Shown one piece after another: positions 1-64,000 of a stretch of 64,000 bases of DNA; positions within the stretch are counted from its first letter, which is position 1; each line of letters begins with the position of its first letter. The notes beneath the pieces are model-generated. The model was not told the DNA's origin. It saw nothing but the letters and a program-made list of their open reading frames with translations, and did not search any database. The position numbers and the translations under genes were made by a program. The stretch covers positions 186,001-250,000 of the forward strand of contig NZ_JABUXU010000002.1 in the NCBI RefSeq assembly GCF_014897675.1, read 5' to 3'. The stretch comes from Advenella sp. FME57. GTDB taxonomy: Bacteria > Pseudomonadota > Gammaproteobacteria > Burkholderiales > Burkholderiaceae_B.

Positions 1-462
1 AGGGCGGCCCAGACCGGCACCTTCTCTTTTGAACGTCCGGGAAAATTCAACTGGAGCGTGGTCAAGCCCTATGCGCAGAGTGTGATTTCCGACGGCAAAA
101 CCGTCTATCAATATGATCCCGATCTGCGCCAGGTCACGGAACGCCCGGTGAGCAAAGCGGTCGGTGCCTCGCCCGCGGCCATTCTGTTCGGTTCCGGTAC
201 GCTGGACGATTCTTTCAAACTGTCTGCGCTGCCTGATAACCAGGGCATGGTGTGGATGCGCGCAACCCCCAACGTGTCTGACGCCGGGTTGACACATGTG
301 GACATCGGCTTTGCCAATAACCTGCCGGCCGAGCTGATCATTCTGGATTCTTTCGGACAGACCACGTCGATCAAATTGCGCAATTTCAAAAGCAACGCGA
401 AAATTCCAGCCAGTGCCTACCAGTTCAAGGCCCCCCCTGGCGTAGATACCGTTAAAATGTAG
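1..462 (+). CDS. lolA: Outer-membrane lipoprotein carrier protein LolA, 3' part
   Basis: The frame is open from the first base of the window to the stop at 460-462, so only the C-terminal ~153 residues are present and the start lies upstream. The visible part begins with the conserved 'GTFSFERPGKFNW' stretch, followed by a YDPDLRQVT-like segment and a C-terminal FKAPPGVD, all typical of LolA. LolA is the periplasmic chaperone that takes mature lipoproteins from the LolCDE complex in the inner membrane and delivers them to LolB in the outer membrane. A rho-independent terminator follows 42 bases after the stop, so transcription probably ends here and rarA has its own or a read-through promoter. 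The family call rests on motif recognition and is fairly firm. Confidence 0.85.
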   Translation, partial: RAAQTGTFSFERPGKFNWSVVKPYAQSVISDGKTVYQYDPDLRQVTERPVSKAVGASPAAILFGSGTLDDSFKLSALPDNQGMVWMRATPNVSDAGLTHVDIGFANNLPAELIILDSFGQTTSIKLRNFKSNAKIPASAYQFKAPPGVDTVKM

Positions 463-503
463 GCTGTCAAAGGGCCTGTGCCCTTACCGCAGTCCAGTTC
501 AAG

Positions 504-525
504 GGGCCGTTGCGACGGCCCTTTT
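504..525 (+). terminator. Rho-independent terminator after lolA
   Basis: GGGCCGT (504-510) pairs with ACGGCCC (515-521) across a TGCG loop and is followed directly by TTTT (522-525). It sits between lolA and rarA and separates the two transcripts, at least partly. Confidence 0.75.
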
Positions 526-580
526 GCACAATGCTGCGGTTTACCGACGTGCGCAGTGGTTCTGGAAACCCAATATATTT

Positions 581-1918
581 ATGAGTGATTTTTCCGATAG
601 CGATCTGTTCAATGGCGCCGGCGCGGGCGCGAATGCCCCGCTGGCCGAAAGACTGCGTCCGCGCAATATAGATGAGGTCATCGGGCAGTCGCATTTGCTG
701 GGGCCTGACAAGCCGTTGCGTGTAGCGTTCGAGGCGCGTCGTCCGCACTCCATGATTTTCTGGGGGCCGCCGGGCGTAGGCAAAACCACGCTGGCGCGCC
801 TGATGGCTGACGGTTTTGATGCGCATTTTATTGCCATCTCTGCGGTGCTCGGCGGCGTCAAGGACATTCGCGATGCCGTCGTCAAAGCACAGGTAGCTCA
901 GGCGCAGGGACGCAAAACCATTCTTTTTGTGGACGAGGTGCATCGCTTTAACAAGGCGCAGCAGGATGCATTCCTGCCCTATGTGGAAAGCGGGCTCTTC
1001 ACCTTCATTGGCGCCACCACTGAAAACCCGTCGTTTGAAGTCAATTCGGCGCTGTTGTCGCGCGCTCAAGTCTATGTGCTCACCTCGCTGTCGGACGAGG
1101 AACTGGGCCTGTTGCTGGTGCGCGCCAAAGAAAGTGGCGCGATTGATCTGGACTTTGACGAACAGGCCGTTGCGGTGCTGACCGGCTATGCCGATGGCGA
1201 TGCCAGGCGGTTTCTGAATTTGCTGGAGCAGACCAGCACGGCTGCCACTGCGGCACAGGTAACGCAGATCACCCCCGAGTTCATGCAAAACGCGCTCACG
1301 CTGAATCTGCGTCGTTTTGACAAGGGCGGCGATAGCTTCTATGACCAGATCTCCGCGCTGCACAAGTCGGTAAGAGGCTCTCATCCCGATGCAGCGTTGT
1401 ATTGGTTCACCCGCATGCTCGATGGCGGCGCCGATCCCAAGTATCTGTCGCGCCGCATTGTACGTATGGCCTGGGAAGATATCGGCCTGGCCGATCCGCG
1501 CGCCATGCAAATGGCCAACGAAGCGGCCGCTACCTATGAGCGCCTGGGGTCTCCGGAAGGTGAGCTTGCGCTGGCGCAGGCGGTCATCTATCTGTCCGTT
1601 GCAGCCAAGAGCAACGCGGGCTACAACGCCTACAATCAGGCACGCGCTTTCGTGAAGCAGGATAAATCGCGGGAAGTGCCGGTACATCTGCGCAATGCGC
1701 CCACCAAGCTGATGAAGGAACTGGGCTACGGGCATGAGTATCGCTATGCGCATGACGAGCCCGATGCCTATGCCGCCGGCGAGACTTATCTACCCGACGG
1801 CATGCGCGAACCGGGCTGGTATCGTCCGGTGCAACAGGGACTGGAAACGAAAATCACGGACAAGCTCAATTACCTGCGCTCGCTTGACCGTGAGGCGCGG
1901 CAAAATAAAAAGCGCTAA
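581..1918 (+). CDS. rarA: Replication-associated recombination protein RarA (MgsA), AAA+ ATPase
   Basis: This 445-residue AAA+ ATPase is of the clamp-loader-like RarA/MgsA/WRNIP1 family, which acts at stalled replication forks with SSB and RecA functions. The Walker A motif GPPGVGKTT lies at residues 62-70 and the Walker B motif FVDEVH at about 116-121, followed by HRFNKAQQDA. A sensor-1 stretch IGATTENPSFEVN comes next. The C-terminal tetramerisation part contains KSVRGSHPDAALYW and GGADPKYLSRRI, both family hallmarks. I chose ATG 581 (MSDFSDSDLF) because the longer TTG start at 524 would overlap the terminator. lolA-rarA-serS order is common in proteobacteria; here a small secreted protein gene and non-coding DNA lie between rarA and serS. 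Confidence 0.95.
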   Translation: MSDFSDSDLFNGAGAGANAPLAERLRPRNIDEVIGQSHLLGPDKPLRVAFEARRPHSMIFWGPPGVGKTTLARLMADGFDAHFIAISAVLGGVKDIRDAVVKAQVAQAQGRKTILFVDEVHRFNKAQQDAFLPYVESGLFTFIGATTENPSFEVNSALLSRAQVYVLTSLSDEELGLLLVRAKESGAIDLDFDEQAVAVLTGYADGDARRFLNLLEQTSTAATAAQVTQITPEFMQNALTLNLRRFDKGGDSFYDQISALHKSVRGSHPDAALYWFTRMLDGGADPKYLSRRIVRMAWEDIGLADPRAMQMANEAAATYERLGSPEGELALAQAVIYLSVAAKSNAGYNAYNQARAFVKQDKSREVPVHLRNAPTKLMKELGYGHEYRYAHDEPDAYAAGETYLPDGMREPGWYRPVQQGLETKITDKLNYLRSLDREARQNKKR

Positions 1919-2018
1919 ATAAATAGCTCAAAAGTGCCAAGCTCACTGCCCGCCAGTGCCTCGCACGGGTACCTGCCTTCGTCTCTTTTATATGTCAGCT
2001 GAAATGCCGTTGCATAAA

Positions 2019-2062
2019 TATCTGGCAAGAGGATGTAATATATCTGGCAAGGGACTGTAATA
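2019..2062 (+). repeat. Two tandem 22-bp repeats upstream of small secreted protein gene
   Basis: Copy 1 (2019-2040) and copy 2 (2041-2062) abut and differ at three positions. Both start with TATCTGGCAAG and end with TGTAATA. The ATCTGGCA core recurs in the perfect palindrome at 2617-2632, so these may be binding sites for one regulator. They lie about 150 bases before the start at 2208, a plausible place for promoter control. Confidence 0.55.
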
Positions 2063-2207
2063 AAGTAACCCTTTGCGCTGTCCAGGGAGTAAGTTAAATA
2101 TTGCCGGCAGCAGCTATCGGTCAGGCCCCGGCTGCCGCGTATCCATTTGCCATTGGCGCCGGACGCGAGGTGCGGTAGCTTACGTTATCAATAACAGGAG
2201 CGAGAGC

Positions 2208-2465
2208 ATGAAAAATACCGATATAGCGACACTGGCCAGTGCAGTCGCATTGGCGCTGGGTATGCATTCGGCGATGGCAGCAGACATGACGATGGATGCC
2301 GAAGGCAAAGTGTCTCAAAAGCCGGCGCAGCAAGCCGGCGCCGGCCCTGCGCCCACCTCGGGGTGGGAAAAACTCAGTAAAAATAAAAACTGGAAACCGG
2401 CGGCGCCAGCCGCGGATCAGCGCCATCACAACGACATGAAATCGAAAACCAGGGCGGCCCCTTAA
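2208..2465 (+). CDS. Small predicted secreted protein, function unknown
   Basis: This is an 85-residue protein starting at ATG 2208, with an AACAGGAGCGAG ribosome binding site about 8 bases before it. Residues 1-24 look like a Sec signal peptide: MKNTD followed by a hydrophobic Ala/Leu-rich core, ending AMAA, with cleavage predicted after AMA or AMAA. The mature part is short, hydrophilic and rich in Lys, Pro, Ala and Gln, with SGWEKLSKNKNWKPAAPA in the middle and no cysteine. It contains no enzyme motif, so it could be a small periplasmic protein. I do not recognise the family. The gene stands alone between rarA and serS. The strong ribosome binding site and clear signal peptide support it as real; longer in-frame starts upstream lack a signal peptide and are less likely. 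Confidence 0.6.
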   Translation: MKNTDIATLASAVALALGMHSAMAADMTMDAEGKVSQKPAQQAGAGPAPTSGWEKLSKNKNWKPAAPAADQRHHNDMKSKTRAAP

Positions 2466-4442
<1,977 letters not shown>

Positions 4443-4584
4443 GTTATGTTGGTCAAGCCCCGCCGGGCCGCTGTGCCCGGCGGGCGGGCCCGATTTGCCA
4501 TGATGTATTGACGACGTTCCGGCCCCCTGACGGAAGCGGCGTTCTTTCCTGATTCATCAAACATTCCATTCAAGGTTGTCCGTC

Positions 4585-5355
4585 ATGCTTTTCCTGCTTT
4601 CCCCTGCCAAAAAACTCGATTACGACTCTCCTGTTTCTACCAACACCCATACCCAGCCACTTTTTATCAAACGGTCCGCAGAACTGATCAAAGTGCTCAG
4701 AACCAAGGGCGTCGACGATATTGCCGGACTTATGAAGCTGAGCCCGGCGTTGTCCGAACTGAACGTACAACGGTACTCGGAGTGGAAACCCAGATTTGAT
4801 CAGGAAAACGCCCGCCAGGCCGTGCTGGCCTTCAATGGCGACGTGTATGAAGGCCTGGCTGCGGCGACGCTGAGCGAATCACAGTTGACATGGGCCCAGG
4901 AACACGTGGCCATTCTGAGCGGCCTGTATGGCGTGCTACGTCCGCTTGACCTGATGCAACCCTATCGGCTGGAAATGGGCACTCGCCTGCAGACCAGTCG
5001 TGGCAAGAATCTGTATGAGTTTTGGGGTTCTGAAATCGCTCAATACCTGAATGAGCGTCTGGCCGAGCAGACTTCGCGCATCGTGATCAACCTGGCCTCT
5101 GAAGAATATTTCAAAGCGGTCGACCAAAAAGCGCTGGATGCGCGCGTTGTCCAGTGTGTCTTCCAGGACTATAAGAACGGTGTTTATAAAATTATCAGTT
5201 TCAACGCCAAGCGCGCGCGCGGGCTCATGGCGCGGTTTGCCATTGAGACCAAAGCGAAAACGCCGGCGGCCCTGAAAAAATTCAATGGTCAAGGCTATGC
5301 CTTTGCCGCCGAGGAGTCCACGGAAGACAAGCTGGTCTTCCGGAGAAAACAATGA
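4585..5355 (+). CDS. yaaA: Peroxide stress protein YaaA (DUF328)
   Basis: This 256-residue protein of the YaaA/DUF328 family starts MLFLLSPAKKLDYDSP, the family signature. Later family blocks include LSPALSELNVQRY, FNGDVYEGL, LSGLYGVLRPLDLMQPYRLEMGT and FNAKRARGLMARF. In E. coli, YaaA is induced by OxyR and lowers intracellular free iron under peroxide stress, limiting DNA damage. ATG 4585 was chosen over the TTG three codons upstream because the family starts at MLFLLSPAKK. The stop overlaps the following MFS gene by 4 bases (ATGA), so the two are translationally coupled. The functional link to the transporter is not known. Confidence 0.93.
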   Translation: MLFLLSPAKKLDYDSPVSTNTHTQPLFIKRSAELIKVLRTKGVDDIAGLMKLSPALSELNVQRYSEWKPRFDQENARQAVLAFNGDVYEGLAAATLSESQLTWAQEHVAILSGLYGVLRPLDLMQPYRLEMGTRLQTSRGKNLYEFWGSEIAQYLNERLAEQTSRIVINLASEEYFKAVDQKALDARVVQCVFQDYKNGVYKIISFNAKRARGLMARFAIETKAKTPAALKKFNGQGYAFAAEESTEDKLVFRRKQ

Positions 5356-6584
5356 GCCGCCAGGCTGCAATAAGGATTTTTGTACTTTTTGCACTGGGCT
5401 ACTTCCTGTCCTATGTGTATCGCGGCCTGAATATCGGCTTTGCGCCGTTCCTGTCGCGCGAAATGAATCTGACTGCCAGCGACCTGGGGCTGCTGACCAG
5501 TTTTTACTTTATCGGCTTTGCCCTGGCCCAGCTTCCGGCCGGGCTGGCGCTGGACCGCTATGGCGCACGCCGCACCGATGCCATCCTGCTACTGGTGGCC
5601 GCGGCCGGGACGGTGCTTTACGGTATGACGCACACCATGCAGGGGCTGATTATCGGCCGCATCATGATCGGCGTGGGCGTCTCGGTCTGTCTAGGCGCCG
5701 GCTTCCTGGCGATTGCCCAGAATTTTCCGTCCTCGCGCTGGCCGCTGCTCAATGGCCTGATGGTGGCGCTGGGTGGCATGGGCGGGGTAGTGGTCGGCAC
5801 GCCGCTGGCGGTATTGCTAACGCAATACACCTGGCGTGAAATCAGCGTGGGCATGGCCGTGTTCACCATTGCCGTGGCTATTGTCATCTGGCTGCTGGTG
5901 CCCGAATCGAAGCAGCGGATGGCGCCGCATGAGCCGGTATCCAAGCAGATCCATGGCGTTCGTATTATCTTGAAGAACGCAGTGTTCTGGCGCGTGGTGC
6001 CTTTTCCGTGCGCCGTGGGCGGCGCTTTCTATGCGGCCCAGTCGCTGTGGGTCAAACCGTATCTGACCGATGTCTCCGGATTGACGGCGCGTCAAGCTGA
6101 CAGCCTGGTGTCCATGCTGGGGCTGACCATGGTGGCCGGCACGGTCATCACCGGCCTGGTGGCGCGCCGCATCGAGCGCTACGGCCTGGGCCTGCGTGCC
6201 TTTTGCGGGCTGGGAATGACGCTGTTCGTGCTGGTGCAGTTGCTGATTCTGTTCCGGGTGCCCGTTTCGCCGGCGCTGATCTGGGGCGCTTACGGGTTTC
6301 TTGCCGCCAGTTGTATTCTTGCCTATGCCTTGCTGGCCGAGGTATTTCCACGCAAGGTTGTAGGCCGCGTGACGACCGCCTTCAACATGATTTTTTTCAT
6401 CAGCATTTTTTCCATGCAGGTTGGCGTAGGATTCGTGCTGGATTTCTGGCCCGCAAATAACGGTCATTATCCTGCCGTGGCGCACCTGACCGGCTGGGGC
6501 ATCATGATTGCAATCCAGCTGCTGTCGGCGATCCTCTATTTCTGGCCCGGCGCCCTTAACGTGGATGAGCAGCTGTTCGAATAG
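5352..6584 (+). CDS. MFS transporter
   Basis: This 410-residue inner-membrane protein has about twelve hydrophobic segments and the layout of the major facilitator superfamily. The loop between TM2 and TM3 carries the MFS motif A as LDRYGARR, followed by TM3-TM4 with GRIMIGVGVSVCLGAGF. A central hydrophilic loop around residues 190-205 separates the two six-helix halves. The substrate cannot be told from sequence. The start ATG lies inside the yaaA stop (ATGA overlap), implying co-transcription with that stress gene. The nearest relatives I can recall are CynX/NarK-like or uncharacterised organic-anion carriers. The gene faces the FUSC gene, which is on the other strand, with 193 bases between the stops. 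Confidence 0.85.
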   Translation: MSRQAAIRIFVLFALGYFLSYVYRGLNIGFAPFLSREMNLTASDLGLLTSFYFIGFALAQLPAGLALDRYGARRTDAILLLVAAAGTVLYGMTHTMQGLIIGRIMIGVGVSVCLGAGFLAIAQNFPSSRWPLLNGLMVALGGMGGVVVGTPLAVLLTQYTWREISVGMAVFTIAVAIVIWLLVPESKQRMAPHEPVSKQIHGVRIILKNAVFWRVVPFPCAVGGAFYAAQSLWVKPYLTDVSGLTARQADSLVSMLGLTMVAGTVITGLVARRIERYGLGLRAFCGLGMTLFVLVQLLILFRVPVSPALIWGAYGFLAASCILAYALLAEVFPRKVVGRVTTAFNMIFFISIFSMQVGVGFVLDFWPANNGHYPAVAHLTGWGIMIAIQLLSAILYFWPGALNVDEQLFE

Positions 6585-6670
6585 ATGGCCATAGGTGTCA
6601 CACGCATGGAGCGTGGCAGCGGGCCGCCATGGAGCAGGGCCAGCAGTGTAACGCCAAGCTGCGCAGTCAA

Positions 6671-6705
6671 TAACGATAAACGATAAGTGATTAACGATTA
6701 ACGAT
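6671..6705 (+). repeat. Short AACGAT repeats between convergent genes
   Basis: The stretch contains four closely spaced AACGAT units (TAACGATAA, AACGATAAG, TTAACGATT, TTAACGATG) in 35 bases. It lies in the convergent gap between the MFS and FUSC genes. No terminator hairpin with a T tract was seen nearby. Function is unknown, and it may be a simple-sequence relic. Confidence 0.4.
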
Positions 6706-6777
6706 GTGCCATGTATGAATGCGCTCGTGCCGGCCTGCTGATTGGCTTCCCGATCCTGTCGACAGGGTATGTCGCGA

Positions 6778-8967
6778 TTACATCAAGCCAATATTGGTCG
6801 CTTGCTGGCGGATGCGCAGCGCGGCCTGCTGCATCTGTTTGAGCGGAAAGACCAGGCTGCCGTACTGACCCTCGGTTTCAATTTGCGAAGGCGCCTCGGT
6901 AATGGCTTGTGCCTCCTTGTCCAGCAAGTCAGACACGTTGGAGAGGGTCTGCTGCATATTGGGCGGTATTTTGTCCAGGCCGGCCAGGACCGGCGCAATG
7001 GCGGCGATCTGACTGGCCACGGCGTCGGTCTGCACCAGAATCGTATTCAATTCCTTAATATGGATCTGCTTGGATTTGGGTTCGTTCATCATCCGGTAGA
7101 AACTGTCTGCGAACGCGCCAAAGGTCGTGTGCATATTCTTGCGAGACAGCTGCGCCTGCACGTAGCGTTCGTTGTCTGCCGATGACACTTTCTGCTCCGG
7201 ATCGGCGTGGACCGAATTGATGTACGCCTGCACGGCCAGAATGTAGTCATGCGCCGCCGCAATGGCCTCCTGCGCCAGCGGCATGATGCGCTGCTTCTCC
7301 CACCAGGGAAGAATCGACCCGCAGACAAATGCCAGCGCGCAACCGGCCAGGGTGTCCAGCGCGCGTTCGCCGATAATCAACAGGTTGCCCGGGCTCAGGA
7401 AGTGAAAGGCGATCAGAATATAGATCGTCATCAATAGCGAGCTAAGCGGATAGTTGGTCAATACGAACGCATTGCCCAGCACCATCGCCGGAATCATGAT
7501 GGCAATAAGAATAAACGGATTGCTGGTCAGGTTAAATAGCGCAATGGTGATCAGGCAACCGGCCAGCGTGCCGGCCAGGCGGCCGATCGTGCGCTGGCGG
7601 GTCAGCGCGAACCCGGGCCGCATGATAATGAGCACTGTCAGGATGATCCAGTAACTGTGCGAGGTAAATGTGCGCACAATCTCCGAGTGTCCATAGACCA
7701 GGCTGACGACAGTAGAAATGAGCAACACCAGGGTGACCACGAATGTGGTGCGCAATGCGTAGCGGAAAATGGACGAGCTCAGATTCAGATTGCGCTTCAA
7801 GGGGGTCAGCGTAATGGCTTGCGGCGTAATAAAACGGCGCAGCGAGCTATCGCGCTTCAGGCTATCGACGGGTTCAAGTCGCATGCCGCGCAGATTATCG
7901 GCAATGCGGTCCACAAACCGGCTGGCATTACGCAGGCGGCGCACAATCTGCACCAGCAGCAGATAGGTCTCCGGTTCAGTACGCTGGATGCCATCCTGTT
8001 TTAGTTGCAGCAGTTCGTACTCCATGGCGCGCAACTCCGCCCGGACGCTGTTGCGATAATCCACCGGCTTGTTTCGCGCCAGGCTATAGGCGGTCCGATT
8101 CAGGGTGCGACTGATCTTGAACAGGGTGTCGCGCATGAACAGCAGGATGTCGTGGTCTTGAAAGCGCGCACGCAAGGTGGCATAGTCGGTCTGCGACGCC
8201 ACCATAGTATCGAGCAGGGCAATCATGTCGATAAAGACATTCCACAGCAAAATACGCTGCTGGTCGCTGGCGTCGTTGTCGCGGGGCAGATTGCGCAGCA
8301 CGACATCGCGTGCGCTCTGGTGCTGCTCTGTCATTGCGATCATTTGCGGGATCAGCCGCCGGTAGCTGTCATCCAGGTTTTTATGAGTGTCGTAAAAATC
8401 GGCGCGCGTGCTTACGTAAGCGGCGGTGGCATACAGGGCGGCAGACAGGGTCTGCCTTTCTTCGCGCAGCTTGAACAGGTGACTGATGGACGTGCTGTAC
8501 AGTATGTAGAAAACACCGCCCATGGCCGTGTAGCTGGTATGGGTGAGCGCCTCGCCGACCGACATGGGGGTGTGCATGGATAGCATCATCTGCAGCAGGC
8601 ACCCGAATCCGATCAGCCCCCCGCGCCGGCCATAGACCGACAGCATGGAATAGAAGAATACCTGGGCCGACACCACCAGCCAGAGCAGGGCGGGATAGGG
8701 GCTTGCCAGCCCGGTGATTAATCCCGAGATCTGTCCCAATACGATACCGCCCAGCATTTCATTCAGCCGCGAGCGCTTGGTGCCGCCTACCTGATCGATA
8801 ATGGCCGGACACAGGGCCCCGATGGCCAGCGCCACGCCTATCGTGGGCTGGTTGAAAAAACCTGCCATTACCAGTACCGGCAGCAGCACCCCCGTGGCTT
8901 GGCGCGTTCCATGAAAAAAATTGGAACTGTAGAAGAATTTGACGAAATTTTCCGCGCGAATATCCAT
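6778..8967 (-). CDS. FUSC-family inner-membrane protein (YccS/YhfK-like)
   Basis: This 729-residue protein has two hydrophobic blocks, at about residues 20-190 and 395-560, each with roughly five to six membrane helices. Each block is followed by a hydrophilic, helical cytoplasmic part. This duplicated TM-cytosol layout is that of the FUSC (fusaric acid resistance) group, including E. coli YccS and YhfK. Members are implicated in efflux of aromatic acids, but YccS-type proteins have no firm substrate. I chose ATG at 8965-8967 (MDIRAENFVKFFYSS) because the upstream extension is basic, cysteine-rich and unlike the family. The gene is single, divergent from the ilv operon with about 490 bases between. 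No membrane-fusion or outer-membrane partner (AaeA-like) is adjacent, which favours the YccS over the AaeB type. Confidence 0.85.
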   Translation of the reverse strand: MDIRAENFVKFFYSSNFFHGTRQATGVLLPVLVMAGFFNQPTIGVALAIGALCPAIIDQVGGTKRSRLNEMLGGIVLGQISGLITGLASPYPALLWLVVSAQVFFYSMLSVYGRRGGLIGFGCLLQMMLSMHTPMSVGEALTHTSYTAMGGVFYILYSTSISHLFKLREERQTLSAALYATAAYVSTRADFYDTHKNLDDSYRRLIPQMIAMTEQHQSARDVVLRNLPRDNDASDQQRILLWNVFIDMIALLDTMVASQTDYATLRARFQDHDILLFMRDTLFKISRTLNRTAYSLARNKPVDYRNSVRAELRAMEYELLQLKQDGIQRTEPETYLLLVQIVRRLRNASRFVDRIADNLRGMRLEPVDSLKRDSSLRRFITPQAITLTPLKRNLNLSSSIFRYALRTTFVVTLVLLISTVVSLVYGHSEIVRTFTSHSYWIILTVLIIMRPGFALTRQRTIGRLAGTLAGCLITIALFNLTSNPFILIAIMIPAMVLGNAFVLTNYPLSSLLMTIYILIAFHFLSPGNLLIIGERALDTLAGCALAFVCGSILPWWEKQRIMPLAQEAIAAAHDYILAVQAYINSVHADPEQKVSSADNERYVQAQLSRKNMHTTFGAFADSFYRMMNEPKSKQIHIKELNTILVQTDAVASQIAAIAPVLAGLDKIPPNMQQTLSNVSDLLDKEAQAITEAPSQIETEGQYGSLVFPLKQMQQAALRIRQQATNIGLM

Positions 8968-9454
8968 ACACCAAACCAGTGAAAAGACGCAGGCTCCCGA
9001 GTGCCGATCGCTGGCAGGCGACAGGCGGTGCCCAAAGAGGCGACACAGCAAAGAGCCCTATTGTACCGCCGGGCGGCGATAAATTTGTGCATAATGAATA
9101 TTCCCGATTGCGTTTGGTGTTGCAATGCGGTACATTTGAGGACTATACCTGCGCACAATCCGTCGCTGGTATTTACGGACACCCTGTTTTAGCTATCCGC
9201 TTCAATTGCAGTGCGCCTAAATGAATGAACAATAGCGGTTATTCGTGCCAAAAGTGTGAATAAACGTCTCCATTTCGAACTCTCCCGCACCCAGTGTGCG
9301 CGCAGACCCAGATTGATGGCCAGGCTGGTACATCAATGTCTGCAGGTGGCGTTCCTCCGTGAGGAACAAAGCGCTGCAGATGTTGACGGATCCCGCCAAA
9401 GCCTAGGTCACAGGACCAATCAACGCGGGAATGCTGGTTATGAAAGGAAATAAC
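8968..9454 (+). promoter_or_regulatory. Divergent intergenic region and ilvB leader with hairpins
   Basis: These 487 bases separate the FUSC gene from ilvB and hold no convincing gene. Two adjacent perfect stems occur on the plus strand: ATTGATG/CATCAAT (9312-9318 with 9331-9337) and GTTCCTC/GAGGAAC (9351-9357 with 9361-9367, loop CGT). A further possible stem TCCCGC/GCGGGA spans about 9390-9431. The long structured leader could hold an ilv regulatory RNA. No leader peptide with runs of Leu, Val or Ile codons was seen, so classic ribosome-coupled attenuation is not supported. Confidence 0.5.
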
Positions 9455-11173
9455 ATGGAACTCAATGGCGCCGATATCGTCGTGCGCTGCCTGGCCGAAG
9501 AGGGCGTCGAGCACGTTTTCGGTTATCCTGGCGGCGCGGTGCTCTACATTTACGACGCAATCTACAAGCAGAAAGATTTCAAGCATATTCTGGTGCGACA
9601 CGAGCAGGCTGCCGTGCACGCTGCCGATGCCTATTCGCGCTCTTCTAATAAAGTAGGGGTGTGTCTGGTCACCAGCGGCCCGGGCCTGACCAATGCGGTC
9701 ACCGGCATTGCCACTGCCTACATGGATTCCATACCGCTGGTCATCATCAGCGGACAGGTGCCCACCAAGGCCATTGGCGAAGACGCCTTCCAGGAATGCG
9801 ATACGGTCGGTATTACCCGGCCCTGCGTCAAACACAATTTCCTGGTTCGCGACGTAAGAGATCTGGCCGATACGATGCGCAAGGCATTTTTCATTGCCCG
9901 CACTGGCCGCCCCGGCCCGGTTCTGGTCGATATCCCCAAGGATATCTCCATGACCATGTGCAAATACGCGCCGCCCAAGTCTGAAGTCAAGATGCGCTCC
10001 TACGCACCGGTGGTCAAGGGCCACCTGGGGCAGATCAAAAAGGCCGCCCAGTTACTGGCGGGCGCCGAGCGTCCCATGATTTACGCGGGCGGCGGGGTCA
10101 TCCTGTCCGACGCTTCCGATGAGCTACGCGAATTGGTGCGGCTCAGCGGTGCACCGGTAACTACCACTCTGATGGCGCTGGGCGCGCAGAACCCGGATTC
10201 CGATCAGTATCTGGGCATGCCGGGCATGCATGGCACGTATGAAGCCAATATGTCCATGCAGAACTGCGATGTGCTGATCGCTGTCGGCGCGCGCTTTGAC
10301 GACCGCGTGATCGGCAATACCAAGCACTTTGCACAAGCCCAGCGCAAGATCGTTCATATCGATATCGATCCATCGTCCATTTCCAAGCGGGTCAAGGTTG
10401 ATATCCCCATTGTGGGCAATGTCAGGGAAGTGCTGCAGGAAATGAACCCGCTGGTTGCAGACGCGCTGGCCGAACAAAAAAGCAGCCGCTCATTGCAGGC
10501 CTGGTGGAAGCAGATCAACGACTGGCGTGGCCGCGATTGCCTGAAATACGATCATGGCAGTGAACTGATCAAACCGCAGTTTGTCATCGAAACGCTGTGC
10601 AAGGTCACCGAAGGCAACGCCTTCGTCACCTCGGACGTGGGCCAGCACCAGATGTGGGCGGCGCAATATTATCGATTCAACCATCCGCGGCGCTGGATCA
10701 ACTCCGGCGGTTTGGGCACCATGGGCGTCGGCCTGCCGTACGCCATGGGTGTGCAGATGGCGCATCCCGACGCGCAAATTGCCGTCGTGACCGGCGAAGC
10801 GTCGATTCAGATGAACATCCAGGAACTGGCTACCTGCACGCAGTATCATTTCACGCCTAAAGTGCTGTGCCTGAACAACCGTTATCTTGGCATGGTGCGG
10901 CAATGGCAGGAAATCGACTATCAGTCGCGCTACTCCGAGTCGTACATGGACTCGATCCCCGACTTCGTCAAACTGGTCGAAAGCTATGGCCACATTGGCC
11001 TGCAGATCGATAAGCCGGCAGATGTCGAGCCGGCTATCAAGGAAGCTTTCGGCAAGCACAAAGACCGTCTGGTCTTCCTGGACTTCATCACTGACCGGAC
11101 CGAAAACGTCTGGCCAATGGTCAAGGCAGGCAAGGGCCTGACCGAAATGTTGCTGGGTTCAGAAGACTTGTAA
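9455..11173 (+). CDS. ilvB: Acetolactate synthase, large catalytic subunit
   Basis: This 572-residue thiamine-diphosphate enzyme condenses pyruvate with pyruvate or 2-oxobutyrate, the first shared step of valine, leucine and isoleucine synthesis. The N-terminal part carries the ThDP-activating glutamate in RHEQAAVHAAD (E50). The central FAD/nucleotide-binding domain contains GARFDDRV, and the C-terminal ThDP domain has the usual NN pair in LNNRYLGMVRQW (N474, N475). The normally Asp-containing GDG-type element reads GEAS (447-450), so Glu replaces Asp. Similar GE forms are, as I recall, present in other Burkholderiales, so activity is probably intact. ATG 9455 is preceded by AAAGGA; upstream frame codons lack a family match. 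The ilvH start follows 9 bases after the stop. It could equally be named ilvI. Confidence 0.95.
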   Translation: MELNGADIVVRCLAEEGVEHVFGYPGGAVLYIYDAIYKQKDFKHILVRHEQAAVHAADAYSRSSNKVGVCLVTSGPGLTNAVTGIATAYMDSIPLVIISGQVPTKAIGEDAFQECDTVGITRPCVKHNFLVRDVRDLADTMRKAFFIARTGRPGPVLVDIPKDISMTMCKYAPPKSEVKMRSYAPVVKGHLGQIKKAAQLLAGAERPMIYAGGGVILSDASDELRELVRLSGAPVTTTLMALGAQNPDSDQYLGMPGMHGTYEANMSMQNCDVLIAVGARFDDRVIGNTKHFAQAQRKIVHIDIDPSSISKRVKVDIPIVGNVREVLQEMNPLVADALAEQKSSRSLQAWWKQINDWRGRDCLKYDHGSELIKPQFVIETLCKVTEGNAFVTSDVGQHQMWAAQYYRFNHPRRWINSGGLGTMGVGLPYAMGVQMAHPDAQIAVVTGEASIQMNIQELATCTQYHFTPKVLCLNNRYLGMVRQWQEIDYQSRYSESYMDSIPDFVKLVESYGHIGLQIDKPADVEPAIKEAFGKHKDRLVFLDFITDRTENVWPMVKAGKGLTEMLLGSEDL

Positions 11174-11182
11174 GGGGAAACC

Positions 11183-11677
11183 ATGAAACACATTATCTCC
11201 ATTCTGCTGGAAAATGAACCCGGTGCGCTGTCCCGCGTGGTGGGCCTGTTCTCGGCCAGGGGCTACAACATTGAAACGCTCACTGTTGCGCCGACCGAAG
11301 ACGCGACGTTGTCGCGCCTGACGATCATGACTGCGGGCTCTGACGATGTCATCGAACAGATCACGAAACACTTGAACCGGCTGGTCGATGTGGTTAAAGT
11401 AGTCGATCTGACTGAAGGGGCTCACGTCGAGCGTGAACTCATGCTGGTCAAAGTTCGCGCCGTGGGCAAGGAGCGTGAAGAAATCAAGCGCCTGGCCGAC
11501 ATCTTCAGGGGGCATATTGTGGATGTGACCGATAAGTCCTACACAATCGAACTGACGGGTGTACAGGAAAAAATCCAGGCGTTTCTGTCTGCGCTGGATC
11601 GCAGTGCGATCCTGGAAACTGTTCGTACAGGCGTGTCAGGTATCGGGCGCGGCGAACGTATCCTGCGGGTGATTTAA
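11183..11677 (+). CDS. ilvH: Acetolactate synthase, small regulatory subunit
   Basis: This 164-residue partner of the large subunit raises its activity and confers valine feedback inhibition. The N-terminal ACT domain starts MKHIISILLENEPGALSRVV and continues through GLFSARGYNIETLTVAPTED, which binds the effector. The C-terminal half (from about residue 80, ELMLVKVRA) matches the IlvH C-domain. It ends with a typical tail, TGVSGIGRGERILRVI. Length is standard. AAGGGGAAACC precedes the ATG. It lies 9 bases after ilvB and 63 bases before ilvC, consistent with an ilvBHC operon. Confidence 0.96.
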   Translation: MKHIISILLENEPGALSRVVGLFSARGYNIETLTVAPTEDATLSRLTIMTAGSDDVIEQITKHLNRLVDVVKVVDLTEGAHVERELMLVKVRAVGKEREEIKRLADIFRGHIVDVTDKSYTIELTGVQEKIQAFLSALDRSAILETVRTGVSGIGRGERILRVI

Positions 11678-11740
11678 TCTGGTGGTAAGCGCGGTAAGCA
11701 GACATTCAAAACAAATTTAACTAAATTCTTGAGGCTTTAA

Positions 11741-12757
<1,017 letters not shown>

Positions 12758-12769
12758 GAGTAGGCTTTT

Positions 12770-12800
12770 GCGCCAGAGGCTGGTTTTTCAGTTCTGGCGC
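12770..12800 (+). terminator. Hairpin after ilvC, possible terminator
   Basis: GCGCCAGA (12770-12777) pairs perfectly with TCTGGCGC (12793-12800), with a 15-base loop. No T tract follows, so it may act as an RNA 3'-end stabiliser or an inefficient terminator. Confidence 0.4.
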
Positions 12801-12940
12801 AGGGCGACTGCCAAATGGTGGGCGCCAGGGCGCACAAAAAACAGGTATGCATCCGGTTCCGTCATAGACGGGAGTGCGTCATATCCTGGTTCAAAACCTC
12901 TGTTTATCAGGGGTTTTCTCTATTTTAAGGTCGGCAAGCT

Positions 12941-13720
12941 ATGAATATCAAAACCCTTATCGCGGCAGGCGTACTGGCCGTTAGCGCGTTTGGCGCACCT
13001 GCCTTTGCTCAGGAAGTGCTCAAAGTGGGCGTCGAAGCCCTGTATCCGCCATTTGAAAGCAAAACGCCCGACGGCAAGCTGGTTGGTTTTGACGTCGAGC
13101 TCAATGATGCGGTCTGTGCCCAGCTGCAGGCCAAGTGCGAATGGGTCGAGACCAGCTTTGACGGGCTGATCCCAGCACTGAATGCACGTAAATTTCATTA
13201 CATCAACTCGGCGATGAATATTACCGAGCCGCGCCAGAAGGTCATAGACTTCACGGTGCCCATCTACGATGTTCCAAGCCAGCTGATTGCCAGAAAAGGA
13301 TCGGGCTTGCAGGCCACGCCGGAAAGTCTGAAATCCACCGTTGTAGGGGTATTGCAGGGATCGGCGCAGGAAGCCTTCGTCAAAAAACACTGGGCATCCA
13401 AGGGTGTAAAAATCGTCTCATACGCCTCACAGGATCAGATTTATCAGGATCTGCAAAGCAATCGTATCCAGGCGGCTGTGCAGAAAACGCCAAGCGCGGT
13501 GAGTGCCTTTCTGGAAAAGCCCGCAGGCAAGGACTACGAGATCACGGGCGCACCGCTTGACGATAGCTCGGTATTGGGTGTTGGTACCGGTTTCGGTATA
13601 CGCAAGGGCGACGATGAACTTAAAAAGCGTCTTGATGGCGCGATTGATGCCCTCAAGAAAGATGGTACGATAAGCAAACTTACCCAAAAATATTTCAACG
13701 CCGACTGGGTCGCCAAATAG
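12941..13720 (+). CDS. Periplasmic polar amino acid-binding protein (ArgT/HisJ type)
   Basis: This 259-residue solute receptor of the SBP_bac_3 family has a Sec signal peptide (MNIKTLIAAGVLAVSAFG, cut after AFA at about residue 23). The mature protein starts QEVLKVGVEALYPPFE and continues KTPDGKLVGFDVELNDAVC and FDGLIPALNARKF. This is the pattern of lysine/arginine/ornithine- and histidine-binding proteins. Two cysteines (VCAQLQAKC) match the disulfide of LAO-binding proteins. No permease or ATPase gene is adjacent, so it is an orphan receptor that would need to pair with an importer elsewhere. A good terminator follows. Exact amino acid specificity cannot be read from the sequence. Confidence 0.87.
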   Translation: MNIKTLIAAGVLAVSAFGAPAFAQEVLKVGVEALYPPFESKTPDGKLVGFDVELNDAVCAQLQAKCEWVETSFDGLIPALNARKFHYINSAMNITEPRQKVIDFTVPIYDVPSQLIARKGSGLQATPESLKSTVVGVLQGSAQEAFVKKHWASKGVKIVSYASQDQIYQDLQSNRIQAAVQKTPSAVSAFLEKPAGKDYEITGAPLDDSSVLGVGTGFGIRKGDDELKKRLDGAIDALKKDGTISKLTQKYFNADWVAK

Positions 13721-13740
13721 GTCGAGAGCGCAGCAAGCGC

Positions 13741-13766
13741 AACCGGCCCGGGCGGCCGGTTTTTTT
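13741..13766 (+). terminator. Rho-independent terminator
   Basis: AACCGGCC (13741-13748) pairs with GGCCGGTT (13754-13761) over a 5-base loop and runs into seven Ts (13760-13766). It ends the transcript of the amino acid-binding protein. Confidence 0.85.
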
Positions 13767-13790
13767 CATTCCGTTTATCAGGTAACGATC

Positions 13791-14933
13791 ATGCAGATCC
13801 GTTCGAAGCTACCCGCCGTGGGCACCACTGTTTTCAGCGTCATCGGTGATCTTGCCGAGCGTCATCAGGCTATCAATCTGGCGCAGGGAGCGCCTAACTT
13901 CCCGTGTGCGCCCGAACTGATCGATCATGCGATCGACGCCATGTCCGAAGGGCACAATCAATATTCTCCCATGATTGGCATTGAGCCATTGCGCAGCAAG
14001 ATTGCTGAAAAAATCCAGCTGCTGTATGGCCACAGTTATGATGAGCTCAACGAAGTCACGGTCATGGGCAGCGCCAGTGAAGCGCTTTATTGCGCCATTG
14101 CGGCGTTGATCCATCCGGGCGATGAGGTGATTTATTTCGAGCCGTGTTTTGACAGCTACGCGCCGATCGTCAAATTGCAAGGGGCCGTGCCGGTAGGCAT
14201 CAAGCTGCTGCCGCCCGGCTACGGTATAGACTGGGACGCAGTGCGCGACGCCGTCAATGACCGCACGCGCATGATTATCATCAATTCACCCCATAATCCC
14301 AGCGGCGCCGTGCTGTCTGACGCCGATATCGCCGCGCTGCAGGATATCGTGGCAGACACCAATATCATCATTCTGTCCGATGAAGTCTACGAACATGTGG
14401 TCTTCGATCAGGACATTCACCGCAGCATGTCCCGTTACGACGGGCTGCGCGAGCGTGCTGTGGTTGTGACTTCCTTTGGCAAGACGTTTCATGTGACAGG
14501 GTGGCGTATCGGCTATTGCGTCGCACCCGCGGCAATCACGGCTGAAATACGCAAGATTCATCAATTTCTCATGTATTGCGCTGATACGCCCATGCAGTAT
14601 GCGCTGGCGGCCATGATGGAGACGCCCAATCATTACCTGAACCTGTCCACCATCTATCAGGAAAAGCGCGATTTGCTGGCCCACGCACTCAAAGATTCGA
14701 AATTCGAACTTCTGCCGAGCAAGGGCAGTTTTTTCATGCTTGCTCGCTTCCATCACTTCAGTTATTTGTCCGACGTACAACTGGTACGCAAGCTGATCGA
14801 AGAATTCGGCGTGGCAACCATTCCCGTATCGGCGTTTTATTCCGATGGAACCGATCTGGGCGTCATCCGCCTGTCGTTTTCAAAGGATGACGCCACTCTG
14901 GAAGAGGGTGCAAAACGTCTTTGCAAATTATGA
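13791..14933 (+). CDS. PLP-dependent aminotransferase, YbdL (methionine aminotransferase)-like
   Basis: This 380-residue fold-type I aminotransferase shows the pattern of E. coli YbdL, a methionine/aromatic aminotransferase. Visible blocks are INLAQGAPNFP at about 27-37, the cofactor-contacting SASEALYCA, the INSPHNPSG stretch (PLP aspartate/asparagine loop), LSDEVYEHVVFD, and the lysine that binds PLP in SFGKTFHVTGWRIGY near residue 230. A C-terminal RLSFSK carries the carboxylate-binding Arg. Start ATG 13791 lies just behind the terminator at 13741-13766, so the gene needs its own promoter or read-through. It is 32 bases before the first Bug receptor, so the two could be co-transcribed. Substrate is an inference from family. 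Confidence 0.88.
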   Translation: MQIRSKLPAVGTTVFSVIGDLAERHQAINLAQGAPNFPCAPELIDHAIDAMSEGHNQYSPMIGIEPLRSKIAEKIQLLYGHSYDELNEVTVMGSASEALYCAIAALIHPGDEVIYFEPCFDSYAPIVKLQGAVPVGIKLLPPGYGIDWDAVRDAVNDRTRMIIINSPHNPSGAVLSDADIAALQDIVADTNIIILSDEVYEHVVFDQDIHRSMSRYDGLRERAVVVTSFGKTFHVTGWRIGYCVAPAAITAEIRKIHQFLMYCADTPMQYALAAMMETPNHYLNLSTIYQEKRDLLAHALKDSKFELLPSKGSFFMLARFHHFSYLSDVQLVRKLIEEFGVATIPVSAFYSDGTDLGVIRLSFSKDDATLEEGAKRLCKL

Positions 14934-14965
14934 TATTCATCAGTTATCTCGTTCAAGGAAACATT

Positions 14966-15955
14966 ATGAAAAATTTCAAGAAACTGACCATCAGTACGGT
15001 TCTGGCAGCCTGCGGCGTGCTGGGCGTGTCGGCCACTGCCGCAGCCCAGGACAACTGGCCCGCCAAGCCCATTACGTTTATCGTTCCCTACGCAGCAGGC
15101 GGCTTTGCCGATACCCGCATGCGCCTGCTGGCCGAAGAACTGAGCAAAGAGCTCAAGGCCAACGTTGTGGTGGAGAACAAGGCCGGGGCTGGCGGCGTGA
15201 TTGGCACAGACTATGTCGCTCGCGCCAAACCCGACGGTTATACAATCGGCAGTGGCAATCTGGCGCCGCTGTCGGTCAACCCTACGCTGATGCCAAAGAA
15301 CGTGAAATATGACGTGGCCAAAGACCTGGCGCCGGTGATTCTTATCGAAGAAAGCCCGCTGATCCTGAGTGTCAACAATAAACTGAACGTCAAAACCGTT
15401 GCCGATCTGATTGCGCTGGCAAAAAAAGAGCCCGGCAAACTAACCTTCGGTTCGTCCGGTGTCGGTGGTGCCCACCACCTGTCGGGTGAACTCTTTGCCT
15501 CCGACGCACAAGTGGAGCTGACTCACGTTCCATACAAGGGTGGCGCTCCTGCAGGCAGCGACCTGATGGCGGGTCACATCGATATGATGTTTGAAATGGG
15601 TTACGCAGCCATGCCGGCCATCCAGTCCAAAAAAGTGCATCCACTGGCCGTTACCAGCGCCAAGCGCCTGCCTTTGCTGCCCGATGTGCCTACCATGCAG
15701 GAAGCCGGCCTCAAGGGCTTTGAATCATACAACTGGCAGGGCGTGATTGCGCCTGCAGGCACCCCCGAACCGATTATCAGTAAACTGAATACGGCGTTCA
15801 ACAATATTCTGAAAAAGCCCGAGGTGCAAAAAGCCTTCGAAAGCACGGGCGGCCAGTCTGCCGGCGGTTCACCTGACGATTTCGCCAAGTTCATCCAGAG
15901 CGAAACGGCCAAATGGGCCCAGGTTATCAAAACCTCGAATGTCTCGGTAAATTAA
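14966..15955 (+). CDS. Bug/TctC-family tripartite tricarboxylate receptor (1)
   Basis: This 329-residue periplasmic solute receptor of the Bug (Bordetella uptake gene) family starts at ATG 14966 behind CAAGGAAACATT. The signal peptide MKNFKKLTISTVLAACGVLG... ends near ATAAA. Mature features are WPAKPITFIVPYAAGGFADTR, VVENKAGAGGVIG, KPDGYT and HVPYKGGAP, all Bug hallmarks. Receptors of this family bind small carboxylates, amides or amino acids, usually with an Asp-rich loop contacting the ligand's ammonium or a water-bridged carboxylate. No tctA/tctB sits next to it; such orphans are very numerous in Alcaligenaceae. Ligand unknown. Confidence 0.92.
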   Translation: MKNFKKLTISTVLAACGVLGVSATAAAQDNWPAKPITFIVPYAAGGFADTRMRLLAEELSKELKANVVVENKAGAGGVIGTDYVARAKPDGYTIGSGNLAPLSVNPTLMPKNVKYDVAKDLAPVILIEESPLILSVNNKLNVKTVADLIALAKKEPGKLTFGSSGVGGAHHLSGELFASDAQVELTHVPYKGGAPAGSDLMAGHIDMMFEMGYAAMPAIQSKKVHPLAVTSAKRLPLLPDVPTMQEAGLKGFESYNWQGVIAPAGTPEPIISKLNTAFNNILKKPEVQKAFESTGGQSAGGSPDDFAKFIQSETAKWAQVIKTSNVSVN

Positions 15956-16158
15956 ACGGCAACATCGTTATGTGCCTTATCGGGCGGGCGCCTGTCCGGC
16001 GCGGCTATGAGGGCTCCATTGTCGAGAAATCGGACAAGGATGCGTTCTTTACTCGTCCGCAAAGTGACCGGGCCCGCGATTTTCTGCAAAAAATACTGGT
16101 GTAAATGCGGCGATGTGCAGGTTCAGGTGATCTGCATATCGCACGCTCAAATTGTGTT

Positions 16159-17406
16159 TCAGTACGCCGGCTGCAATGTGGGATTTTGCGCCGATGCTTC
16201 GACCATTTCTCCCAGCATCTGGGCGGTGATGGCAGACAATGTCCATCCCAGGTGCCCGTGTCCGGTGTTATAGAAGACGCCGGGTTTGCGCCCACGGCAA
16301 ACGCGCGGCATCATATCGGGCATCATCGGGCGCAGGCCGCACCATGGCACCACGCGTCGGGTGGATATCTCGGGAAACAGGCGGCGGGTCCAGTCGATAA
16401 GGGGTTGTACCCGGTCTGCGCGGATGTCCTTGTTAAAGCCATTGAATTCGGCCGTACCCGCCACCCGAAAGCGATCACCCAGAAAGCTGGTAACGATTTT
16501 GGCGTCTTCATCCAGCAGGCTGACCCGAGGCGTTGCGGCCAGGCTGGCCGCGTCGTCCAGATGGACGCTGATGGAATAGCCTTTTACCGGATAGACATTC
16601 ATCGTGTCGCCCAGCATGCGGGCGATGGCCCGGCTGCCGGTGCCGGCGCAAACAACAATATTCTCAGCTTCAAGATAGGCCGACTGGACATCGTCGTAGC
16701 GCTGATGGAAAATTTGATGATGGTTCCGATCGCTGGTAATGCGAGTGACCGACGTATCCATGACAAAACGCACGCCCAGCTTGCGGCATGCTGCGGCCAG
16801 CCCGATGGTGAACTTGTGAATGTCGCCGGTGGCGTCCGATGGGGTATACAAGCCCGCGAAGAAGTCCCCGGTCAGTGTCGGTTCAATGGATCGCGCTTCA
16901 TCCGGCGTGACCGCATAGCGTTCCAGGCCGCCTTCCTGCAGTAGTGCATTGGTTTTTAAGGCCTTGTCAAAGCTGTCCTTGTCATAATAGAAGTGCAGTA
17001 TGCCCCGGCGCTCCAGATCAAAATCGATGTTCTCCTGTTCTGCCATGGCGTACAAATGACGGCGCGCTTCAATGGCCAGTCTGGTCGTTTCGATAGTATT
17101 GGTCTTGTGGTTGGGGATATTGCGTACGAATGCGGCGAGCCAGCTGTATTTATGCCAACTGAAGGCCGGATTGAGCAGCAGGGGCGCGTTGCGTTTGCCG
17201 ATCCAGCGCAGTCCTTTCATGATGGTGGCGGTGCTGTTCCACACTTCGGCGTTGCTTGCCGAAAGCTGGCCGCCGTTGGCAAACGACGTTTCCATGGCGG
17301 CGTCCCGGTTTTTGTCCAGGACAGTGACCGAATAGCCGAGTTTGGCCAGGGTATAAGCGGTGGTGATGCCGGTAATGCCGGCGCCGATGATGGCGACACG
17401 TGACAT
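16159..17406 (-). CDS. dadA: FAD-dependent D-amino acid dehydrogenase (DadA-like) under glycine riboswitch
   Basis: This 415-residue flavoprotein of the DAO family starts MSRVAIIGAGITGITTAY (FAD-binding GxGxxG), followed by ETSFANGGQLSASNAEVW. The C-terminal block is WCGLRPMMPDMMP...NTGHGHLGWT, the DadA pattern. DadA enzymes oxidise D-amino acids to 2-oxo acids and ammonia and feed electrons to quinones at the inner membrane. What is unusual is the 5' leader: a full tandem glycine riboswitch ends about 50 bases upstream of the start. That suggests the substrate or inducer is glycine, or an acid derived from it such as sarcosine, rather than D-alanine. No alanine racemase (dadX) is adjacent. 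It may therefore be a glycine-oxidising or glycine-detoxifying relative. Assignment to DadA is firm at family level only. Confidence 0.88.
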   Translation of the reverse strand: MSRVAIIGAGITGITTAYTLAKLGYSVTVLDKNRDAAMETSFANGGQLSASNAEVWNSTATIMKGLRWIGKRNAPLLLNPAFSWHKYSWLAAFVRNIPNHKTNTIETTRLAIEARRHLYAMAEQENIDFDLERRGILHFYYDKDSFDKALKTNALLQEGGLERYAVTPDEARSIEPTLTGDFFAGLYTPSDATGDIHKFTIGLAAACRKLGVRFVMDTSVTRITSDRNHHQIFHQRYDDVQSAYLEAENIVVCAGTGSRAIARMLGDTMNVYPVKGYSISVHLDDAASLAATPRVSLLDEDAKIVTSFLGDRFRVAGTAEFNGFNKDIRADRVQPLIDWTRRLFPEISTRRVVPWCGLRPMMPDMMPRVCRGRKPGVFYNTGHGHLGWTLSAITAQMLGEMVEASAQNPTLQPAY

Positions 17407-17454
17407 AAACGTCTCCGATAGCGGTGATGCAAATCACACGATCTGCATACCCCA

Positions 17455-17622
17455 TCTGTCACGGTACCTGAGAGTTTCACCGGCTTGTTGCATGAAGCCG
17501 GTTCCCCTTCGGTGGGCGCATGCGCCTCTCTCCAGAGTGTCGCGTTATTTGCAGTCCTTTTGCCTGAGAGTTTCCGGGGTGGTTGCTCCGTCGGCGTCAG
17601 CAGGGCTGAACTCTCCTGCAAA
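17455..17622 (-). promoter_or_regulatory. Tandem glycine riboswitch (two aptamers) upstream of dadA-like gene
   Basis: Read on the minus strand, aptamer 1 starts near 17622 with TTGCAGGAGAGTTC and closes with AACTCTCAGGCAAAAGGAC (17576-17556). Aptamer 2 follows after a short linker with CTCTGGAGAGAGGCGC (from 17537) and CACCGAAGGGG, then AAACTCTCAGGTACCGTGAC (to 17460). The paired GGAGAG / CTCTCAGG segments, the CCGAAGGGG element and the short inter-aptamer linker are the conserved core of the gcvT-type glycine riboswitch. Glycine binding usually turns expression on for glycine catabolism. No terminator T tract is obvious between aptamer 2 and the start codon at 17406, so the expression platform may act on translation. 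Confidence 0.93.
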
Positions 17623-17671
17623 CACGTATGTCGACAACGCATATGATAGTCGCCTGCTGTAAGACAACAAG

Positions 17672-17687
17672 CTAGGGTTTACCCTAG
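17672..17687. promoter_or_regulatory. Perfect 7-2-7 inverted repeat upstream of the riboswitch
   Basis: CTAGGGT (17672-17678) and ACCCTAG (17681-17687) flank a TT centre. It lies about 50 bases 5' of the riboswitch on the minus strand, in promoter position. Related AGGGT/ACCCT dyads occur upstream of gltI (39885-39907) and, imperfectly, upstream of the small membrane protein gene (52449-52463). Confidence 0.45.
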
Positions 17688-17771
17688 TCTGGTAAATAAG
17701 AGGATGCTGGAAACGCCGGTCAGCTGCAAACGCAATGGGTCATGCCGCCGTTTGTCCACGGCCTTTGAAAT

Positions 17772-17806
17772 CAAAAAACCGGTTACCCCGCTGTGGGGTG
17801 AACCGG
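17772..17806 (-). terminator. Rho-independent terminator of Bug receptor 2
   Basis: On the minus strand a CCGGTTCACCCC / GGGGTAACCGG stem with a CACAGC-type loop runs into TTTTTTG. It lies about 33 bases after the stop of the Bug gene at 17839. Confidence 0.8.
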
Positions 17807-17838
17807 GTTGCTGTGGCGACGGCGGTATGATCGCGGTT

Positions 17839-18798
17839 CTATTGCACTGTAATTTTATTTTCCTTGATGATTTTTTCGTACAGTGCAGAATCCCGTTTAA
17901 TGAGTTCGCTCAGTTCAGCCGCAGAGCCGCCGATGGGCACAAAACCAGCCGTCCTGAACTTGTTCTTCACATCCGGTTCTTTGACGATTTCGGCAAGTTC
18001 CGATGAGACGCGGTCCACGATTTCCTGCGGCGTTCCTTTCGGGGCCATGAGCGAAGTCCACGAGTTCATCACAAAGCCCTTGAAGCCGGCTTCTTCCATG
18101 GTGGGGATGTCATCTTCACCTTCCCAGCGTTTGGCCGACGTAATTGCCAGCGCATTGAGCTTGTCTTCCTTGACGTAACTCATAGGCACCAGGATTGGAT
18201 CAAAGACCATGGAAACCCGGCCACTGAGCAAATCTGCAAGAATGGGCGCGCTGCCCTTATAGGGAACGTGTGTCATTTCAAGCCCGGCTTCATCGGCAAA
18301 GTGGGCGCCGGTCAGGTGGGCGCTCGAACCTGTGCCGCTGGATGCGTAGGTCAGATGGTTCTTCTTGCCGTATTCCACCAGTTCTTTCATGTTCTTGGCA
18401 GGCACCTGCTTGCTGACAAAAAGAAATAGAGGTAGGTCGGCAATATGCGATACCGGAACGAAATCCTCGTTGCTATAGTTCAGCTTGTATAAATGCGGAT
18501 TGGCGGAATAGGCGGCCAGGACAGTGACAAACGTATACCCGTCCGGCTTGGAGCGCGCGGCCTGGCTGGTTCCGATCGTACTGTTTGCGCCGGGTTTGTT
18601 TTCAATCACGATTGGTTGCTTGAGCCTTTCCGACAGCTTCTGCATGACAACGCGGGTTACGGTGTCAGTCGCGCCGCCCGGCGTGTAGGGAACGATAACC
18701 TTGATGGGTTTGTCGGGCCACGCCGCCTGAGCCGCCATGGGCAGAATCAGGGCAGCAAGAGCGGTGTACGCGAGAACAGATGTCCCTTTTATTTTCAT
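17839..18798 (-). CDS. Bug/TctC-family tripartite tricarboxylate receptor (2)
   Basis: This 319-residue periplasmic receptor has a signal peptide MKIKGTSVLAYTALAALILP... ending near AAQAA. Mature blocks include WPDKPIKVIVPYTPGGATDT, VIENKPGANSTIG, SKPDGYTF and THVPYKGSAP. The start at ATG 18796-18798 is preferred because AAGGA lies 9 bases before it; the TTG three codons upstream has poor spacing. The gene is monocistronic, with its own terminator at 17772-17806 and another hairpin upstream at 18914-18948. It shares only family-level similarity with the other two Bug receptors in the window. Ligand unknown. Confidence 0.92.
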   Translation of the reverse strand: MKIKGTSVLAYTALAALILPMAAQAAWPDKPIKVIVPYTPGGATDTVTRVVMQKLSERLKQPIVIENKPGANSTIGTSQAARSKPDGYTFVTVLAAYSANPHLYKLNYSNEDFVPVSHIADLPLFLFVSKQVPAKNMKELVEYGKKNHLTYASSGTGSSAHLTGAHFADEAGLEMTHVPYKGSAPILADLLSGRVSMVFDPILVPMSYVKEDKLNALAITSAKRWEGEDDIPTMEEAGFKGFVMNSWTSLMAPKGTPQEIVDRVSSELAEIVKEPDVKNKFRTAGFVPIGGSAAELSELIKRDSALYEKIIKENKITVQ

Positions 18799-18913
18799 TT
18801 GAATCAATCCTTATGAGATTTGGATAACCAATAAAGGATAACAAACATTGGTCAAGAATAAGCGTTCTCCTGATGAAATAAAAAAGGAAATCCGATCGCC
18901 TCCCAAAAAATGA

Positions 18914-18948
18914 CAAAAGCCCGCAGGACTAGACTGGACGGGCTTTTG
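18914..18948 (-). terminator. Terminator hairpin after nitroreductase gene
   Basis: CAAAAGCCCG (18914-18923) pairs with CGGGCTTTTG (18939-18948). On the minus strand the stem ends in TTTTG followed by TCATTTTTTGG. It lies about 110 bases after the stop of the nitroreductase gene and would end that transcript. The A/T-rich flanks may also let it work on the other strand. Confidence 0.7.
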
Positions 18949-19057
18949 CACAGCGGAACAATACCCAGATGCAAGGGGCAATCTCCCCAATTTTGGGGTT
19001 CTGCTTGATGGAATGGCTGCCTGATGCAGACGGCGCTGCAGTACAGAAAAACGTGGT

Positions 19058-19657
19058 TTAGGCAAAGACGCGGAAGCGGTCCTTGTCGTCCATGTATTCT
19101 TTTTCACCAGCCGGGTTGATGATGCTGCCAAAAGGCATCTGGGCACGCAACTTCCAGCTGGCTGGAATATCCCATTCTGCCTGGACTTTATCGTCGATCA
19201 GCGGATTGTAGTGTTGTAGCGAGGCACCAATGCCGTGTTCAGCCAGCGCAGTCCAGACTGCCAGTTGCGCCATGCCGGTTGAGTGCTCGGACCAGATGGG
19301 GAAGTTCTCGGCGTAGGGAGCGAATTTTTCCTGCAGATCGGTTACTACGTCCTGATCTTCGTAGAACAGCACGGTGCCGTAGGCAGCCTGAAAGCCGCTG
19401 AGTTTTGCATCGGTGGCCGGGTAAGCGTCAGCCGGTACGATGGCTTTGAGCGTTTCCTTGGCAATTTCCCAGACACGGTCCTGGTGTTTACCCAACAGGA
19501 TGACAGCGCGTGAAGACTGGGAATTGAAGGAAGAGGGCGCCTGCTTGATCGTGTTTTGAATCAGCCTGACCAGTTCGTCATTGCTGAGTTTGACATCGCG
19601 ATCCAGCGCGTAGATGGTACGGCGGTTTTTCAGGTGCTGCAGAACATTTGCGGACAT
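19058..19657 (-). CDS. Nitroreductase-family oxidoreductase, Frm2/Hbn1-like
   Basis: This 199-residue FMN-dependent nitroreductase-fold protein starts MSANVLQHLKNRRTIYALDR (ATG at 19655-19657, AAAGGG upstream). It continues with APSSFNSQSSRAVILLG, FYEDQDVV, APYAENFPIWSEHSTGMAQ and HYNPLIDD. This is the pattern of the Frm2/YdfN branch (homologues of yeast Frm2 and Hbn1), linked to NAD(P)H-dependent reduction of nitro compounds and to fatty-acid or redox stress. The RR-T near the N-terminus and SSFN segment are expected to bind FMN phosphate. It is a lone gene between two Bug genes, with a 17-bp palindrome about 135 bases upstream. A longer in-frame upstream start would add 29 residues not found in the family. 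Confidence 0.88.
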   Translation of the reverse strand: MSANVLQHLKNRRTIYALDRDVKLSNDELVRLIQNTIKQAPSSFNSQSSRAVILLGKHQDRVWEIAKETLKAIVPADAYPATDAKLSGFQAAYGTVLFYEDQDVVTDLQEKFAPYAENFPIWSEHSTGMAQLAVWTALAEHGIGASLQHYNPLIDDKVQAEWDIPASWKLRAQMPFGSIINPAGEKEYMDDKDRFRVFA

Positions 19658-20168
19658 GATGGTAAAACCCTTTAAAAATAGTTTCAATGATCGTTGTTTG
19701 TTTTCAGATACCGCAATTGCTTGCGGTTCTTGCATAGTCAACATTATGCTGCAATGCAGGGTGAGTTTGTTTCATCTGTTTTGTAGAGTATGTTCAAAAT
19801 ATTTGAACGATGGGTGCGACCAGAACAAGGGCTTGGACCGCCAAGGGGTGTTAACAGGGGATATTGAGAAGGGACAGTGAAAAGCGTGCTCTGGCAGGCA
19901 GGGCCCTGCGGAAGGGGCAGCAACGAAATGTGAGGCGCCAGACGTCACCCGTGCGGGTGGGATCAGCTATAAAGGGTAAATTGGTCAATCGTATTGCGGT
20001 GCGGGCAAAGCGCTACGCTTTTGGCCGACCCATTGCGGCGGTCTGCAGCGGTTGCGGTTTCCCCTGATTGTGATCAACAAGCGCGCTCAATGCGCACAAT
20101 TGGGTGAGGCGCTGTCCGGTACTGGTTCAGGCGTGTACCGGACAACGCTCGCCTCTGTCTTTGCGCGC
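19658..20168. other. Intergenic region with two palindromes and a long hairpin
   Basis: No gene is seen in these 511 bases. Besides the 17-bp inverted repeat listed separately, CTGCAATGCAG (19750-19760) is a small dyad. GTCCGGTAC (20114-20122) and GTACCGGAC (20135-20143) form a 9-bp stem that can be extended by GAGGCG/CGCCTC. This large hairpin lies 25 bases after the stop of Bug gene 3 on the minus strand and may end its transcript, though no T tract follows. Confidence 0.5.
19793..19809. promoter_or_regulatory. 17-bp perfect inverted repeat, candidate repressor operator
   Basis: GTTCAAA (19793-19799), ATA centre, TTTGAAC (19803-19809). It sits about 135 bases upstream of the nitroreductase start on the minus strand, in the position expected for a MarR-, TetR- or HxlR-type repressor that senses electrophiles. 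No such regulator gene is adjacent. Confidence 0.5.
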
Positions 20169-21152
20169 TTACTTTTTCTCGAACCCCAAGGACTCGAGCA
20201 CCTTGCCTTCGTCTGTTGTGGTTTTTTTCGCAAACTCGGTGTATTGCTGGGTGCTCATGTAGAGCGGTTCCATATCGTATTTTTCCAGCGCTTCGCGAAA
20301 GTTGGGTTTTTCCATGGCCAGCTTGAGCGCGTCATGAAGCTTTTTCACGATGTCCGGATCGGTGTCCTTGGGAACGGCCAGTCCGAAAGGAGAAAGCTGA
20401 ACACGGTTAATGCCCGATTCCTTGAGGGTGGGCGCGTCAGGAAATTTTTTGCTGCGTTTTTCACCCCAGGTAGACAACAGGCGCAGCTTGCCGTTCTCTA
20501 CATAAGGCGCCCATGCCGGGGTATCTGCCACTGACATGACAAACCCGCCAATAATGGCCTTGAGCGACTCCGCGTTGCCTTTATAGGGGACATGCACCAG
20601 TTTGATGTCGGCGTCCTGGGCAATGGCCTCCATGGTGATATGCAGGGTCGTCATAATGCCCGGCGAACCATAGGTGAGTTTTTCCGGATTTTCTCTGGCG
20701 TACTCGATATATTCTTTCATCGACTTGATCGGTGAATCGGCCGGCACCACCAGTCCGAAAGAATAACCTGCAAGGCCGATGACATAGGTCAGATCGGTGG
20801 CCGGGTTCCAGTCAATCTTGCTGATGTAGGGCAGGCGGAACACCGGTGTTGGCGTTTGGGCAAGGGTGTAGCCGTCCGGCTTCTTATTGTGCAGCTGCAT
20901 GGCCGGCAGAACACCGCCGGCACCCGGCTTGTTTTCGACGATCACCGGTTGCTTGAGAATACCCGTCAGGTTTTCTGCCAGCACCCGGAATGGAATGTCG
21001 GTTGAGCCGCCGGCCGTATAGCCAATCACGATTGTGATTGGCTTGTTAGGAAAGTTCTTGGCTGCCTCGGACATTGCCTGGGCTGACTGCATACCGCCTG
21101 CCATGAGCATAGCAATGGCGGCGGTATAAATGGACTTGCCTGGTTTTATCAC
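20169..21152 (-). CDS. Bug/TctC-family tripartite tricarboxylate receptor (3)
   Basis: This 327-residue periplasmic receptor has signal peptide MIKPGKSIYTAAIAMLMAGG... ending near AQA. Mature blocks are FPNKPITIVIGYTAGGSTDI, IVENKPGAGGVLP, KKPDGYT and VHVPYKGNAE. The start is GTG at 21150-21152 with CAGGAGACAA just before it, a strong site. The gene is last in a minus-strand run: nitronate monooxygenase-like, enoyl-CoA hydratase, acyl-CoA dehydrogenase, then this receptor 84 bases later. The run suggests the receptor captures the carboxylate degraded by those enzymes, with permease subunits supplied from elsewhere. Ligand unknown. Confidence 0.92.
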   Translation of the reverse strand: MIKPGKSIYTAAIAMLMAGGMQSAQAMSEAAKNFPNKPITIVIGYTAGGSTDIPFRVLAENLTGILKQPVIVENKPGAGGVLPAMQLHNKKPDGYTLAQTPTPVFRLPYISKIDWNPATDLTYVIGLAGYSFGLVVPADSPIKSMKEYIEYARENPEKLTYGSPGIMTTLHITMEAIAQDADIKLVHVPYKGNAESLKAIIGGFVMSVADTPAWAPYVENGKLRLLSTWGEKRSKKFPDAPTLKESGINRVQLSPFGLAVPKDTDPDIVKKLHDALKLAMEKPNFREALEKYDMEPLYMSTQQYTEFAKKTTTDEGKVLESLGFEKK

Positions 21153-21236
21153 ACTTGTCTCCTGTTTTTTAGTAATGCGGATAATTGCAGATGGCGCGTC
21201 TGGATGTCTGATCTGATTAGTGCAGGATCTTACAAG

Positions 21237-22391
21237 TCAGATATTACCGTCTTTAATCAGATCCTTCGCAATAATGATTTGCTGAATTTGTGATGTGCCT
21301 TCGTATAGACGGAACAGGCGTACATCACGATAGAAACGTTCGATCGCGTATTCGGAAATATAACCGGATCCGCCATGAATCTGCACCGCCCTGTCGGCAA
21401 CACGGCAGCACATTTCGGTAGCAAAATATTTTACGCAGGAGGCCAGCGCCGACACGCTTTCGCCGCTGTCGCGCCGGCGTGTTGCATCGAGCAACATGCA
21501 TTCGGCCGCGTAAATATCCGTTTTGCTATCTGCAAGCATACCCTGAATCAATTGAAAATCAACTAGAGGATGCCCGAATTGCTTGCGGTCCTTGGCAAAC
21601 GCCAGCGCATCGGCCAGCATGCGTTTGGCCGCGCCGATAGCGACGCCGGAAATATGCAGGCGGCCTTTGTCCAGTACTTTCATGGCAGTCTTAAAGCCCA
21701 CGCCTTCCTTGCCGCCGATCAACTGGCTTGCCGGTATGCGGCAGTTATCAAAAATGACATCGCTCGTGTGTGCGCCTTTCTGGCCCATTTTTTTGTCGCG
21801 TTTGCCCAGTGTGAGTCCTGGGGTGCCGGCCTCGACAATGAACGCTGAAATACCCGAAGCACCTTTGATGTCGGGATTGCTGCGCGCCATGACGGTAAAA
21901 ATGCCGGCATGAGGCGCGTTGGTAATGAAGCGTTTGGTGCCATTGATGATGTAATGGTCGCCATCGCGTACGGCTGTTGTACGCAGGGACCCGGCATCGG
22001 AACCGGCTTCCGGTTCGGTCAGGGCAAACGAGCCGATCAGATCGCCGCTGGCCAGGCGTGGCAGATATTTTTCTTTCTGTTCCGTGGTGCCGTCGATCAC
22101 GATGCCCGACGAACCGATGCCGTTGTTGGTGCCGATGTAGGAACGAAACGCCGGGGAGGTGCGACCCAGTTCCATCGCAATGCGGGCTTCCTCTTCCATG
22201 GTCAGGCCCAGGCCGCCATATTCTTCAGGCAAGGCCAGACCAAACAGACCCAGCTCTTTCATCTGGTCCCGGATTTGCTGGGGAATTTCGTCGGTCTCGG
22301 CAACTTCGTTTTCGGCGGGAACGAGGACTTCGCTAACGAAGCGGCGAACGCCTTCTTCAAGAAGGGTCTGGGTTTCCTGATCACGTATCAT
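21237..22391 (-). CDS. Acyl-CoA dehydrogenase
   Basis: This 384-residue FAD-dependent acyl-CoA dehydrogenase makes the alpha,beta-double bond in acyl-CoA and passes electrons to ETF. Domain blocks run in the normal order: N-terminal helical domain with LPEEYGGLGL, middle beta-domain with FALTEPEAGSDAGSL and GTKRFITNAPHA, and C-terminal helical domain with ALAFAKDRKQFGHPLVDFQLIQ. RLYEGTSQIQ carries the expected catalytic glutamate (about E364). It therefore looks like an active short/medium/branched-chain enzyme. It lies 33 bases behind the enoyl-CoA hydratase gene and 84 before the Bug receptor, in one operon. Exact chain specificity cannot be told. Confidence 0.93.
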   Translation of the reverse strand: MIRDQETQTLLEEGVRRFVSEVLVPAENEVAETDEIPQQIRDQMKELGLFGLALPEEYGGLGLTMEEEARIAMELGRTSPAFRSYIGTNNGIGSSGIVIDGTTEQKEKYLPRLASGDLIGSFALTEPEAGSDAGSLRTTAVRDGDHYIINGTKRFITNAPHAGIFTVMARSNPDIKGASGISAFIVEAGTPGLTLGKRDKKMGQKGAHTSDVIFDNCRIPASQLIGGKEGVGFKTAMKVLDKGRLHISGVAIGAAKRMLADALAFAKDRKQFGHPLVDFQLIQGMLADSKTDIYAAECMLLDATRRRDSGESVSALASCVKYFATEMCCRVADRAVQIHGGSGYISEYAIERFYRDVRLFRLYEGTSQIQQIIIAKDLIKDGNI

Positions 22392-22424
22392 GACTGTGAT
22401 TAATCCTTATAAAAAATGAGTGCG

Positions 22425-23177
22425 TTATTTTGCCAGAAACCGGCTGAATGCCGTCTTTGCTTCGGGCGATGCCAGGCATTGCACAAAACGTTCTCTTTCA
22501 GCATCCAGCGTTGCGGCCACGTCTTGGGCCGCAGCGCGCTGCATCAGCGCTTTGGTGCTGGTCAGGGCAAGTCGGGACTGGCTGGCCATTTCGCGGGCCA
22601 GTTCCTGGGCGGTACTTTCGGCCTGGCCGGCAATGACCACGCGATTGATAAGGCCTGCCTGTTGGGCTTCTTCAGCCGTAAAGGGTGTGCCACGGTACAG
22701 CCATTCATTGGCCTTTCGAATCCCGACGTAACGGGCAAGCAGCAGGCTGGACGCGCCTTCAGGGCACAGGCCCAGCGGCACGAAGGGAATGCGGAACTGT
22801 GTACCGGTGCCGGCAACAACAAAATCACAATGCAGCAACATCGTGACGCCAATGCCAATGGCGCCGCCTTCGACGGCGGCGATGATGGGAATGTTGACCT
22901 TGCTGATGGTTTTGAGAAATGTCAGGCCTGGGCTGGCGCCTTCGGGCGCATTAACAAAGTCGCGCAGATCGTTGCCCGCTGTGAAATAGCCGCCCGCACC
23001 GGTCAGTACAATGGCATGCAGGTCTTCTCTTGCGGTGGCCTGCGCCAGCGCCGCCGTGAGCGCAGCATAGGTAGCGCTATCCAGTGCGTTTTTCTGTGCC
23101 GGTCTGTTGATGGTGAGCGTCAGAACCCGCTCGCTGACATTGACCAGGATCGTGGGCGTGGTCGCTGTATCGTTCAT
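22425..23177 (-). CDS. Enoyl-CoA hydratase/isomerase
   Basis: This 250-residue crotonase-fold protein starts MNDTATTPTILVNV at ATG 23175-23177, overlapping the last base of the preceding gene's stop (TAATG), so the two are translationally coupled. The oxyanion-hole blocks are ALDSATYAAL...GAGGYFTAGNDLRDF and AAVEGGAIGIGVTMLLHCDFV. The position that holds Glu in hydratases reads FVPLGLCPEGASS, so the catalytic acid pattern is closer to isomerase-like crotonases. It would hydrate or isomerise the double bond made by the acyl-CoA dehydrogenase encoded next. A longer upstream reading frame lies inside the neighbouring gene and is rejected. Confidence 0.9.
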   Translation of the reverse strand: MNDTATTPTILVNVSERVLTLTINRPAQKNALDSATYAALTAALAQATAREDLHAIVLTGAGGYFTAGNDLRDFVNAPEGASPGLTFLKTISKVNIPIIAAVEGGAIGIGVTMLLHCDFVVAGTGTQFRIPFVPLGLCPEGASSLLLARYVGIRKANEWLYRGTPFTAEEAQQAGLINRVVIAGQAESTAQELAREMASQSRLALTSTKALMQRAAAQDVAATLDAERERFVQCLASPEAKTAFSRFLAK

Positions 23178-24145
23178 TAGGCGTTCTCGCTGGCAAGGCG
23201 CTGGCGCGCGGTCTGGTATTCCTGTTGCATGCGCTGGGCGATCGCGGCAACCGGCTCTACTGAGTCGATAGTGCCGACGCCCTGGCCGGCACCCCAGACA
23301 TCTTTCCACGCCTTGACGCGGGTTGAACCAAAGTTGGTTGATGATTTTTCCTGTTCTTGCAGGTTGTCCGGATCCAGGCCTGATGCCGTAATGCTCGGCG
23401 CCAGGTAATTACCGGGTATACCCGTGAAAAACGGCGTGTACAGAATGTCTTTGGCTGCTGCGTCGACGATCATTTGTTTGTAGCGTGGGTCGGCGTTCGC
23501 TTCCTGGCTGGCTATAAAGCGCGTGCCGATATACGCAAAATCGGCTCCCATCGCCTGGGCTGCCAGGATGGCATCGCCGTTGGTGATCGAGCCGGAAAGA
23601 ATAATCGGGCCATCATAGAATTTACGTACTTCCGACACCAGTGCGAACGGACTCAGCGTGCCTGCATGACCGCCTGCGCCGGCGGCAACAAGAATCAGCC
23701 CGTCCACGCCGGCTTCCAGTGCCTTCTCGGCATGGCGGATGGTTGTGACATCATGAAAGACCAGGCCGCCCCAGCCATGAACCGCAGAAGCGACGTCCGA
23801 CGGGGCGCGCAGGCTGGTGATGATGACGGGAACCTTGTATTTCTCGCAGGCCTGCATGTCGTGATCAAGCCTGTCGTTCGACGTATGGATAATCTGGTTG
23901 ACGGCGAAGGGGGCTATTTTCTGCGCCGGATGCCGGCTGCGTTCATCATCCAGTGTGCTGGTGATCCGGGCCAGCCAGTCATCAAGCAGCGACGCCGGAC
24001 GGGCATTGAGGGCCGGGAACGATCCGATCAGTCCGCTTTTGCATTGCTCGATGACCATATCCGGATTGGACACGATAAACATGGGCGAGCAGATTACGGG
24101 AAGCGACATTTGAGCGCGCAATTTTTGTACGACAGGATGAACCAT
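23177..24145 (-). CDS. Nitronate monooxygenase-family flavoprotein
   Basis: This 322-residue FMN-binding TIM-barrel protein of the NMO/2-nitropropane dioxygenase family begins MVHPVVQKLRAQMSLPVICS, then PMFIVSNPD. The active-site loop is AAGAGGHAG, with the conserved histidine near residue 160, and the phosphate-binding end is GSITNGDAILAAQAMGADFAYIGTRF. True nitronate monooxygenases oxidise alkyl nitronates such as propionate-3-nitronate, but many family members in acyl-CoA operons have unknown roles. ATG 24145 is chosen with GAGG upstream; a TTG two codons earlier is less likely. It is first gene of the operon divergent from the IclR regulator. Confidence 0.88.
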   Translation of the reverse strand: MVHPVVQKLRAQMSLPVICSPMFIVSNPDMVIEQCKSGLIGSFPALNARPASLLDDWLARITSTLDDERSRHPAQKIAPFAVNQIIHTSNDRLDHDMQACEKYKVPVIITSLRAPSDVASAVHGWGGLVFHDVTTIRHAEKALEAGVDGLILVAAGAGGHAGTLSPFALVSEVRKFYDGPIILSGSITNGDAILAAQAMGADFAYIGTRFIASQEANADPRYKQMIVDAAAKDILYTPFFTGIPGNYLAPSITASGLDPDNLQEQEKSSTNFGSTRVKAWKDVWGAGQGVGTIDSVEPVAAIAQRMQQEYQTARQRLASENA

Positions 24146-24514
24146 AAACAACCTCAGTCAGATAAATATCATATGCAATATTGGCAGCGGACGGATGCAT
24201 GATGCATGCCGCAGACGAAAGATGCCGACGGGGCAGGTCGGCGCAGCCATCGGATAGCACGTCGCGGTATCAGGGTCGCCTGCATAAATTCGAAACAAAA
24301 TTCTGCAATGCGGTACATGCTTTACTCTTGAGCGCTAGCCGTCAGCACTTTATCATAGACTACTCTGGACGCGCGGGCAATGGAATTTTCTTTTTAAACA
24401 TAGTATAAAACGGGTATTATTATACTATTGAGCAAATGCGGAAGGCATGACGCGCCACGCAATGCGATTCTGTACTATATTCTGCACATTGGAATTGTTC
24501 CTGCGAATTTATTT
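24146..24514. promoter_or_regulatory. Divergent promoter region with candidate IclR operator
   Basis: The 369 bases lie between two divergent starts. ATAGTATA (24400-24407) and TATACTAT (24421-24428) form an 8-13-8 inverted repeat about 90 bases before the chosen IclR start. A smaller GGAATTGTTCC dyad follows at about 24490-24500. These are natural candidates for autoregulation by the IclR protein. No other gene was seen here. Confidence 0.55.
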
Positions 24515-25336
24515 ATGACATCTGATATTCGGAAAACCCTTAACAAACCCCCTTTGGCCAGAGAGTATGAGGACGACCGCCATTTCATCACGGCGATCGC
24601 CCGCGGCCTTGATGTGCTGGCCTGCTTTCGCTCCGGCAACAAAGTGCTGGGCAATCAGGAAATTGCACAGCGTTGCAAGCTGCCCAAGTCAACGGTGTCG
24701 CGCATTACCTATACGCTGACCAGGCTGGGTTACCTGACGCATGACGAGGAAAGCAGTAAATACCAACTGGGTATGGCGACACTCTCGCTGGGCGTGGGCT
24801 TGCTGGCCAAGCTCGATATCCGCCAGGTTGCCCGGCCGCTGATGCAGGCGCTGGCTGACGAGACTCAGGGCATGGTAACGCTGGGAACGCGCGATCGATT
24901 GTCGATGTTGTATCTGGAAAACTGCCGCAGCCGGTCGGCGCTGACACTCAGCATGGACGTGGGCGCCCGTATTCCGATCGTATCCACGGCCATGGGCAGG
25001 GCTTATCTGGCGGAAATCCCGCTGCAGGAGCGCGAAGAGATATTCGGCCGGGTACGCGAACTTGATGAGCTGGCTAGTGATGCGTTAATGAGCGGTATCG
25101 CTTCGTCGCTGGCCGATTACGAGCGGCTGGGATGCACCTGCTCATTTGGCGATTGGCAAAAGGATGTGAACGCCATCGCGGTCGGCTTGAATCTGGGGCG
25201 GCAGTTTCCGATTATGTCGATCAGTTGCGGGGGCCCGTCCTTCAATTTATCCGAGCAATATCTGCTTGAAGAGGCGCGACCCAAATTGCTGGAAGTGGTC
25301 AGCAAACTCAAGGAGACGGTGGGTCAGCCAGCCTGA
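24515..25336 (+). CDS. IclR-family transcriptional regulator
   Basis: This 273-residue regulator has the IclR layout: an N-terminal winged helix-turn-helix at about residues 47-75 (NQEIAQRCKLPKSTVSRITYT, with FITAIARGLDVLACF before it), and a C-terminal GAF-like effector domain. The latter has GTRDRLSMLYLE, VGARIPIVSTAMGRAYLA and the closing AVGLNLG. ATG 24515 is chosen because it starts a few residues before the conserved region, although its ribosome binding site is weak; a TTG at 24428 would add 29 residues. It is divergent from the NMO-ECH-ACAD-Bug operon and next to the pim-like operon, so it may control either or both. IclR proteins often sense aromatic or aliphatic acid intermediates such as 3-oxoadipate. 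Confidence 0.92.
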   Translation: MTSDIRKTLNKPPLAREYEDDRHFITAIARGLDVLACFRSGNKVLGNQEIAQRCKLPKSTVSRITYTLTRLGYLTHDEESSKYQLGMATLSLGVGLLAKLDIRQVARPLMQALADETQGMVTLGTRDRLSMLYLENCRSRSALTLSMDVGARIPIVSTAMGRAYLAEIPLQEREEIFGRVRELDELASDALMSGIASSLADYERLGCTCSFGDWQKDVNAIAVGLNLGRQFPIMSISCGGPSFNLSEQYLLEEARPKLLEVVSKLKETVGQPA

Positions 25337-25375
25337 TCCGCACAATACCCAGGCGTGTTGGTGAGCCCGTCGGGC

Positions 25376-25405
25376 AACTGCCGGCAGGCTTGCCGGCCGG
25401 CAGTT
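25376..25405. terminator. Hairpin between convergent IclR and thioesterase genes
   Basis: AACTGCCGG (25376-25384) and CCGGCAGTT (25397-25405) pair across a 12-base loop that can itself pair further (GCCGGC). It sits between convergent stops. No strong T tract, so it is probably a factor-aided or bidirectional end. Confidence 0.5.
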
Positions 25406-25413
25406 CGTGCTGG

Positions 25414-25833
25414 CTATTTCTTGTCGATCATGGAAAACAGGGCGGTGGCAAAGGCCACTTTTTTGTCACCCACGCGCATATCGCAGTTGGCGAAAACCAC
25501 CCGCTTCCCCTTGCGTTGAATATCCACTGTCGCTTCCAGCCAGTCGCCTTCGCGCACAGGCGACATGAATTCACAAGTCAGCGACATGGTGACGAAAGCC
25601 ACCGGCTCATCATGAGCGTTAAGAATGGCATCGCCAAAGGCATTGTCAGCAACGGTCATGATAAGACCGCCGTGGGCGACACCCACCTTGTTCAGATGCG
25701 TTGCCTCTACCCGCAGGCCAATGCCCACATGGCGGTCGTCCACTATTTTTTCATAAAAAGGTCCGGTCAGATCCGAAAAGGAACTGAAGCGGTTCAGCAG
25801 GCGGTAGTGTTCTGGAATAGTCTGGTCAATCAT
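25414..25833 (-). CDS. PaaI-type hotdog thioesterase
   Basis: This 139-residue single hotdog-fold protein has the acyl-CoA thioesterase block NKVGVAHGGLIMTVADNAFGDA (about residues 47-68), including the HGG loop and the downstream Asp that acts in PaaI/YdiI-type enzymes. Such thioesterases hydrolyse stalled or toxic acyl-CoA esters and release CoA. The gene starts 15 bases after the stop of the acyl-CoA dehydrogenase small subunit, in the same minus-strand transcript, so it likely acts as a safety valve for the dicarboxyl-CoA pathway. Specificity is not known. The ribosome binding site (GAGGAAA) is somewhat distant from the ATG. Confidence 0.88.
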   Translation of the reverse strand: MIDQTIPEHYRLLNRFSSFSDLTGPFYEKIVDDRHVGIGLRVEATHLNKVGVAHGGLIMTVADNAFGDAILNAHDEPVAFVTMSLTCEFMSPVREGDWLEATVDIQRKGKRVVFANCDMRVGDKKVAFATALFSMIDKK

Positions 25834-25848
25834 GATACGGGTGTTTCC

Positions 25849-27012
25849 TCAAGCGGGGTCCTGGTTTTTCTGTGGCGTTAGCAAACTATCACTATATCGC
25901 TGCAAATGAAAGTCTGCATCGCCATACTGACTATTTAGTACAGTGACCCGTTTGAAGTAATGAGGTACGACCAGCTCGTCGGTGACGCCCATGCCGCCGT
26001 GCAGTTGCACGGCCTCTTCGCCGACATGGCGCGACAGTTTTGCCAGCAGCACCCTTGCCGCTGCGCCTTTGATGATGCGATCCTGCGGATCATCGCCAGC
26101 CTGGCTGATGGCTGCCAGCAGCGCCATGGAAGTAGCCTGTTCTGCTGCGATGGCCATATCGGCCATGCGGTGCTGCAAGGCTTGAAAGGTGCCAATGGCC
26201 ACGCCAAACTGCTTTCTGGTTTTCAAATACTCCAGGGTCGCGTCGTTCAGGGCCTGGATCAGGCCGGCCGCCTCGGCCGCCAGTGCGGCATTGGTGGCAG
26301 CCAGCGCCTGCATGATGGCGGGGTAGGCCGTGTCTGCGTCGCCAATCAGCGCCTCTGGCGGCAGCTCGGCATTTTCTATCACCAGATCGGCAGCCAGATG
26401 GCCGTCATGCAGCCGGTATGACTTGGCCGTAATGCCAGGATGGTCTGCTTTGACCAGGAAGACAGACAGGCCGTTGCTGTCATTTTCCTGTCCGGCAGTC
26501 CTGGCTGTGATCAGCCAGTGGTCGCACACCGGCGCGTCAACCACGATGGCCTTGTGGCCGTTCAGGATCCAGTTGCCCGCCTTGTTGACGGCCTGGGTAT
26601 GGATACGCGATTCCTGATAGCGCGATTGGGCATCGTAGTGGGCAAAGGCGAAACGGGCCGAGCCATCTGCGATCGCGGCAATCAGCACGCTGCGCTGCTG
26701 CGCTGTGGCGTGCTGCTGCAAAAACGTACCTGACAGTACCACGGTGCTGATGTAAGGTTCAAGAATAAGTCCTTTGGCCAGTGAGCGCATGACCAGATAG
26801 GTATCCAACGGGGTGCCTTGCAGGCCGCCGTCTTCTTCGGCAAAGGGCAGGGCAAGAATGCCCAGTTCTGCAAAGGTTGCCCAGGTGTCCTGGCTCATAT
26901 GCTGGTTGGCGGCAAGATTTTTCCGGCGCTGTTCAAAGGCATAGTCTTTGTCGACAAAGCGGGTAAGCGTATCTTGCAGGGCAAGTTGTTCTTCGGTAAA
27001 GGTAAAGTCCAT
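25849..27012 (-). CDS. pimD: Acyl-CoA dehydrogenase, PimD-like small subunit
   Basis: This 387-residue acyl-CoA dehydrogenase-fold protein starts MDFTFTEEQLALQDTLTRFV, resembling PimD of the Rhodopseudomonas pim operon. Fold blocks are present: FAEEDGGLQGTPLDTYLV, WILNGHKAIVVDAPVCDHW, and C-terminal LKTRKQFGVAIGTFQALQHRMADM and VQLHGGMGVTDELVVPHYFKR. The usual catalytic-glutamate positions are not filled: the C-terminal block reads NSQYGDADFH rather than YEGT, and the helix matching the alternative site reads TNAALAAEAAG with no ER pair. It is therefore probably a non-catalytic or structural partner of the PimC-like subunit encoded just upstream (54 bases apart). GGAGTC lies before ATG 27012. 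Naming by operon similarity; substrate inferred. Confidence 0.82.
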   Translation of the reverse strand: MDFTFTEEQLALQDTLTRFVDKDYAFEQRRKNLAANQHMSQDTWATFAELGILALPFAEEDGGLQGTPLDTYLVMRSLAKGLILEPYISTVVLSGTFLQQHATAQQRSVLIAAIADGSARFAFAHYDAQSRYQESRIHTQAVNKAGNWILNGHKAIVVDAPVCDHWLITARTAGQENDSNGLSVFLVKADHPGITAKSYRLHDGHLAADLVIENAELPPEALIGDADTAYPAIMQALAATNAALAAEAAGLIQALNDATLEYLKTRKQFGVAIGTFQALQHRMADMAIAAEQATSMALLAAISQAGDDPQDRIIKGAAARVLLAKLSRHVGEEAVQLHGGMGVTDELVVPHYFKRVTVLNSQYGDADFHLQRYSDSLLTPQKNQDPA

Positions 27013-27066
27013 GTGGATGACTCCGTAGCGTATTATGTTCTGTATCGGGAAGGGATGGCGGGCCGT

Positions 27067-28263
27067 TTACAGCCCCAGAATCATCCTGCAGATAATGCTT
27101 TTCTGCACTTCATTGGATCCGCCGTAGATGGTGGTTTTGCGATAATTGAAATATTGCGCCGTCATATGTTCCTGGGCCTGAGGAAAGGCGGCAGACAATT
27201 CATGTACCTGATCGTCCGGCAGGATATGGGCCGCCGCATACGGGCCGGCGACCTGCGAGGCCAGTGCTGTGATCGCCTGCTGAATCTCCGAGCCTTTCAC
27301 TTTCAGGATGGAGGCTTCGGGCCCTGGGGCGTGGCTGCTGCCTTCCTGAGAAATCAGTTTCAAATTGGTGATTTCAAGTGCCATCAGATCCAGCTCGACC
27401 TGCGCCAGGCGATCGCGAAATCGCGCATCCTGCAACAGCGGCAGGCCGTCATTGCCGGTTTGCCGGGCGGCGGCCGTCTTGACCAGCTGCAGTGCCGCCT
27501 TGGAACGGCCCACGCGGGCGATGTTGGTTCGTTCGTGGCCAAGCAGGAATTTGGCGTAAGTCCAGCCTTTGTTTTCTTCGCCGATCAGGTTGGCGGCGGG
27601 AACGCGAACATTCTCCAGCCAGACTTCATTGACCTCATGGCCATCGTCCAGCATGATAATGGGCCGCACGGTAATACCCGGCGTTTTCATATCGATAAGC
27701 AGGAATGAAATGCCTTCCTGCTTGCGCACTTGCGGATTGGTGCGCACCAGGCAAAAAATCCAGTCTGCGTGCTGGGCCAGCGTGGTCCATGTTTTCTGGC
27801 CGTTGACGATATAGTCTTCGCCATCGCGCACGGCCGTCGTTTTCAGCGACGCCAGGTCCGAGCCGGCCCCGGGTTCCGAGTACCCCTGGCACCACCAGTC
27901 CTGGCCGGACAGAATGCGGGGCAGGAAACGCTCCTGCTGTTCTTTGCTGCCGTACTTTTGAATAACCGGCGCGACCATTTTCAGGCCAAAAGGCAATTGT
28001 TCGGGTGCACCGAAAGCAGCACATTCTTCTTCGAAGATATGGCGCTGCACCGCATCCCAGCCGGTGCCGCCAAATTCCACTGCCCAGGACGGCGCTCCCC
28101 AGCCTTGTTCAAACAGGTTGCGTTGCCATTGCTCGCGTTCGGCTTTTGACAGCGGCAGGCATTGTTGTGTCTTGTCGCGGACCGTAGCTGGTACCGCTTC
28201 TTTCAGGAAAACGCGAACCGATTCGCGAAAGGCCAGTTGTTCAGGAGTGTAGCGGATATCCAT
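27067..28263 (-). CDS. pimC: Acyl-CoA dehydrogenase, PimC-like large subunit
   Basis: This 398-residue acyl-CoA dehydrogenase begins MDIRYTPEQLAFRESVRVFL and shows the PimC pattern: GWGAPSWAVEFGGTGWDAVQ, CQGYSEPGAGSDLASL, NGQKTWTTLAQHADWIF. LGHERTNIARVG contains Glu244 where the isovaleryl/long-chain type catalytic base sits. The C-terminal position of the other type reads IYGGSNEVQKS, so only the first site is used. It heads a minus-strand transcript (pimC-like, pimD-like, thioesterase) divergent from the FadB-like gene. In the pim system the two subunits oxidise pimelyl-CoA and other dicarboxyl- and fatty acyl-CoAs. Start ATG 28263 has AAGGA 9 bases upstream. Confidence 0.87.
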   Translation of the reverse strand: MDIRYTPEQLAFRESVRVFLKEAVPATVRDKTQQCLPLSKAEREQWQRNLFEQGWGAPSWAVEFGGTGWDAVQRHIFEEECAAFGAPEQLPFGLKMVAPVIQKYGSKEQQERFLPRILSGQDWWCQGYSEPGAGSDLASLKTTAVRDGEDYIVNGQKTWTTLAQHADWIFCLVRTNPQVRKQEGISFLLIDMKTPGITVRPIIMLDDGHEVNEVWLENVRVPAANLIGEENKGWTYAKFLLGHERTNIARVGRSKAALQLVKTAAARQTGNDGLPLLQDARFRDRLAQVELDLMALEITNLKLISQEGSSHAPGPEASILKVKGSEIQQAITALASQVAGPYAAAHILPDDQVHELSAAFPQAQEHMTAQYFNYRKTTIYGGSNEVQKSIICRMILGL

Positions 28264-28594
28264 GGACGGAATTCCTTTTCAGGTTGTTGAGCGGCAGAAG
28301 CGAAACCGTCATTGTCGCAGCTCGGTGTCTGCGTAGCCCGGTTTCTTTTATGATTCTGCATAGTGGAATATATAATTGATTTATGGAATTGATTATAGCG
28401 AGCAATGCGTTAAATGAAAAGACAGGCCGATAGAAAAAGCAGAAATGCTTGCAGCCGACAATTCGCTTTACACCCAATACTGCCACGGAGTATTATCAAA
28501 GAATTCTCGGGGCACATTAGTTCTGCTATGCGAAACAAATGGCGTAGTAACGACGTGCCATGTATTTAATCGAGCCAGACAAGGAGACATCGCC
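28264..28594. promoter_or_regulatory. Divergent pim-like promoter region with imperfect 25-bp dyad
   Basis: The 331 bases between the divergent starts contain ATAATTGATT, a TATGG centre and AATTGATTAT (28372-28396). This is an imperfect inverted repeat (8 of 10 pairs) that is also a direct repeat of AATTGATT. TATAAT at 28371-28376 could be a plus-strand -10 overlapping it, with a poor -35. It is a candidate operator for the nearby IclR protein or another regulator. No gene is seen in the region. Confidence 0.4.
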
Positions 28595-30679
28595 ATGGAT
28601 CACGCTTTTTACGAAGAAAAGGACGGAATCGCCGTCATTACATTCAATAACCCGCCGGTCAACGGCCTGGGTCATGGGTTGCGCAAAGCCATTGTAGAGG
28701 GCGTCGATCGCGCCAACAGCAATAGAGCAATCCGGGCGATCGTGCTGGGCGGGTCCGAGCGGGCTTTTTCCGGCGGTGCGGATGTGACAGAATTTGGTAC
28801 GCCCAAGGCGCTGCAGGCGCCCACCTTGCGCACGGTCATAGAAGTATTGGAGCAATCGGCCAAGCCGGTAGTGGCTGCCATCAATGGCGTATGTCTTGGC
28901 GGCGGGCTGGAGCTTGCGCTTGGCGCGCACTATCGCGTTGCTGCTGCAGCGGCCAGGGTCGGTTTACCTGAAGTCAAGCTTGGCATTCTGCCTGGAGCGG
29001 GCGGCACCCAACGGCTGCCACGGGTAGTAGGACTGGAAAAGGCGCTGAACATGATTGTCTCCGGCCAGATCGTCAAAGCCGCTGCGCTTGCCGATACCGC
29101 GCTGTTTGATAAAGTTGTTGACGGTGAGCCGCAAGCGGCGGCCATTGAGTTTGCCAAAGGCCTGGCCAGTGATGCACCGCTCAAGCGGATTCGCGATCTG
29201 GCAGTTGGCGATGCCGATGCCGACGCCTTGTTGCTCAACGCCCGCAACGCGGTCAAGGCAGGCTCTGCGCACTTTCCTGCGCCCGCTGCCTGCGTCGAGG
29301 CAGTAGCGGCCAGCACGCACATGGCCTTTGATGATGGGCTGGCATTTGAACGCCAGCACTTTACCCAACTGCTGGCCTCGCCCGAATCACTGGCGCTTCG
29401 TCATGTGTTTGCGGCTGAACGCGCAGCGACAAAAATTCCCGATGTGCCGGCCGATACCCCATTGCGTCCGATTGGCCTGGTCGGCGTGATTGGCGCTGGC
29501 ACCATGGGTGGCGGCATCAGTATGAATTATCTGAATGCCGGCATCCCGGTGATCCTGCTTGAGCAAAAGGAAGAAGCGCTGCAGCGTGGGGTTGCCACCA
29601 TTCGCAAGAACTATGAAAACACCATGAAAAAAGGGCGGATTACGGCCGAGCAGGTTGAAGAACGCATGAACCTGCTCAGCACGACCCTGTCCTATGACGC
29701 ATTGAGCGAAGTTGACCTGGTTATTGAAGCCGTCTTTGAAGATATGGGGGTCAAGGAAGTCGTATTCCGTGAACTTGATCGTGTCGTCAAACCAGGTGCA
29801 ATTCTGGCCTCCAATACCTCAACCCTGGACGTCGACCAGATCGCTTCTTTTACCAAACGCCCGCAAGATGTGATCGGGCTGCATTTTTTCAGCCCGGCCA
29901 ATGTTATGAAACTGCTGGAAATCGTGCGCGGTGAAAAAACGGCCAAAGATGTGCTGGCTACATGTATTGACATGGGCAAGAAAATCGGCAAGAAACCGGT
30001 GGTCTCGGGCGTGTGCGATGGGTTTATCGGCAACCGCATGCTGTATGCCTACCGCGATGCGGCAGATGAAGTGATGCTGCAGGGTGCCGCACCCTCGCAG
30101 ATCGACCGCGCGCTGGAAAAATTCGGTTTTGCAATGGGCCCGTATCGCGTGGGTGACCTGGCCGGTCTGGACATTGGCTGGGCGATCCGCAAGCGCAAGA
30201 AGGAGGCCGATCCGAAAGCCTATGAAGAGGTTGTGGCCGACCGCCTGTGCGAGGCCGGACGTTTTGGTCAGAAAACTGGGGCGGGCTGGTATCGTTATGT
30301 TGCGGGCGATCGCAAGCCGCAGGTTGACCCAGAGGTCGAAAAACTGATCGAAACCTTCCGCCAGGAAAAGGGCGTTGCGCCGCGCAAAATCAGCGACCAG
30401 GAAATTGTGGAGCGTTGCGTTTACGCGCTGGCCAATGAAGGGGCGAAGATTCTTGAAGAAGGCATTGCCCTGCGCGCCTCGGATATCGACATTGTTTACC
30501 TGAATGGTTATGGCTTCCCGTTACATCGCGGCGGACCTATGCACTATGCGCAACAGGCCGGCCTGTTCAATGTCGTGCGGGCACTGAGGCAATTTGGCGC
30601 TGGTTCGGCCCGGCCCGGGGCATGGCAAGCGGCGGTCTTGCTGGAAAAGCATGCGCAAAGTGGTGAAGCGCTGAAGTAG
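28595..30679 (+). CDS. pimF: Bifunctional enoyl-CoA hydratase / 3-hydroxyacyl-CoA dehydrogenase (PimF/FadB-like)
   Basis: This 694-residue fusion catalyses steps two and three of beta-oxidation. Residues 1-190 form the crotonase domain ([65 protein letters not shown]). The linker is followed by the NAD+-binding Rossmann domain with [11 protein letters not shown] (G297-G307) and the active-site [14 protein letters not shown], then two C-terminal helical domains ([23 protein letters not shown]). ATG 28595 follows AAGGAGACATCGCC, a strong site; a 50-residue longer frame upstream lacks one. In pim operons the equivalent (PimF) handles dicarboxyl-CoAs. A hairpin and 226 bases separate it from the thiolase gene. 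Confidence 0.92.
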
Positions 30680-30687
30680 AAAGTGCA

Positions 30688-30713
30688 TTGGCAGGCAGGG
30701 TATCGCCTGCCAA
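30688..30713 (+). terminator. Hairpin after the FadB-like gene
   Basis: TTGGCAGGC (30688-30696) pairs perfectly with GCCTGCCAA (30705-30713). No T tract follows, so it may be a partial terminator or an RNA stability element separating the FadB-like gene from the thiolase-ligase-pca run. Confidence 0.45.
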
Positions 30714-30905
30714 CCGTATTACATCTACGGGCAGGCGGCAGGCGGCAAGCGATAGCGGGTTATGCCAGGAAACTGGACGTTTCGTGTCTGCCAGTGCCAG
30801 TAGGATTATGTATTTTCTGTTCCGATACAATTGAAGTTTGCTTTGGTTGGCCTTGATCTTGGCGCTGCACAGCCCAATGTCATGCGCCCGACCTGGAGAA
30901 GAGAC

Positions 30906-32084
30906 ATGAGAGAAGCTGTAATTGTTTCAACCGCCCGTACCGGACTGGCAAAGTCCTGGAAGGGTGCTTTCAATATGACCTATGGCGCAACGCTGGGTGC
31001 GCATTCAGTATCGCACGCAGTCGCGCGCGCCGGTATTGATCCAACTGAAGTGGAAGATGTGATCATCGGTTCGGCCTTGCCTGAAGGCACAACCGGCGGC
31101 AATATCGCACGGGCCATTGCCTTGCGGGCCGGCCTGCCGGTCAGCGCAGGCGGGGTAACCGTCAACCGCTTCTGCTCGTCGGGGCTGCAGGCCATTGCCA
31201 TGGCGGCGCAGCGCATTATTGTCGACCAGGTTCCGGTGCTGGTGGCCGGCGGCGTTGAAAGTATTTCCTGCGTGCAAAATGAGGCTAACACCCTCATGCG
31301 CCAGGACCCATGGTTGCGTCAGCACAAACCCGAGCTGTACTGGAGTATGTTGCAGACAGCGGAAACCGTGGCCAAGCGCTATGGCATTTCGCGCGAGGCA
31401 CAGGACGAATATGGCGCCCGCAGCCAGCAGCGTGCCGCCCGGGCGCAGGCAGAAGGGCTGTTCAATGATGAAATTGTGCCCATGACAACTGTCATGAGCG
31501 TCTTTGACAAGGCAACCGGCGGCATTGCCCGCCGTGAAGTAACCATTGCTGCAGATGAAGGGATCCGTCCCGATACCACGCTTGAAGGCGTGTCCAAAAT
31601 CCGCCCGGTGTTCCCCAAAGGCGTTATCTCGGCGGGAAATGCCAGCCAGTTTTCAGACGGATCATCGGCCTGCGTGCTGATGGATGCCGAAGTGGCGCGT
31701 CAGCGCGGTCTGAGCCCAATGGGCATTTTCCGCGGGTTTGCCGTAGCAGGTTGTGAGCCCGATGAAATGGGCATTGGTCCGGTTTTTGCGGTGCCACGTT
31801 TGCTCGAGCGCGCCAGCTTGAAGGTCGATGATATCGGTTTGTGGGAATTGAATGAAGCCTTCGCCTGCCAGGTGCTGTATTGCCGTGACAAACTAGGTAT
31901 TCCCGATGATCGGCTCAATGTCAACGGGGGGGCGATTGCTGTCGGCCATCCGTATGGCGTGTCTGGCGCCCGCATGGTCGGCCACGCCTTGATCGAGGGC
32001 AAGCGCAGGGGGGTTAAATACGTGGTGGTCACTATGTGTATCGGTGGTGGCCAGGGCGCGGCAGGGCTGTTCGAAGTGGCATGA
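30906..32084 (+). CDS. pimB: Acetyl-CoA acyltransferase (PimB-like thiolase)
   Basis: This 392-residue thiolase cleaves 3-oxoacyl-CoA with CoA to acetyl-CoA and a shortened acyl-CoA, closing the beta-oxidation round. It begins [20 protein letters not shown]; the nucleophilic cysteine is C90 in [14 protein letters not shown], and the C-terminal catalytic blocks are [17 protein letters not shown] and [14 protein letters not shown], with the acid/base Cys. ATG 30906 has GGAGAAGAG before it; the 25-residue upstream extension is not conserved. Its stop overlaps the ligase start (ATGA). A separate PcaF-type thiolase is encoded further on, so the cluster has two thiolases, probably for different chain lengths. 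Confidence 0.92.
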
Positions 32085-33730
32085 ACCGCCCCGATTATTC
32101 CGCCGTCTGGCCGCGTGGGCGCAGTCGGTCGCTAAGCGTACCGGAAACGGCGCTGCATGCCAATCTGGAGATATCAGCTCTGCGCTATCCGCACAAGCCT
32201 TGTCTGGTGTATTACGGCGCCAGCTACAGTTATGGGCAGGTGCTGGCGCAGGTGCAGGCCCTTGCCGGGTTTCTGCAGCACGATTGTGGCGTGCGCAAGG
32301 GTGACCGGGTGTTGCTGTATATGCAAAACAGTCCGCAATTCGTGCTTGCCTACTATGCGATTTTGCGGGCCGATGCGGTGGTGGTGCCAGTCAATCCGAT
32401 GAACCGGGCCGACGAGCTGCAACATTACATTCGTGATACCGGCGCCACTGTGATCATCTATGGTCAGGAACTGCATGAGCAGGTTGCTTTACTTGGCGCT
32501 GCGGCGCCGGCCAGCAAGCTGGTGGCGGCGTATCATGATTATCTGCCCCCGGCAGGATCGGATCAACACGTACCGGATGTTGTTGCCGAGCCTGCGCAGG
32601 CCCTGGCCGGTAATGGCGTAGTGCTTTGGCGCGACGCACTGGCCGGCGGCCGGGGCCCGTTGCCCTCATCGGCCGTGCCGGCAGATATGGCTGTCATGCC
32701 GTATACGTCAGGCACCACCGGCCATCCCAAAGGCTGCGTTCATACCCACCGCTCCACCATGTATAACACGGTGTCCGCAGCGGTATGGTATGACGGAGGG
32801 AATCAGGACGCAGTTTTTCTGGGCGTGTTGCCGTTTTTTCATGTTACCGGCATGGAAGGGGTCATGAACAGTGCCATTTATCTGGGCGCGACCATCGTTA
32901 TTATGACGCGCTGGGATCGTGTGGTGGCGGCCCAATGCATCGAGCGCCATCGCGTTGGCCGGCTGGCGCTGATCGCTGCCATGGTGGTTGATCTGCTGGC
33001 CATGCCCGACCTGTCTGCCTATGATCTGTCCAGTATTGCCCGGATCAGCGGGGGTGGGGCGGCCATGCCCGAAGCGGTTGCAGAAAAACTGCAACGCGAG
33101 TTTGGCCTGACCTACATCGAAGGTTACGGGATGTCCGAAGTCATGGCGCCAACGCACATAAACCCGGAGCGGTATCCCAAAAGGCAATGTCTGGGGATTC
33201 CGATTTTTGATGTGGATTCCCGTATTATTGATCCGGTCACCTTGCAGGAGCTGCCGCAGGGTGAGGTTGGCGAAATCGTCGTGCATGGGCCTCAGGTCAT
33301 GCAGGGCTACTGGAACAATGAACAGGCATCGGCCGACGCATTCATCAGTATTGACAACAAGCGTTTTTTGCGCACCGGAGATCTGGGGCGCATGGATGAG
33401 GACGGATACTACTTTATGGTGGATCGGCTCAAGCGCATGATCAATGCCTCGGGTTTCAAGGTCTGGCCAGCCGAAGTGGAATCCATGATGTATGCGCATC
33501 CCGCGATTCTTGAGGCCTGCGTTGTTGGCGTGACTGACGAAAAACGCGGCGAGACCGTCAAGGCTTGGGTTGTATTGCGCGACGGTAGCCGCGGCAGGGT
33601 CACTGAACAGGACATCCTGGATTGGTGCCGCCAGAAAATGGCCGCGTACAAGGCGCCACGGATTGTCGCCTTCACCGACGCGCTGCCTAAAACGTCCTCA
33701 GGAAAAGTCTTGTGGCGCGCGCTCGGGTAA
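32081..33730 (+). CDS. pimA: Acyl-CoA synthetase (AMP-forming), PimA-like
   Basis: This 549-residue ANL-superfamily ligase activates a carboxylic acid to its CoA ester with ATP. The P-loop is [11 protein letters not shown] (Y208-G218), the adenylate-binding motif is [11 protein letters not shown] near residue 348, and the hinge motif is [21 protein letters not shown]. The C-terminal catalytic lysine is K542 in SSGKVLW, seven residues from the end, so the protein stops soon after it. It overlaps the thiolase gene by 4 bases (ATGA), meaning coupled translation. In the pim operon the equivalent activates pimelate and other dicarboxylates or fatty acids. The exact substrate cannot be told from sequence. 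Confidence 0.9.
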
Positions 33731-33816
33731 ATAACACAAGCGAAATATGAAATAATGACTTGCACCAGTAATGGCATAAATATAGATTCAGACAAAAGAG
33801 AATACAGGTATAACAG

Positions 33817-34497
33817 ATGATCAACAAATTTATAGACGATATACAGGTTGCGGTTGCCGATGTCTTTGATGGCGCCACTGTGCTTATCGGCGGGTTTGGT
33901 GGCGCGGGCCACCCGACGGAACTGATCCATGCCCTGATCGATCAGGGCGCAAAAGAGCTGACCGTCGTCAACAACAATGCGGGCAATCATGACACGGGGC
34001 TGGCGGCGCTGATCAAGGCAGGTCGCGTACGTAAAATGATCTGCTCATTTCCCAAGGCTTCGCATTCGCACGTCTTTAACGAGATGTACAAAGACGGAAA
34101 AATTGAGCTCGAGTGTGTTCCGCAGGGCACGATCGCAGAACGACTGCACGCTGCCGGCGCCGGGATCGGCGGATTCTATACGAGAACCAGCTATGGCACC
34201 GACCTGGCCAAGGGCAAGGAAACGCGCAATATCGACGGTGTTGACTATGTGTTCGAGACGCCGATACACGGCGATTTTGCACTGGTGCTGGCAGAGAAGG
34301 GCGACCGCTGGGGAAATCTGATCTATCGCAAGGCTGCCCGCAACTTCGGGCCGGTCATGTGCATGGCGGCAAAAACCACCATCGTTCAGGTGAAGCAGAA
34401 AGTCGAACTGGGCCAGCTTGATCCGGAAACGATTATCACCCCCGGCATTTTCGTGAATCGGATTGTCGAAGTAGCCAATCCGGCCATCTCCAGTTAA
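33817..34497 (+). CDS. pcaI: 3-oxoacid CoA-transferase, subunit A (PcaI-like)
   Basis: This 226-residue alpha subunit of a class I CoA-transferase has the CoA-binding glycine loop GGFGGAGHPTELIHAL (about residues 26-41), followed by NNNAGNHDTGLAALI and GGFYTRTSYGTDLAKGKE. Blocks LIYRKAARNFGPVM and ITPGIFVNRIV complete the pattern of PcaI/CatI and ScoA subunits. With subunit B it moves CoA from succinyl-CoA to 3-oxoadipate, or to a related oxo- or dicarboxylic acid. The gene lies 86 bases after the ligase gene and 9 before subunit B. The choice of pcaI over scoA rests mainly on the downstream pcaF. Confidence 0.9.
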   Translation: MINKFIDDIQVAVADVFDGATVLIGGFGGAGHPTELIHALIDQGAKELTVVNNNAGNHDTGLAALIKAGRVRKMICSFPKASHSHVFNEMYKDGKIELECVPQGTIAERLHAAGAGIGGFYTRTSYGTDLAKGKETRNIDGVDYVFETPIHGDFALVLAEKGDRWGNLIYRKAARNFGPVMCMAAKTTIVQVKQKVELGQLDPETIITPGIFVNRIVEVANPAISS

Positions 34498-34506
34498 GCA
34501 GGTCAT

Positions 34507-35148
34507 ATGATGAATAAATTGAACAGAAACCAAATGGCCGAACGCCTGGCCAAAGATATCGCCCCCGGCAGTTATGTCAATATCGGTATCGGCATGCCCG
34601 AGCTGGTCGCCAACTACCTCAAGCCAGAAGACGAAATTCTGCTGCACAGTGAAAATGGCATTTTGGGTATGGGCCCTGCCGCGACAGGCGATGACATTGA
34701 CGGTGAGCTGATCAATGCCGGAAAAAAACCGGTCACATTGCTGACCGGCGGCGCATTCTTTCACCACGTGGACTCGTTTGCCATTATGCGCGGCGGACAT
34801 CTGGACTTGTGCATCATGGGCGGGATGCAGGTATCTGCAGACGGCGATCTGGCCAACTGGTCGCTGGGCCGCCCCGGCGAACCACCGGCAGTAGGTGGGG
34901 CCATGGATCTGGCTGTGGGCGCCCGCAAGGTGTACATCCTGATGGAACACAATGCCAAAGACGGGTCGCCCAAGATTCTGGAAAAGTGCACGCTCCCAGT
35001 CACAGGTTTGGGCGTGGTCAGTCGTGTCTACACCGATATCGCCGTCCTGGAAGTCACGCCGGCGGGTATGGCAGTGGTGGAAAAACTCGTCGATATCACA
35101 GATGAAGAACTGCAGTCGCTCACTGGCGCGAAACTGATTTTCGCCTGA
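34507..35148 (+). CDS. pcaJ: 3-oxoacid CoA-transferase, subunit B (PcaJ-like)
   Basis: This 213-residue beta subunit carries the catalytic glutamate in the SENG motif (HSENGILGMGP, about residues 50-60), which forms the glutamyl-CoA thioester. Other family blocks are AKDIAPGSYVNIGIGMPELV, GGHLDLCIMGGMQVS and GAMDLAVGARKVYILMEH. It pairs with the subunit encoded 9 bases upstream. Start is ATG 34507 or the next ATG at 34510; AGCAGGTCAT precedes the first. The pair would link 3-oxoadipate to 3-oxoadipyl-CoA for the thiolase encoded next. Confidence 0.91.
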   Translation: MMNKLNRNQMAERLAKDIAPGSYVNIGIGMPELVANYLKPEDEILLHSENGILGMGPAATGDDIDGELINAGKKPVTLLTGGAFFHHVDSFAIMRGGHLDLCIMGGMQVSADGDLANWSLGRPGEPPAVGGAMDLAVGARKVYILMEHNAKDGSPKILEKCTLPVTGLGVVSRVYTDIAVLEVTPAGMAVVEKLVDITDEELQSLTGAKLIFA

Positions 35149-35196
35149 GTATCCGATAGCTATTAATATCAGAATGAAATAACACAGAGGAAATGT

Positions 35197-36399
35197 ATGA
35201 ATAACGCTTATATTTGTGATGCTGTCCGTACGCCGATTGGTCGCTATGGTGGCGGTCTGTCCACCGTGCGCACCGATGACCTGGCTGCACTGCCGATCAA
35301 GGCATTGATGGAACGTAATCCGAACGTAGACTGGAGCAAACTGGACGATGTAATCTATGGCTGCGCCAACCAGGCCGGCGAAGACAATCGTAACGTTGCC
35401 CGCATGGCGCTGTTGCTGGCGGGAATTGACGTACAGGTTCCGGGCGCGACATTGAATCGCCTTTGCGCATCCAGTCTGGATGCCGTGGGTACGGCTGCGC
35501 GCGCCATCAAATCGGGCGAAGTCGATCTGATGATCGCCGGCGGCGTAGAAAGCATGTCACGTGCGCCGTTTGTCATGGGCAAGGCCGAATCCGCCTATTC
35601 CCGGGCTGCCAAAATCGAAGATACCACGATCGGCTGGCGCTTTATCAACCCGAAAATGAAAGCGGCGTTTGGCGTGGATTCCATGCCGGAGACTGCTGAA
35701 AACGTCGCGGACGACTTCAAGATCTCTCGTGCCGATCAGGATGCATTTGCATTACGCAGCCAGCAGCGCGCTGCAAAGTCCATTGCCGATGGCGTATTCA
35801 AGGAGGAGATTATTCCCGTGAGCGTCCCTCAGCGCAAGGGCGATCCCGTGGTAGTTGATACGGACGAGCACCCGCGTGCGACGACGCCGGAAGCGCTTGC
35901 CAGGCTCAAGGGCGTTGTACGCCCTGATGGCAGCGTGACGGCGGGCAATGCATCAGGAGTGAATGATGGTTCCTGCGCGGTGCTGCTGGCCTCAGAAGAG
36001 GCGGTCAAGAAATATGGCCTCAAGCCCAAGGCACGCGTAGTAGGGATGGCCGTGGCCGGTGTGGCACCACGCATCATGGGCGTGGGTCCCATCCCGGCCG
36101 TGCGCAAAGTGCTGGAAAAAACCGGCCTGACGATCGAACAAATGGATGTGGTAGAACTGAACGAGGCTTTTGCTGCACAGGCGCTGGCCGTGACGCGTGA
36201 TTTGGGCCTGCCTGACGATGCAGCGCATGTGAACCCGAACGGTGGCGCGATTGCCCTGGGTCACCCCCTGGGTGCGTCCGGTGCGCGTCTGGTAACGACC
36301 GCCATGTATCAATTGCAGCGTACCGGCGGCAAGTATGCCTTGTGCACCATGTGTATTGGTGTCGGCCAGGGTGCTGCTGTCATCATCGAACGCGTGTAA
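35197..36399 (+). CDS. pcaF: 3-oxoadipyl-CoA thiolase
   Basis: This 400-residue thiolase splits 3-oxoadipyl-CoA to succinyl-CoA and acetyl-CoA, the last step of the beta-ketoadipate pathway and also of adipate beta-oxidation. It starts MNNAYICDAVRTPIGRYGGGLS, typical of PcaF/PaaJ rather than FadA. The nucleophile is C90 (NRLCASSLDAVGTA); GGVESMSRAPFVMGKA is the substrate-loop signature of the group, and the C-terminus has NPNGGAIALGHPLGASGAR and MCIGVGQGAAV. AGAGGAAATGT precedes ATG 35197. The gene is last in a plus-strand run starting with the pim-like genes, and ends at a strong bidirectional terminator. No upstream protocatechuate genes (pcaGHBDC) are in the window. Confidence 0.94.
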   Translation: MNNAYICDAVRTPIGRYGGGLSTVRTDDLAALPIKALMERNPNVDWSKLDDVIYGCANQAGEDNRNVARMALLLAGIDVQVPGATLNRLCASSLDAVGTAARAIKSGEVDLMIAGGVESMSRAPFVMGKAESAYSRAAKIEDTTIGWRFINPKMKAAFGVDSMPETAENVADDFKISRADQDAFALRSQQRAAKSIADGVFKEEIIPVSVPQRKGDPVVVDTDEHPRATTPEALARLKGVVRPDGSVTAGNASGVNDGSCAVLLASEEAVKKYGLKPKARVVGMAVAGVAPRIMGVGPIPAVRKVLEKTGLTIEQMDVVELNEAFAAQALAVTRDLGLPDDAAHVNPNGGAIALGHPLGASGARLVTTAMYQLQRTGGKYALCTMCIGVGQGAAVIIERV

Positions 36400-36490
36400 A
36401 GCATGTTCGGCCAGTGCGTTAGCGTGGCGGGGCGAGAACGTCGGCACTGCTGAACGCATGCAGCGGTAAACGTATATAGCGGTAAATTAA

Positions 36491-36528
36491 AAAGGCTGGG
36501 CAATCTATGTTGCCCAGCCTTTTTTTTA
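36491..36528. terminator. Strong bidirectional terminator between pcaF and gltL
   Basis: AAAGGCTGGGCAA (36491-36503) pairs with TTGCCCAGCCTTT (36510-36522) over a 6-base loop. It is followed by a T run on the plus strand and preceded by an A-rich run, so it can end transcription from both sides. It separates the convergent pcaF and gltL units. Confidence 0.9.
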
Positions 36529-36569
36529 TGGGAAAAACCAGCGGTTTTTATGGGAAAAACCAGCGGTTT
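36528..36569 (+). repeat. Two 20-bp direct repeats beside gltL stop
   Basis: The same 20 bases, ATGGGAAAAACCAGCGGTTT, occur at 36528-36547 and 36550-36569, with a 22-base period. The second copy overlaps the gltL stop codon. It looks like a recent local duplication; no function is evident. Confidence 0.7.
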
Positions 36570-37308
36570 AATGCCCCAGGATCTTCGAGAGGAAATGCTT
36601 GGCCCGCTCGGAGCGTGCTTCCTGGTTGCCGAAGAATTCTTCCTTGGCACAATCTTCAACAATCTGGCCTTCGTCCATGAAGACGACGCGGTCAGCCACT
36701 TTGCGGGCAAAACCCATTTCGTGGGTCACTACCATCATGGTCATGCCTTCCTTGGCCAGATCGACCATTACATCGAGCACCTCGTTGACCATTTCAGGAT
36801 CAAGCGCCGATGTGGGTTCATCAAACAGCATGGCCATGGGATCCATGGCCAGCGCCCGGGCAATGGCCACACGCTGTTGCTGGCCGCCAGACAGCTGGCC
36901 CGGGAACTTGTCCTTGTGTTCAATGAGTCCCACGCGGTCCAGCAGCTTGCGGCCGCGTTCCATGGCCTCGCCCTTGGAGCGATCCAGAACCTTGATCTGA
37001 GCCAACGCCAGGTTTTCCATGACGGAAAGGTGCGGGAACAGCTCGAAGTGCTGAAACACCATGCCGATTTTGGAGCGCAGTTTAGGCAGGTCCGTTTTCG
37101 GGCCGCCCACCGAGACGCCGTTGAAGAAAATCTCGCCCTTCTGGAAGGGCTCCAGGCCGTTGGCGGTTTTGATCAGTGTGGATTTGCCTGAGCCCGACGG
37201 ACCGCAAACCACCACAACTTCACCTTTGCTGATTTCGGTTGTGCAATCGGTCAGAACCTGGAATTTTCCATACCATTTACTAACGTTTTTAAATTCAATC
37301 ATAGCCAT
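36568..37308 (-). CDS. gltL: Glutamate/aspartate ABC transporter ATPase
   Basis: This 246-residue ABC ATPase of the polar amino acid class has Walker [10 protein letters not shown], the signature [15 protein letters not shown], Walker [15 protein letters not shown], and the switch histidine in VVTHEMGF. It powers import through the GltJ/GltK permease pair. ATG at 37306-37308 ([14 protein letters not shown]) is preferred over a 22-residue longer frame that overlaps gltK. It is last in the minus-strand operon gltI-gltJ-gltK-gltL, starting 11 bases after the gltK stop, and ends next to the shared terminator. Confidence 0.94.
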
Positions 37309-37319
37309 GGAGAAATACC

Positions 37320-38090
37320 TTATCGAATAATCGTCAAACGCCGATCGATCACTTTGACCAGACGAGAGCAAACTAAAGAGATGACAAAATAGATAGCCGC
37401 TGCGAATATGTACAGCTCAACTGGGCGACCGGTAATGTCGGCGTTGATGCGTGCCATACCCAGCAGGTCATTTAGTGACAACACGGTCACCAGAGACGTA
37501 TCCTGGAAAAGAACAATCATTTGCGTGAAAATCACAGGCAGCATATTGCGGAAAGCCTGTGGCAGCACGATCAGTCGCATTACCTGAAAGTAACGCAGTC
37601 CCAGCGCATAGCCTGCGCCCACCTGCCCGCGGGCGATCGACTGGATACCGGCACGCATAATTTCGCAGAAGTAGGCGGCTTCAAACAGCGTGAAGGTAAT
37701 CAATGCGCAGGTAAACCCGTTCAGTGGCCGCGATACCATCCTGGCAGACTCGTTGCCTTCTATATAGGTGGCCCACATGAAGTCGACCCAACCCAGAATA
37801 TACGGCACCAGGAAGAAGAACCAGAACAGGATCAGGATCAGCGGCAGCGAACGCATGATGTTGACGTAGGAGCCGGCGAACCAACGGAAAATATTGATGG
37901 ACGACAGGCGCATCATTGCCAGTACAGTGCCCCAGATCAATGCCAGAACCGTGGAATAAAGCGTCAGCTTGAGCGTAAAAACCAGGCCTTGCATTAGCAG
38001 TGCGGGCGCGGCCTGCTGGATAACGCCCCAGTCAAAGGCGGCAATGCTGACCGATGAGGCGGAGAGAAGTAAATCTTGAAAATTCATCAT
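37320..38090 (-). CDS. gltK: Glutamate/aspartate ABC transporter permease GltK
   Basis: This 256-residue inner-membrane permease has about five hydrophobic segments. The coupling loop [23 protein letters not shown] matches the EAA-type motif that contacts the ATPase. Blocks [22 protein letters not shown] and [16 protein letters not shown] are typical of GltK. The start ATG 38090 follows GTAGGAGCAC. It lies 6 bases after gltJ and 11 before gltL, so these genes are tightly coupled. Confidence 0.92.
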
Positions 38091-38096
38091 GTGCTC

Positions 38097-38861
38097 CTAC
38101 CCTTTTCCTGAAATAAAGCCAGGAACACTGAAGAAACGTTCAACGGCCGACATGATTACCAGAATCAATAAGTTGATGATGACATACAGGGCGGTTGCCG
38201 CCAGGTATGAAGGGAAAGTTTGGAATGTGGATTCCTGCATGGAGGCGGCTGCGCCGGTAATCTCCAGCAAGCCGATGGTGTAGGCAACCGAAGAGTTTTT
38301 CAGCAGGTTGAGCATTTCAGAGGTCAGTGGCGGGGTAATGATGCGCATTGCCATGGGCAACAGCACATACTTGTACATCTGAAAGCGTGTCAGGCCAAGC
38401 GCCGTCGCCGCCATGGATTGTCCGCGCGGCAGCGAGCGAATGCCCGAGGACAGCTGGATGGCAATCCGCGATGAGGTAAACAGCCCCAGACACAAAACCG
38501 CCGGCCAGAAGACCGAATAGGGGTACTGCATGCTGATGATTGCCTTGCCTATTTGTTCTGGCAGCACCTGGGGGATCACGTAGTACCAGAGGAACAGTTG
38601 CACCAGCAGGGGGATATTTCTGAACAGCTCGACATAGCCAGAGCAGATTCTGGACACCAGCCGATTCTGGCTGGTCAGCCCGATACCCACCGCGACGCCC
38701 ATGACAAATGCGAGCACCCACGCGATAGCAGACAGCTGCAGTGTCCAACCGACAGCGGAGACGAATGCCTCCATATAGGTATTCCCGCTGGGGGATATCT
38801 GACAGAACAGGGACGCGTTATCGATATTGGCCGGGTCACAAAATATTGTGGAGATTGACAT
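38097..38861 (-). CDS. gltJ: Glutamate/aspartate ABC transporter permease GltJ
   Basis: This 254-residue inner-membrane permease is the partner of GltK. After a periplasmic N-terminal stretch it has about five membrane helices, the GYVELFRNIPLLVQLFLWYY block, and the EAA-type loop SSGIRSLPRGQSMAATALGL. The N-terminal part MSISTIFCDPANID...SPSGNTYMEAFVSAVGW is typical of GltJ. It follows gltI after 83 bases that contain a terminator-like hairpin, probably lowering permease relative to binding protein expression. Confidence 0.92.
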   Translation of the reverse strand: MSISTIFCDPANIDNASLFCQISPSGNTYMEAFVSAVGWTLQLSAIAWVLAFVMGVAVGIGLTSQNRLVSRICSGYVELFRNIPLLVQLFLWYYVIPQVLPEQIGKAIISMQYPYSVFWPAVLCLGLFTSSRIAIQLSSGIRSLPRGQSMAATALGLTRFQMYKYVLLPMAMRIITPPLTSEMLNLLKNSSVAYTIGLLEITGAAASMQESTFQTFPSYLAATALYVIINLLILVIMSAVERFFSVPGFISGKG

Positions 38862-38893
38862 AATTTGAAACGCAATTTATAGAAAACAAAAAA

Positions 38894-38928
38894 CGGCACA
38901 AAACACAGCGAAAGCGGGTTTTGTGCCG
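38894..38928 (-). terminator. Intercistronic hairpin with T tract between gltI and gltJ
   Basis: On the minus strand CGGCACAAAAC (38928-38918) and GTTTTGTGCCG (38904-38894) form an 11-bp stem over 13 bases, followed by TTTTTTG. It looks like a partial terminator that lets receptor transcripts outnumber permease transcripts, as common in ABC importer operons. Confidence 0.8.
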
Positions 38929-38944
38929 TCGGACAGAGGCCGGT

Positions 38945-39835
38945 TTATTGGTATGTAGCCGGGTCTGGTGAATCTGTAGGATTGGCAAGCGCTTTCTTGA
39001 GGGCTTCCGACATAGGCAGATTCATATTGATGTTTTTCGGAGGAATGGGATTTTCAAACCATTTTTTGTAGAGCTTTTCGAGTTCGCCGCTCTTGATCAT
39101 GGCGATCACTGCGTCATCCACCGCTTTCTTGAACTCGGGATCGTCTTTGGGTTGAATCATCGCGTAAGGCTCGGTGGTGAGCGCTGTGTCGCTGACGATC
39201 CATTTGTCAGGATCTTCAGAGTTGGCAACCAGGCTGGCCAGCAACACGTCATCCATGAAGAACGCTTTGGCACGACCGGCCTGAACTGTCAGGAAGGCGC
39301 CCGCATGGTCTTTCGAAGGAATAATATTCATGCCCAGGTTTTCCTTGGCATTGGTAGCGGCGAGCCATTTGATGTTGCTGGTGCCGGCCGTGGAGGTCAC
39401 CGTCTGGCCTTTGAAGCCGGCGACATCCTTAATATTGTCAGCCTTGGCCGAGACGAAGCGGGTAGCGGTCACAAATGTGGTCGGCGCAAAGCTGACCTGT
39501 TTCTGGCGTTCAGCATTGTTGGTTGCCGAGCCGCAAGCCAGGTCGATCGTACCATTCATGATCAGGGGAATTCGGCTGGCCGAGGTCACGGGAACCTGTT
39601 TGATAGTGAGTTCTGTGCCCAACTGTTTTTCCAGCGCTTTGACGATGCCGTCGCAAATTTCCTTGGAGTATCCAATTGGCTTTCCACCGTCCAGATAGGA
39701 AAAGGGTATAGAGGAGTCACGATGACCCAGAGAAATTGTTTTTGTACTTTTGATTTTGTCCAGACGGCCTTCGGCGTGGGCGGACAAACCAATTGAAGAA
39801 ATAAGTGCAGCAAGCACGAGACTTGATAACTTCAT
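38945..39835 (-). CDS. gltI: Glutamate/aspartate periplasmic binding protein
   Basis: This 296-residue receptor has a Sec signal peptide (MKLSSLVLAALISSIGLSAHA, cut after AHA). The mature part contains KTISLGHRDSSIPFSYLDG, IGYSKEICDGIVKALEKQLG, IDLACGSATNNAERQKQVSF and a C-terminal LPMSEALKKALANP. It closely follows the GltI (YbeJ) pattern for L-glutamate/L-aspartate. It is the first gene of the minus-strand operon gltIJKL. An inverted repeat of the AGGGT/ACCCT type lies about 50-70 bases before the start and may control the operon. Confidence 0.93.
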   Translation of the reverse strand: MKLSSLVLAALISSIGLSAHAEGRLDKIKSTKTISLGHRDSSIPFSYLDGGKPIGYSKEICDGIVKALEKQLGTELTIKQVPVTSASRIPLIMNGTIDLACGSATNNAERQKQVSFAPTTFVTATRFVSAKADNIKDVAGFKGQTVTSTAGTSNIKWLAATNAKENLGMNIIPSKDHAGAFLTVQAGRAKAFFMDDVLLASLVANSEDPDKWIVSDTALTTEPYAMIQPKDDPEFKKAVDDAVIAMIKSGELEKLYKKWFENPIPPKNINMNLPMSEALKKALANPTDSPDPATYQ

Positions 39836-39884
39836 GGAAAACTCCTTTATAACGGTGTTGCTAGTATGAACGAAATGCTCATGC

Positions 39885-39907
39885 TTAGGGTTCAGGTTTT
39901 ACCCTAA
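39885..39907. promoter_or_regulatory. TTAGGGT-N9-ACCCTAA inverted repeat upstream of gltI
   Basis: TTAGGGT (39885-39891) and ACCCTAA (39901-39907) are perfect 7-base arms with a 9-base spacer, 50-72 bases before the gltI start. The arms match those of the 7-2-7 repeat before the dadA riboswitch, except for spacing. Confidence 0.4.
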
Positions 39908-40242
39908 TTTTTGACAAACTGTCTTTTGGACTAAAACTGCAATTCTATTTTTAATGGATTTTAATGTACTTTAAAACAAAATATACATATAGATACACAT
40001 TGCATTATGGTGGCATTACTACGCACCAAAGCGATTTTGCCGATGTGCAAAACCGGTGCGGTTTGCTGGTGGCGCCAGTATGGCGCGCGCGGGAAAAATG
40101 TATTGCTGATGCGAAACCGTCGCTGCCACGATGAATGACATAATCACATTTGCATTTCCCCCGCATATGCCCGGGGGCAGCGCGTTGGCAGGAGGCTCGC
40201 AACGGTAGTTGCTGCCATAACCACAACCGTAGCCGTAGCCTG

Positions 40243-40278
40243 CAGCCGCAGCCACAGCCACAGCCACAGCCACAGCCA
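40243..40278 (+). repeat. Hexanucleotide repeat (CAGCCA)x5 plus one variant unit
   Basis: One CAGCCG (40243-40248) is followed by five exact CAGCCA units (40249-40278). Looser AGCCGT units lie just upstream from about 40230. Simple repeats of this size are prone to slippage. It lies in non-coding DNA some 320 bases before psd. Confidence 0.85.
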
Positions 40279-40597
40279 CTCGGCAACTGTGACAACGCAT
40301 AACAATAGCTGGAGAGGGTGCCCTGAGGTTCAGGGAGCTGGCATGTGGAAACAATGCAGGCAAAGGGTGCCTGCGACGATCGTCTGGCAAATGCTGCGCT
40401 GCCTTGAGGGCAAAGTGTGGGCCAGCAGCGTGTTGTACTTCGCTGATTCGGGCGGGTCTGGCACAGCGGGCATCATTGCACCGATCGCCAGGAAAATGCA
40501 GGGTGCAATACAAAAATTACACTTTTGGTGTATCCCCATTCTCCGCTGCAGGTGTTTGCGACTAAAATGACGTTTTAATCAGCCGGTTTCCAATTGC

Positions 40598-41281
40598 ATG
40601 TATAAACCCTCCTACCCGCATCCTGTTCTGGCCCGAGAGGGCTGGCCCTTTATCGCCGGCTCCCTCATTCTGGCGCTGTTGGTGTCGTGGTGGTCCATTG
40701 CTGCAGGGCTGATCTTCTGGCTGCTGGCCATTTTTGTGATTCAGTTTTTTCGTGACCCGCAACGCCAGGCGCCTGACGGCGAACGCGTGGTGCTGTCACC
40801 GGCTGACGGCCGGATTGTGTCGGTAGACAAAACCACCGACCCATATACCAAGCAACAGGCCCTGAAGATCAGCGTGTTCATGAATGTATTCAATGTTCAC
40901 TCCAACCGCTTCCCGGTTAGCGGGCGGGTAACCCAGGTTCAGTATTACCCTGGTTCTTTCGTTAATGCCGCGCTGGACAAGGCGTCGGTCGAGAACGAAA
41001 GAAACGCGGTTCATATCGCGCTCGATTCCGGCGAGCAGGTGACTGTTGTGCAGGTTGCCGGTCTGGTGGCCCGCCGCATTCTGTGCTATGTCAAGCCGGG
41101 CGATAGCCGGCAGGCCGGAGAGCGTTATGGATTCATTCGTTTCGGTTCACGTGTCGACGTCTATCTGCCACCAGCTTCCCGCCCGCGGGTAGCCATTGGC
41201 GATAAGGTGTCGGCCACTTCTACTGCACTGGCTGACCTGCCCGAACCGGCTTCATCGGTCAATCAAAGCGATACGTTATGA
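40598..41281 (+). CDS. psd: Phosphatidylserine decarboxylase proenzyme
   Basis: This 227-residue short-form (type II, archaeal-like) phosphatidylserine decarboxylase makes phosphatidylethanolamine at the inner membrane. It has one or two N-terminal hydrophobic segments ([31 protein letters not shown]), then [14 protein letters not shown] and the metal/lipid block [16 protein letters not shown]. The autocleavage site is [11 protein letters not shown], where Ser184 becomes the pyruvoyl cofactor of the alpha chain. Its stop overlaps the pssA start by 4 bases (ATGA), as usual in beta-proteobacteria; the two enzymes act consecutively. Confidence 0.95.
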
Positions 41282-42204
41282 ACGAAAATCTGCCACGTCC
41301 GCGCAGCGCTATTTATCTGCTGCCCAATGCATTTACGACGGCCAATTTGTTCGCCGGCTTTTATGCCGTGGTGCAAGCCATGAACGGGCGTTTCGAGGTG
41401 GCAGCCATCGCCATTTTTGTCGCGATGGTGCTGGACGCCATGGACGGTCGCGTGGCGCGGCTGACCAATACCCAGTCAGCTTTCGGCGAGCAATATGATT
41501 CCATGTCCGATATGGTGTCTTTTGGTATTGCACCGGCGCTGGTCATGTATGAATACCAGTTGCAGGCACTGGGACGCTGGGGCTGGATCGCTGCCTTTAT
41601 ATACGTGGCTGGTGCGGCGTTGCGTCTGGCTCGTTTCAATACCAATATCGGTGTGGTCGATAGCCGGTTCTTTCAGGGGTTGCCCAGTCCCGCCGCGGCG
41701 GCGCTGGTGGCCGGTTTTGTCTGGCTGTCGGTCGATAATCGTATCCCAGACTATGAATCGCTGGCCTGGCTGGCCTTTGTGCTGACGGTATACGCCGGTA
41801 TCTGCATGATTTCAAATGCGCCGTTTTTCAGCGGCAAGTCTCTGGCGCTGGAGAAAAAGCTGTCGCCGCAAAACATCATGCTGGTGCTGGTGCTTATTTT
41901 TGCTTTTGTATCGTCCGATCCTCCCATTGTGCTTTTCCTGTTGTTTATTGTGTATGGGTTGTCGGGTTGGACCGTGTGGTATTGGCGCTGGCGTCGGGCG
42001 CAGCAGTTACACGATAGCCGCCGCGAGAGCAGGGAGGCAGAGGCTGCAGGCGCAAAGCCAGAGGACGCTGCGACGGTGCATAAGGCGGATCAGGCGGATC
42101 AGGCGGATCAAGCTGGTCGGTCGCAATCGCCGACGCGCAATGAACCGCATATTGCGGAGTCACCGGACCAGGACAAACCCAAAGACTGGTTCAAAAAAGA
42201 CTGA
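41278..42204 (+). CDS. pssA: CDP-diacylglycerol--serine O-phosphatidyltransferase
   Basis: This 308-residue integral membrane enzyme makes phosphatidylserine, which Psd then decarboxylates. The CDP-alcohol phosphotransferase motif is complete: D56-G57-xx-A60-R61-x8-G70-xxx-D74-xxx-D78. About seven hydrophobic segments follow. The C-terminal ~70 residues beyond the last helix are an unusually long charged tail ([17 protein letters not shown]) containing an Ala-Asp-Gln repeat from a 9-base repeat at about 42083-42112. The catalytic domain ends near residue 240. It overlaps psd by 4 bases and ends at an 11-bp hairpin shared with the convergent lipoprotein gene. Confidence 0.95.
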
Positions 42205-42208
42205 CCAG

Positions 42209-42233
42209 GAACGTGCCGGAATCCGGCACGTTC
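42209..42233. terminator. 11-bp perfect hairpin between pssA and lipoprotein gene
   Basis: GAACGTGCCGG (42209-42219) and CCGGCACGTTC (42223-42233) flank an AAT loop. It lies between convergent stops and touches the stop of the minus-strand gene, so it may serve both. The T tract is weak. Confidence 0.65.
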
Positions 42234-42845
42234 TTAAAAGCCCATGATTTCAAACTCATGGTCATAGGCGGGATCTGGGCCGGGATGGTGGTGTGTTACC
42301 TGCTGGCCGTCACGGCCCAGATAGACATACATCAGTGAGTTCCAGGCATTGGCCTGCTTGTAACGATATTCCCAGACCACTTCATTTTTCTCGCCCAGCC
42401 CCACGCGGGTCACCTTAGCGGGTGGGCCGAACTCGCAGGTGACGTCCTGTGGTGTCCATACCCCCTTGTCCAGCTTGCGAAAATTCTCATCGGTCAGGAT
42501 GGATTCCATCCGATCGGCGATGCCCGCGCTATTGAAACGCGTACCGTAAGCATATTGACCGTTGGGCTGCTGGGTCCAGATGGCCCGGGTGCCGCCATCG
42601 GCGGTGGGGCAGGTGAAATTGGGCGACCCCATGGTCTCCAGGACGACGGATTTTGGCGAATTGGGCGGTACGTCCCGGTAACTGGCGCAAGCACCCAACG
42701 TCACGCAAAGGCCAATCAGACTCACGGTGCGCAGCAGTTTGCGCGGCGCAGCCGCCTGCGAAAAAAACGGACTTTTGCGCCGGCGGTGCAGGCCAGTGTT
42801 GGAAAAAAAGCCCGGAAATTGGGAAAAACAACGGAAATTAGGCAT
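42234..42845 (-). CDS. Predicted lipoprotein, function unknown
   Basis: This is a frame of up to 203 residues. A lipoprotein signal ends in LGAC (Cys near residue 53 of the longest frame): RKLLRTVSLIGLCVTLGAC. The remaining ~150 residues (ASYRDVPPNSPKSVVLETMG, TRAIWTQQPNGQYAYGTRFN, TWT-PQDVTCEFGPPAKVTRVG, EVVWEYRYKQANAWNSLMYVYLG) resemble small outer-membrane-lipoprotein domains of the BamE/SmpA type, but the match is not certain. The N-terminus before the signal is ~35 residues long and basic, so the true start may be internal and use a rare codon; no ATG lies nearer. A DUF-like family common in Burkholderiales is likely. It is convergent to pssA. Confidence 0.7.
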   Translation of the reverse strand: MPNFRCFSQFPGFFSNTGLHRRRKSPFFSQAAAPRKLLRTVSLIGLCVTLGACASYRDVPPNSPKSVVLETMGSPNFTCPTADGGTRAIWTQQPNGQYAYGTRFNSAGIADRMESILTDENFRKLDKGVWTPQDVTCEFGPPAKVTRVGLGEKNEVVWEYRYKQANAWNSLMYVYLGRDGQQVTHHHPGPDPAYDHEFEIMGF

Positions 42846-43368
42846 ATTTGAACCTGTATGGCTAAGGTTTGCGTGTGTTTTCGGGCTGAATCATATATAA
42901 TTGTCGGTCTTGACTGAAAGCCAAAAATGCAGCCCTGCATGGCATCTGACGTGTTCATTGTAGCGTGTAAATCCGCAACAGGACAGATCAGAGCGAGTAT
43001 GGTGGGGTACGCAGTCGTCTATCCGGGCAAAAGTGTATGCCGTATTTCCGGGAACAGATGCTCAGCGCGGCGCAATCAATCGTGCATCAAAACCAATGGT
43101 TAATATGACAGTTGTTTTTTAGCTGTCGGATCGCTGGGGCTGTTGCTGATCGTTTGCTTTGCTTCTCGCAAAGTCCTGACACGGTAGTGACCAGGCTTGC
43201 TTGGAAGGCCAATGCAATCACAAACGCCGGTGTCGGCAGATATATCCATCAGGCTATTTCTGTTTTATGCTTATGGTGGTTCGGTCGGGAAATTATCCGA
43301 TATTTTATTTTTAATACTTCACGGTAAAACGCCTCGGTTTTACCGCCAGTTAATGAGGCTTATTCGAT
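42846..43368. other. Intergenic region upstream of rpsO
   Basis: No gene was recognised in these 523 bases. It contains the rpsO 5' leader with the hairpin at 43322-43345. A smaller dyad GACAG-N11-CTGTC lies near 43107-43127. Promoters for rpsO and, on the other strand, the lipoprotein gene must lie here, but I see no clear consensus pair. Confidence 0.45.
43322..43345 (+). promoter_or_regulatory. Hairpin in rpsO leader, candidate S15 autoregulatory site
   Basis: CGGTAAAAC (43322-43330) pairs with GTTTTACCG (43337-43345), loop GCCTCG, ending 23 bases before the rpsO start. S15 represses its own translation by binding a structured leader in several bacteria, with different folds in different groups. 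Position and stability suit that role; the match is not proven. Confidence 0.5.
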
Positions 43369-43638
43369 ATGTCAGTTGCTGATATCAAAAAATCTGAAAT
43401 TGTTACTCAATACGGTCGCGCTCAGGGCGATACAGGTTCTCCCGAAGTGCAGGTTGCATTGCTAACCGCTCGTATCAACGAATTAACCGGTCATTTCAAA
43501 GAACACATGAAAGACCACCACTCACGTCGTGGTTTGTTGCGCATGGTTAGCCGTCGCCGTAAACTGCTCGACTACCTGAAAGGTCGTAACCCTGACGCTT
43601 ACCGCTCACTCATCGAAAAACTCGGTCTGCGTAAGTGA
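43369..43638 (+). CDS. rpsO: 30S ribosomal protein S15
   Basis: This 89-residue primary-binding protein of the 30S central domain attaches to helices h20-h22 of 16S rRNA. Visible blocks are [65 protein letters not shown] and the end [11 protein letters not shown], which is the standard S15 layout. The gene precedes pnp, as in E. coli and most proteobacteria, with a terminator-like stem between them that probably sets the relative amounts. Confidence 0.98.
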
Positions 43639-43660
43639 TATTGGGTTTGCGCCCAACACA

Positions 43661-43703
43661 AAACCGTGCAGAGCGCCAGGCTGGCGCCTGGCACGGTTTT
43701 TTT
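43661..43703 (+). terminator. Terminator between rpsO and pnp
   Basis: AAACCGTGC (43661-43669) pairs with GCACGGTTT (43691-43699), with an inner GCGCCAG/CTGGCGC stem, and is followed by a run of seven Ts. It corresponds to the rpsO terminator position known from other proteobacteria; partial read-through or a second promoter would feed pnp. Confidence 0.85.
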
Positions 43704-43797
43704 ATTGTGCCGGAACGGGGTTTGGACGCGTACACAGAATCGTGGTGTGCGGCTGAAAACGGACAGATCTCTCTGGCTTTATTGTAAGGATTGAAAA

Positions 43798-45960
43798 ATG
43801 TTTAACAAAGTGACCAAGTCGTTTCAGTATGGCGATCAGACTGTTGTGCTGGAAACCGGCGAAATCGCCCGCCAGTCTTCAGGCGCCGTTGTGGTTTCAA
43901 TGGGTGATACCGTTGTGCTGGCCACCGTCGTTGCAGCAAAAAATGCCAAGCCTGGACAGGATTTTTTCCCGCTTACCGTTGATTATGTAGAGAAAACCTA
44001 CTCTGCCGGCCGTATTCCCGGTGGTTTTTTCAAACGCGAAGGCAAGCCTTCCGAAAAAGAAACACTGACGTCCCGCCTCATCGATCGCCCTTTGCGTCCG
44101 CTGTTTCCTGAAGGTTTCTATAATGAAGTACAGGTCATTATTCACGTGCTGTCGGTCGATCCGCAGGTTGATCCCGATATTGCGGCACTGATCGGTAGTT
44201 CAGCTGCGCTGGCCGTGTCCGGCATTCCGTTTGACGGCCCTATCGGCGCTGCGCGCGTGGGCTATACCAATGGTCAGTATTTGCTGAATCCGACACAGGA
44301 CCAGTTGGTGGATTCAGAAATGAACCTGGTTGTTGCCGGTACCGAAAATGCCGTGCTGATGGTTGAGTCCGAAGCCAAACAGTTGTCCGAAGAAGTGATG
44401 CTGGGTGGCGTGGTGTTTGGCCATGAGCAAATGCAGGTTGCAATCAATGCCATTCATGACCTGGTGGCCGAAGCCGGTAAACCCGAGTGGGACTGGCAGC
44501 CAGAAGTCAAAAACGAAGCGCTGATCGCTGCGGTGACCGCCGCTGCCGAATCGGGCTTGAAAAGCGCCTACGAAATCCGTCAGAAACAGGAACGGACGGC
44601 CAAACTGCGTGAAGTGATTGCCGGAGTTAAGCAAACGCTGGCTGAGCAGGCAGCGCAGGCTGGTCAGGATGCACCTGATGGGGTTGCGGTCGACGATATT
44701 CTGTTCGATCTGGAATCCAAAATCGTGCGTGGCCAGATCCTGGCTGGCGAGCCTCGCATTGACGGTCGTGACACCCGTACGGTACGTCCTATCTCTATCC
44801 GTCTGGGCGTGTTGCCTCGTACCCATGGCAGCGCACTGTTCACCCGTGGTGAAACTCAGGCGCTGGTTATCGCTACGCTGGGCACCAAGCAGGATGAGCA
44901 GATTATTGACTCGGTGATGGGCGAACATCGCGACCGTTTCATGCTTCACTACAATATGCCTCCGTATGCAACCGGCGAGACCGGTCGTTTCGGCGTACCG
45001 AAACGCCGTGAAATCGGCCATGGCCGCCTCGCCAAGCGCGCACTGATTTCAACGCTGCCTGCCCACGAAGATTTCCAGTACACCATTCGCGTCGTATCTG
45101 AAATTACAGAATCTAACGGTTCTTCATCCATGGCTTCCGTTTGCGGCGGCTCACTGGCCATGATGGATGCGGGCGTACCTGTCAAGGATCACGTGGCCGG
45201 TGTGGCCATGGGCCTGATCAAGGACGGTGGCAAGTTTGCTGTGCTGACCGATATTCTGGGCGACGAGGATCACCTGGGCGATATGGATTTCAAAGTGGCC
45301 GGCACTAAAAATGGTATCACTGCGCTACAGATGGATATCAAGATCCAGGGCATTACCAAGGAAATTATGCAGGTCGCACTGGCTCAGGCCCGCGAAGGCC
45401 GCATGCATATTCTGGGTAAAATGACCGAGGCGCTGACCGGTTCGCGTGAAGAACTATCTACCTTTGCGCCGCGCATGTTGTCCATGAAAATCAATCCGGA
45501 AAAAATCCGTGATGTGATTGGCAAGGGTGGCGCCACGATTCGTGCGCTGACAGAAGAAACCGGTTGCCATATCGATATCAGCGACGAAGGCGTGGTCACT
45601 ATCTCCAGCGCCGACCTGGACAAAGCCAAGGAAGCCGAGCGTCGTATCGCTGAACTGACTGCCGTGGTTGAAGTGGGTCAGGTCTACGAGGGTACCGTAC
45701 AGCGTCTGCTGGACTTTGGCGGTATCGTGCAGATTCTGCCTGGTCGTGATGGCCTGTTGCATATTTCTGAAATCGCCAACTACCGTATTGCCAACATCAA
45801 TGATGTGCTGACAGTAGGACAGAAGGTCAAGGTCAAGGTTATTGAAGCTGATGATCGCGGTCGTTTGCGTTTGTCAGCCAAGGCATTGGGCGGGCTGGAA
45901 GGTGCGCAGGAAAATGCGCCGGCAGAAGGCGGCGAGCCGTCTGAAAAACCTGCTGAGTAA
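43798..45960 (+). CDS. pnp: Polyribonucleotide nucleotidyltransferase (PNPase)
   Basis: This 720-residue 3'-5' phosphorolytic exonuclease is a core component of the RNA degradosome. It has two RNase PH domains: the first with [25 protein letters not shown] in it, the second with [16 protein letters not shown]-type blocks ([14 protein letters not shown]) and [16 protein letters not shown], whose acidic residues bind the metal. A KH domain lies at about 555-620 ([22 protein letters not shown]) and an S1 domain at about 625-690 ([25 protein letters not shown]...GLLHISEI). AAGGATTGAAAA precedes ATG 43798. Transcribed with rpsO in part; a strong terminator follows at 46071. Confidence 0.97.
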
Positions 45961-46070
45961 GCCATACCGGCAAAGAGTATTGTTTCGTCAGAAGCAATAC
46001 TCTGGTACCGCAGGCCGTTGCGGTGTTGGCAGTTGATGTATCACTGGTAAACGTAAAGGCCGTGCAAAAA

Positions 46071-46104
46071 AAACTCCTGATCAGAAATGACCAGGAGTTT
46101 TTTT
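46071..46104. terminator. Bidirectional terminator between pnp and gdhA
   Basis: AAACTCCTG (46071-46079) pairs with CAGGAGTTT (46092-46100), with As before and Ts after, so it can serve both pnp and the convergent gdhA. Confidence 0.85.
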
Positions 46105-46164
46105 ATTGTGTCTCAGGCCAATCGATTGCAGCGAGCGCGACAATCGGTTGGCGGCAATCGTAGA

Positions 46165-47884
<1,720 letters not shown>

Positions 47885-48292
47885 TCAGCCTGTAATTGCG
47901 GTGATACCGGCTATGGCTGTTTCAGCGTCCTGGCTGGCCTGGACACCTGATACGCCGACAGCGCCAATGGTCTGGCCATCAACCACAACAGGCACGCCAC
48001 CTTCGAGCATGCCTGAAATGGCTGGTGCCGACAGAAATGCGTAGCGACCATTGTTGATCATTTCTTCGTAGCCTTTGGTTTCGCGGCGGCCCAGCGCTGC
48101 TGCATGGGCTTTGGCCGGCGCAATATGGGCGGAAACCGGCGCAGCGCCATCAAGGCGTTTCAGGGCCAGCAGATGGCCGCCATCGTCAGTCACGGCGATG
48201 GTCACGGCCCAGTTGTTTTTGCTGGCGTGCGCGGCCGCTGCATCGATGATTTTCTGTACGTCTTCCTGGACGAGAACGGGCTTGGTTTTCAT
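47885..48292 (-). CDS. GlcG/HbpS-family protein (DUF336)
   Basis: This 135-residue protein begins MKTKPVLVQEDVQKIIDAAA and contains WAVTIAVTDDGGHLLALKRLDGA, APVSAHIAPAKAHAAALGRRET and PVVVDGQTIGAVGVSGVQASQDAE. This is the GlcG/HbpS (DUF336) pattern. HbpS binds haem and iron outside Streptomyces cells, while GlcG belongs to the glycolate locus; the role in beta-proteobacteria is mostly unknown. ATG at 48290-48292 is used with CGGAGCC before it; a 30-residue longer frame lacks conservation and has a poor start. It is in the same direction as the fused 2-oxoacid oxidoreductase, about 300 bases downstream of it, but a strong hairpin lies between them. Confidence 0.87.
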   Translation of the reverse strand: MKTKPVLVQEDVQKIIDAAAAHASKNNWAVTIAVTDDGGHLLALKRLDGAAPVSAHIAPAKAHAAALGRRETKGYEEMINNGRYAFLSAPAISGMLEGGVPVVVDGQTIGAVGVSGVQASQDAETAIAGITAITG

Positions 48293-48550
48293 AATGGCTC
48301 CGAAATGGGTTGTCAAACCGCCTATTATAGTGAGGAACCATGCCGGGTTTGTAACTTCTGATGATAAAGCAGTGTGCACCAAAGTTTCGAATCAATGCGC
48401 AGGCAAGCGGCGCTGGTGTCTATCTGGTCGGCCCAGGATGAGAACAATGCCCGCTTCGCTGGCTGGATGCATAACCGTGTCAGCGTCTTGTAAACGCAGG
48501 CGACGGGACCCTATGTGGCATCGACTGGCCGGATGCGACCGACGACGGCG

Positions 48551-48584
48551 ATTGGCAGCGGCGCAACGGGGCGCCGCTGCCAAT
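48551..48584 (-). terminator. 14-bp perfect hairpin after the ferredoxin oxidoreductase gene
   Basis: ATTGGCAGCGGCGC (48551-48564) and GCGCCGCTGCCAAT (48571-48584) pair fully over a 6-base loop, 5 bases from the stop at 48589. There is no T tract on either side. It is likely an efficient RNA 3'-end or factor-aided stop. Confidence 0.6.
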
Positions 48585-48588
48585 ACCA

Positions 48589-51500
48589 TCATGCTGCCTT
48601 GCTTAATGCAGTACGACGATAGGCTTCAAGCAATTGCGCTCGCCGCGCCGCAGCTTTTTGCATATTGGCCTCTTTGATATGACCATAGCCACGGATATCG
48701 TCGGGCAGGCGGGCCAGCTCCACAGCCGTATCGTAGTTGGCGTCATTCAGGCTCTGATCGATTTCATCCAGTAAGGCGAAATACTCTTCGATCAGGGCGC
48801 GCTCGGCGCGTCGCTCTTCGGTGCGGCCAAAGGGATCAAGCGCGGTGCCGCGCAGGGGTTTGAGGTGCGCCAGAATAGCGAAGGTCTTCATCACCCACGG
48901 GCCATATTTCTTCTTGATCAGATGCCCTTTTTTATCTTTTTTGCTGAACGCGGGCGGCGCGAGATGAACATGCAGTGCATAGTCGCGACCCGGCTCGCCT
49001 TCGAACTGCTCACGCAGTTTGTCAAAATAGGCGGGGTCCGTGTATAGGCGAGCCACCTCGTATTCATCCTTGTAGCTCATTAGCTTGGCCAGGTTGCGGG
49101 CCACCGCCTCGGTCAGGATATGGCCGCTGAAGCCACGTTCTTTTTCGGTCTCGCGGATGCGCGCGACCGCCTGCGTAAAGCGTCGTGCGTACCGCTCGTT
49201 CTGGTATTTCGTCAGATGTTGCTCAAGGCGCTTGATCAGCGCGTCGGTGCTTTCCGGCATGCTGATCAGGTTCTCGTGGCGCGTCGTGCGCTTGCTGTTG
49301 CCAAGCGGTACAGACTGCAGGCCATGATGCGCCAGATAGCGACCCCATTCGAAGGCGGCCAGGTTCTTGTCAACGGCAACGCCATTGAGTTCGATGGCGC
49401 GTTCCAGGCTTTCGTGGTGAAGGGGAATCCATCCTTTTTGCCATGCGTAGCCCATCATCAGCGGGTTGGCGAAAATGGCATCGCCCAGCAGCGCAACCGC
49501 ATAGCCATTGGCATCCAGAAAATCACATTTTTCCCGGCCTAGCAGATCCAGCATATCGTGCTCGGTAATGGCAGAAGGGAACTGCCATTTCGGGTTCTGG
49601 AAAATTTCTGCGGTCGGCACCTTGGCGCTGTTGATAGCCGCTACCGTTATGCCCTTGCGGGTTTTGGATGTAATCTCGCGGGACGCTGCCACAATGGCGT
49701 CGCAACCGATAATCAGATCGGCTTCGCCCATGCCTATGCGGGTCGAATGCAGGTCTGCCGGCCGGTTGCCGATCTGTACATGGCTCACGACGGCGCCGCC
49801 TTTCTGCGCTAGTCCGGTAATGTCCAGTACGTTGACGCCTTTTTCTTCCAGGTGTGCCGCCATGCCAAGCAGGGCGCCGATGGTGACCACCCCGGTGCCG
49901 CCTACGCCAGGCACCAGAATGTTGTACGAGCGTTCGATCAAGGGCGTCGAAGGCGCTGGAATGTCCGCTTCTATTTTTTCAAATGATAGCGTGGCGGTCT
50001 GGGGCTTGCGCACTTTGGCGCCCTCAGCGGTCACAAAGCTGGGGCAAAAGCCGTTAAGGCAGGAGTAGTCCTTGTTGCAGGAGGACTGGTTGATGCGGCG
50101 TTTGCTGCCCATCGGCGTGTCCACCGGCTCCACGGAAAGGCAGTTCGATTTGACGCCGCAGTCGCCGCAACCCTCGCACACCGCTTCGTTGATGAAGACG
50201 CGCCGGTCGGGATCGGGGTAGGCATTGCGTTTGCGACGTCGGCGTTTTTCGGTCGCGCAGGTCTGATCGTAGATCAGGATTGTCGTGCCTTCGGTATCGC
50301 GCAGTTCCAGTTGTACATCATCCAGCGAATCGCGATGGAATACGTCGGGGTTGCCAATCAGGCTGACCCCTTTGTATTTTTCAGGCTCGTCGCTGACAAT
50401 CACGATGCGGACAGCGCCTTCTGCATGCAGTTGGGCATTGATTTGTGGCACCGTTAGCGTGCCATCCACAGGTTGCCCGCCTGTCATGGCAACTGCATCG
50501 TTGTATAGAATTTTGTAGGTGATGTTGACTTTGGCTGCGATTGAGGCGCGGATCGCCAGAATGCCTGAATGGAAATAAGTACCGTCACCCAGATTGGCAA
50601 AAATATGCTTGGTGGTCGTAAAGTCCTTCTGTCCGATCCAGGGGACGCCTTCTCCGCCCATCTGGGTAAAGGTATCGGTGTTGCGATCCATCCAGATGGT
50701 CATATAGTGACAGCCAATACCGGCCACTGCACGCGAGCCTTCGGGCACGCGAGTCGACGTATTGTGAGGGCAGCCGGAACAGAACCAGGGCTTGCGCTCC
50801 TGCACGACGACCGGCCGTTTGGCATCCTGTTCCTTGGCATGGATAATTGCAATGCGGGCCTGAATGCGGGCGCGCACCTCGTCGGGAAGCGCGTGCTTTT
50901 CCAGGCGCTTGGCAATGGCCTTGGCGATAATGGCAGGCGATAGTTCGTAATTGGCCGGCAGCAACCAGTTGCCGCGGGGTACTGACCATTCGCCGCCGCC
51001 ATCGTCGCGCGCATCAAATTTACCGTAGACATCGGGACGGACGTCGTCGCGCCAGTTATACAGTTCTTCCTTCAGGGCGTATTCCATGATCTGGCGTTTT
51101 TCTTCGACCACCAGGATCTCATCTAGGCCTTCGGCAAAGTGTCGGGCACCTTGCGCTTCAAGCGGCCAGACGCAGCCCACTTTGTACAGCCGAATGCCAA
51201 TGTCCGTACAGGTCGCTTCGTCCAGGCCCAGATCGGTCAGCGCCTGTCGCACGTCCAGATAGGCCTTGCCGGCAGTCATGATGCCGAACCGGGCCTTGGG
51301 CGAATCAAAAATGATCTTGTCCAGCTTATTGGCGCGCACATAGGCCAGCGCTGCGTAGAATTTGTAATTGTTCAGCCGGGCTTCCTGGTCCAGCGGTGGA
51401 TCGGGCCAGCGAATGGACAAACCACCCTCGGACATGTCAAAGTCCGGCGGCGTAATGGTCTGGACGCGGTCCGGATCCAGTTCGACCGACGAGCTCGATT

Positions 51501-52149
51501 CGATCACGTCGGTAACGCATTTCATGGCAACCCACAGGCCCGAATACCGGCTCATGGCCCAGCCGTGTACGCCAAAGTCCAGATATTCCTGCACATTACT
51601 GGGGTATAGAACGGGGATGCCGGCCGATTGCAGGTTATGCTCGGACTGATAGGCCACCGTGGATGATTTGGCGGCATGGTCATCGCCTGCCAGCAGCAAC
51701 ACGCCACCAAACTGGCTGGAGCCGGCCGAGTTGGCGTGTTTGAATACATCCATAGAGCGGTCCAGGCCCGGTCCTTTGCCATACCACATGGCAAATACAC
51801 CCTGTTTGGTTGCGCCGGGAAACAGATTGACCTGCTGTGAACCCCAAACCGCGGTGGCGCCAAGCTCTTCGTTGACGCCGGGCTGGAACGAGATCTCATG
51901 TTCGGCGAGGTATTTTTTTGCCTTCCACAGACTCAAGTCCAGATTTCCCAGGGGCGAGCCACGGTACCCGGAAATGAATCCGCCGGTATCCAGCCCGGCG
52001 CGCCGGTCCCGGTCTTTCTGCAGCATGGGCAGGCGCACCAGCGCCTGGGTGCCACTCATATAGACGCGGCCTCTTTCCAGGCTATATTTGTCGTCAATGG
52101 TGGTATTCTTCAGGGCATCCTGTGCCACTTTAGGTAGTGGGGCATTCAT
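48589..52149 (-). CDS. Indolepyruvate ferredoxin oxidoreductase, fused alpha/beta form
   Basis: This 1186-residue enzyme is a single-chain version of the IorAB type 2-oxoacid:ferredoxin oxidoreductase. It oxidatively decarboxylates arylpyruvates and branched 2-oxoacids from amino acid transamination to acyl-CoA, reducing an iron-sulfur acceptor. The N-terminal ~600 residues hold the ThDP binding and pyrimidine parts (GGFISGYRGSPLG, CSGCPHNTSTRVPEG, GIGCHYMTIWMDRN, FANLGDGTYFHSG). A Cys-rich stretch follows at about 657-700 (CEGCGDCGVKSNC...CNKDYSC) that fits one or more iron-sulfur clusters. The C-terminal half contains the gamma-type domain with GVGGTGVVTIGALLGMA. ATG 52147-52149 (MNAPLPKVAQ) has GGAGACAAAAGT before it; a 72-residue longer frame is rejected. 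Such fusions are common in aerobic Burkholderiales. Confidence 0.92.
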   Translation of the reverse strand: MNAPLPKVAQDALKNTTIDDKYSLERGRVYMSGTQALVRLPMLQKDRDRRAGLDTGGFISGYRGSPLGNLDLSLWKAKKYLAEHEISFQPGVNEELGATAVWGSQQVNLFPGATKQGVFAMWYGKGPGLDRSMDVFKHANSAGSSQFGGVLLLAGDDHAAKSSTVAYQSEHNLQSAGIPVLYPSNVQEYLDFGVHGWAMSRYSGLWVAMKCVTDVIESSSSVELDPDRVQTITPPDFDMSEGGLSIRWPDPPLDQEARLNNYKFYAALAYVRANKLDKIIFDSPKARFGIMTAGKAYLDVRQALTDLGLDEATCTDIGIRLYKVGCVWPLEAQGARHFAEGLDEILVVEEKRQIMEYALKEELYNWRDDVRPDVYGKFDARDDGGGEWSVPRGNWLLPANYELSPAIIAKAIAKRLEKHALPDEVRARIQARIAIIHAKEQDAKRPVVVQERKPWFCSGCPHNTSTRVPEGSRAVAGIGCHYMTIWMDRNTDTFTQMGGEGVPWIGQKDFTTTKHIFANLGDGTYFHSGILAIRASIAAKVNITYKILYNDAVAMTGGQPVDGTLTVPQINAQLHAEGAVRIVIVSDEPEKYKGVSLIGNPDVFHRDSLDDVQLELRDTEGTTILIYDQTCATEKRRRRKRNAYPDPDRRVFINEAVCEGCGDCGVKSNCLSVEPVDTPMGSKRRINQSSCNKDYSCLNGFCPSFVTAEGAKVRKPQTATLSFEKIEADIPAPSTPLIERSYNILVPGVGGTGVVTIGALLGMAAHLEEKGVNVLDITGLAQKGGAVVSHVQIGNRPADLHSTRIGMGEADLIIGCDAIVAASREITSKTRKGITVAAINSAKVPTAEIFQNPKWQFPSAITEHDMLDLLGREKCDFLDANGYAVALLGDAIFANPLMMGYAWQKGWIPLHHESLERAIELNGVAVDKNLAAFEWGRYLAHHGLQSVPLGNSKRTTRHENLISMPESTDALIKRLEQHLTKYQNERYARRFTQAVARIRETEKERGFSGHILTEAVARNLAKLMSYKDEYEVARLYTDPAYFDKLREQFEGEPGRDYALHVHLAPPAFSKKDKKGHLIKKKYGPWVMKTFAILAHLKPLRGTALDPFGRTEERRAERALIEEYFALLDEIDQSLNDANYDTAVELARLPDDIRGYGHIKEANMQKAAARRAQLLEAYRRTALSKAA

Positions 52150-52513
52150 ACTTTTGTCTCCGATATGGTCCATATGCATATAAGCGCATGATTCCCTGAC
52201 ATTGTCATAGTCGTCTTGTGAACGGTATGAACAACGGTCTGGAATGTTCACCGCCTTTCGGGGCGATGCTATATCGTCCTGATGAATGGCAGCCGATTCT
52301 TTGCTGCAACTCATCATGATTGCCTGCCGATGTGAACCCGGAGTTGCAGCGGAGTCACAGGCCACGAAAATCGGAAGGCAAATTCTTTAATTGACGTTAA
52401 CGTAAAGTTAAGGCATTTTCAGCTACAGCGAAACAAAAATAACCCGCATTAGGGTATATCCTAGAATCATGTTAGTCGTGTGCGCAACAAAGCGCAAGAA
52501 TCAGGAAAGAAAA
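52150..52513. promoter_or_regulatory. Intergenic region with palindromic operator upstream of ferredoxin oxidoreductase gene
   Basis: TTGACGTTAACGTAAA (52391-52406) is a near-perfect 16-bp palindrome with ACGTTAACGT in its centre, about 240 bases before the oxidoreductase start. Its form resembles operators of MerR-family LiuR-type regulators of branched-chain and fatty acid breakdown, from memory. The imperfect dyad TAGGGTATATCCTA (52450-52463) lies on the other side, 50 bases before the small membrane protein gene. No additional gene is seen. Confidence 0.5.
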
Positions 52514-52717
52514 GTGAAAGGTGTATTGTCAAAACTGGGAAATATAGTGTCTGCCGTGGCGGCCAGGCCGCTGTCGGTCGGGTTGCTGCTGACCGTTATA
52601 TTCTGGATATTGCTTGGCAATTTTGTGGTGGCTGCCTTCGCCGGCTTGTTGGTGTCTTTTTTTATTGCCGCGGCAGTTTCGGTGTGGAAATTGAATCGTC
52701 GCCCGCGCGACAAGTAG
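52514..52717 (+). CDS. Small membrane protein with two hydrophobic segments
   Basis: The 67-residue form starts at GTG 52514, seven bases behind AGGA. An in-frame ATG at 52469 would make 82 residues but has no ribosome binding site. The sequence VKGVLSKLGNIVSAVAARPL leads to two hydrophobic helices (SVGLLLTVIFWILLGNFVVA and AAFAGLLVSFFIAAAVSVW) and ends with a basic tail KLNRRPRDK, so it is likely an inner-membrane protein with both ends in the cytoplasm. Small proteins of this kind (DUF4229-like) are often unannotated. I do not recognise a function. It is divergent from the large oxidoreductase gene and upstream of the tRNA-His gene, which is on the opposite strand. Confidence 0.55.
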   Translation: MKGVLSKLGNIVSAVAARPLSVGLLLTVIFWILLGNFVVAAFAGLLVSFFIAAAVSVWKLNRRPRDK

Positions 52718-52994
52718 TGTTGCTTATGGACCGGGTGTTGCGTGTGTGGGAATGCCCAACGTTTGTTAACGGGCTGCAGCATGTGGTGAGGTGCTGCGCT
52801 TAAATCGTGTTTTGTAAATAGCCATCCCCTTTTATGGGGCAGAGCCAGTTAGAGAAGATACGATGAGGTAGGAGGAACCAGACGCGTGGTCTGTTACACG
52901 ACCCTTGGATCAGAATTGATTGATTGTTTTGTTCCGATGTAACTAGTGCAGTTACATGGGGGCTGTGATAAGCTTCTGTTTTTATTAGAAAACT

Positions 52995-53071
52995 TGGGGT
53001 GACTGATGGGGCTCGAACCCACGACAACCGGAATCACAATCCGGGACTCTACCAACTGAGCTACAGTCACC
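52995..53071 (-). tRNA. tRNA-His (GTG anticodon)
   Basis: On the minus strand, GTGACTG pairs with CAGTCAC as the acceptor stem. The extra 5' G-1 at 53071 faces C73 at 52998, the tRNA-His identity signal, and CCA is encoded (52997-52995). The D arm (AGCTCAGTTGGTAGAGT), anticodon stem CCGGA/TCCGG with loop TTGTGAT (GTG anticodon) and T arm (GTGGGTTCGAGCCCCAT) are all present. Confidence 0.97.
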
Positions 53072-53187
53072 ATCTGAGTAAGCGTAAGAGTATAGCAAGT
53101 ATATATTCAGCGCACAAGAAAAAACTGGCGCAACACACTATTATGTTGTCTTTTTAGTGGTTATGAAGGTAAGCGGGTGTCTTTGTG

Positions 53188-54642
53188 ATGGCTTCTCTGT
53201 GGAAATTTCTGGTTGAATATCAAACCCATCTGATTTTCGCAGCAAGTGTGGTGTTGAGCGTTGCGGCAGCGATGCATATCGCGCTGACCAAGCGCGATGT
53301 TCGCGCTGCTATTGCATGGGTTGGTGTTGTGCTGTTTTCTCCATTTCTGGGGCCGGTTCTGTATTTTGTCGTGGGTATCAATCGCATTCGGCAAACCCGG
53401 ATCAAATCCCACCGGGACAGGCTGCTCAAGGAGGGCGCTGATCATACCAGTGTCACAGTCAGTGATCTGACACGCCACGCCGCCGCCCAGTGTCTGTCAC
53501 TGAAAAAAGCCAGCGACACGGTGACCCGTTTCACCCTGTGCGGTGGCAATGAAATCGTCCCGCTCAACGGTGGAGACCAGACCTATCCGGCCATGCTTGC
53601 CGCCATTGATGCCTCGGTCGACTCGGTATTGCTGCAAACTTATATTTTCGATAATGATATTGTCGGGCATCGTTTTGCCGACAGCCTGATCGCCGCGTTC
53701 CTGCGCGGTGTTCGCGTCCGGGTGCTGATCGACTCTATCGGGGTGCGCTATTCCCATCCAACCATTGTGCATCGGCTAAGAGAGCAAGGCGTAATGGTGG
53801 AGCTTTTCGAAACCAACGCCGTCACCTGGCGCATGCCATACGCCAACATGCGCTGCCACCGTAAAATTCTGGTTGTGGACGGCGCGCAGGGGTTTGCCGG
53901 GGGGATGAATATCCGTGAAGAGTTTCTGACGGAAATTGCCCATGACAATACGGCACGCGATATTCATTTTCAGATGCGAGGTCCGATTGTGGCCCAGTTG
54001 CTGGTCGTTTTTTGTCACGACTGGCTATTTTCTACCGGTGAGCAACTGAAACTGGGTGACTGGGTCGCGGCCGAACCGGCGTTCATGCCCGCCGATATGG
54101 CCGCGCGCTGCGTCCCTTCCGGCCCGGATCGTGAAATCGAAAGCACGCACAAGGTTTTGCTGGCCGCCTGCGCCGTTGCGCAACAGCATATCCGGATCCA
54201 GTCGCCGTATTTTCTGCCAGACCAGGTCTTGATCGGGGCCCTGACCACTGCAGCCAGACGCGGTGTACAAGTGGATATTGTGATCCCCGGCAGGAATAAT
54301 CTGCGTCTGATTCAGTACGCCATGATGGCCCAGATCGATCAGATCATCGAGACCGGTTGCCGGGTGTGGAAAGGGTCCGGCAATTTCGATCACTCCAAGT
54401 TAATGACCGTGGACGACAGCTGGTCGCTGATCGGCTCGTCCAATTGGGATTCACGCAGCCTGCGACTTAATTTCGAGATCGATATCGAGGTGTACGACCG
54501 GCGCCTGGCAGGGTGGATCAACGAGGCCATCGATAATGAAATTGCGCATGGCGAGCGAGTGACCTTTGAGTCCTTGCGCAAGCAGGGCTTGCTGGCGACG
54601 CTCCGAAATAAACTGATCTGGCTGGCGTCGCCCTATTTGTAG
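53188..54642 (+). CDS. cls: Cardiolipin synthase (phospholipase D family)
   Basis: This 484-residue membrane protein has an N-terminal pair of hydrophobic segments (residues ~10-70) and two phospholipase D catalytic motifs: HRKILVVD (H224-D231) with the following GFAGGMN, and HSKLMTVD (H402-D409) with IGSSNWDSRSL. It joins two phosphatidylglycerol molecules (ClsA-like) or phosphatidylglycerol with phosphatidylethanolamine (ClsC-like) to make cardiolipin. ATG 53188 and GTG 53185 are both possible; I chose the ATG. With psd-pssA 12 kb away, the window has the main phospholipid-head genes. A hydrophilic C-terminal domain (residues 300-484) is as in ClsA. Confidence 0.93.
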   Translation: MASLWKFLVEYQTHLIFAASVVLSVAAAMHIALTKRDVRAAIAWVGVVLFSPFLGPVLYFVVGINRIRQTRIKSHRDRLLKEGADHTSVTVSDLTRHAAAQCLSLKKASDTVTRFTLCGGNEIVPLNGGDQTYPAMLAAIDASVDSVLLQTYIFDNDIVGHRFADSLIAAFLRGVRVRVLIDSIGVRYSHPTIVHRLREQGVMVELFETNAVTWRMPYANMRCHRKILVVDGAQGFAGGMNIREEFLTEIAHDNTARDIHFQMRGPIVAQLLVVFCHDWLFSTGEQLKLGDWVAAEPAFMPADMAARCVPSGPDREIESTHKVLLAACAVAQQHIRIQSPYFLPDQVLIGALTTAARRGVQVDIVIPGRNNLRLIQYAMMAQIDQIIETGCRVWKGSGNFDHSKLMTVDDSWSLIGSSNWDSRSLRLNFEIDIEVYDRRLAGWINEAIDNEIAHGERVTFESLRKQGLLATLRNKLIWLASPYL

Positions 54643-54900
54643 CGCAAGCACAGGGCGACACCTCTGCTCTGCATTTGCAATCTGTCGCGGCGATGGCTGC
54701 GTCTGGCCGATTCGTATCCAGCCAGGCAAGCGGATTCAGATTCATCCCGCCGGGTCCTACTCATGGCCTGGAGACGTTATTGCCGATGCGTCAAGCGCAG
54801 GCTTCGATGAAAGAAGGAAGCCGTTTTTTAAACAAGCGCAAGAAAGTGCAGCGGCGAAGTGTTACACTTTTGGGCAGAGCACGTACAAGGGAGAGTGATA

Positions 54901-56892
54901 ATGAGGTTCCGAATCAAGAGTACGATACATCCGAGAGTTTTCTGGGGGTCAACGATCATCGTGGCCCTGTTTCTATTGATCGGAATTCTGTTCCCGACCG
55001 ATGCGCAGGAAATTTTCGGCAGGATGCAAAGTGTTGTGATCGAGAGTTTTGGCTGGTTCTATATTCTGGCCGTAGCCTTGTTCTTTTTTGCTATCGCCTA
55101 TCTTGCACTCAGTCGTTATGGTAACTTGAAGCTGGGTCCGGATGACTCGGAACCGGATTACCCTTATCTGACCTGGATGGCCATGTTGTTTGCAGCCGGC
55201 ATGGGTATCGGCCTAATGTTTTTTGCCGTTGCCGAGCCCATGCAGCACTTTTCCGCCCCGCCTTCCGGTGTGGGTGACGCTGCCGCTGCTGCCAGAGAGT
55301 CCCAAGTCATTACTTTTTTTCACTGGGGGCTACATGCCTGGGCAGTCTATGCTGTTGTCGGGTTATCGCTAGCCTATTTCTGCTTTCGCTATAACCTGCC
55401 GCTCACTGTCCGCTCCGGCCTTTATCCCTTGCTTGGCAAACGGATCAATGGCTGGATGGGCGACGCCGTGGATATCTTTGCCATATGCGGCACACTTTTC
55501 GGTATCGCCACCTCCATGGGCCTTGGTGTATTGCAGATCAACTCCGGCCTGGCTCATCTGCTGGGGGCGCCGCAAGAGCCGTGGTTTCAGATTCTTCTGA
55601 TTACGGTGGTAACGGCGTTGGCTACACTGTCTGTTGTAAGCGGATTGGACGTGGGCATCAGAAGACTATCTGAATTCAATCTTGTCGTTGCCGTTGTGCT
55701 GATGCTGTTCGTGTTGTTTGTCGGACCGACCAGCTTTCTGATGAATGCTTTTGTGCAGAATATCGGTGCCTATCTGGACAACTTCTTTGCCCGTTCATTT
55801 ACCACCCAGGCATTTCGCACGCAGGACTGGATGCAAGCCTGGACCCTGTTTTATTGGGCTTGGTGGATTGCATGGTCGCCTTTTGTTGGGATGTTTATCG
55901 CCCGCATCTCCAGGGGACGCACTGTTCGTGAGTTTGTCCTTGGGGTGCTGCTCGTGCCAAGCGCGTTCACTTTCCTCTGGATGACCGTCTTTGGCAATAC
56001 GGCCATATTCCTTGATATGGGTGTCGCTGCTGGCCAATTGTCACGTGATGTCGCCGCCGATGCCTCGGTTGCGTTGTTTCAGTTCTTTGATTTCCTGCCC
56101 TGGTCTGGCCTGACTTCAACCTTGGCTGTGATTCTTGTGGCCGTATTTTTCGTCACATCGTCCGATTCCGGGTCCTTGGTCATTGACACACTGGCTGCCG
56201 GAGGCAGGGAAGATTCGCCTGTCTGGCAGCGGATTTACTGGTGCGTTCTCGAAGGTGCCACTGCCGCCTTGCTGCTGCTTGCGGGTGGATTGACTGCGCT
56301 GCAGACGGTCACCTTGATGAGCGCGCTGCCTTTTGCGGTCATTATGCTATTGCTGGTTCTGGGGCTCCTCAAAGGAATGAAAGCCGATATGTATCGTCTG
56401 GATCGACGGCGGACCATTGCGACACCTGCGCCCGGCTCCGAGGTTTCCTGGCGTACCCGCCTGTCTGCAATCATGCATACGCCCAGAAAAGAGGATGCAC
56501 AACGGTTCATCTCACAAGTTGCCAGTCCTGCAATGCATGAAGTTGCCGAGGAGTTCAAAAAACGCGGGCTCGATGTTGATATCACTACGATCGACGAAAC
56601 GATCAGGCTTACGGTTGTTGCCACGGATAAGCGCAATTTTGTCTATGGCGTGCAGCCTGAGGCCAGGAAAATGGCAGCATTTACCGCTGCCGCGGCTCGT
56701 AATGAAACGGTGCATCCGCACGAATGGCAGGCGCGTACGGTGTTTGCCGATGGCAGTCGTGGTTATGACATTCTTGGGCTGACTTCTGCGCAGGTCATCA
56801 ACGATATTCTTGCACAGTTCGAACGATATCAAATGCTGGTTACCTCAACGAACACAGCCCTGTATGCGGGTTCACCGGATCCGGCCCTGTAG
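54901..56892 (+). CDS. betT: BCCT-family betaine/choline/carnitine transporter
   Basis: This 663-residue secondary transporter has the twelve-helix BCCT core followed by a long cytoplasmic C-terminus (from about residue 505, containing EVSWRTRLSAIMHTPRKEDAQ). The conserved aromatic signature reads WTLFYWAWWIAWSPFVGMFI, with the following ARISRGRTVREF. MAMLFAAGMGIGLMFF is the TM3 glycine-rich block. The C-terminal extension of ~150 residues resembles BetT-type choline transporters, where it controls osmotic activation. ATG 54901 follows GGGAGAGTGATA. The ligand is probably choline, betaine or carnitine; the gene symbol is tentative. No bet or cai genes adjoin. Confidence 0.88.
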   Translation: MRFRIKSTIHPRVFWGSTIIVALFLLIGILFPTDAQEIFGRMQSVVIESFGWFYILAVALFFFAIAYLALSRYGNLKLGPDDSEPDYPYLTWMAMLFAAGMGIGLMFFAVAEPMQHFSAPPSGVGDAAAAARESQVITFFHWGLHAWAVYAVVGLSLAYFCFRYNLPLTVRSGLYPLLGKRINGWMGDAVDIFAICGTLFGIATSMGLGVLQINSGLAHLLGAPQEPWFQILLITVVTALATLSVVSGLDVGIRRLSEFNLVVAVVLMLFVLFVGPTSFLMNAFVQNIGAYLDNFFARSFTTQAFRTQDWMQAWTLFYWAWWIAWSPFVGMFIARISRGRTVREFVLGVLLVPSAFTFLWMTVFGNTAIFLDMGVAAGQLSRDVAADASVALFQFFDFLPWSGLTSTLAVILVAVFFVTSSDSGSLVIDTLAAGGREDSPVWQRIYWCVLEGATAALLLLAGGLTALQTVTLMSALPFAVIMLLLVLGLLKGMKADMYRLDRRRTIATPAPGSEVSWRTRLSAIMHTPRKEDAQRFISQVASPAMHEVAEEFKKRGLDVDITTIDETIRLTVVATDKRNFVYGVQPEARKMAAFTAAAARNETVHPHEWQARTVFADGSRGYDILGLTSAQVINDILAQFERYQMLVTSTNTALYAGSPDPAL

Positions 56893-57001
56893 GGGCGGTC
56901 AATTGCAGTCAGTGATTTGATCCTCAACGCACGCGGGTCAGCGCCTTGCTCCAGTCGGCATTCGGAGCAAGGCGCGCCGCCCGTACATTTGTTTCGCAGT
57001 T

Positions 57002-57640
57002 TTACCTTCGCAATTGCTGGCCTAGTTGTGCCGCTTGCGTCGCCGCCGCATGTCGGGCAGCGTGATCGATTTCATTGCCGAACAGGGTTTTTTCGACAAC
57101 GATCGAATGCGTGTCGGTAATCCCAATGAAGTTCAACCACATTTCCATATAAGGCTTTTGCAGATCAAAACGACTGGACGGCGTGGCGGAGTCTGCGCCG
57201 TAGTCCAGTCCGCGCGCGTAAACCACCACTGCTTGCTTGTTGGCAAGCATTCCATTGAAACCATTGTGGTCAAAGGTAAAAAGAATATCTTTTTGCGTAA
57301 CCAGATCAATGAGTTGTTTGAGTTTATAGGGAATGCCGAAATTCCAAAGCGGGACAGAGAGCACCACAATATCGGCCTGATGCAGATGCGAGGCTAATGC
57401 CCGCAGGCCATCCCAGGCTGCCTGCTGTGAGGCACTCAATGGCGTGCCGCTCAATCCCGCATATTTTGCCGCCATGGCCTGTTCATCGAATTCGGGCAGG
57501 GCAGTCTGCCATAGATCGATTGTATGCACCGTGGCCTCTGGGTTGGTATCCATATAACTGGTAATAAAGTGTTGGGCAACCTCCCGAGAGGCGGAGCGCT
57601 CGGTGCGTGGCGATGCTGCAATATGCAATAGATTTGTCAT
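57002..57640 (-). CDS. azoR: FMN-dependent NADH-azoreductase AzoR
   Basis: This 212-residue flavodoxin-fold protein reduces azo compounds and quinones with NADH, binding FMN. Blocks are MTNLLHIAASPRTERSASREVA (phosphate-binding loop), VVLSVPLWNFGIPYKLKQLIDLV and VVYARGLDYGAD, then FIGITDTHSIVVEKTLFG, as in E. coli AzoR. The ATG at 57638-57640 matches the family start; a 30-residue longer frame does not. It is divergent from a LysR regulator with 105 bases between. Two overlapping dyads lie in that gap. The LysR protein most likely responds to quinone-like electrophiles. Confidence 0.93.
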   Translation of the reverse strand: MTNLLHIAASPRTERSASREVAQHFITSYMDTNPEATVHTIDLWQTALPEFDEQAMAAKYAGLSGTPLSASQQAAWDGLRALASHLHQADIVVLSVPLWNFGIPYKLKQLIDLVTQKDILFTFDHNGFNGMLANKQAVVVYARGLDYGADSATPSSRFDLQKPYMEMWLNFIGITDTHSIVVEKTLFGNEIDHAARHAAATQAAQLGQQLRR

Positions 57641-57701
57641 GGTGAGTCCGTTTTTTGTGGCCAGGGAAACAAACGCCATTGCAGCACAATTGAACTTAGT
57701 G

Positions 57702-57742
57702 TACAAATTGATTAATTTTGTAATATTCATAATAAATTACAA
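57702..57742. promoter_or_regulatory. LysR-type dyads between azoR and LysR gene
   Basis: TACAAA (57702-57707) and TTTGTA (57717-57722) form a 6-9-6 repeat, and TTGTAAT (57718-57724) with ATTACAA (57736-57742) form a 7-11-7 repeat with the T-N11-A core of LysR-type operators. They overlap the likely divergent promoters. Confidence 0.65.
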
Positions 57743-57745
57743 TAT

Positions 57746-58648
57746 ATGCTTGATCATGTACTACTCAGAACATTTGTTGCCGTCATCGACGAGGGCGGGT
57801 TTGGCCGCGCCGCAAGTCGACTCAATTTAACGCAATCGGCAATCAGCGGGCACCTTCGCCGCCTTGAGGCACAGCTGGGGGTGGAGTTAATGCAACGCAC
57901 AACCCGGTCCATGACATTGACAGCAGATGGAAAAAAATTGCTGGTGTACGCCCGGGCCATTCTTGCCTTGGGCAGGGATGCCCTGGTTGAAGTGGGTCGG
58001 CATAAAGCGTCGGGCCGAATCAGATTAGGCATTGCAGAAGACTTTGCTCAATCAACGCTATTGAACAGATTGAGCAGCTTTCTGTTGTTGCATCCATTAT
58101 TGGATATCGCGGTGACAGTGGGCATTCCGGGAACGTTGCTGGGCCAGTTGCAGGATGGCGCTCTGGATATCGTCCTGGGTTCACACTGTGAATCGGCCCG
58201 TAGTGGGCGTTTAATGTGGCAGGAACCGCTGGTATGGGCTTGTGGCCCGCACATACAGTTGCCGCTCACTGGGTCTAAAGCGGTGCCGCTTGCGTTTTTT
58301 CCTGAGCCGTGTCCCTATCGGCAGGTAGCGCTCGCCGAGCTGGCCAGGGTTGGGATGGCTTCGAAAATTGCGATGGTGTGCAGCAGTTTTGAGAGTATGC
58401 GTTGTGCTGTGCGATCTGGCTTTGCAATCGCACCCATGACGCAAAGCCAGATGACAGCCGATCTGGTCATGGCGGACGACGCGCTGGGTTTGCCGCCGTT
58501 GCCGACGGTTCGCTTCAGTCTGTTTACTGCAGATTCGGTGCAATCGCCGTTGTTGGAGACGCTGGTCGAATGGATCAGCGACATCAAGCCGGTTTCAGGC
58601 TCCCGTGTTGATGCAGACATAATAGCGAACGAGAAAAGGGGCTGTTGA
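57746..58648 (+). CDS. LysR-family transcriptional regulator
   Basis: This 300-residue regulator has a typical LysR N-terminal helix-turn-helix at residues ~15-60 (GFGRAASRLNLTQSAISGHLRRLEAQLGVEL MQRTTRSMTLT) and a periplasmic-binding-like effector domain for the rest. The start ATG 57746 (MLDHVLLRTFVAVIDEGG) gives the normal N-terminus. It is divergent from azoR and probably regulates it and itself through the dyads in the gap. LysR regulators of this pairing (like QhpR or CrgA-type) respond to quinones or electrophiles, but the effector is unknown. Confidence 0.93.
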   Translation: MLDHVLLRTFVAVIDEGGFGRAASRLNLTQSAISGHLRRLEAQLGVELMQRTTRSMTLTADGKKLLVYARAILALGRDALVEVGRHKASGRIRLGIAEDFAQSTLLNRLSSFLLLHPLLDIAVTVGIPGTLLGQLQDGALDIVLGSHCESARSGRLMWQEPLVWACGPHIQLPLTGSKAVPLAFFPEPCPYRQVALAELARVGMASKIAMVCSSFESMRCAVRSGFAIAPMTQSQMTADLVMADDALGLPPLPTVRFSLFTADSVQSPLLETLVEWISDIKPVSGSRVDADIIANEKRGC

Positions 58649-58831
58649 AAGGAAAAAGCGGTGCCTTTGCTGCATTGGGCTACTGGAAGTAGGGGGCTAT
58701 CCTTAAGCGTATTCCACCCCCAAATCAAAAATCCATGATGTGTAATGGTGGCTGGTGCTTCAAGGCCTGCTGGCTCACCGTTTTTCCATGATCGTTGTGG
58801 CGGCTAATCACACATGTCTTCGATAAAAAAA

Positions 58832-59224
58832 CTAGGTTAAAGCAAGGCGCCCCACAAAAGCAATTTTATTGTTATCCGGATCGCGGACATATGCGGCATA
58901 GAATCCCTCTGCGTAACGTGGCCGAAAACCGGGCTCGCCTTCGCTGGAGCCCCCTTTTTCTATAGCAATGGCGTACAACTGGTCGATTATTTCCGAATTA
59001 TCAAATTCGAAGGCCGTCATGACGCCATTGCCTGCGTGGGCTTTTTCTCCATCATAGGGATAGCCGGTAAAAAAACGTGGGAAAGTAATATCCGATCTTT
59101 TACCCCAGGAAACACAACTGTCATCCCTGAAACATTGTTCCAACCCCATTTGAGCAAACAGGGGGTCATAGAAGCGGATAGATAGTTCCAGGTCATTGGT
59201 TCCTACCATGGTATAGCTGATCAT
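58832..59224 (-). CDS. VOC/glyoxalase-family protein
   Basis: This 130-residue protein has the two beta-alpha-beta-beta-beta modules of the vicinal oxygen chelate fold. It starts MISYTMVGTNDLELSIRFYDPLF; other typical bits are GNGVMTAFEFDNSEIIDQLY, GFRPRYAEGFYAAYVRDPDNNKIAFV. The family covers glyoxalase I, bleomycin-resistance proteins and dioxygenases; short single-domain versions of this subtype usually are of unknown function. It is a single gene, placed between the LysR regulator and the SMP-30 gene, in the same direction as the latter with ~195 bases between. Confidence 0.85.
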   Translation of the reverse strand: MISYTMVGTNDLELSIRFYDPLFAQMGLEQCFRDDSCVSWGKRSDITFPRFFTGYPYDGEKAHAGNGVMTAFEFDNSEIIDQLYAIAIEKGGSSEGEPGFRPRYAEGFYAAYVRDPDNNKIAFVGRLALT

Positions 59225-59419
59225 TTCAATCTCCGGTAAGTAGTATCAAGCGCAAATCAGTCATCCGCGCAAAGATGCATCAGGCAGTCGCGCCGTTTTC
59301 GCCTGATGCCATGCCAAGTGGGTCGCAATAACAATAGTCGGTCCGGCGTTGCGCTTCAATGGCTTGCGGTTTTTTTTACATTTCTGAAGCATTGCCGGCC
59401 CGTTGCGCTCGATGGGGTT

Positions 59420-60577
<1,158 letters not shown>

Positions 60578-60949
60578 ATGCGTGCTCCTTTGTGTCTGGA
60601 TATGATTTACGAATTGTAATTGTCGTGTGACGGTACTCGGATTGCTTGCGCTGTTCGCGTCTGTAGTGTATCGGCAATCAGGCCGTCGTCGCTATTGGCT
60701 TTTGCAAATGGCGTAAATTCTAAATATTTGGACAGTTAGCCATTGGTACGTTCTGATGATCCTGATCGGCAGGACGAAACGGGTAAACCTTGCTCCGACG
60801 GCATGCCCGGCGCTCAACGAGGAACGACCAGCGTCAAGCTGGTTCGGCTTATTGCGAACGGGTGCGTTGTTTAGTCTATTGTTGTTACCATCATGATGGA
60901 CAGGCAGGATAGCGCATTGACAAAATATCGGCAATGGCTTGGCATTTGC
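60578..60949. other. Intergenic region between response regulator and lactonase genes
   Basis: Nothing recognisable is coded in these 372 bases; an 80-codon minus frame has a composition unlike a protein and no ribosome binding site. The promoter of the lactonase gene must lie here. No terminator with a T tract was found after the response regulator gene. Confidence 0.45.
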
Positions 60950-61636
60950 TCAGTCCTGTCTGGTGGTCAGCAGGTAACCCTGATCGCCGCTTTTTCTTAT
61001 GAGCGGATTGGCCGAGTGGTCCTCGAGCCGGTCCCGCAAGTGGTTTACGTGCTGATCGATCAAGTTGGGGGGTGGCGAAAAAGAATATGGCCAAATAGCC
61101 TGGCTTAACATGCCTATTGTTACGACGTTCTCTGCGTTTATTATCAAATACGAAAGCAGTTTGAATTCAAATGAGGGAAGATTGATTTTTTTTCCTGACT
61201 TTTCAACTTGCATGGTTTGCAGGTTTATCTTGATATCGCCTACTGATAGATCAAACTGAGTTGAGTCGCAGTGTACGCGACGAACGATCGCGTCTATCCG
61301 AGCGATCAATTCGGTCATGGAAAATGGCTTTGCTAAATAGTCGTCGGCCCCCGCCTTTAGTCCTTCAACACGGTGATTTATAAGCGCCAGCGAGCTCTGT
61401 ACGATCACCGGCGTTTTATCTCCCGCTTGCCTTAAGCTTGTAAGAATCGACAGGCCATTGATTCCATTGGGTAAAGTCAAATCAAGAAGGATAATATCCC
61501 AGGTTTTTTGCTGCGCGGTAAGCAGTCCGTCCAATCCGTTATCACAGATGAAAGCCAGGTGGTTTTGTTCACGCAGAGTATTGGCAATATAGTGAGCAAT
61601 TTCGTGATCATCTTCAATAATCAAGCAGCGCAACAT
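60950..61636 (-). CDS. OmpR/PhoB-family response regulator, TctD-like
   Basis: This 228-residue two-domain regulator has a receiver domain (residues 1-115: acidic pair E8-D9-D10, phospho-acceptor D52 in DIILLDLTLP, K at about 101 in YLAKPF) and a C-terminal winged helix (FEFKLLSYLIINAENVVT...QHVNHLRDRLEDHSANPLIRK). The switch position normally Thr reads SS in VIVQSSL. The pattern is that of TctD, which pairs with the TctE kinase in tricarboxylate transport control. Here the gene is divergent from tctB-tctA but no kinase gene is in the window, so it is an orphan regulator or its kinase is elsewhere. AAAGGTAAAAA precedes ATG 61636. Confidence 0.9.
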   Translation of the reverse strand: MLRCLIIEDDHEIAHYIANTLREQNHLAFICDNGLDGLLTAQQKTWDIILLDLTLPNGINGLSILTSLRQAGDKTPVIVQSSLALINHRVEGLKAGADDYLAKPFSMTELIARIDAIVRRVHCDSTQFDLSVGDIKINLQTMQVEKSGKKINLPSFEFKLLSYLIINAENVVTIGMLSQAIWPYSFSPPPNLIDQHVNHLRDRLEDHSANPLIRKSGDQGYLLTTRQD

Positions 61637-61661
61637 TTTTTACCTTTCATGGAAAACTGAT

Positions 61662-61844
61662 TCAGGAGGCAGGTTTTTTTGGGAACGTATTGTCGTCGTG
61701 GTCCCTTTTCGCTTGATCCATTATGTCCAACAAATCGATCGCTGAACAGTAGTATGACCAAATGGTCAGAACCTGGTCATGAAAAATATTTTTAGCCAGT
61801 TTAGTATTGCTCTTTACAAAAACAGCGGCCAGCTTGGCAGACAT
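61662..61844 (-). CDS. Possible small protein upstream of the response regulator
   Basis: A 60-residue frame from ATG 61842-61844 (MSAKLAAVFVKSN...), ending 25 bases before the response regulator start, reads as a mildly basic, mixed-composition protein with no membrane segment and no family match that I recognise. Its ribosome binding site is weak. It could be a real regulatory peptide, a leader, or chance. It is listed because it fills the gap between the divergent regulator and tctB genes. Confidence 0.25.
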   Translation of the reverse strand: MSAKLAAVFVKSNTKLAKNIFHDQVLTIWSYYCSAIDLLDIMDQAKRDHDDNTFPKKPAS

Positions 61845-61882
61845 ATGAATACGAGAGAAGACAATGATCAAGGTGAAAAGTC

Positions 61883-62338
61883 ATGAAACAAAATAGGAGT
61901 GATTTGCTTTCGGCGGGGCTTTTGCTTTTGCTGGGCATAGGCGTTGCTTTGGGAGGGATGCAATATGGGATCGGGTCCCTGGCCCGAATGGGTCCTGGTT
62001 ACTTTCCACTGCTGCTCGGCCTATTGCTTATCGGAATAGGGGTGCTGATCGCGGCCACGCCGTCATCTTCAGATACTTCCGGTGATGGGGCGTCAATGTC
62101 CGGGCTTGCGGTGCGGCCATGGTTATGCGTCGTAGGAGGAGTGCTGTGTTTTATTATTCTTGGCCAATATGGCGGACTGGTGCCGGCAACGTTCGCGCTG
62201 ATTTTTATTTCAGCATTAGGTGACAGGAACAATTCCATACAGGTTGCGCTCGCACTTGCGGCCTGCGTGACGATCGCTGCGGTGGGCATATTCTATTATG
62301 GAATGCAAATACAGTTTCCATTATTTGTGTGGGGTTAA
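61883..62338 (+). CDS. tctB: Tripartite tricarboxylate transporter small permease TctB
   Basis: This 151-residue membrane protein (DUF1468 family) has four predicted helices: SDLLSAGLLLLLGIGVALGG, GPGYFPLLLGLLLIGIGVLIA, WLCVVGGVLCFIILGQYGGLVP-type and ALALAACVTIAAVGIFYYG. The MGPGYFP loop is the family signature. TctB is the small membrane subunit that pairs with TctA; together with a TctC-type receptor they import carboxylates using a sodium or proton gradient. Start ATG 61883 has AGGTGAAAAGTC before it. The tctA gene begins 3 bases after the stop. No tctC is adjacent in the window; one of the three Bug receptors elsewhere in it, or another, may serve. Confidence 0.92.
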   Translation: MKQNRSDLLSAGLLLLLGIGVALGGMQYGIGSLARMGPGYFPLLLGLLLIGIGVLIAATPSSSDTSGDGASMSGLAVRPWLCVVGGVLCFIILGQYGGLVPATFALIFISALGDRNNSIQVALALAACVTIAAVGIFYYGMQIQFPLFVWG

Positions 62339-62341
62339 CGG

Positions 62342-63862
62342 ATGTTAGATAACTTAATTCTGGGTATTACCACCGCTTTTTCCCTGCACAATTTACTGTA
62401 TTCCTTTCTTGGCGTCTTCGTTGGTAATCTGATAGGCGTATTGCCTGGTATCGGAGCACTGGCTGCGATTTCCATGCTGTTGCCACTGACGTATACTTTG
62501 GAGCCAGCCGCTGCATTAATGATGCTGGCAGGAATTTATTACGGCACCAGTTTTGGTGGTGCCGCAACCTCGATCTTGCTTAATTTGCCTGGCACGGCTT
62601 CTCACGCAGTCGTGTGTGTGGACGGCAACCCAATGGCAAAACAGGGACGTGGTGGGTCTGCCTTGTTCATCGCCATGTTTGCTTCATTCATTGGCGTCAT
62701 GACCGGCATTGTTCTGATGCTGTTTTTCAGCCCGATGTTGACTGATGTTGCCTTTCTATTCGGTCCTGCTGAGTATTTTTCTCTCATGGCATTGGGATTA
62801 TTGGCTGCGGCGACCTTGTCGACCGGGTCTCCCGTCAAAGGTATTGCTTCGGTGGTGATTGGTCTGGCTATTGGCGTCATCGGCACTGATGTCAATAGCG
62901 GGGTTGCGCGATTTGATTTCGGCATTCCCGAACTGCAGGACGGAATTGCGTTGGTTACGCTGGCCATGGGGCTATTTGGTATCACAGATGTTCTGGCAAA
63001 TGCAGGCAAGATTGGCCAGGGGTCCGTCATTTCAGAATCAAAGATTACTGGCAGCGCCATACGGCCAGCCAAAGGTGAGATCAAACAATCCATGCCTGCT
63101 ATTGGGCGCGGTTCGGTGCTGGGTGGCGTTCTGGGCATTCTTCCCGGCGCGGGGGGGACAATTGCTTCGTTCATGTCCTACGCCATTGAAAAAAAATCAT
63201 CGAAGACCCCGCAGAGGTTTGGCAAAGGCGCTATCGAAGGCGTCGCCGGACCTGAGGCGGCCAATAGTTCTGCGGCGATCACAGCATTTATTCCTACCCT
63301 GACATTGGGGATTCCTGGAGATGCCGTGATGGCTCTGATGCTTGGAGCCTTAATGATTCAGAACATTCAGCCGGGGCCACAAATGATGGTCGAGCATCCG
63401 GAGTTGTTCTGGGGTCTGCTGATCAGCTTTGCCACAGGAAATCTGCTGCTTTTGATCTTGAACATTCCACTTATCGGCGTATGGGTAAAGCTGCTTTCCG
63501 TGCCTTACCGTCTGATCTATCCGACCGTGCTTTTCCTGATCAGTATTGGTGTGTACAGTACCAACAATAATCTTTTTGATGTTGTGGCCGTGCTTGTTAT
63601 TGGCATGTTTGGGTATTTGCTCGCCCGGCTCAAATTCCAACCTGCTCCTTTGTTGCTTGGCTTTGTACTGGGCCCTATGCTGGAAGAGAACTTCCGACGT
63701 GCGTTATTGTTGTCACGCGGTGATATGAGCACCTTTATGACAAGGCCGATCAGTTCGGTGTGTATGTCAATCATATTCGTGATCATCGCCTTCATTGTTT
63801 ATAAACGTGTCAAATCAACGGTCGCAGGCGGATCTGCGAAGGCATTGCGCGCTTCCGAATGA
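62342..63862 (+). CDS. tctA: Tripartite tricarboxylate transporter large permease TctA
   Basis: This 506-residue membrane protein has about twelve helices. The duplicated signature motifs are GVLPGIGALAAISMLLPLTY, then ILLNLPGTASHAVVCVDGNPMAKQGRGGSAL, and later [24 protein letters not shown]. It is the channel-like subunit for carboxylate uptake. It starts 3 bases after tctB and ends near a strong terminator. Since both permease genes lie next to the TctD-like regulator, control by that regulator is likely but unproven. Confidence 0.95.
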   Translation: MLDNLILGITTAFSLHNLLYSFLGVFVGNLIGVLPGIGALAAISMLLPLTYTLEPAAALMMLAGIYYGTSFGGAATSILLNLPGTASHAVVCVDGNPMAKQGRGGSALFIAMFASFIGVMTGIVLMLFFSPMLTDVAFLFGPAEYFSLMALGLLAAATLSTGSPVKGIASVVIGLAIGVIGTDVNSGVARFDFGIPELQDGIALVTLAMGLFGITDVLANAGKIGQGSVISESKITGSAIRPAKGEIKQSMPAIGRGSVLGGVLGILPGAGGTIASFMSYAIEKKSSKTPQRFGKGAIEGVAGPEAANSSAAITAFIPTLTLGIPGDAVMALMLGALMIQNIQPGPQMMVEHPELFWGLLISFATGNLLLLILNIPLIGVWVKLLSVPYRLIYPTVLFLISIGVYSTNNNLFDVVAVLVIGMFGYLLARLKFQPAPLLLGFVLGPMLEENFRRALLLSRGDMSTFMTRPISSVCMSIIFVIIAFIVYKRVKSTVAGGSAKALRASE

Positions 63863-63918
63863 CAGGAAAACGCAGGTAGCAGCGCAGTTCGACTCAGAAC
63901 GACACTGTTTTTGTCTAT

Positions 63919-63963
63919 AGATCGTGGTCCGGCGCAATTGCGAGCCTGCCACGATCTTTTTTT
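63919..63963 (+). terminator. Rho-independent terminator after tctA
   Basis: AGATCGTGG (63919-63927) pairs with CCACGATCT (63949-63957), followed by TTTTTTT (63957-63963). It ends the tctBA transcript at 57 bases after the stop, and shows that no tctC is co-transcribed downstream. Confidence 0.9.
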
Positions 63964-64000
63964 ACGCCATTGGCCTAACGGCTTATTGCATCGGCTGAGC

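Follow-up and report, generated by a model that had tools for sequence, protein, structure and literature searches.

A tandem glycine riboswitch accompanies PRK12409-family "D-amino acid dehydrogenase" genes, which probably encode glycine-induced glycine dehydrogenases

Flavoenzymes of the DAO family run in the oxidative direction, and one of them, the glycine oxidase ThiO, acts in thiamine biosynthesis with O2 as its acceptor. The oxidation of glycine is expected to yield glyoxylate, which is used by malate synthase, whereas the oxidation of D-alanine is expected to yield pyruvate; work on SAR11 reportedly proposed a glycine-oxidising step upstream of malate synthase. In marine metagenomes, the malate synthase gene glcB has itself been described as a target of glycine riboswitches (Kazanov 2007, PMC2211319, available text). 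According to the accessible part of a second report, the gcvT gene of N. gonorrhoeae is preceded by a translational tandem glycine riboswitch that acts as an ON switch (PMC13104608), and the accessible part of a third states that the expression platforms of riboswitches in Pseudomonadota favour translation (PMC12452182). Here we analysed a stretch of 64,000 nucleotides from Advenella sp. FME57 (the window), in which a sequence-only reading had noticed a glycine riboswitch before a DadA-type flavoprotein gene instead of gcvT. This arrangement was borne out: the riboswitch-led gene encodes a DAO flavoprotein (PF01266) of the PRK12409 family (Table 1), and the gcvT switch of this genome lies on another contig, C19.

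The tandem RF00504 riboswitch spans 17628-17446 on the minus strand, about 40 nt ahead of the flavoprotein gene and within about 10 nt of the boundaries first proposed for it (17455-17622). The Rfam scan of the whole window listed aptamer 1 only (E-value 1.7e-11); aptamer 2 was recovered by a local scan at a permissive threshold and by a whole-genome search, in which its coordinates, C36:203446-203545, correspond to 17446-17545 of the window. In the covariance test for tandem membership both aptamers exceeded the RF00504 gathering score of 32, and the riboswitch is an ordinary member of this family. Chance co-location of riboswitch and gene is excluded because of the E-value of aptamer 1 in the window and because the pairing recurs across the phylum, as described below. 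Across 79 leaders, aptamer 1 is more conserved than aptamer 2 (34 versus 18 columns at ≥98%), a bias that, in the available text of PMC6944388, characterises riboswitches controlling glycine cleavage genes. A vestigial riboswitch was considered and rejected because aptamer 1 is strongly conserved. The promoter scan called no promoter at the TTGTTG/TATCAT site upstream of aptamer 1, and a TATCAT- or TATCGT-like box is found near the same place in five other leaders (L013, L014, L030, L015 and L016). The palindrome CTAGGGTAAACCCTAG was discarded as a common operator, not being intact in L013, L014 and L030; one other copy of this type occurs in the Advenella genome (G000, 4.74 Mb), which also contains one other tandem glycine riboswitch, the one before gcvT.

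Table 1. Features of the riboswitch-led flavoprotein locus (window coordinates)
Feature	Position	Strand	Evidence and remarks
PRK12409-family FAD-dependent "D-amino acid dehydrogenase", 415 aa	16159..17406	-	ORF with ATG start; PF01266 253.6 bits; NF009074 692.9 bits
Glycine riboswitch aptamer 1 (RF00504)	17542-17628	-	66.1 bits; gathering score 32; full model 1-94
Glycine riboswitch aptamer 2 (RF00504)	17446-17545	-	52.9 bits in genome search; 17540-17450 at 37.7 bits locally
Candidate promoter	17643..17670	-	TTGTTG 17670-17665, 16-nt spacer, TATCAT 17648-17643; upstream of aptamer 1; read by eye
CGUGACA	17457..17463	-	Overlaps 3' strand of aptamer-2 P1; alternative partner UGUCACG 17405-17399 in minimum-energy fold
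Translation start region	17399..17416	-	GGAGA Shine-Dalgarno-like 17416-17412; AUG 17406-17404; CGUGACA complement

The protein scores above the cut-off of the NCBIfam model NF009074/PRK12409, named "D-amino acid dehydrogenase" (692.9 versus 494 bits), and below those of canonical DadA (NF001933/PRK00711; 329.2 versus 383 bits) and of the glycine oxidase ThiO (TIGR02352; 142.9 versus 250.8 bits). Its sequence resembles DadA (329 bits) more closely than ThiO (143 bits). Relatives with 92% and 94% protein identity come from Advenella sp. S44 and A. incenata, and its best sequence matches among solved structures, 7cyx and 4ysh, are both named glycine oxidase. In a tree of 137 non-redundant proteins, built by a quick method and containing several long branches, a branch with an SH-aLRT of 96 separates the PRK12409 rows from the side that contains E. 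coli DadA, whose exact place is unsure because its row has a long branch.

Several lines of evidence link the riboswitch to this protein family. First, the pairing that the sequence-only reading had pointed out is kept in close relatives: among the 80 top-ranking of 251, with identities of 59-94% in their best segments, 79 show a covariance match to the riboswitch just upstream of the gene, 20 of 20 by Rfam and 59 of 60 by model R1, which was built from 17 leaders, none of them among the 60 to which it was applied. The sole miss, L055, has one core motif and no covariance match. The pairing is also present in Paraburkholderia xenovorans LB400 (L047). Second, PRK12409 scores over its cut-off in 48 of the 151 genomes of the window's family, and all 48 have at least two CUCUCAGG-type core motifs upstream, located at about -156 to -202 (first motif) and -67 to -89 (second motif). 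Third, a sample of the phylum contained PRK12409 in 25 of 398 genomes, with a riboswitch in 24 (17 by Rfam, 6 by R1, plus the window itself); the gene without one is L232. Fourth, a family that we call rhizobial, a label inferred from the identity of L254 with Phyllobacterium L085, holds PRK12409 in 40 of 199 genomes, as 42 genes, and a strong R1 match was present in 28 of the 30 loci read, two of which also belong to the phylum sample; L267 gave no riboswitch match and L270 a marginal one about 455 nt upstream (19.6 bits with R1, 32.8 bits with Rfam). Finally, plasmids gave a riboswitch at all ten loci fetched from 62 strong-match records. A search of viral contigs returned one partial relative, L278.

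These counts are not independent because the samples overlap, several family genomes being the same contigs as loci among the 80 relatives; in the tree of 137 non-redundant proteins, 96 of the 98 rows in the PRK12409 clade have the riboswitch. The comparison within the genus Advenella points in the same direction. Three of the seven genomes in the sample (G040, G095 and G150) lack PRK12409 and have two aptamer matches instead of four, so that gene and riboswitch come and go together. The pairing is a property of the PRK12409 protein family, near-universal in the members examined.

We propose that intracellular glycine is sensed by the tandem riboswitch of the 5' leader, which would thereby turn ON the expression of a single flavoenzyme gene. 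In this reading the PRK12409 enzyme is a DadA-type FAD-dependent dehydrogenase that most likely oxidises glycine to iminoglycine, to be hydrolysed to glyoxylate and ammonia; by analogy with DadA, its electron acceptor would be the respiratory chain and not O2. The glyoxylate could then be channelled into central metabolism by an enzyme such as malate synthase G. Such a system would constitute a feed-forward route of glycine catabolism beside the glycine cleavage system, whose gcvT gene has its own glycine riboswitch. That the gene encodes a glycine-induced, FAD-dependent glycine dehydrogenase making glyoxylate, switched ON by its riboswitch, is in our judgement probable. We found no PRK12409-family enzyme with a measured substrate.

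The family name PRK12409, together with the 329 bits to PRK00711, would also suit a true D-amino acid dehydrogenase acting on D-alanine, D-serine or a broad range of substrates. Glycine might then be a signal, being a competitor of D-alanine in the cell wall and, like it, a substrate of the importer CycA, and the enzyme would clear D-amino acids when glycine is high. We regard this as unlikely, yet some observations favour it. The strongest aptamers of the family sample, a choice that biases the set towards strong aptamers, define 29 riboswitch loci, which precede 22 PRK12409 genes, one second-clade DadA gene (see below), two gcvT genes, three CycA-like permease genes and one Gly_transporter gene. 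CycA-like permeases carry D-serine, D-alanine and glycine, and for one of the three (a partial protein) the D-serine/D-alanine/glycine transporter model was the best match, with 553 bits, under the cut-off of 732. A role in D-alanine metabolism therefore keeps some weight, the permeases being riboswitch-linked in three family loci.

Further support for a D-amino acid substrate might be seen in a second group of riboswitch-led proteins. Among 40 further DadA-like genes below the PRK12409 cut-off (the best 20 and 20 picked by hand), RF00504 was present upstream of 11 and absent from 29. Four of the 11 were dropped from the tree as near-copies; the remaining seven form, with L235 and L236, a second riboswitch clade in which eight of nine rows have the riboswitch, and this clade passes the DadA (PRK00711) cut-off. 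The riboswitch is therefore not unique to PRK12409, although tree rows outside these two clades are without it. None of the 11 genomes of the family sample that hold the second clade contains PRK12409, and a replacement of the one by the other would fit their mutual absence.

The canonical DadA genes of the same bacteria argue the other way. Judged from best E-values, a PRK00711 DadA over its cut-off is already present in 45 of the 48 PRK12409 genomes (the exceptions being G069, G093 and G119). We took the 500 nt upstream of one such gene scoring above 660 bits to PRK00711 from each of 31 of the 48 genomes, and neither RF00504 nor a pair of core motifs was found in any (0/31 for both). Likewise, four of ten further DAO matches in the Advenella genome (L006-L009) had neither the motif nor an R1 match upstream (0/4 for both), and no core motif or R1 match was found upstream of E. 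coli dadA.

The two kinds of protein also differ in residues, which again speaks against a shared D-amino acid substrate. A comparison of 44 PRK12409 proteins (two of them without a riboswitch) with 25 riboswitch-free DadA-like proteins revealed clear differences at 40 positions. Position 52 is N in 44/44 PRK12409 proteins and Y in 25/25 DadA-like proteins; position 362 is M in 42/44 and T in 25/25; position 365 is M in 44/44 and N in 22/25; and position 385 is H in 44/44 and T in 20/25. In the second clade, position 52 is His in all nine proteins. In a low-scoring alignment with 4ysh, which is a ThiO, position 52 falls on residue 54 and the invariant arginine of the GLRP motif on the catalytic arginine. 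In the available text of PMC3818420 the GLRP arginine corresponds to R302 of B. subtilis glycine oxidase, and a variant of that enzyme designed at the active-site entrance, G51S/A54R/H244A, has an altered substrate preference. Positions 52, 362, 365 and 385 may line the substrate pocket.

The genes that follow PRK12409 in some bacteria bear on the product of the reaction. In one rhizobial clade, to which this linkage is confined, a malate synthase G gene in the same orientation begins 13-35 nt behind the PRK12409 gene at five loci (L249, L279, L250, L253 and L255), and pieces of it follow at three more (L281, L285 and L224). The intact arrangements are those of Sinorhizobium fredii pSfreNXT3b, Aminobacter pMET1, G595 (cut by the contig end), G607 and G682, the Aminobacter protein being confirmed by TIGR01345 and PF01274, and the pieces are on two S. 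meliloti plasmids and in G221. In total, 8 of 190 loci blasted show the arrangement, 3 of the 8 in pieces; for at least 17 of the 190 there is no sequence beyond the gene on its downstream side, and some species contributed more than one locus. A further malate synthase G gene is present elsewhere in G607 and G682. In a tree of 43 proteins all eight loci fall in one starred set of 13 and the fewest changes are four, so that the arrangement may represent one old gain followed by losses. We did not see it at the betaproteobacterial loci, that of the window among them; the Advenella genome encodes malate synthase G at a place away from the flavoprotein gene, and the malate synthase locus gave no R1 or RF00504 match. 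Where the two genes do adjoin, the neighbour fits glyoxylate as the product and not the pyruvate that D-alanine would give.

Other neighbours include HbpS/GlcG-like genes downstream at L279, L280, L282, L249 and L063 (the one tested matched PF03928) and RidA-family genes beside L248 and L283. We also sought a conserved operon partner in the 80 close-relative loci, where the neighbouring genes, compared as clusters, formed small and mixed groups; the riboswitch is therefore the only conserved context seen in these loci. Nor were genes for sarcosine or betaine named in ten plasmid gene tables. Both results tell against an N-substituted glycine (sarcosine, iminodiacetate or a natural glyphosate-like compound) as the substrate, converted to glyoxylate or glycine, with glycine sensed as a metabolite of the pathway. 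The DAO family does include sarcosine and glyphosate oxidoreductases, and the accessible part of PMC12452685 describes Gox, which converts glyphosate to glyoxylate and AMPA, as having D-amino acid dehydrogenases among its homologues. Sarcosine is a weaker candidate than glycine: its oxidation gives glycine, on which malate synthase does not act, so that this enzyme would not be supplied directly. We consider the whole proposal improbable.

With respect to the mode of control, the absence of a terminator near the start, remarked on in the sequence-only reading, was upheld: a scan of the window leader detected nothing resembling a terminator in the interval from aptamer 2 to the start codon, and a run of at least five T residues occurs in this interval in 1 of 80 related leaders. 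The translational control suggested on that basis is plausible given the missing terminator and the occluding pairings, although the folding evidence is weak. In the minimum-energy fold, CGUGACA pairs with UGUCACG, a stretch that includes the last two letters (UG) of the start codon, and this pairing competes with P1 of aptamer 2. Across 79 leaders the pairing between the aptamer-2 strand and the start is slightly stronger than in shuffled sequences (mean z -0.68, 24 below -1). When P1 was forced, the openness of the start region rose in 34 leaders, fell in 5 and stayed within 0.02 in 40; in the window the AUG opened (0.39 to 0.53) and the Shine-Dalgarno sequence closed (0.86 to 0.55). A start-region anti-P1 helix was set aside as a general expression platform in view of this weak folding signal. 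We nevertheless consider ON control at translation likely, because of the analogy with Neisseria and the better conserved aptamer 1. The additional claim that this would be unlike most glycine riboswitches was mistaken for Pseudomonadota, where, in the available texts, translation is favoured (PMC12452182) and the N. gonorrhoeae gcvT switch offers an example (PMC13104608). That glycine instead represses the gene, with the enzyme making or recycling glycine or a precursor, is very improbable: OFF versions of tandem glycine riboswitches exist (available text of PMC13104608) and folding does not decide between ON and OFF, but the aptamer-1-biased conservation is the pattern of glycine cleavage and ON switches, the malate synthase neighbour is catabolic and DAO-family flavoenzymes run oxidatively.

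The glycine role and the misleading DadA label put forward in the sequence-only reading are supported by comparison (the linkage, the 31/31 riboswitch-free canonical DadA genes and malate synthase G), while action on glycine itself is what we infer. For PRK12409, the view that the label "DadA" misleads is well supported by these sequence comparisons. In the openly licensed literature searched we found no prior report of the riboswitch-PRK12409 pairing, and both the enzyme assignment and the near-obligate linkage appear to be new within it; Additional file 5 of PMC3766115, which according to the accessible part of that article contains twelve glycine-metabolism genes of glycine regulons, may name the gene. 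The pairing is not stated in the available portions of PMC5760752, PMC10590968, PMC9045290 and PMC2573895, and those of PMC3188799 and PMC5596092 do not name the gene behind a glycine riboswitch and could hold an unremarked case. An apparent dadA-riboswitch report, PMC12593503, was discarded, the match in its accessible text being to the species name dadantii.

If the proposal is correct, an NCBIfam equivalog is misnamed in about 110 genomes searched here, D-amino acid metabolism is over-called in many proteobacteria, the glycine riboswitch regulon gains a further kind of target with a near-obligate linkage, and there is a candidate for the glycine-to-glyoxylate step implied by glycine-controlled malate synthase. 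PRK12409-type enzymes may also bear on glyphosate breakdown, because glyphosate is an N-substituted glycine. We incline, with caution, to extend the proposal to the whole PRK12409 family of about 400 residues, which would be a glycine-inducible respiratory glycine dehydrogenase and, with malate synthase, would form a route from glycine through glyoxylate to malate beside glycine cleavage in many alpha-, beta- and possibly gammaproteobacteria; the second clade, with His52, may share the job.

Compared with known systems, the PRK12409 protein shares with canonical DadA the DAO family, a similar length and the GLRP and GHG-LGW motifs, whereas it falls in a separate clade and has N52, M362, M365 and H385 where DadA mostly has Y, T, N and T. 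In E. coli the racemase gene dadX comes after dadA, which has no riboswitch, unlike the riboswitch-led gene of the window. ThiO, also of the DAO family, conserves the GLRP arginine as the window protein does. The gcvT switch of N. gonorrhoeae is, in the available text (PMC13104608), a tandem RF00504 riboswitch with no terminator seen and possible sequestration of the start by a sequence overlapping aptamer 2, as here. While gcvT switches control the glycine cleavage system, the window switch precedes a DAO flavoenzyme gene, and the Advenella genome has both kinds. The marine glcB riboswitch, as far as described in the accessible part of PMC2211319, represents glycine-controlled use of glyoxylate, as proposed here; there, however, malate synthase is itself the riboswitch target, whereas in the present system the flavoenzyme comes first and malate synthase second, and this in a few rhizobia only.

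Four related loci (L232, L055, L267 and L270) have no clear riboswitch before their PRK12409-family dehydrogenase genes. These are natural riboswitch losses, and could reveal the fate of the enzyme once control is lost. On the Sinorhizobium meliloti plasmid loci L281 and L285, it is the malate synthase G gene, directly downstream of the dehydrogenase gene, that is in pieces, and both the riboswitch and the dehydrogenase are kept.

Close to the dehydrogenase gene of the window (Table), the perfect palindrome is possibly an operator. One more TAGGGTNNACCCTA palindrome is present elsewhere in the genome, on another contig (C11:8822), and the intact palindrome is absent from the related loci L013, L014 and L030. 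The isolated ABC ATPase-like stretch, which lies in the gap separating the dehydrogenase gene from one of the TctC receptor genes, is likely a gene remnant. Three TctC-type receptor genes lie within a 6.3-kb section of the window.

Features around the dehydrogenase gene of the window
Feature	Position	Strand	Basis or location
Perfect palindrome CTAGGGTAAACCCTAG	17672-17687		directly upstream of possible promoter
About 45 codons like C-terminus of amino-acid ABC transporter ATPase	15958-16101	+	by eye
TctC-type solute receptor gene	14921-15955		PF03401
TctC-type solute receptor gene	17839-18807		PF03401
TctC-type solute receptor gene	20169-21152		by eye

Glycine riboswitches also precede other genes. 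Among genomes of the window's family, they are located upstream of CycA-like permease genes (L112, L113 and L117) and of a PF03458 Gly_transporter gene (L115). The Bradyrhizobium locus L071 contains a second match (534-635) to R1, our covariance model of PRK12409 leaders, about 2.4 kb upstream of its PRK12409 gene; by eye, this match precedes an extracellular solute-binding protein gene. Furthermore, a second DadA-like clade carries glycine riboswitches, found at 11 of the 40 hand-picked control genes, which score below the PRK12409 cut-off, and at L235 (second-clade loci L172-L177, L169, L185, L186, L189, L197 and L235). In those members whose score was seen, this clade scores above the cut-off of PRK00711, the canonical DadA model.
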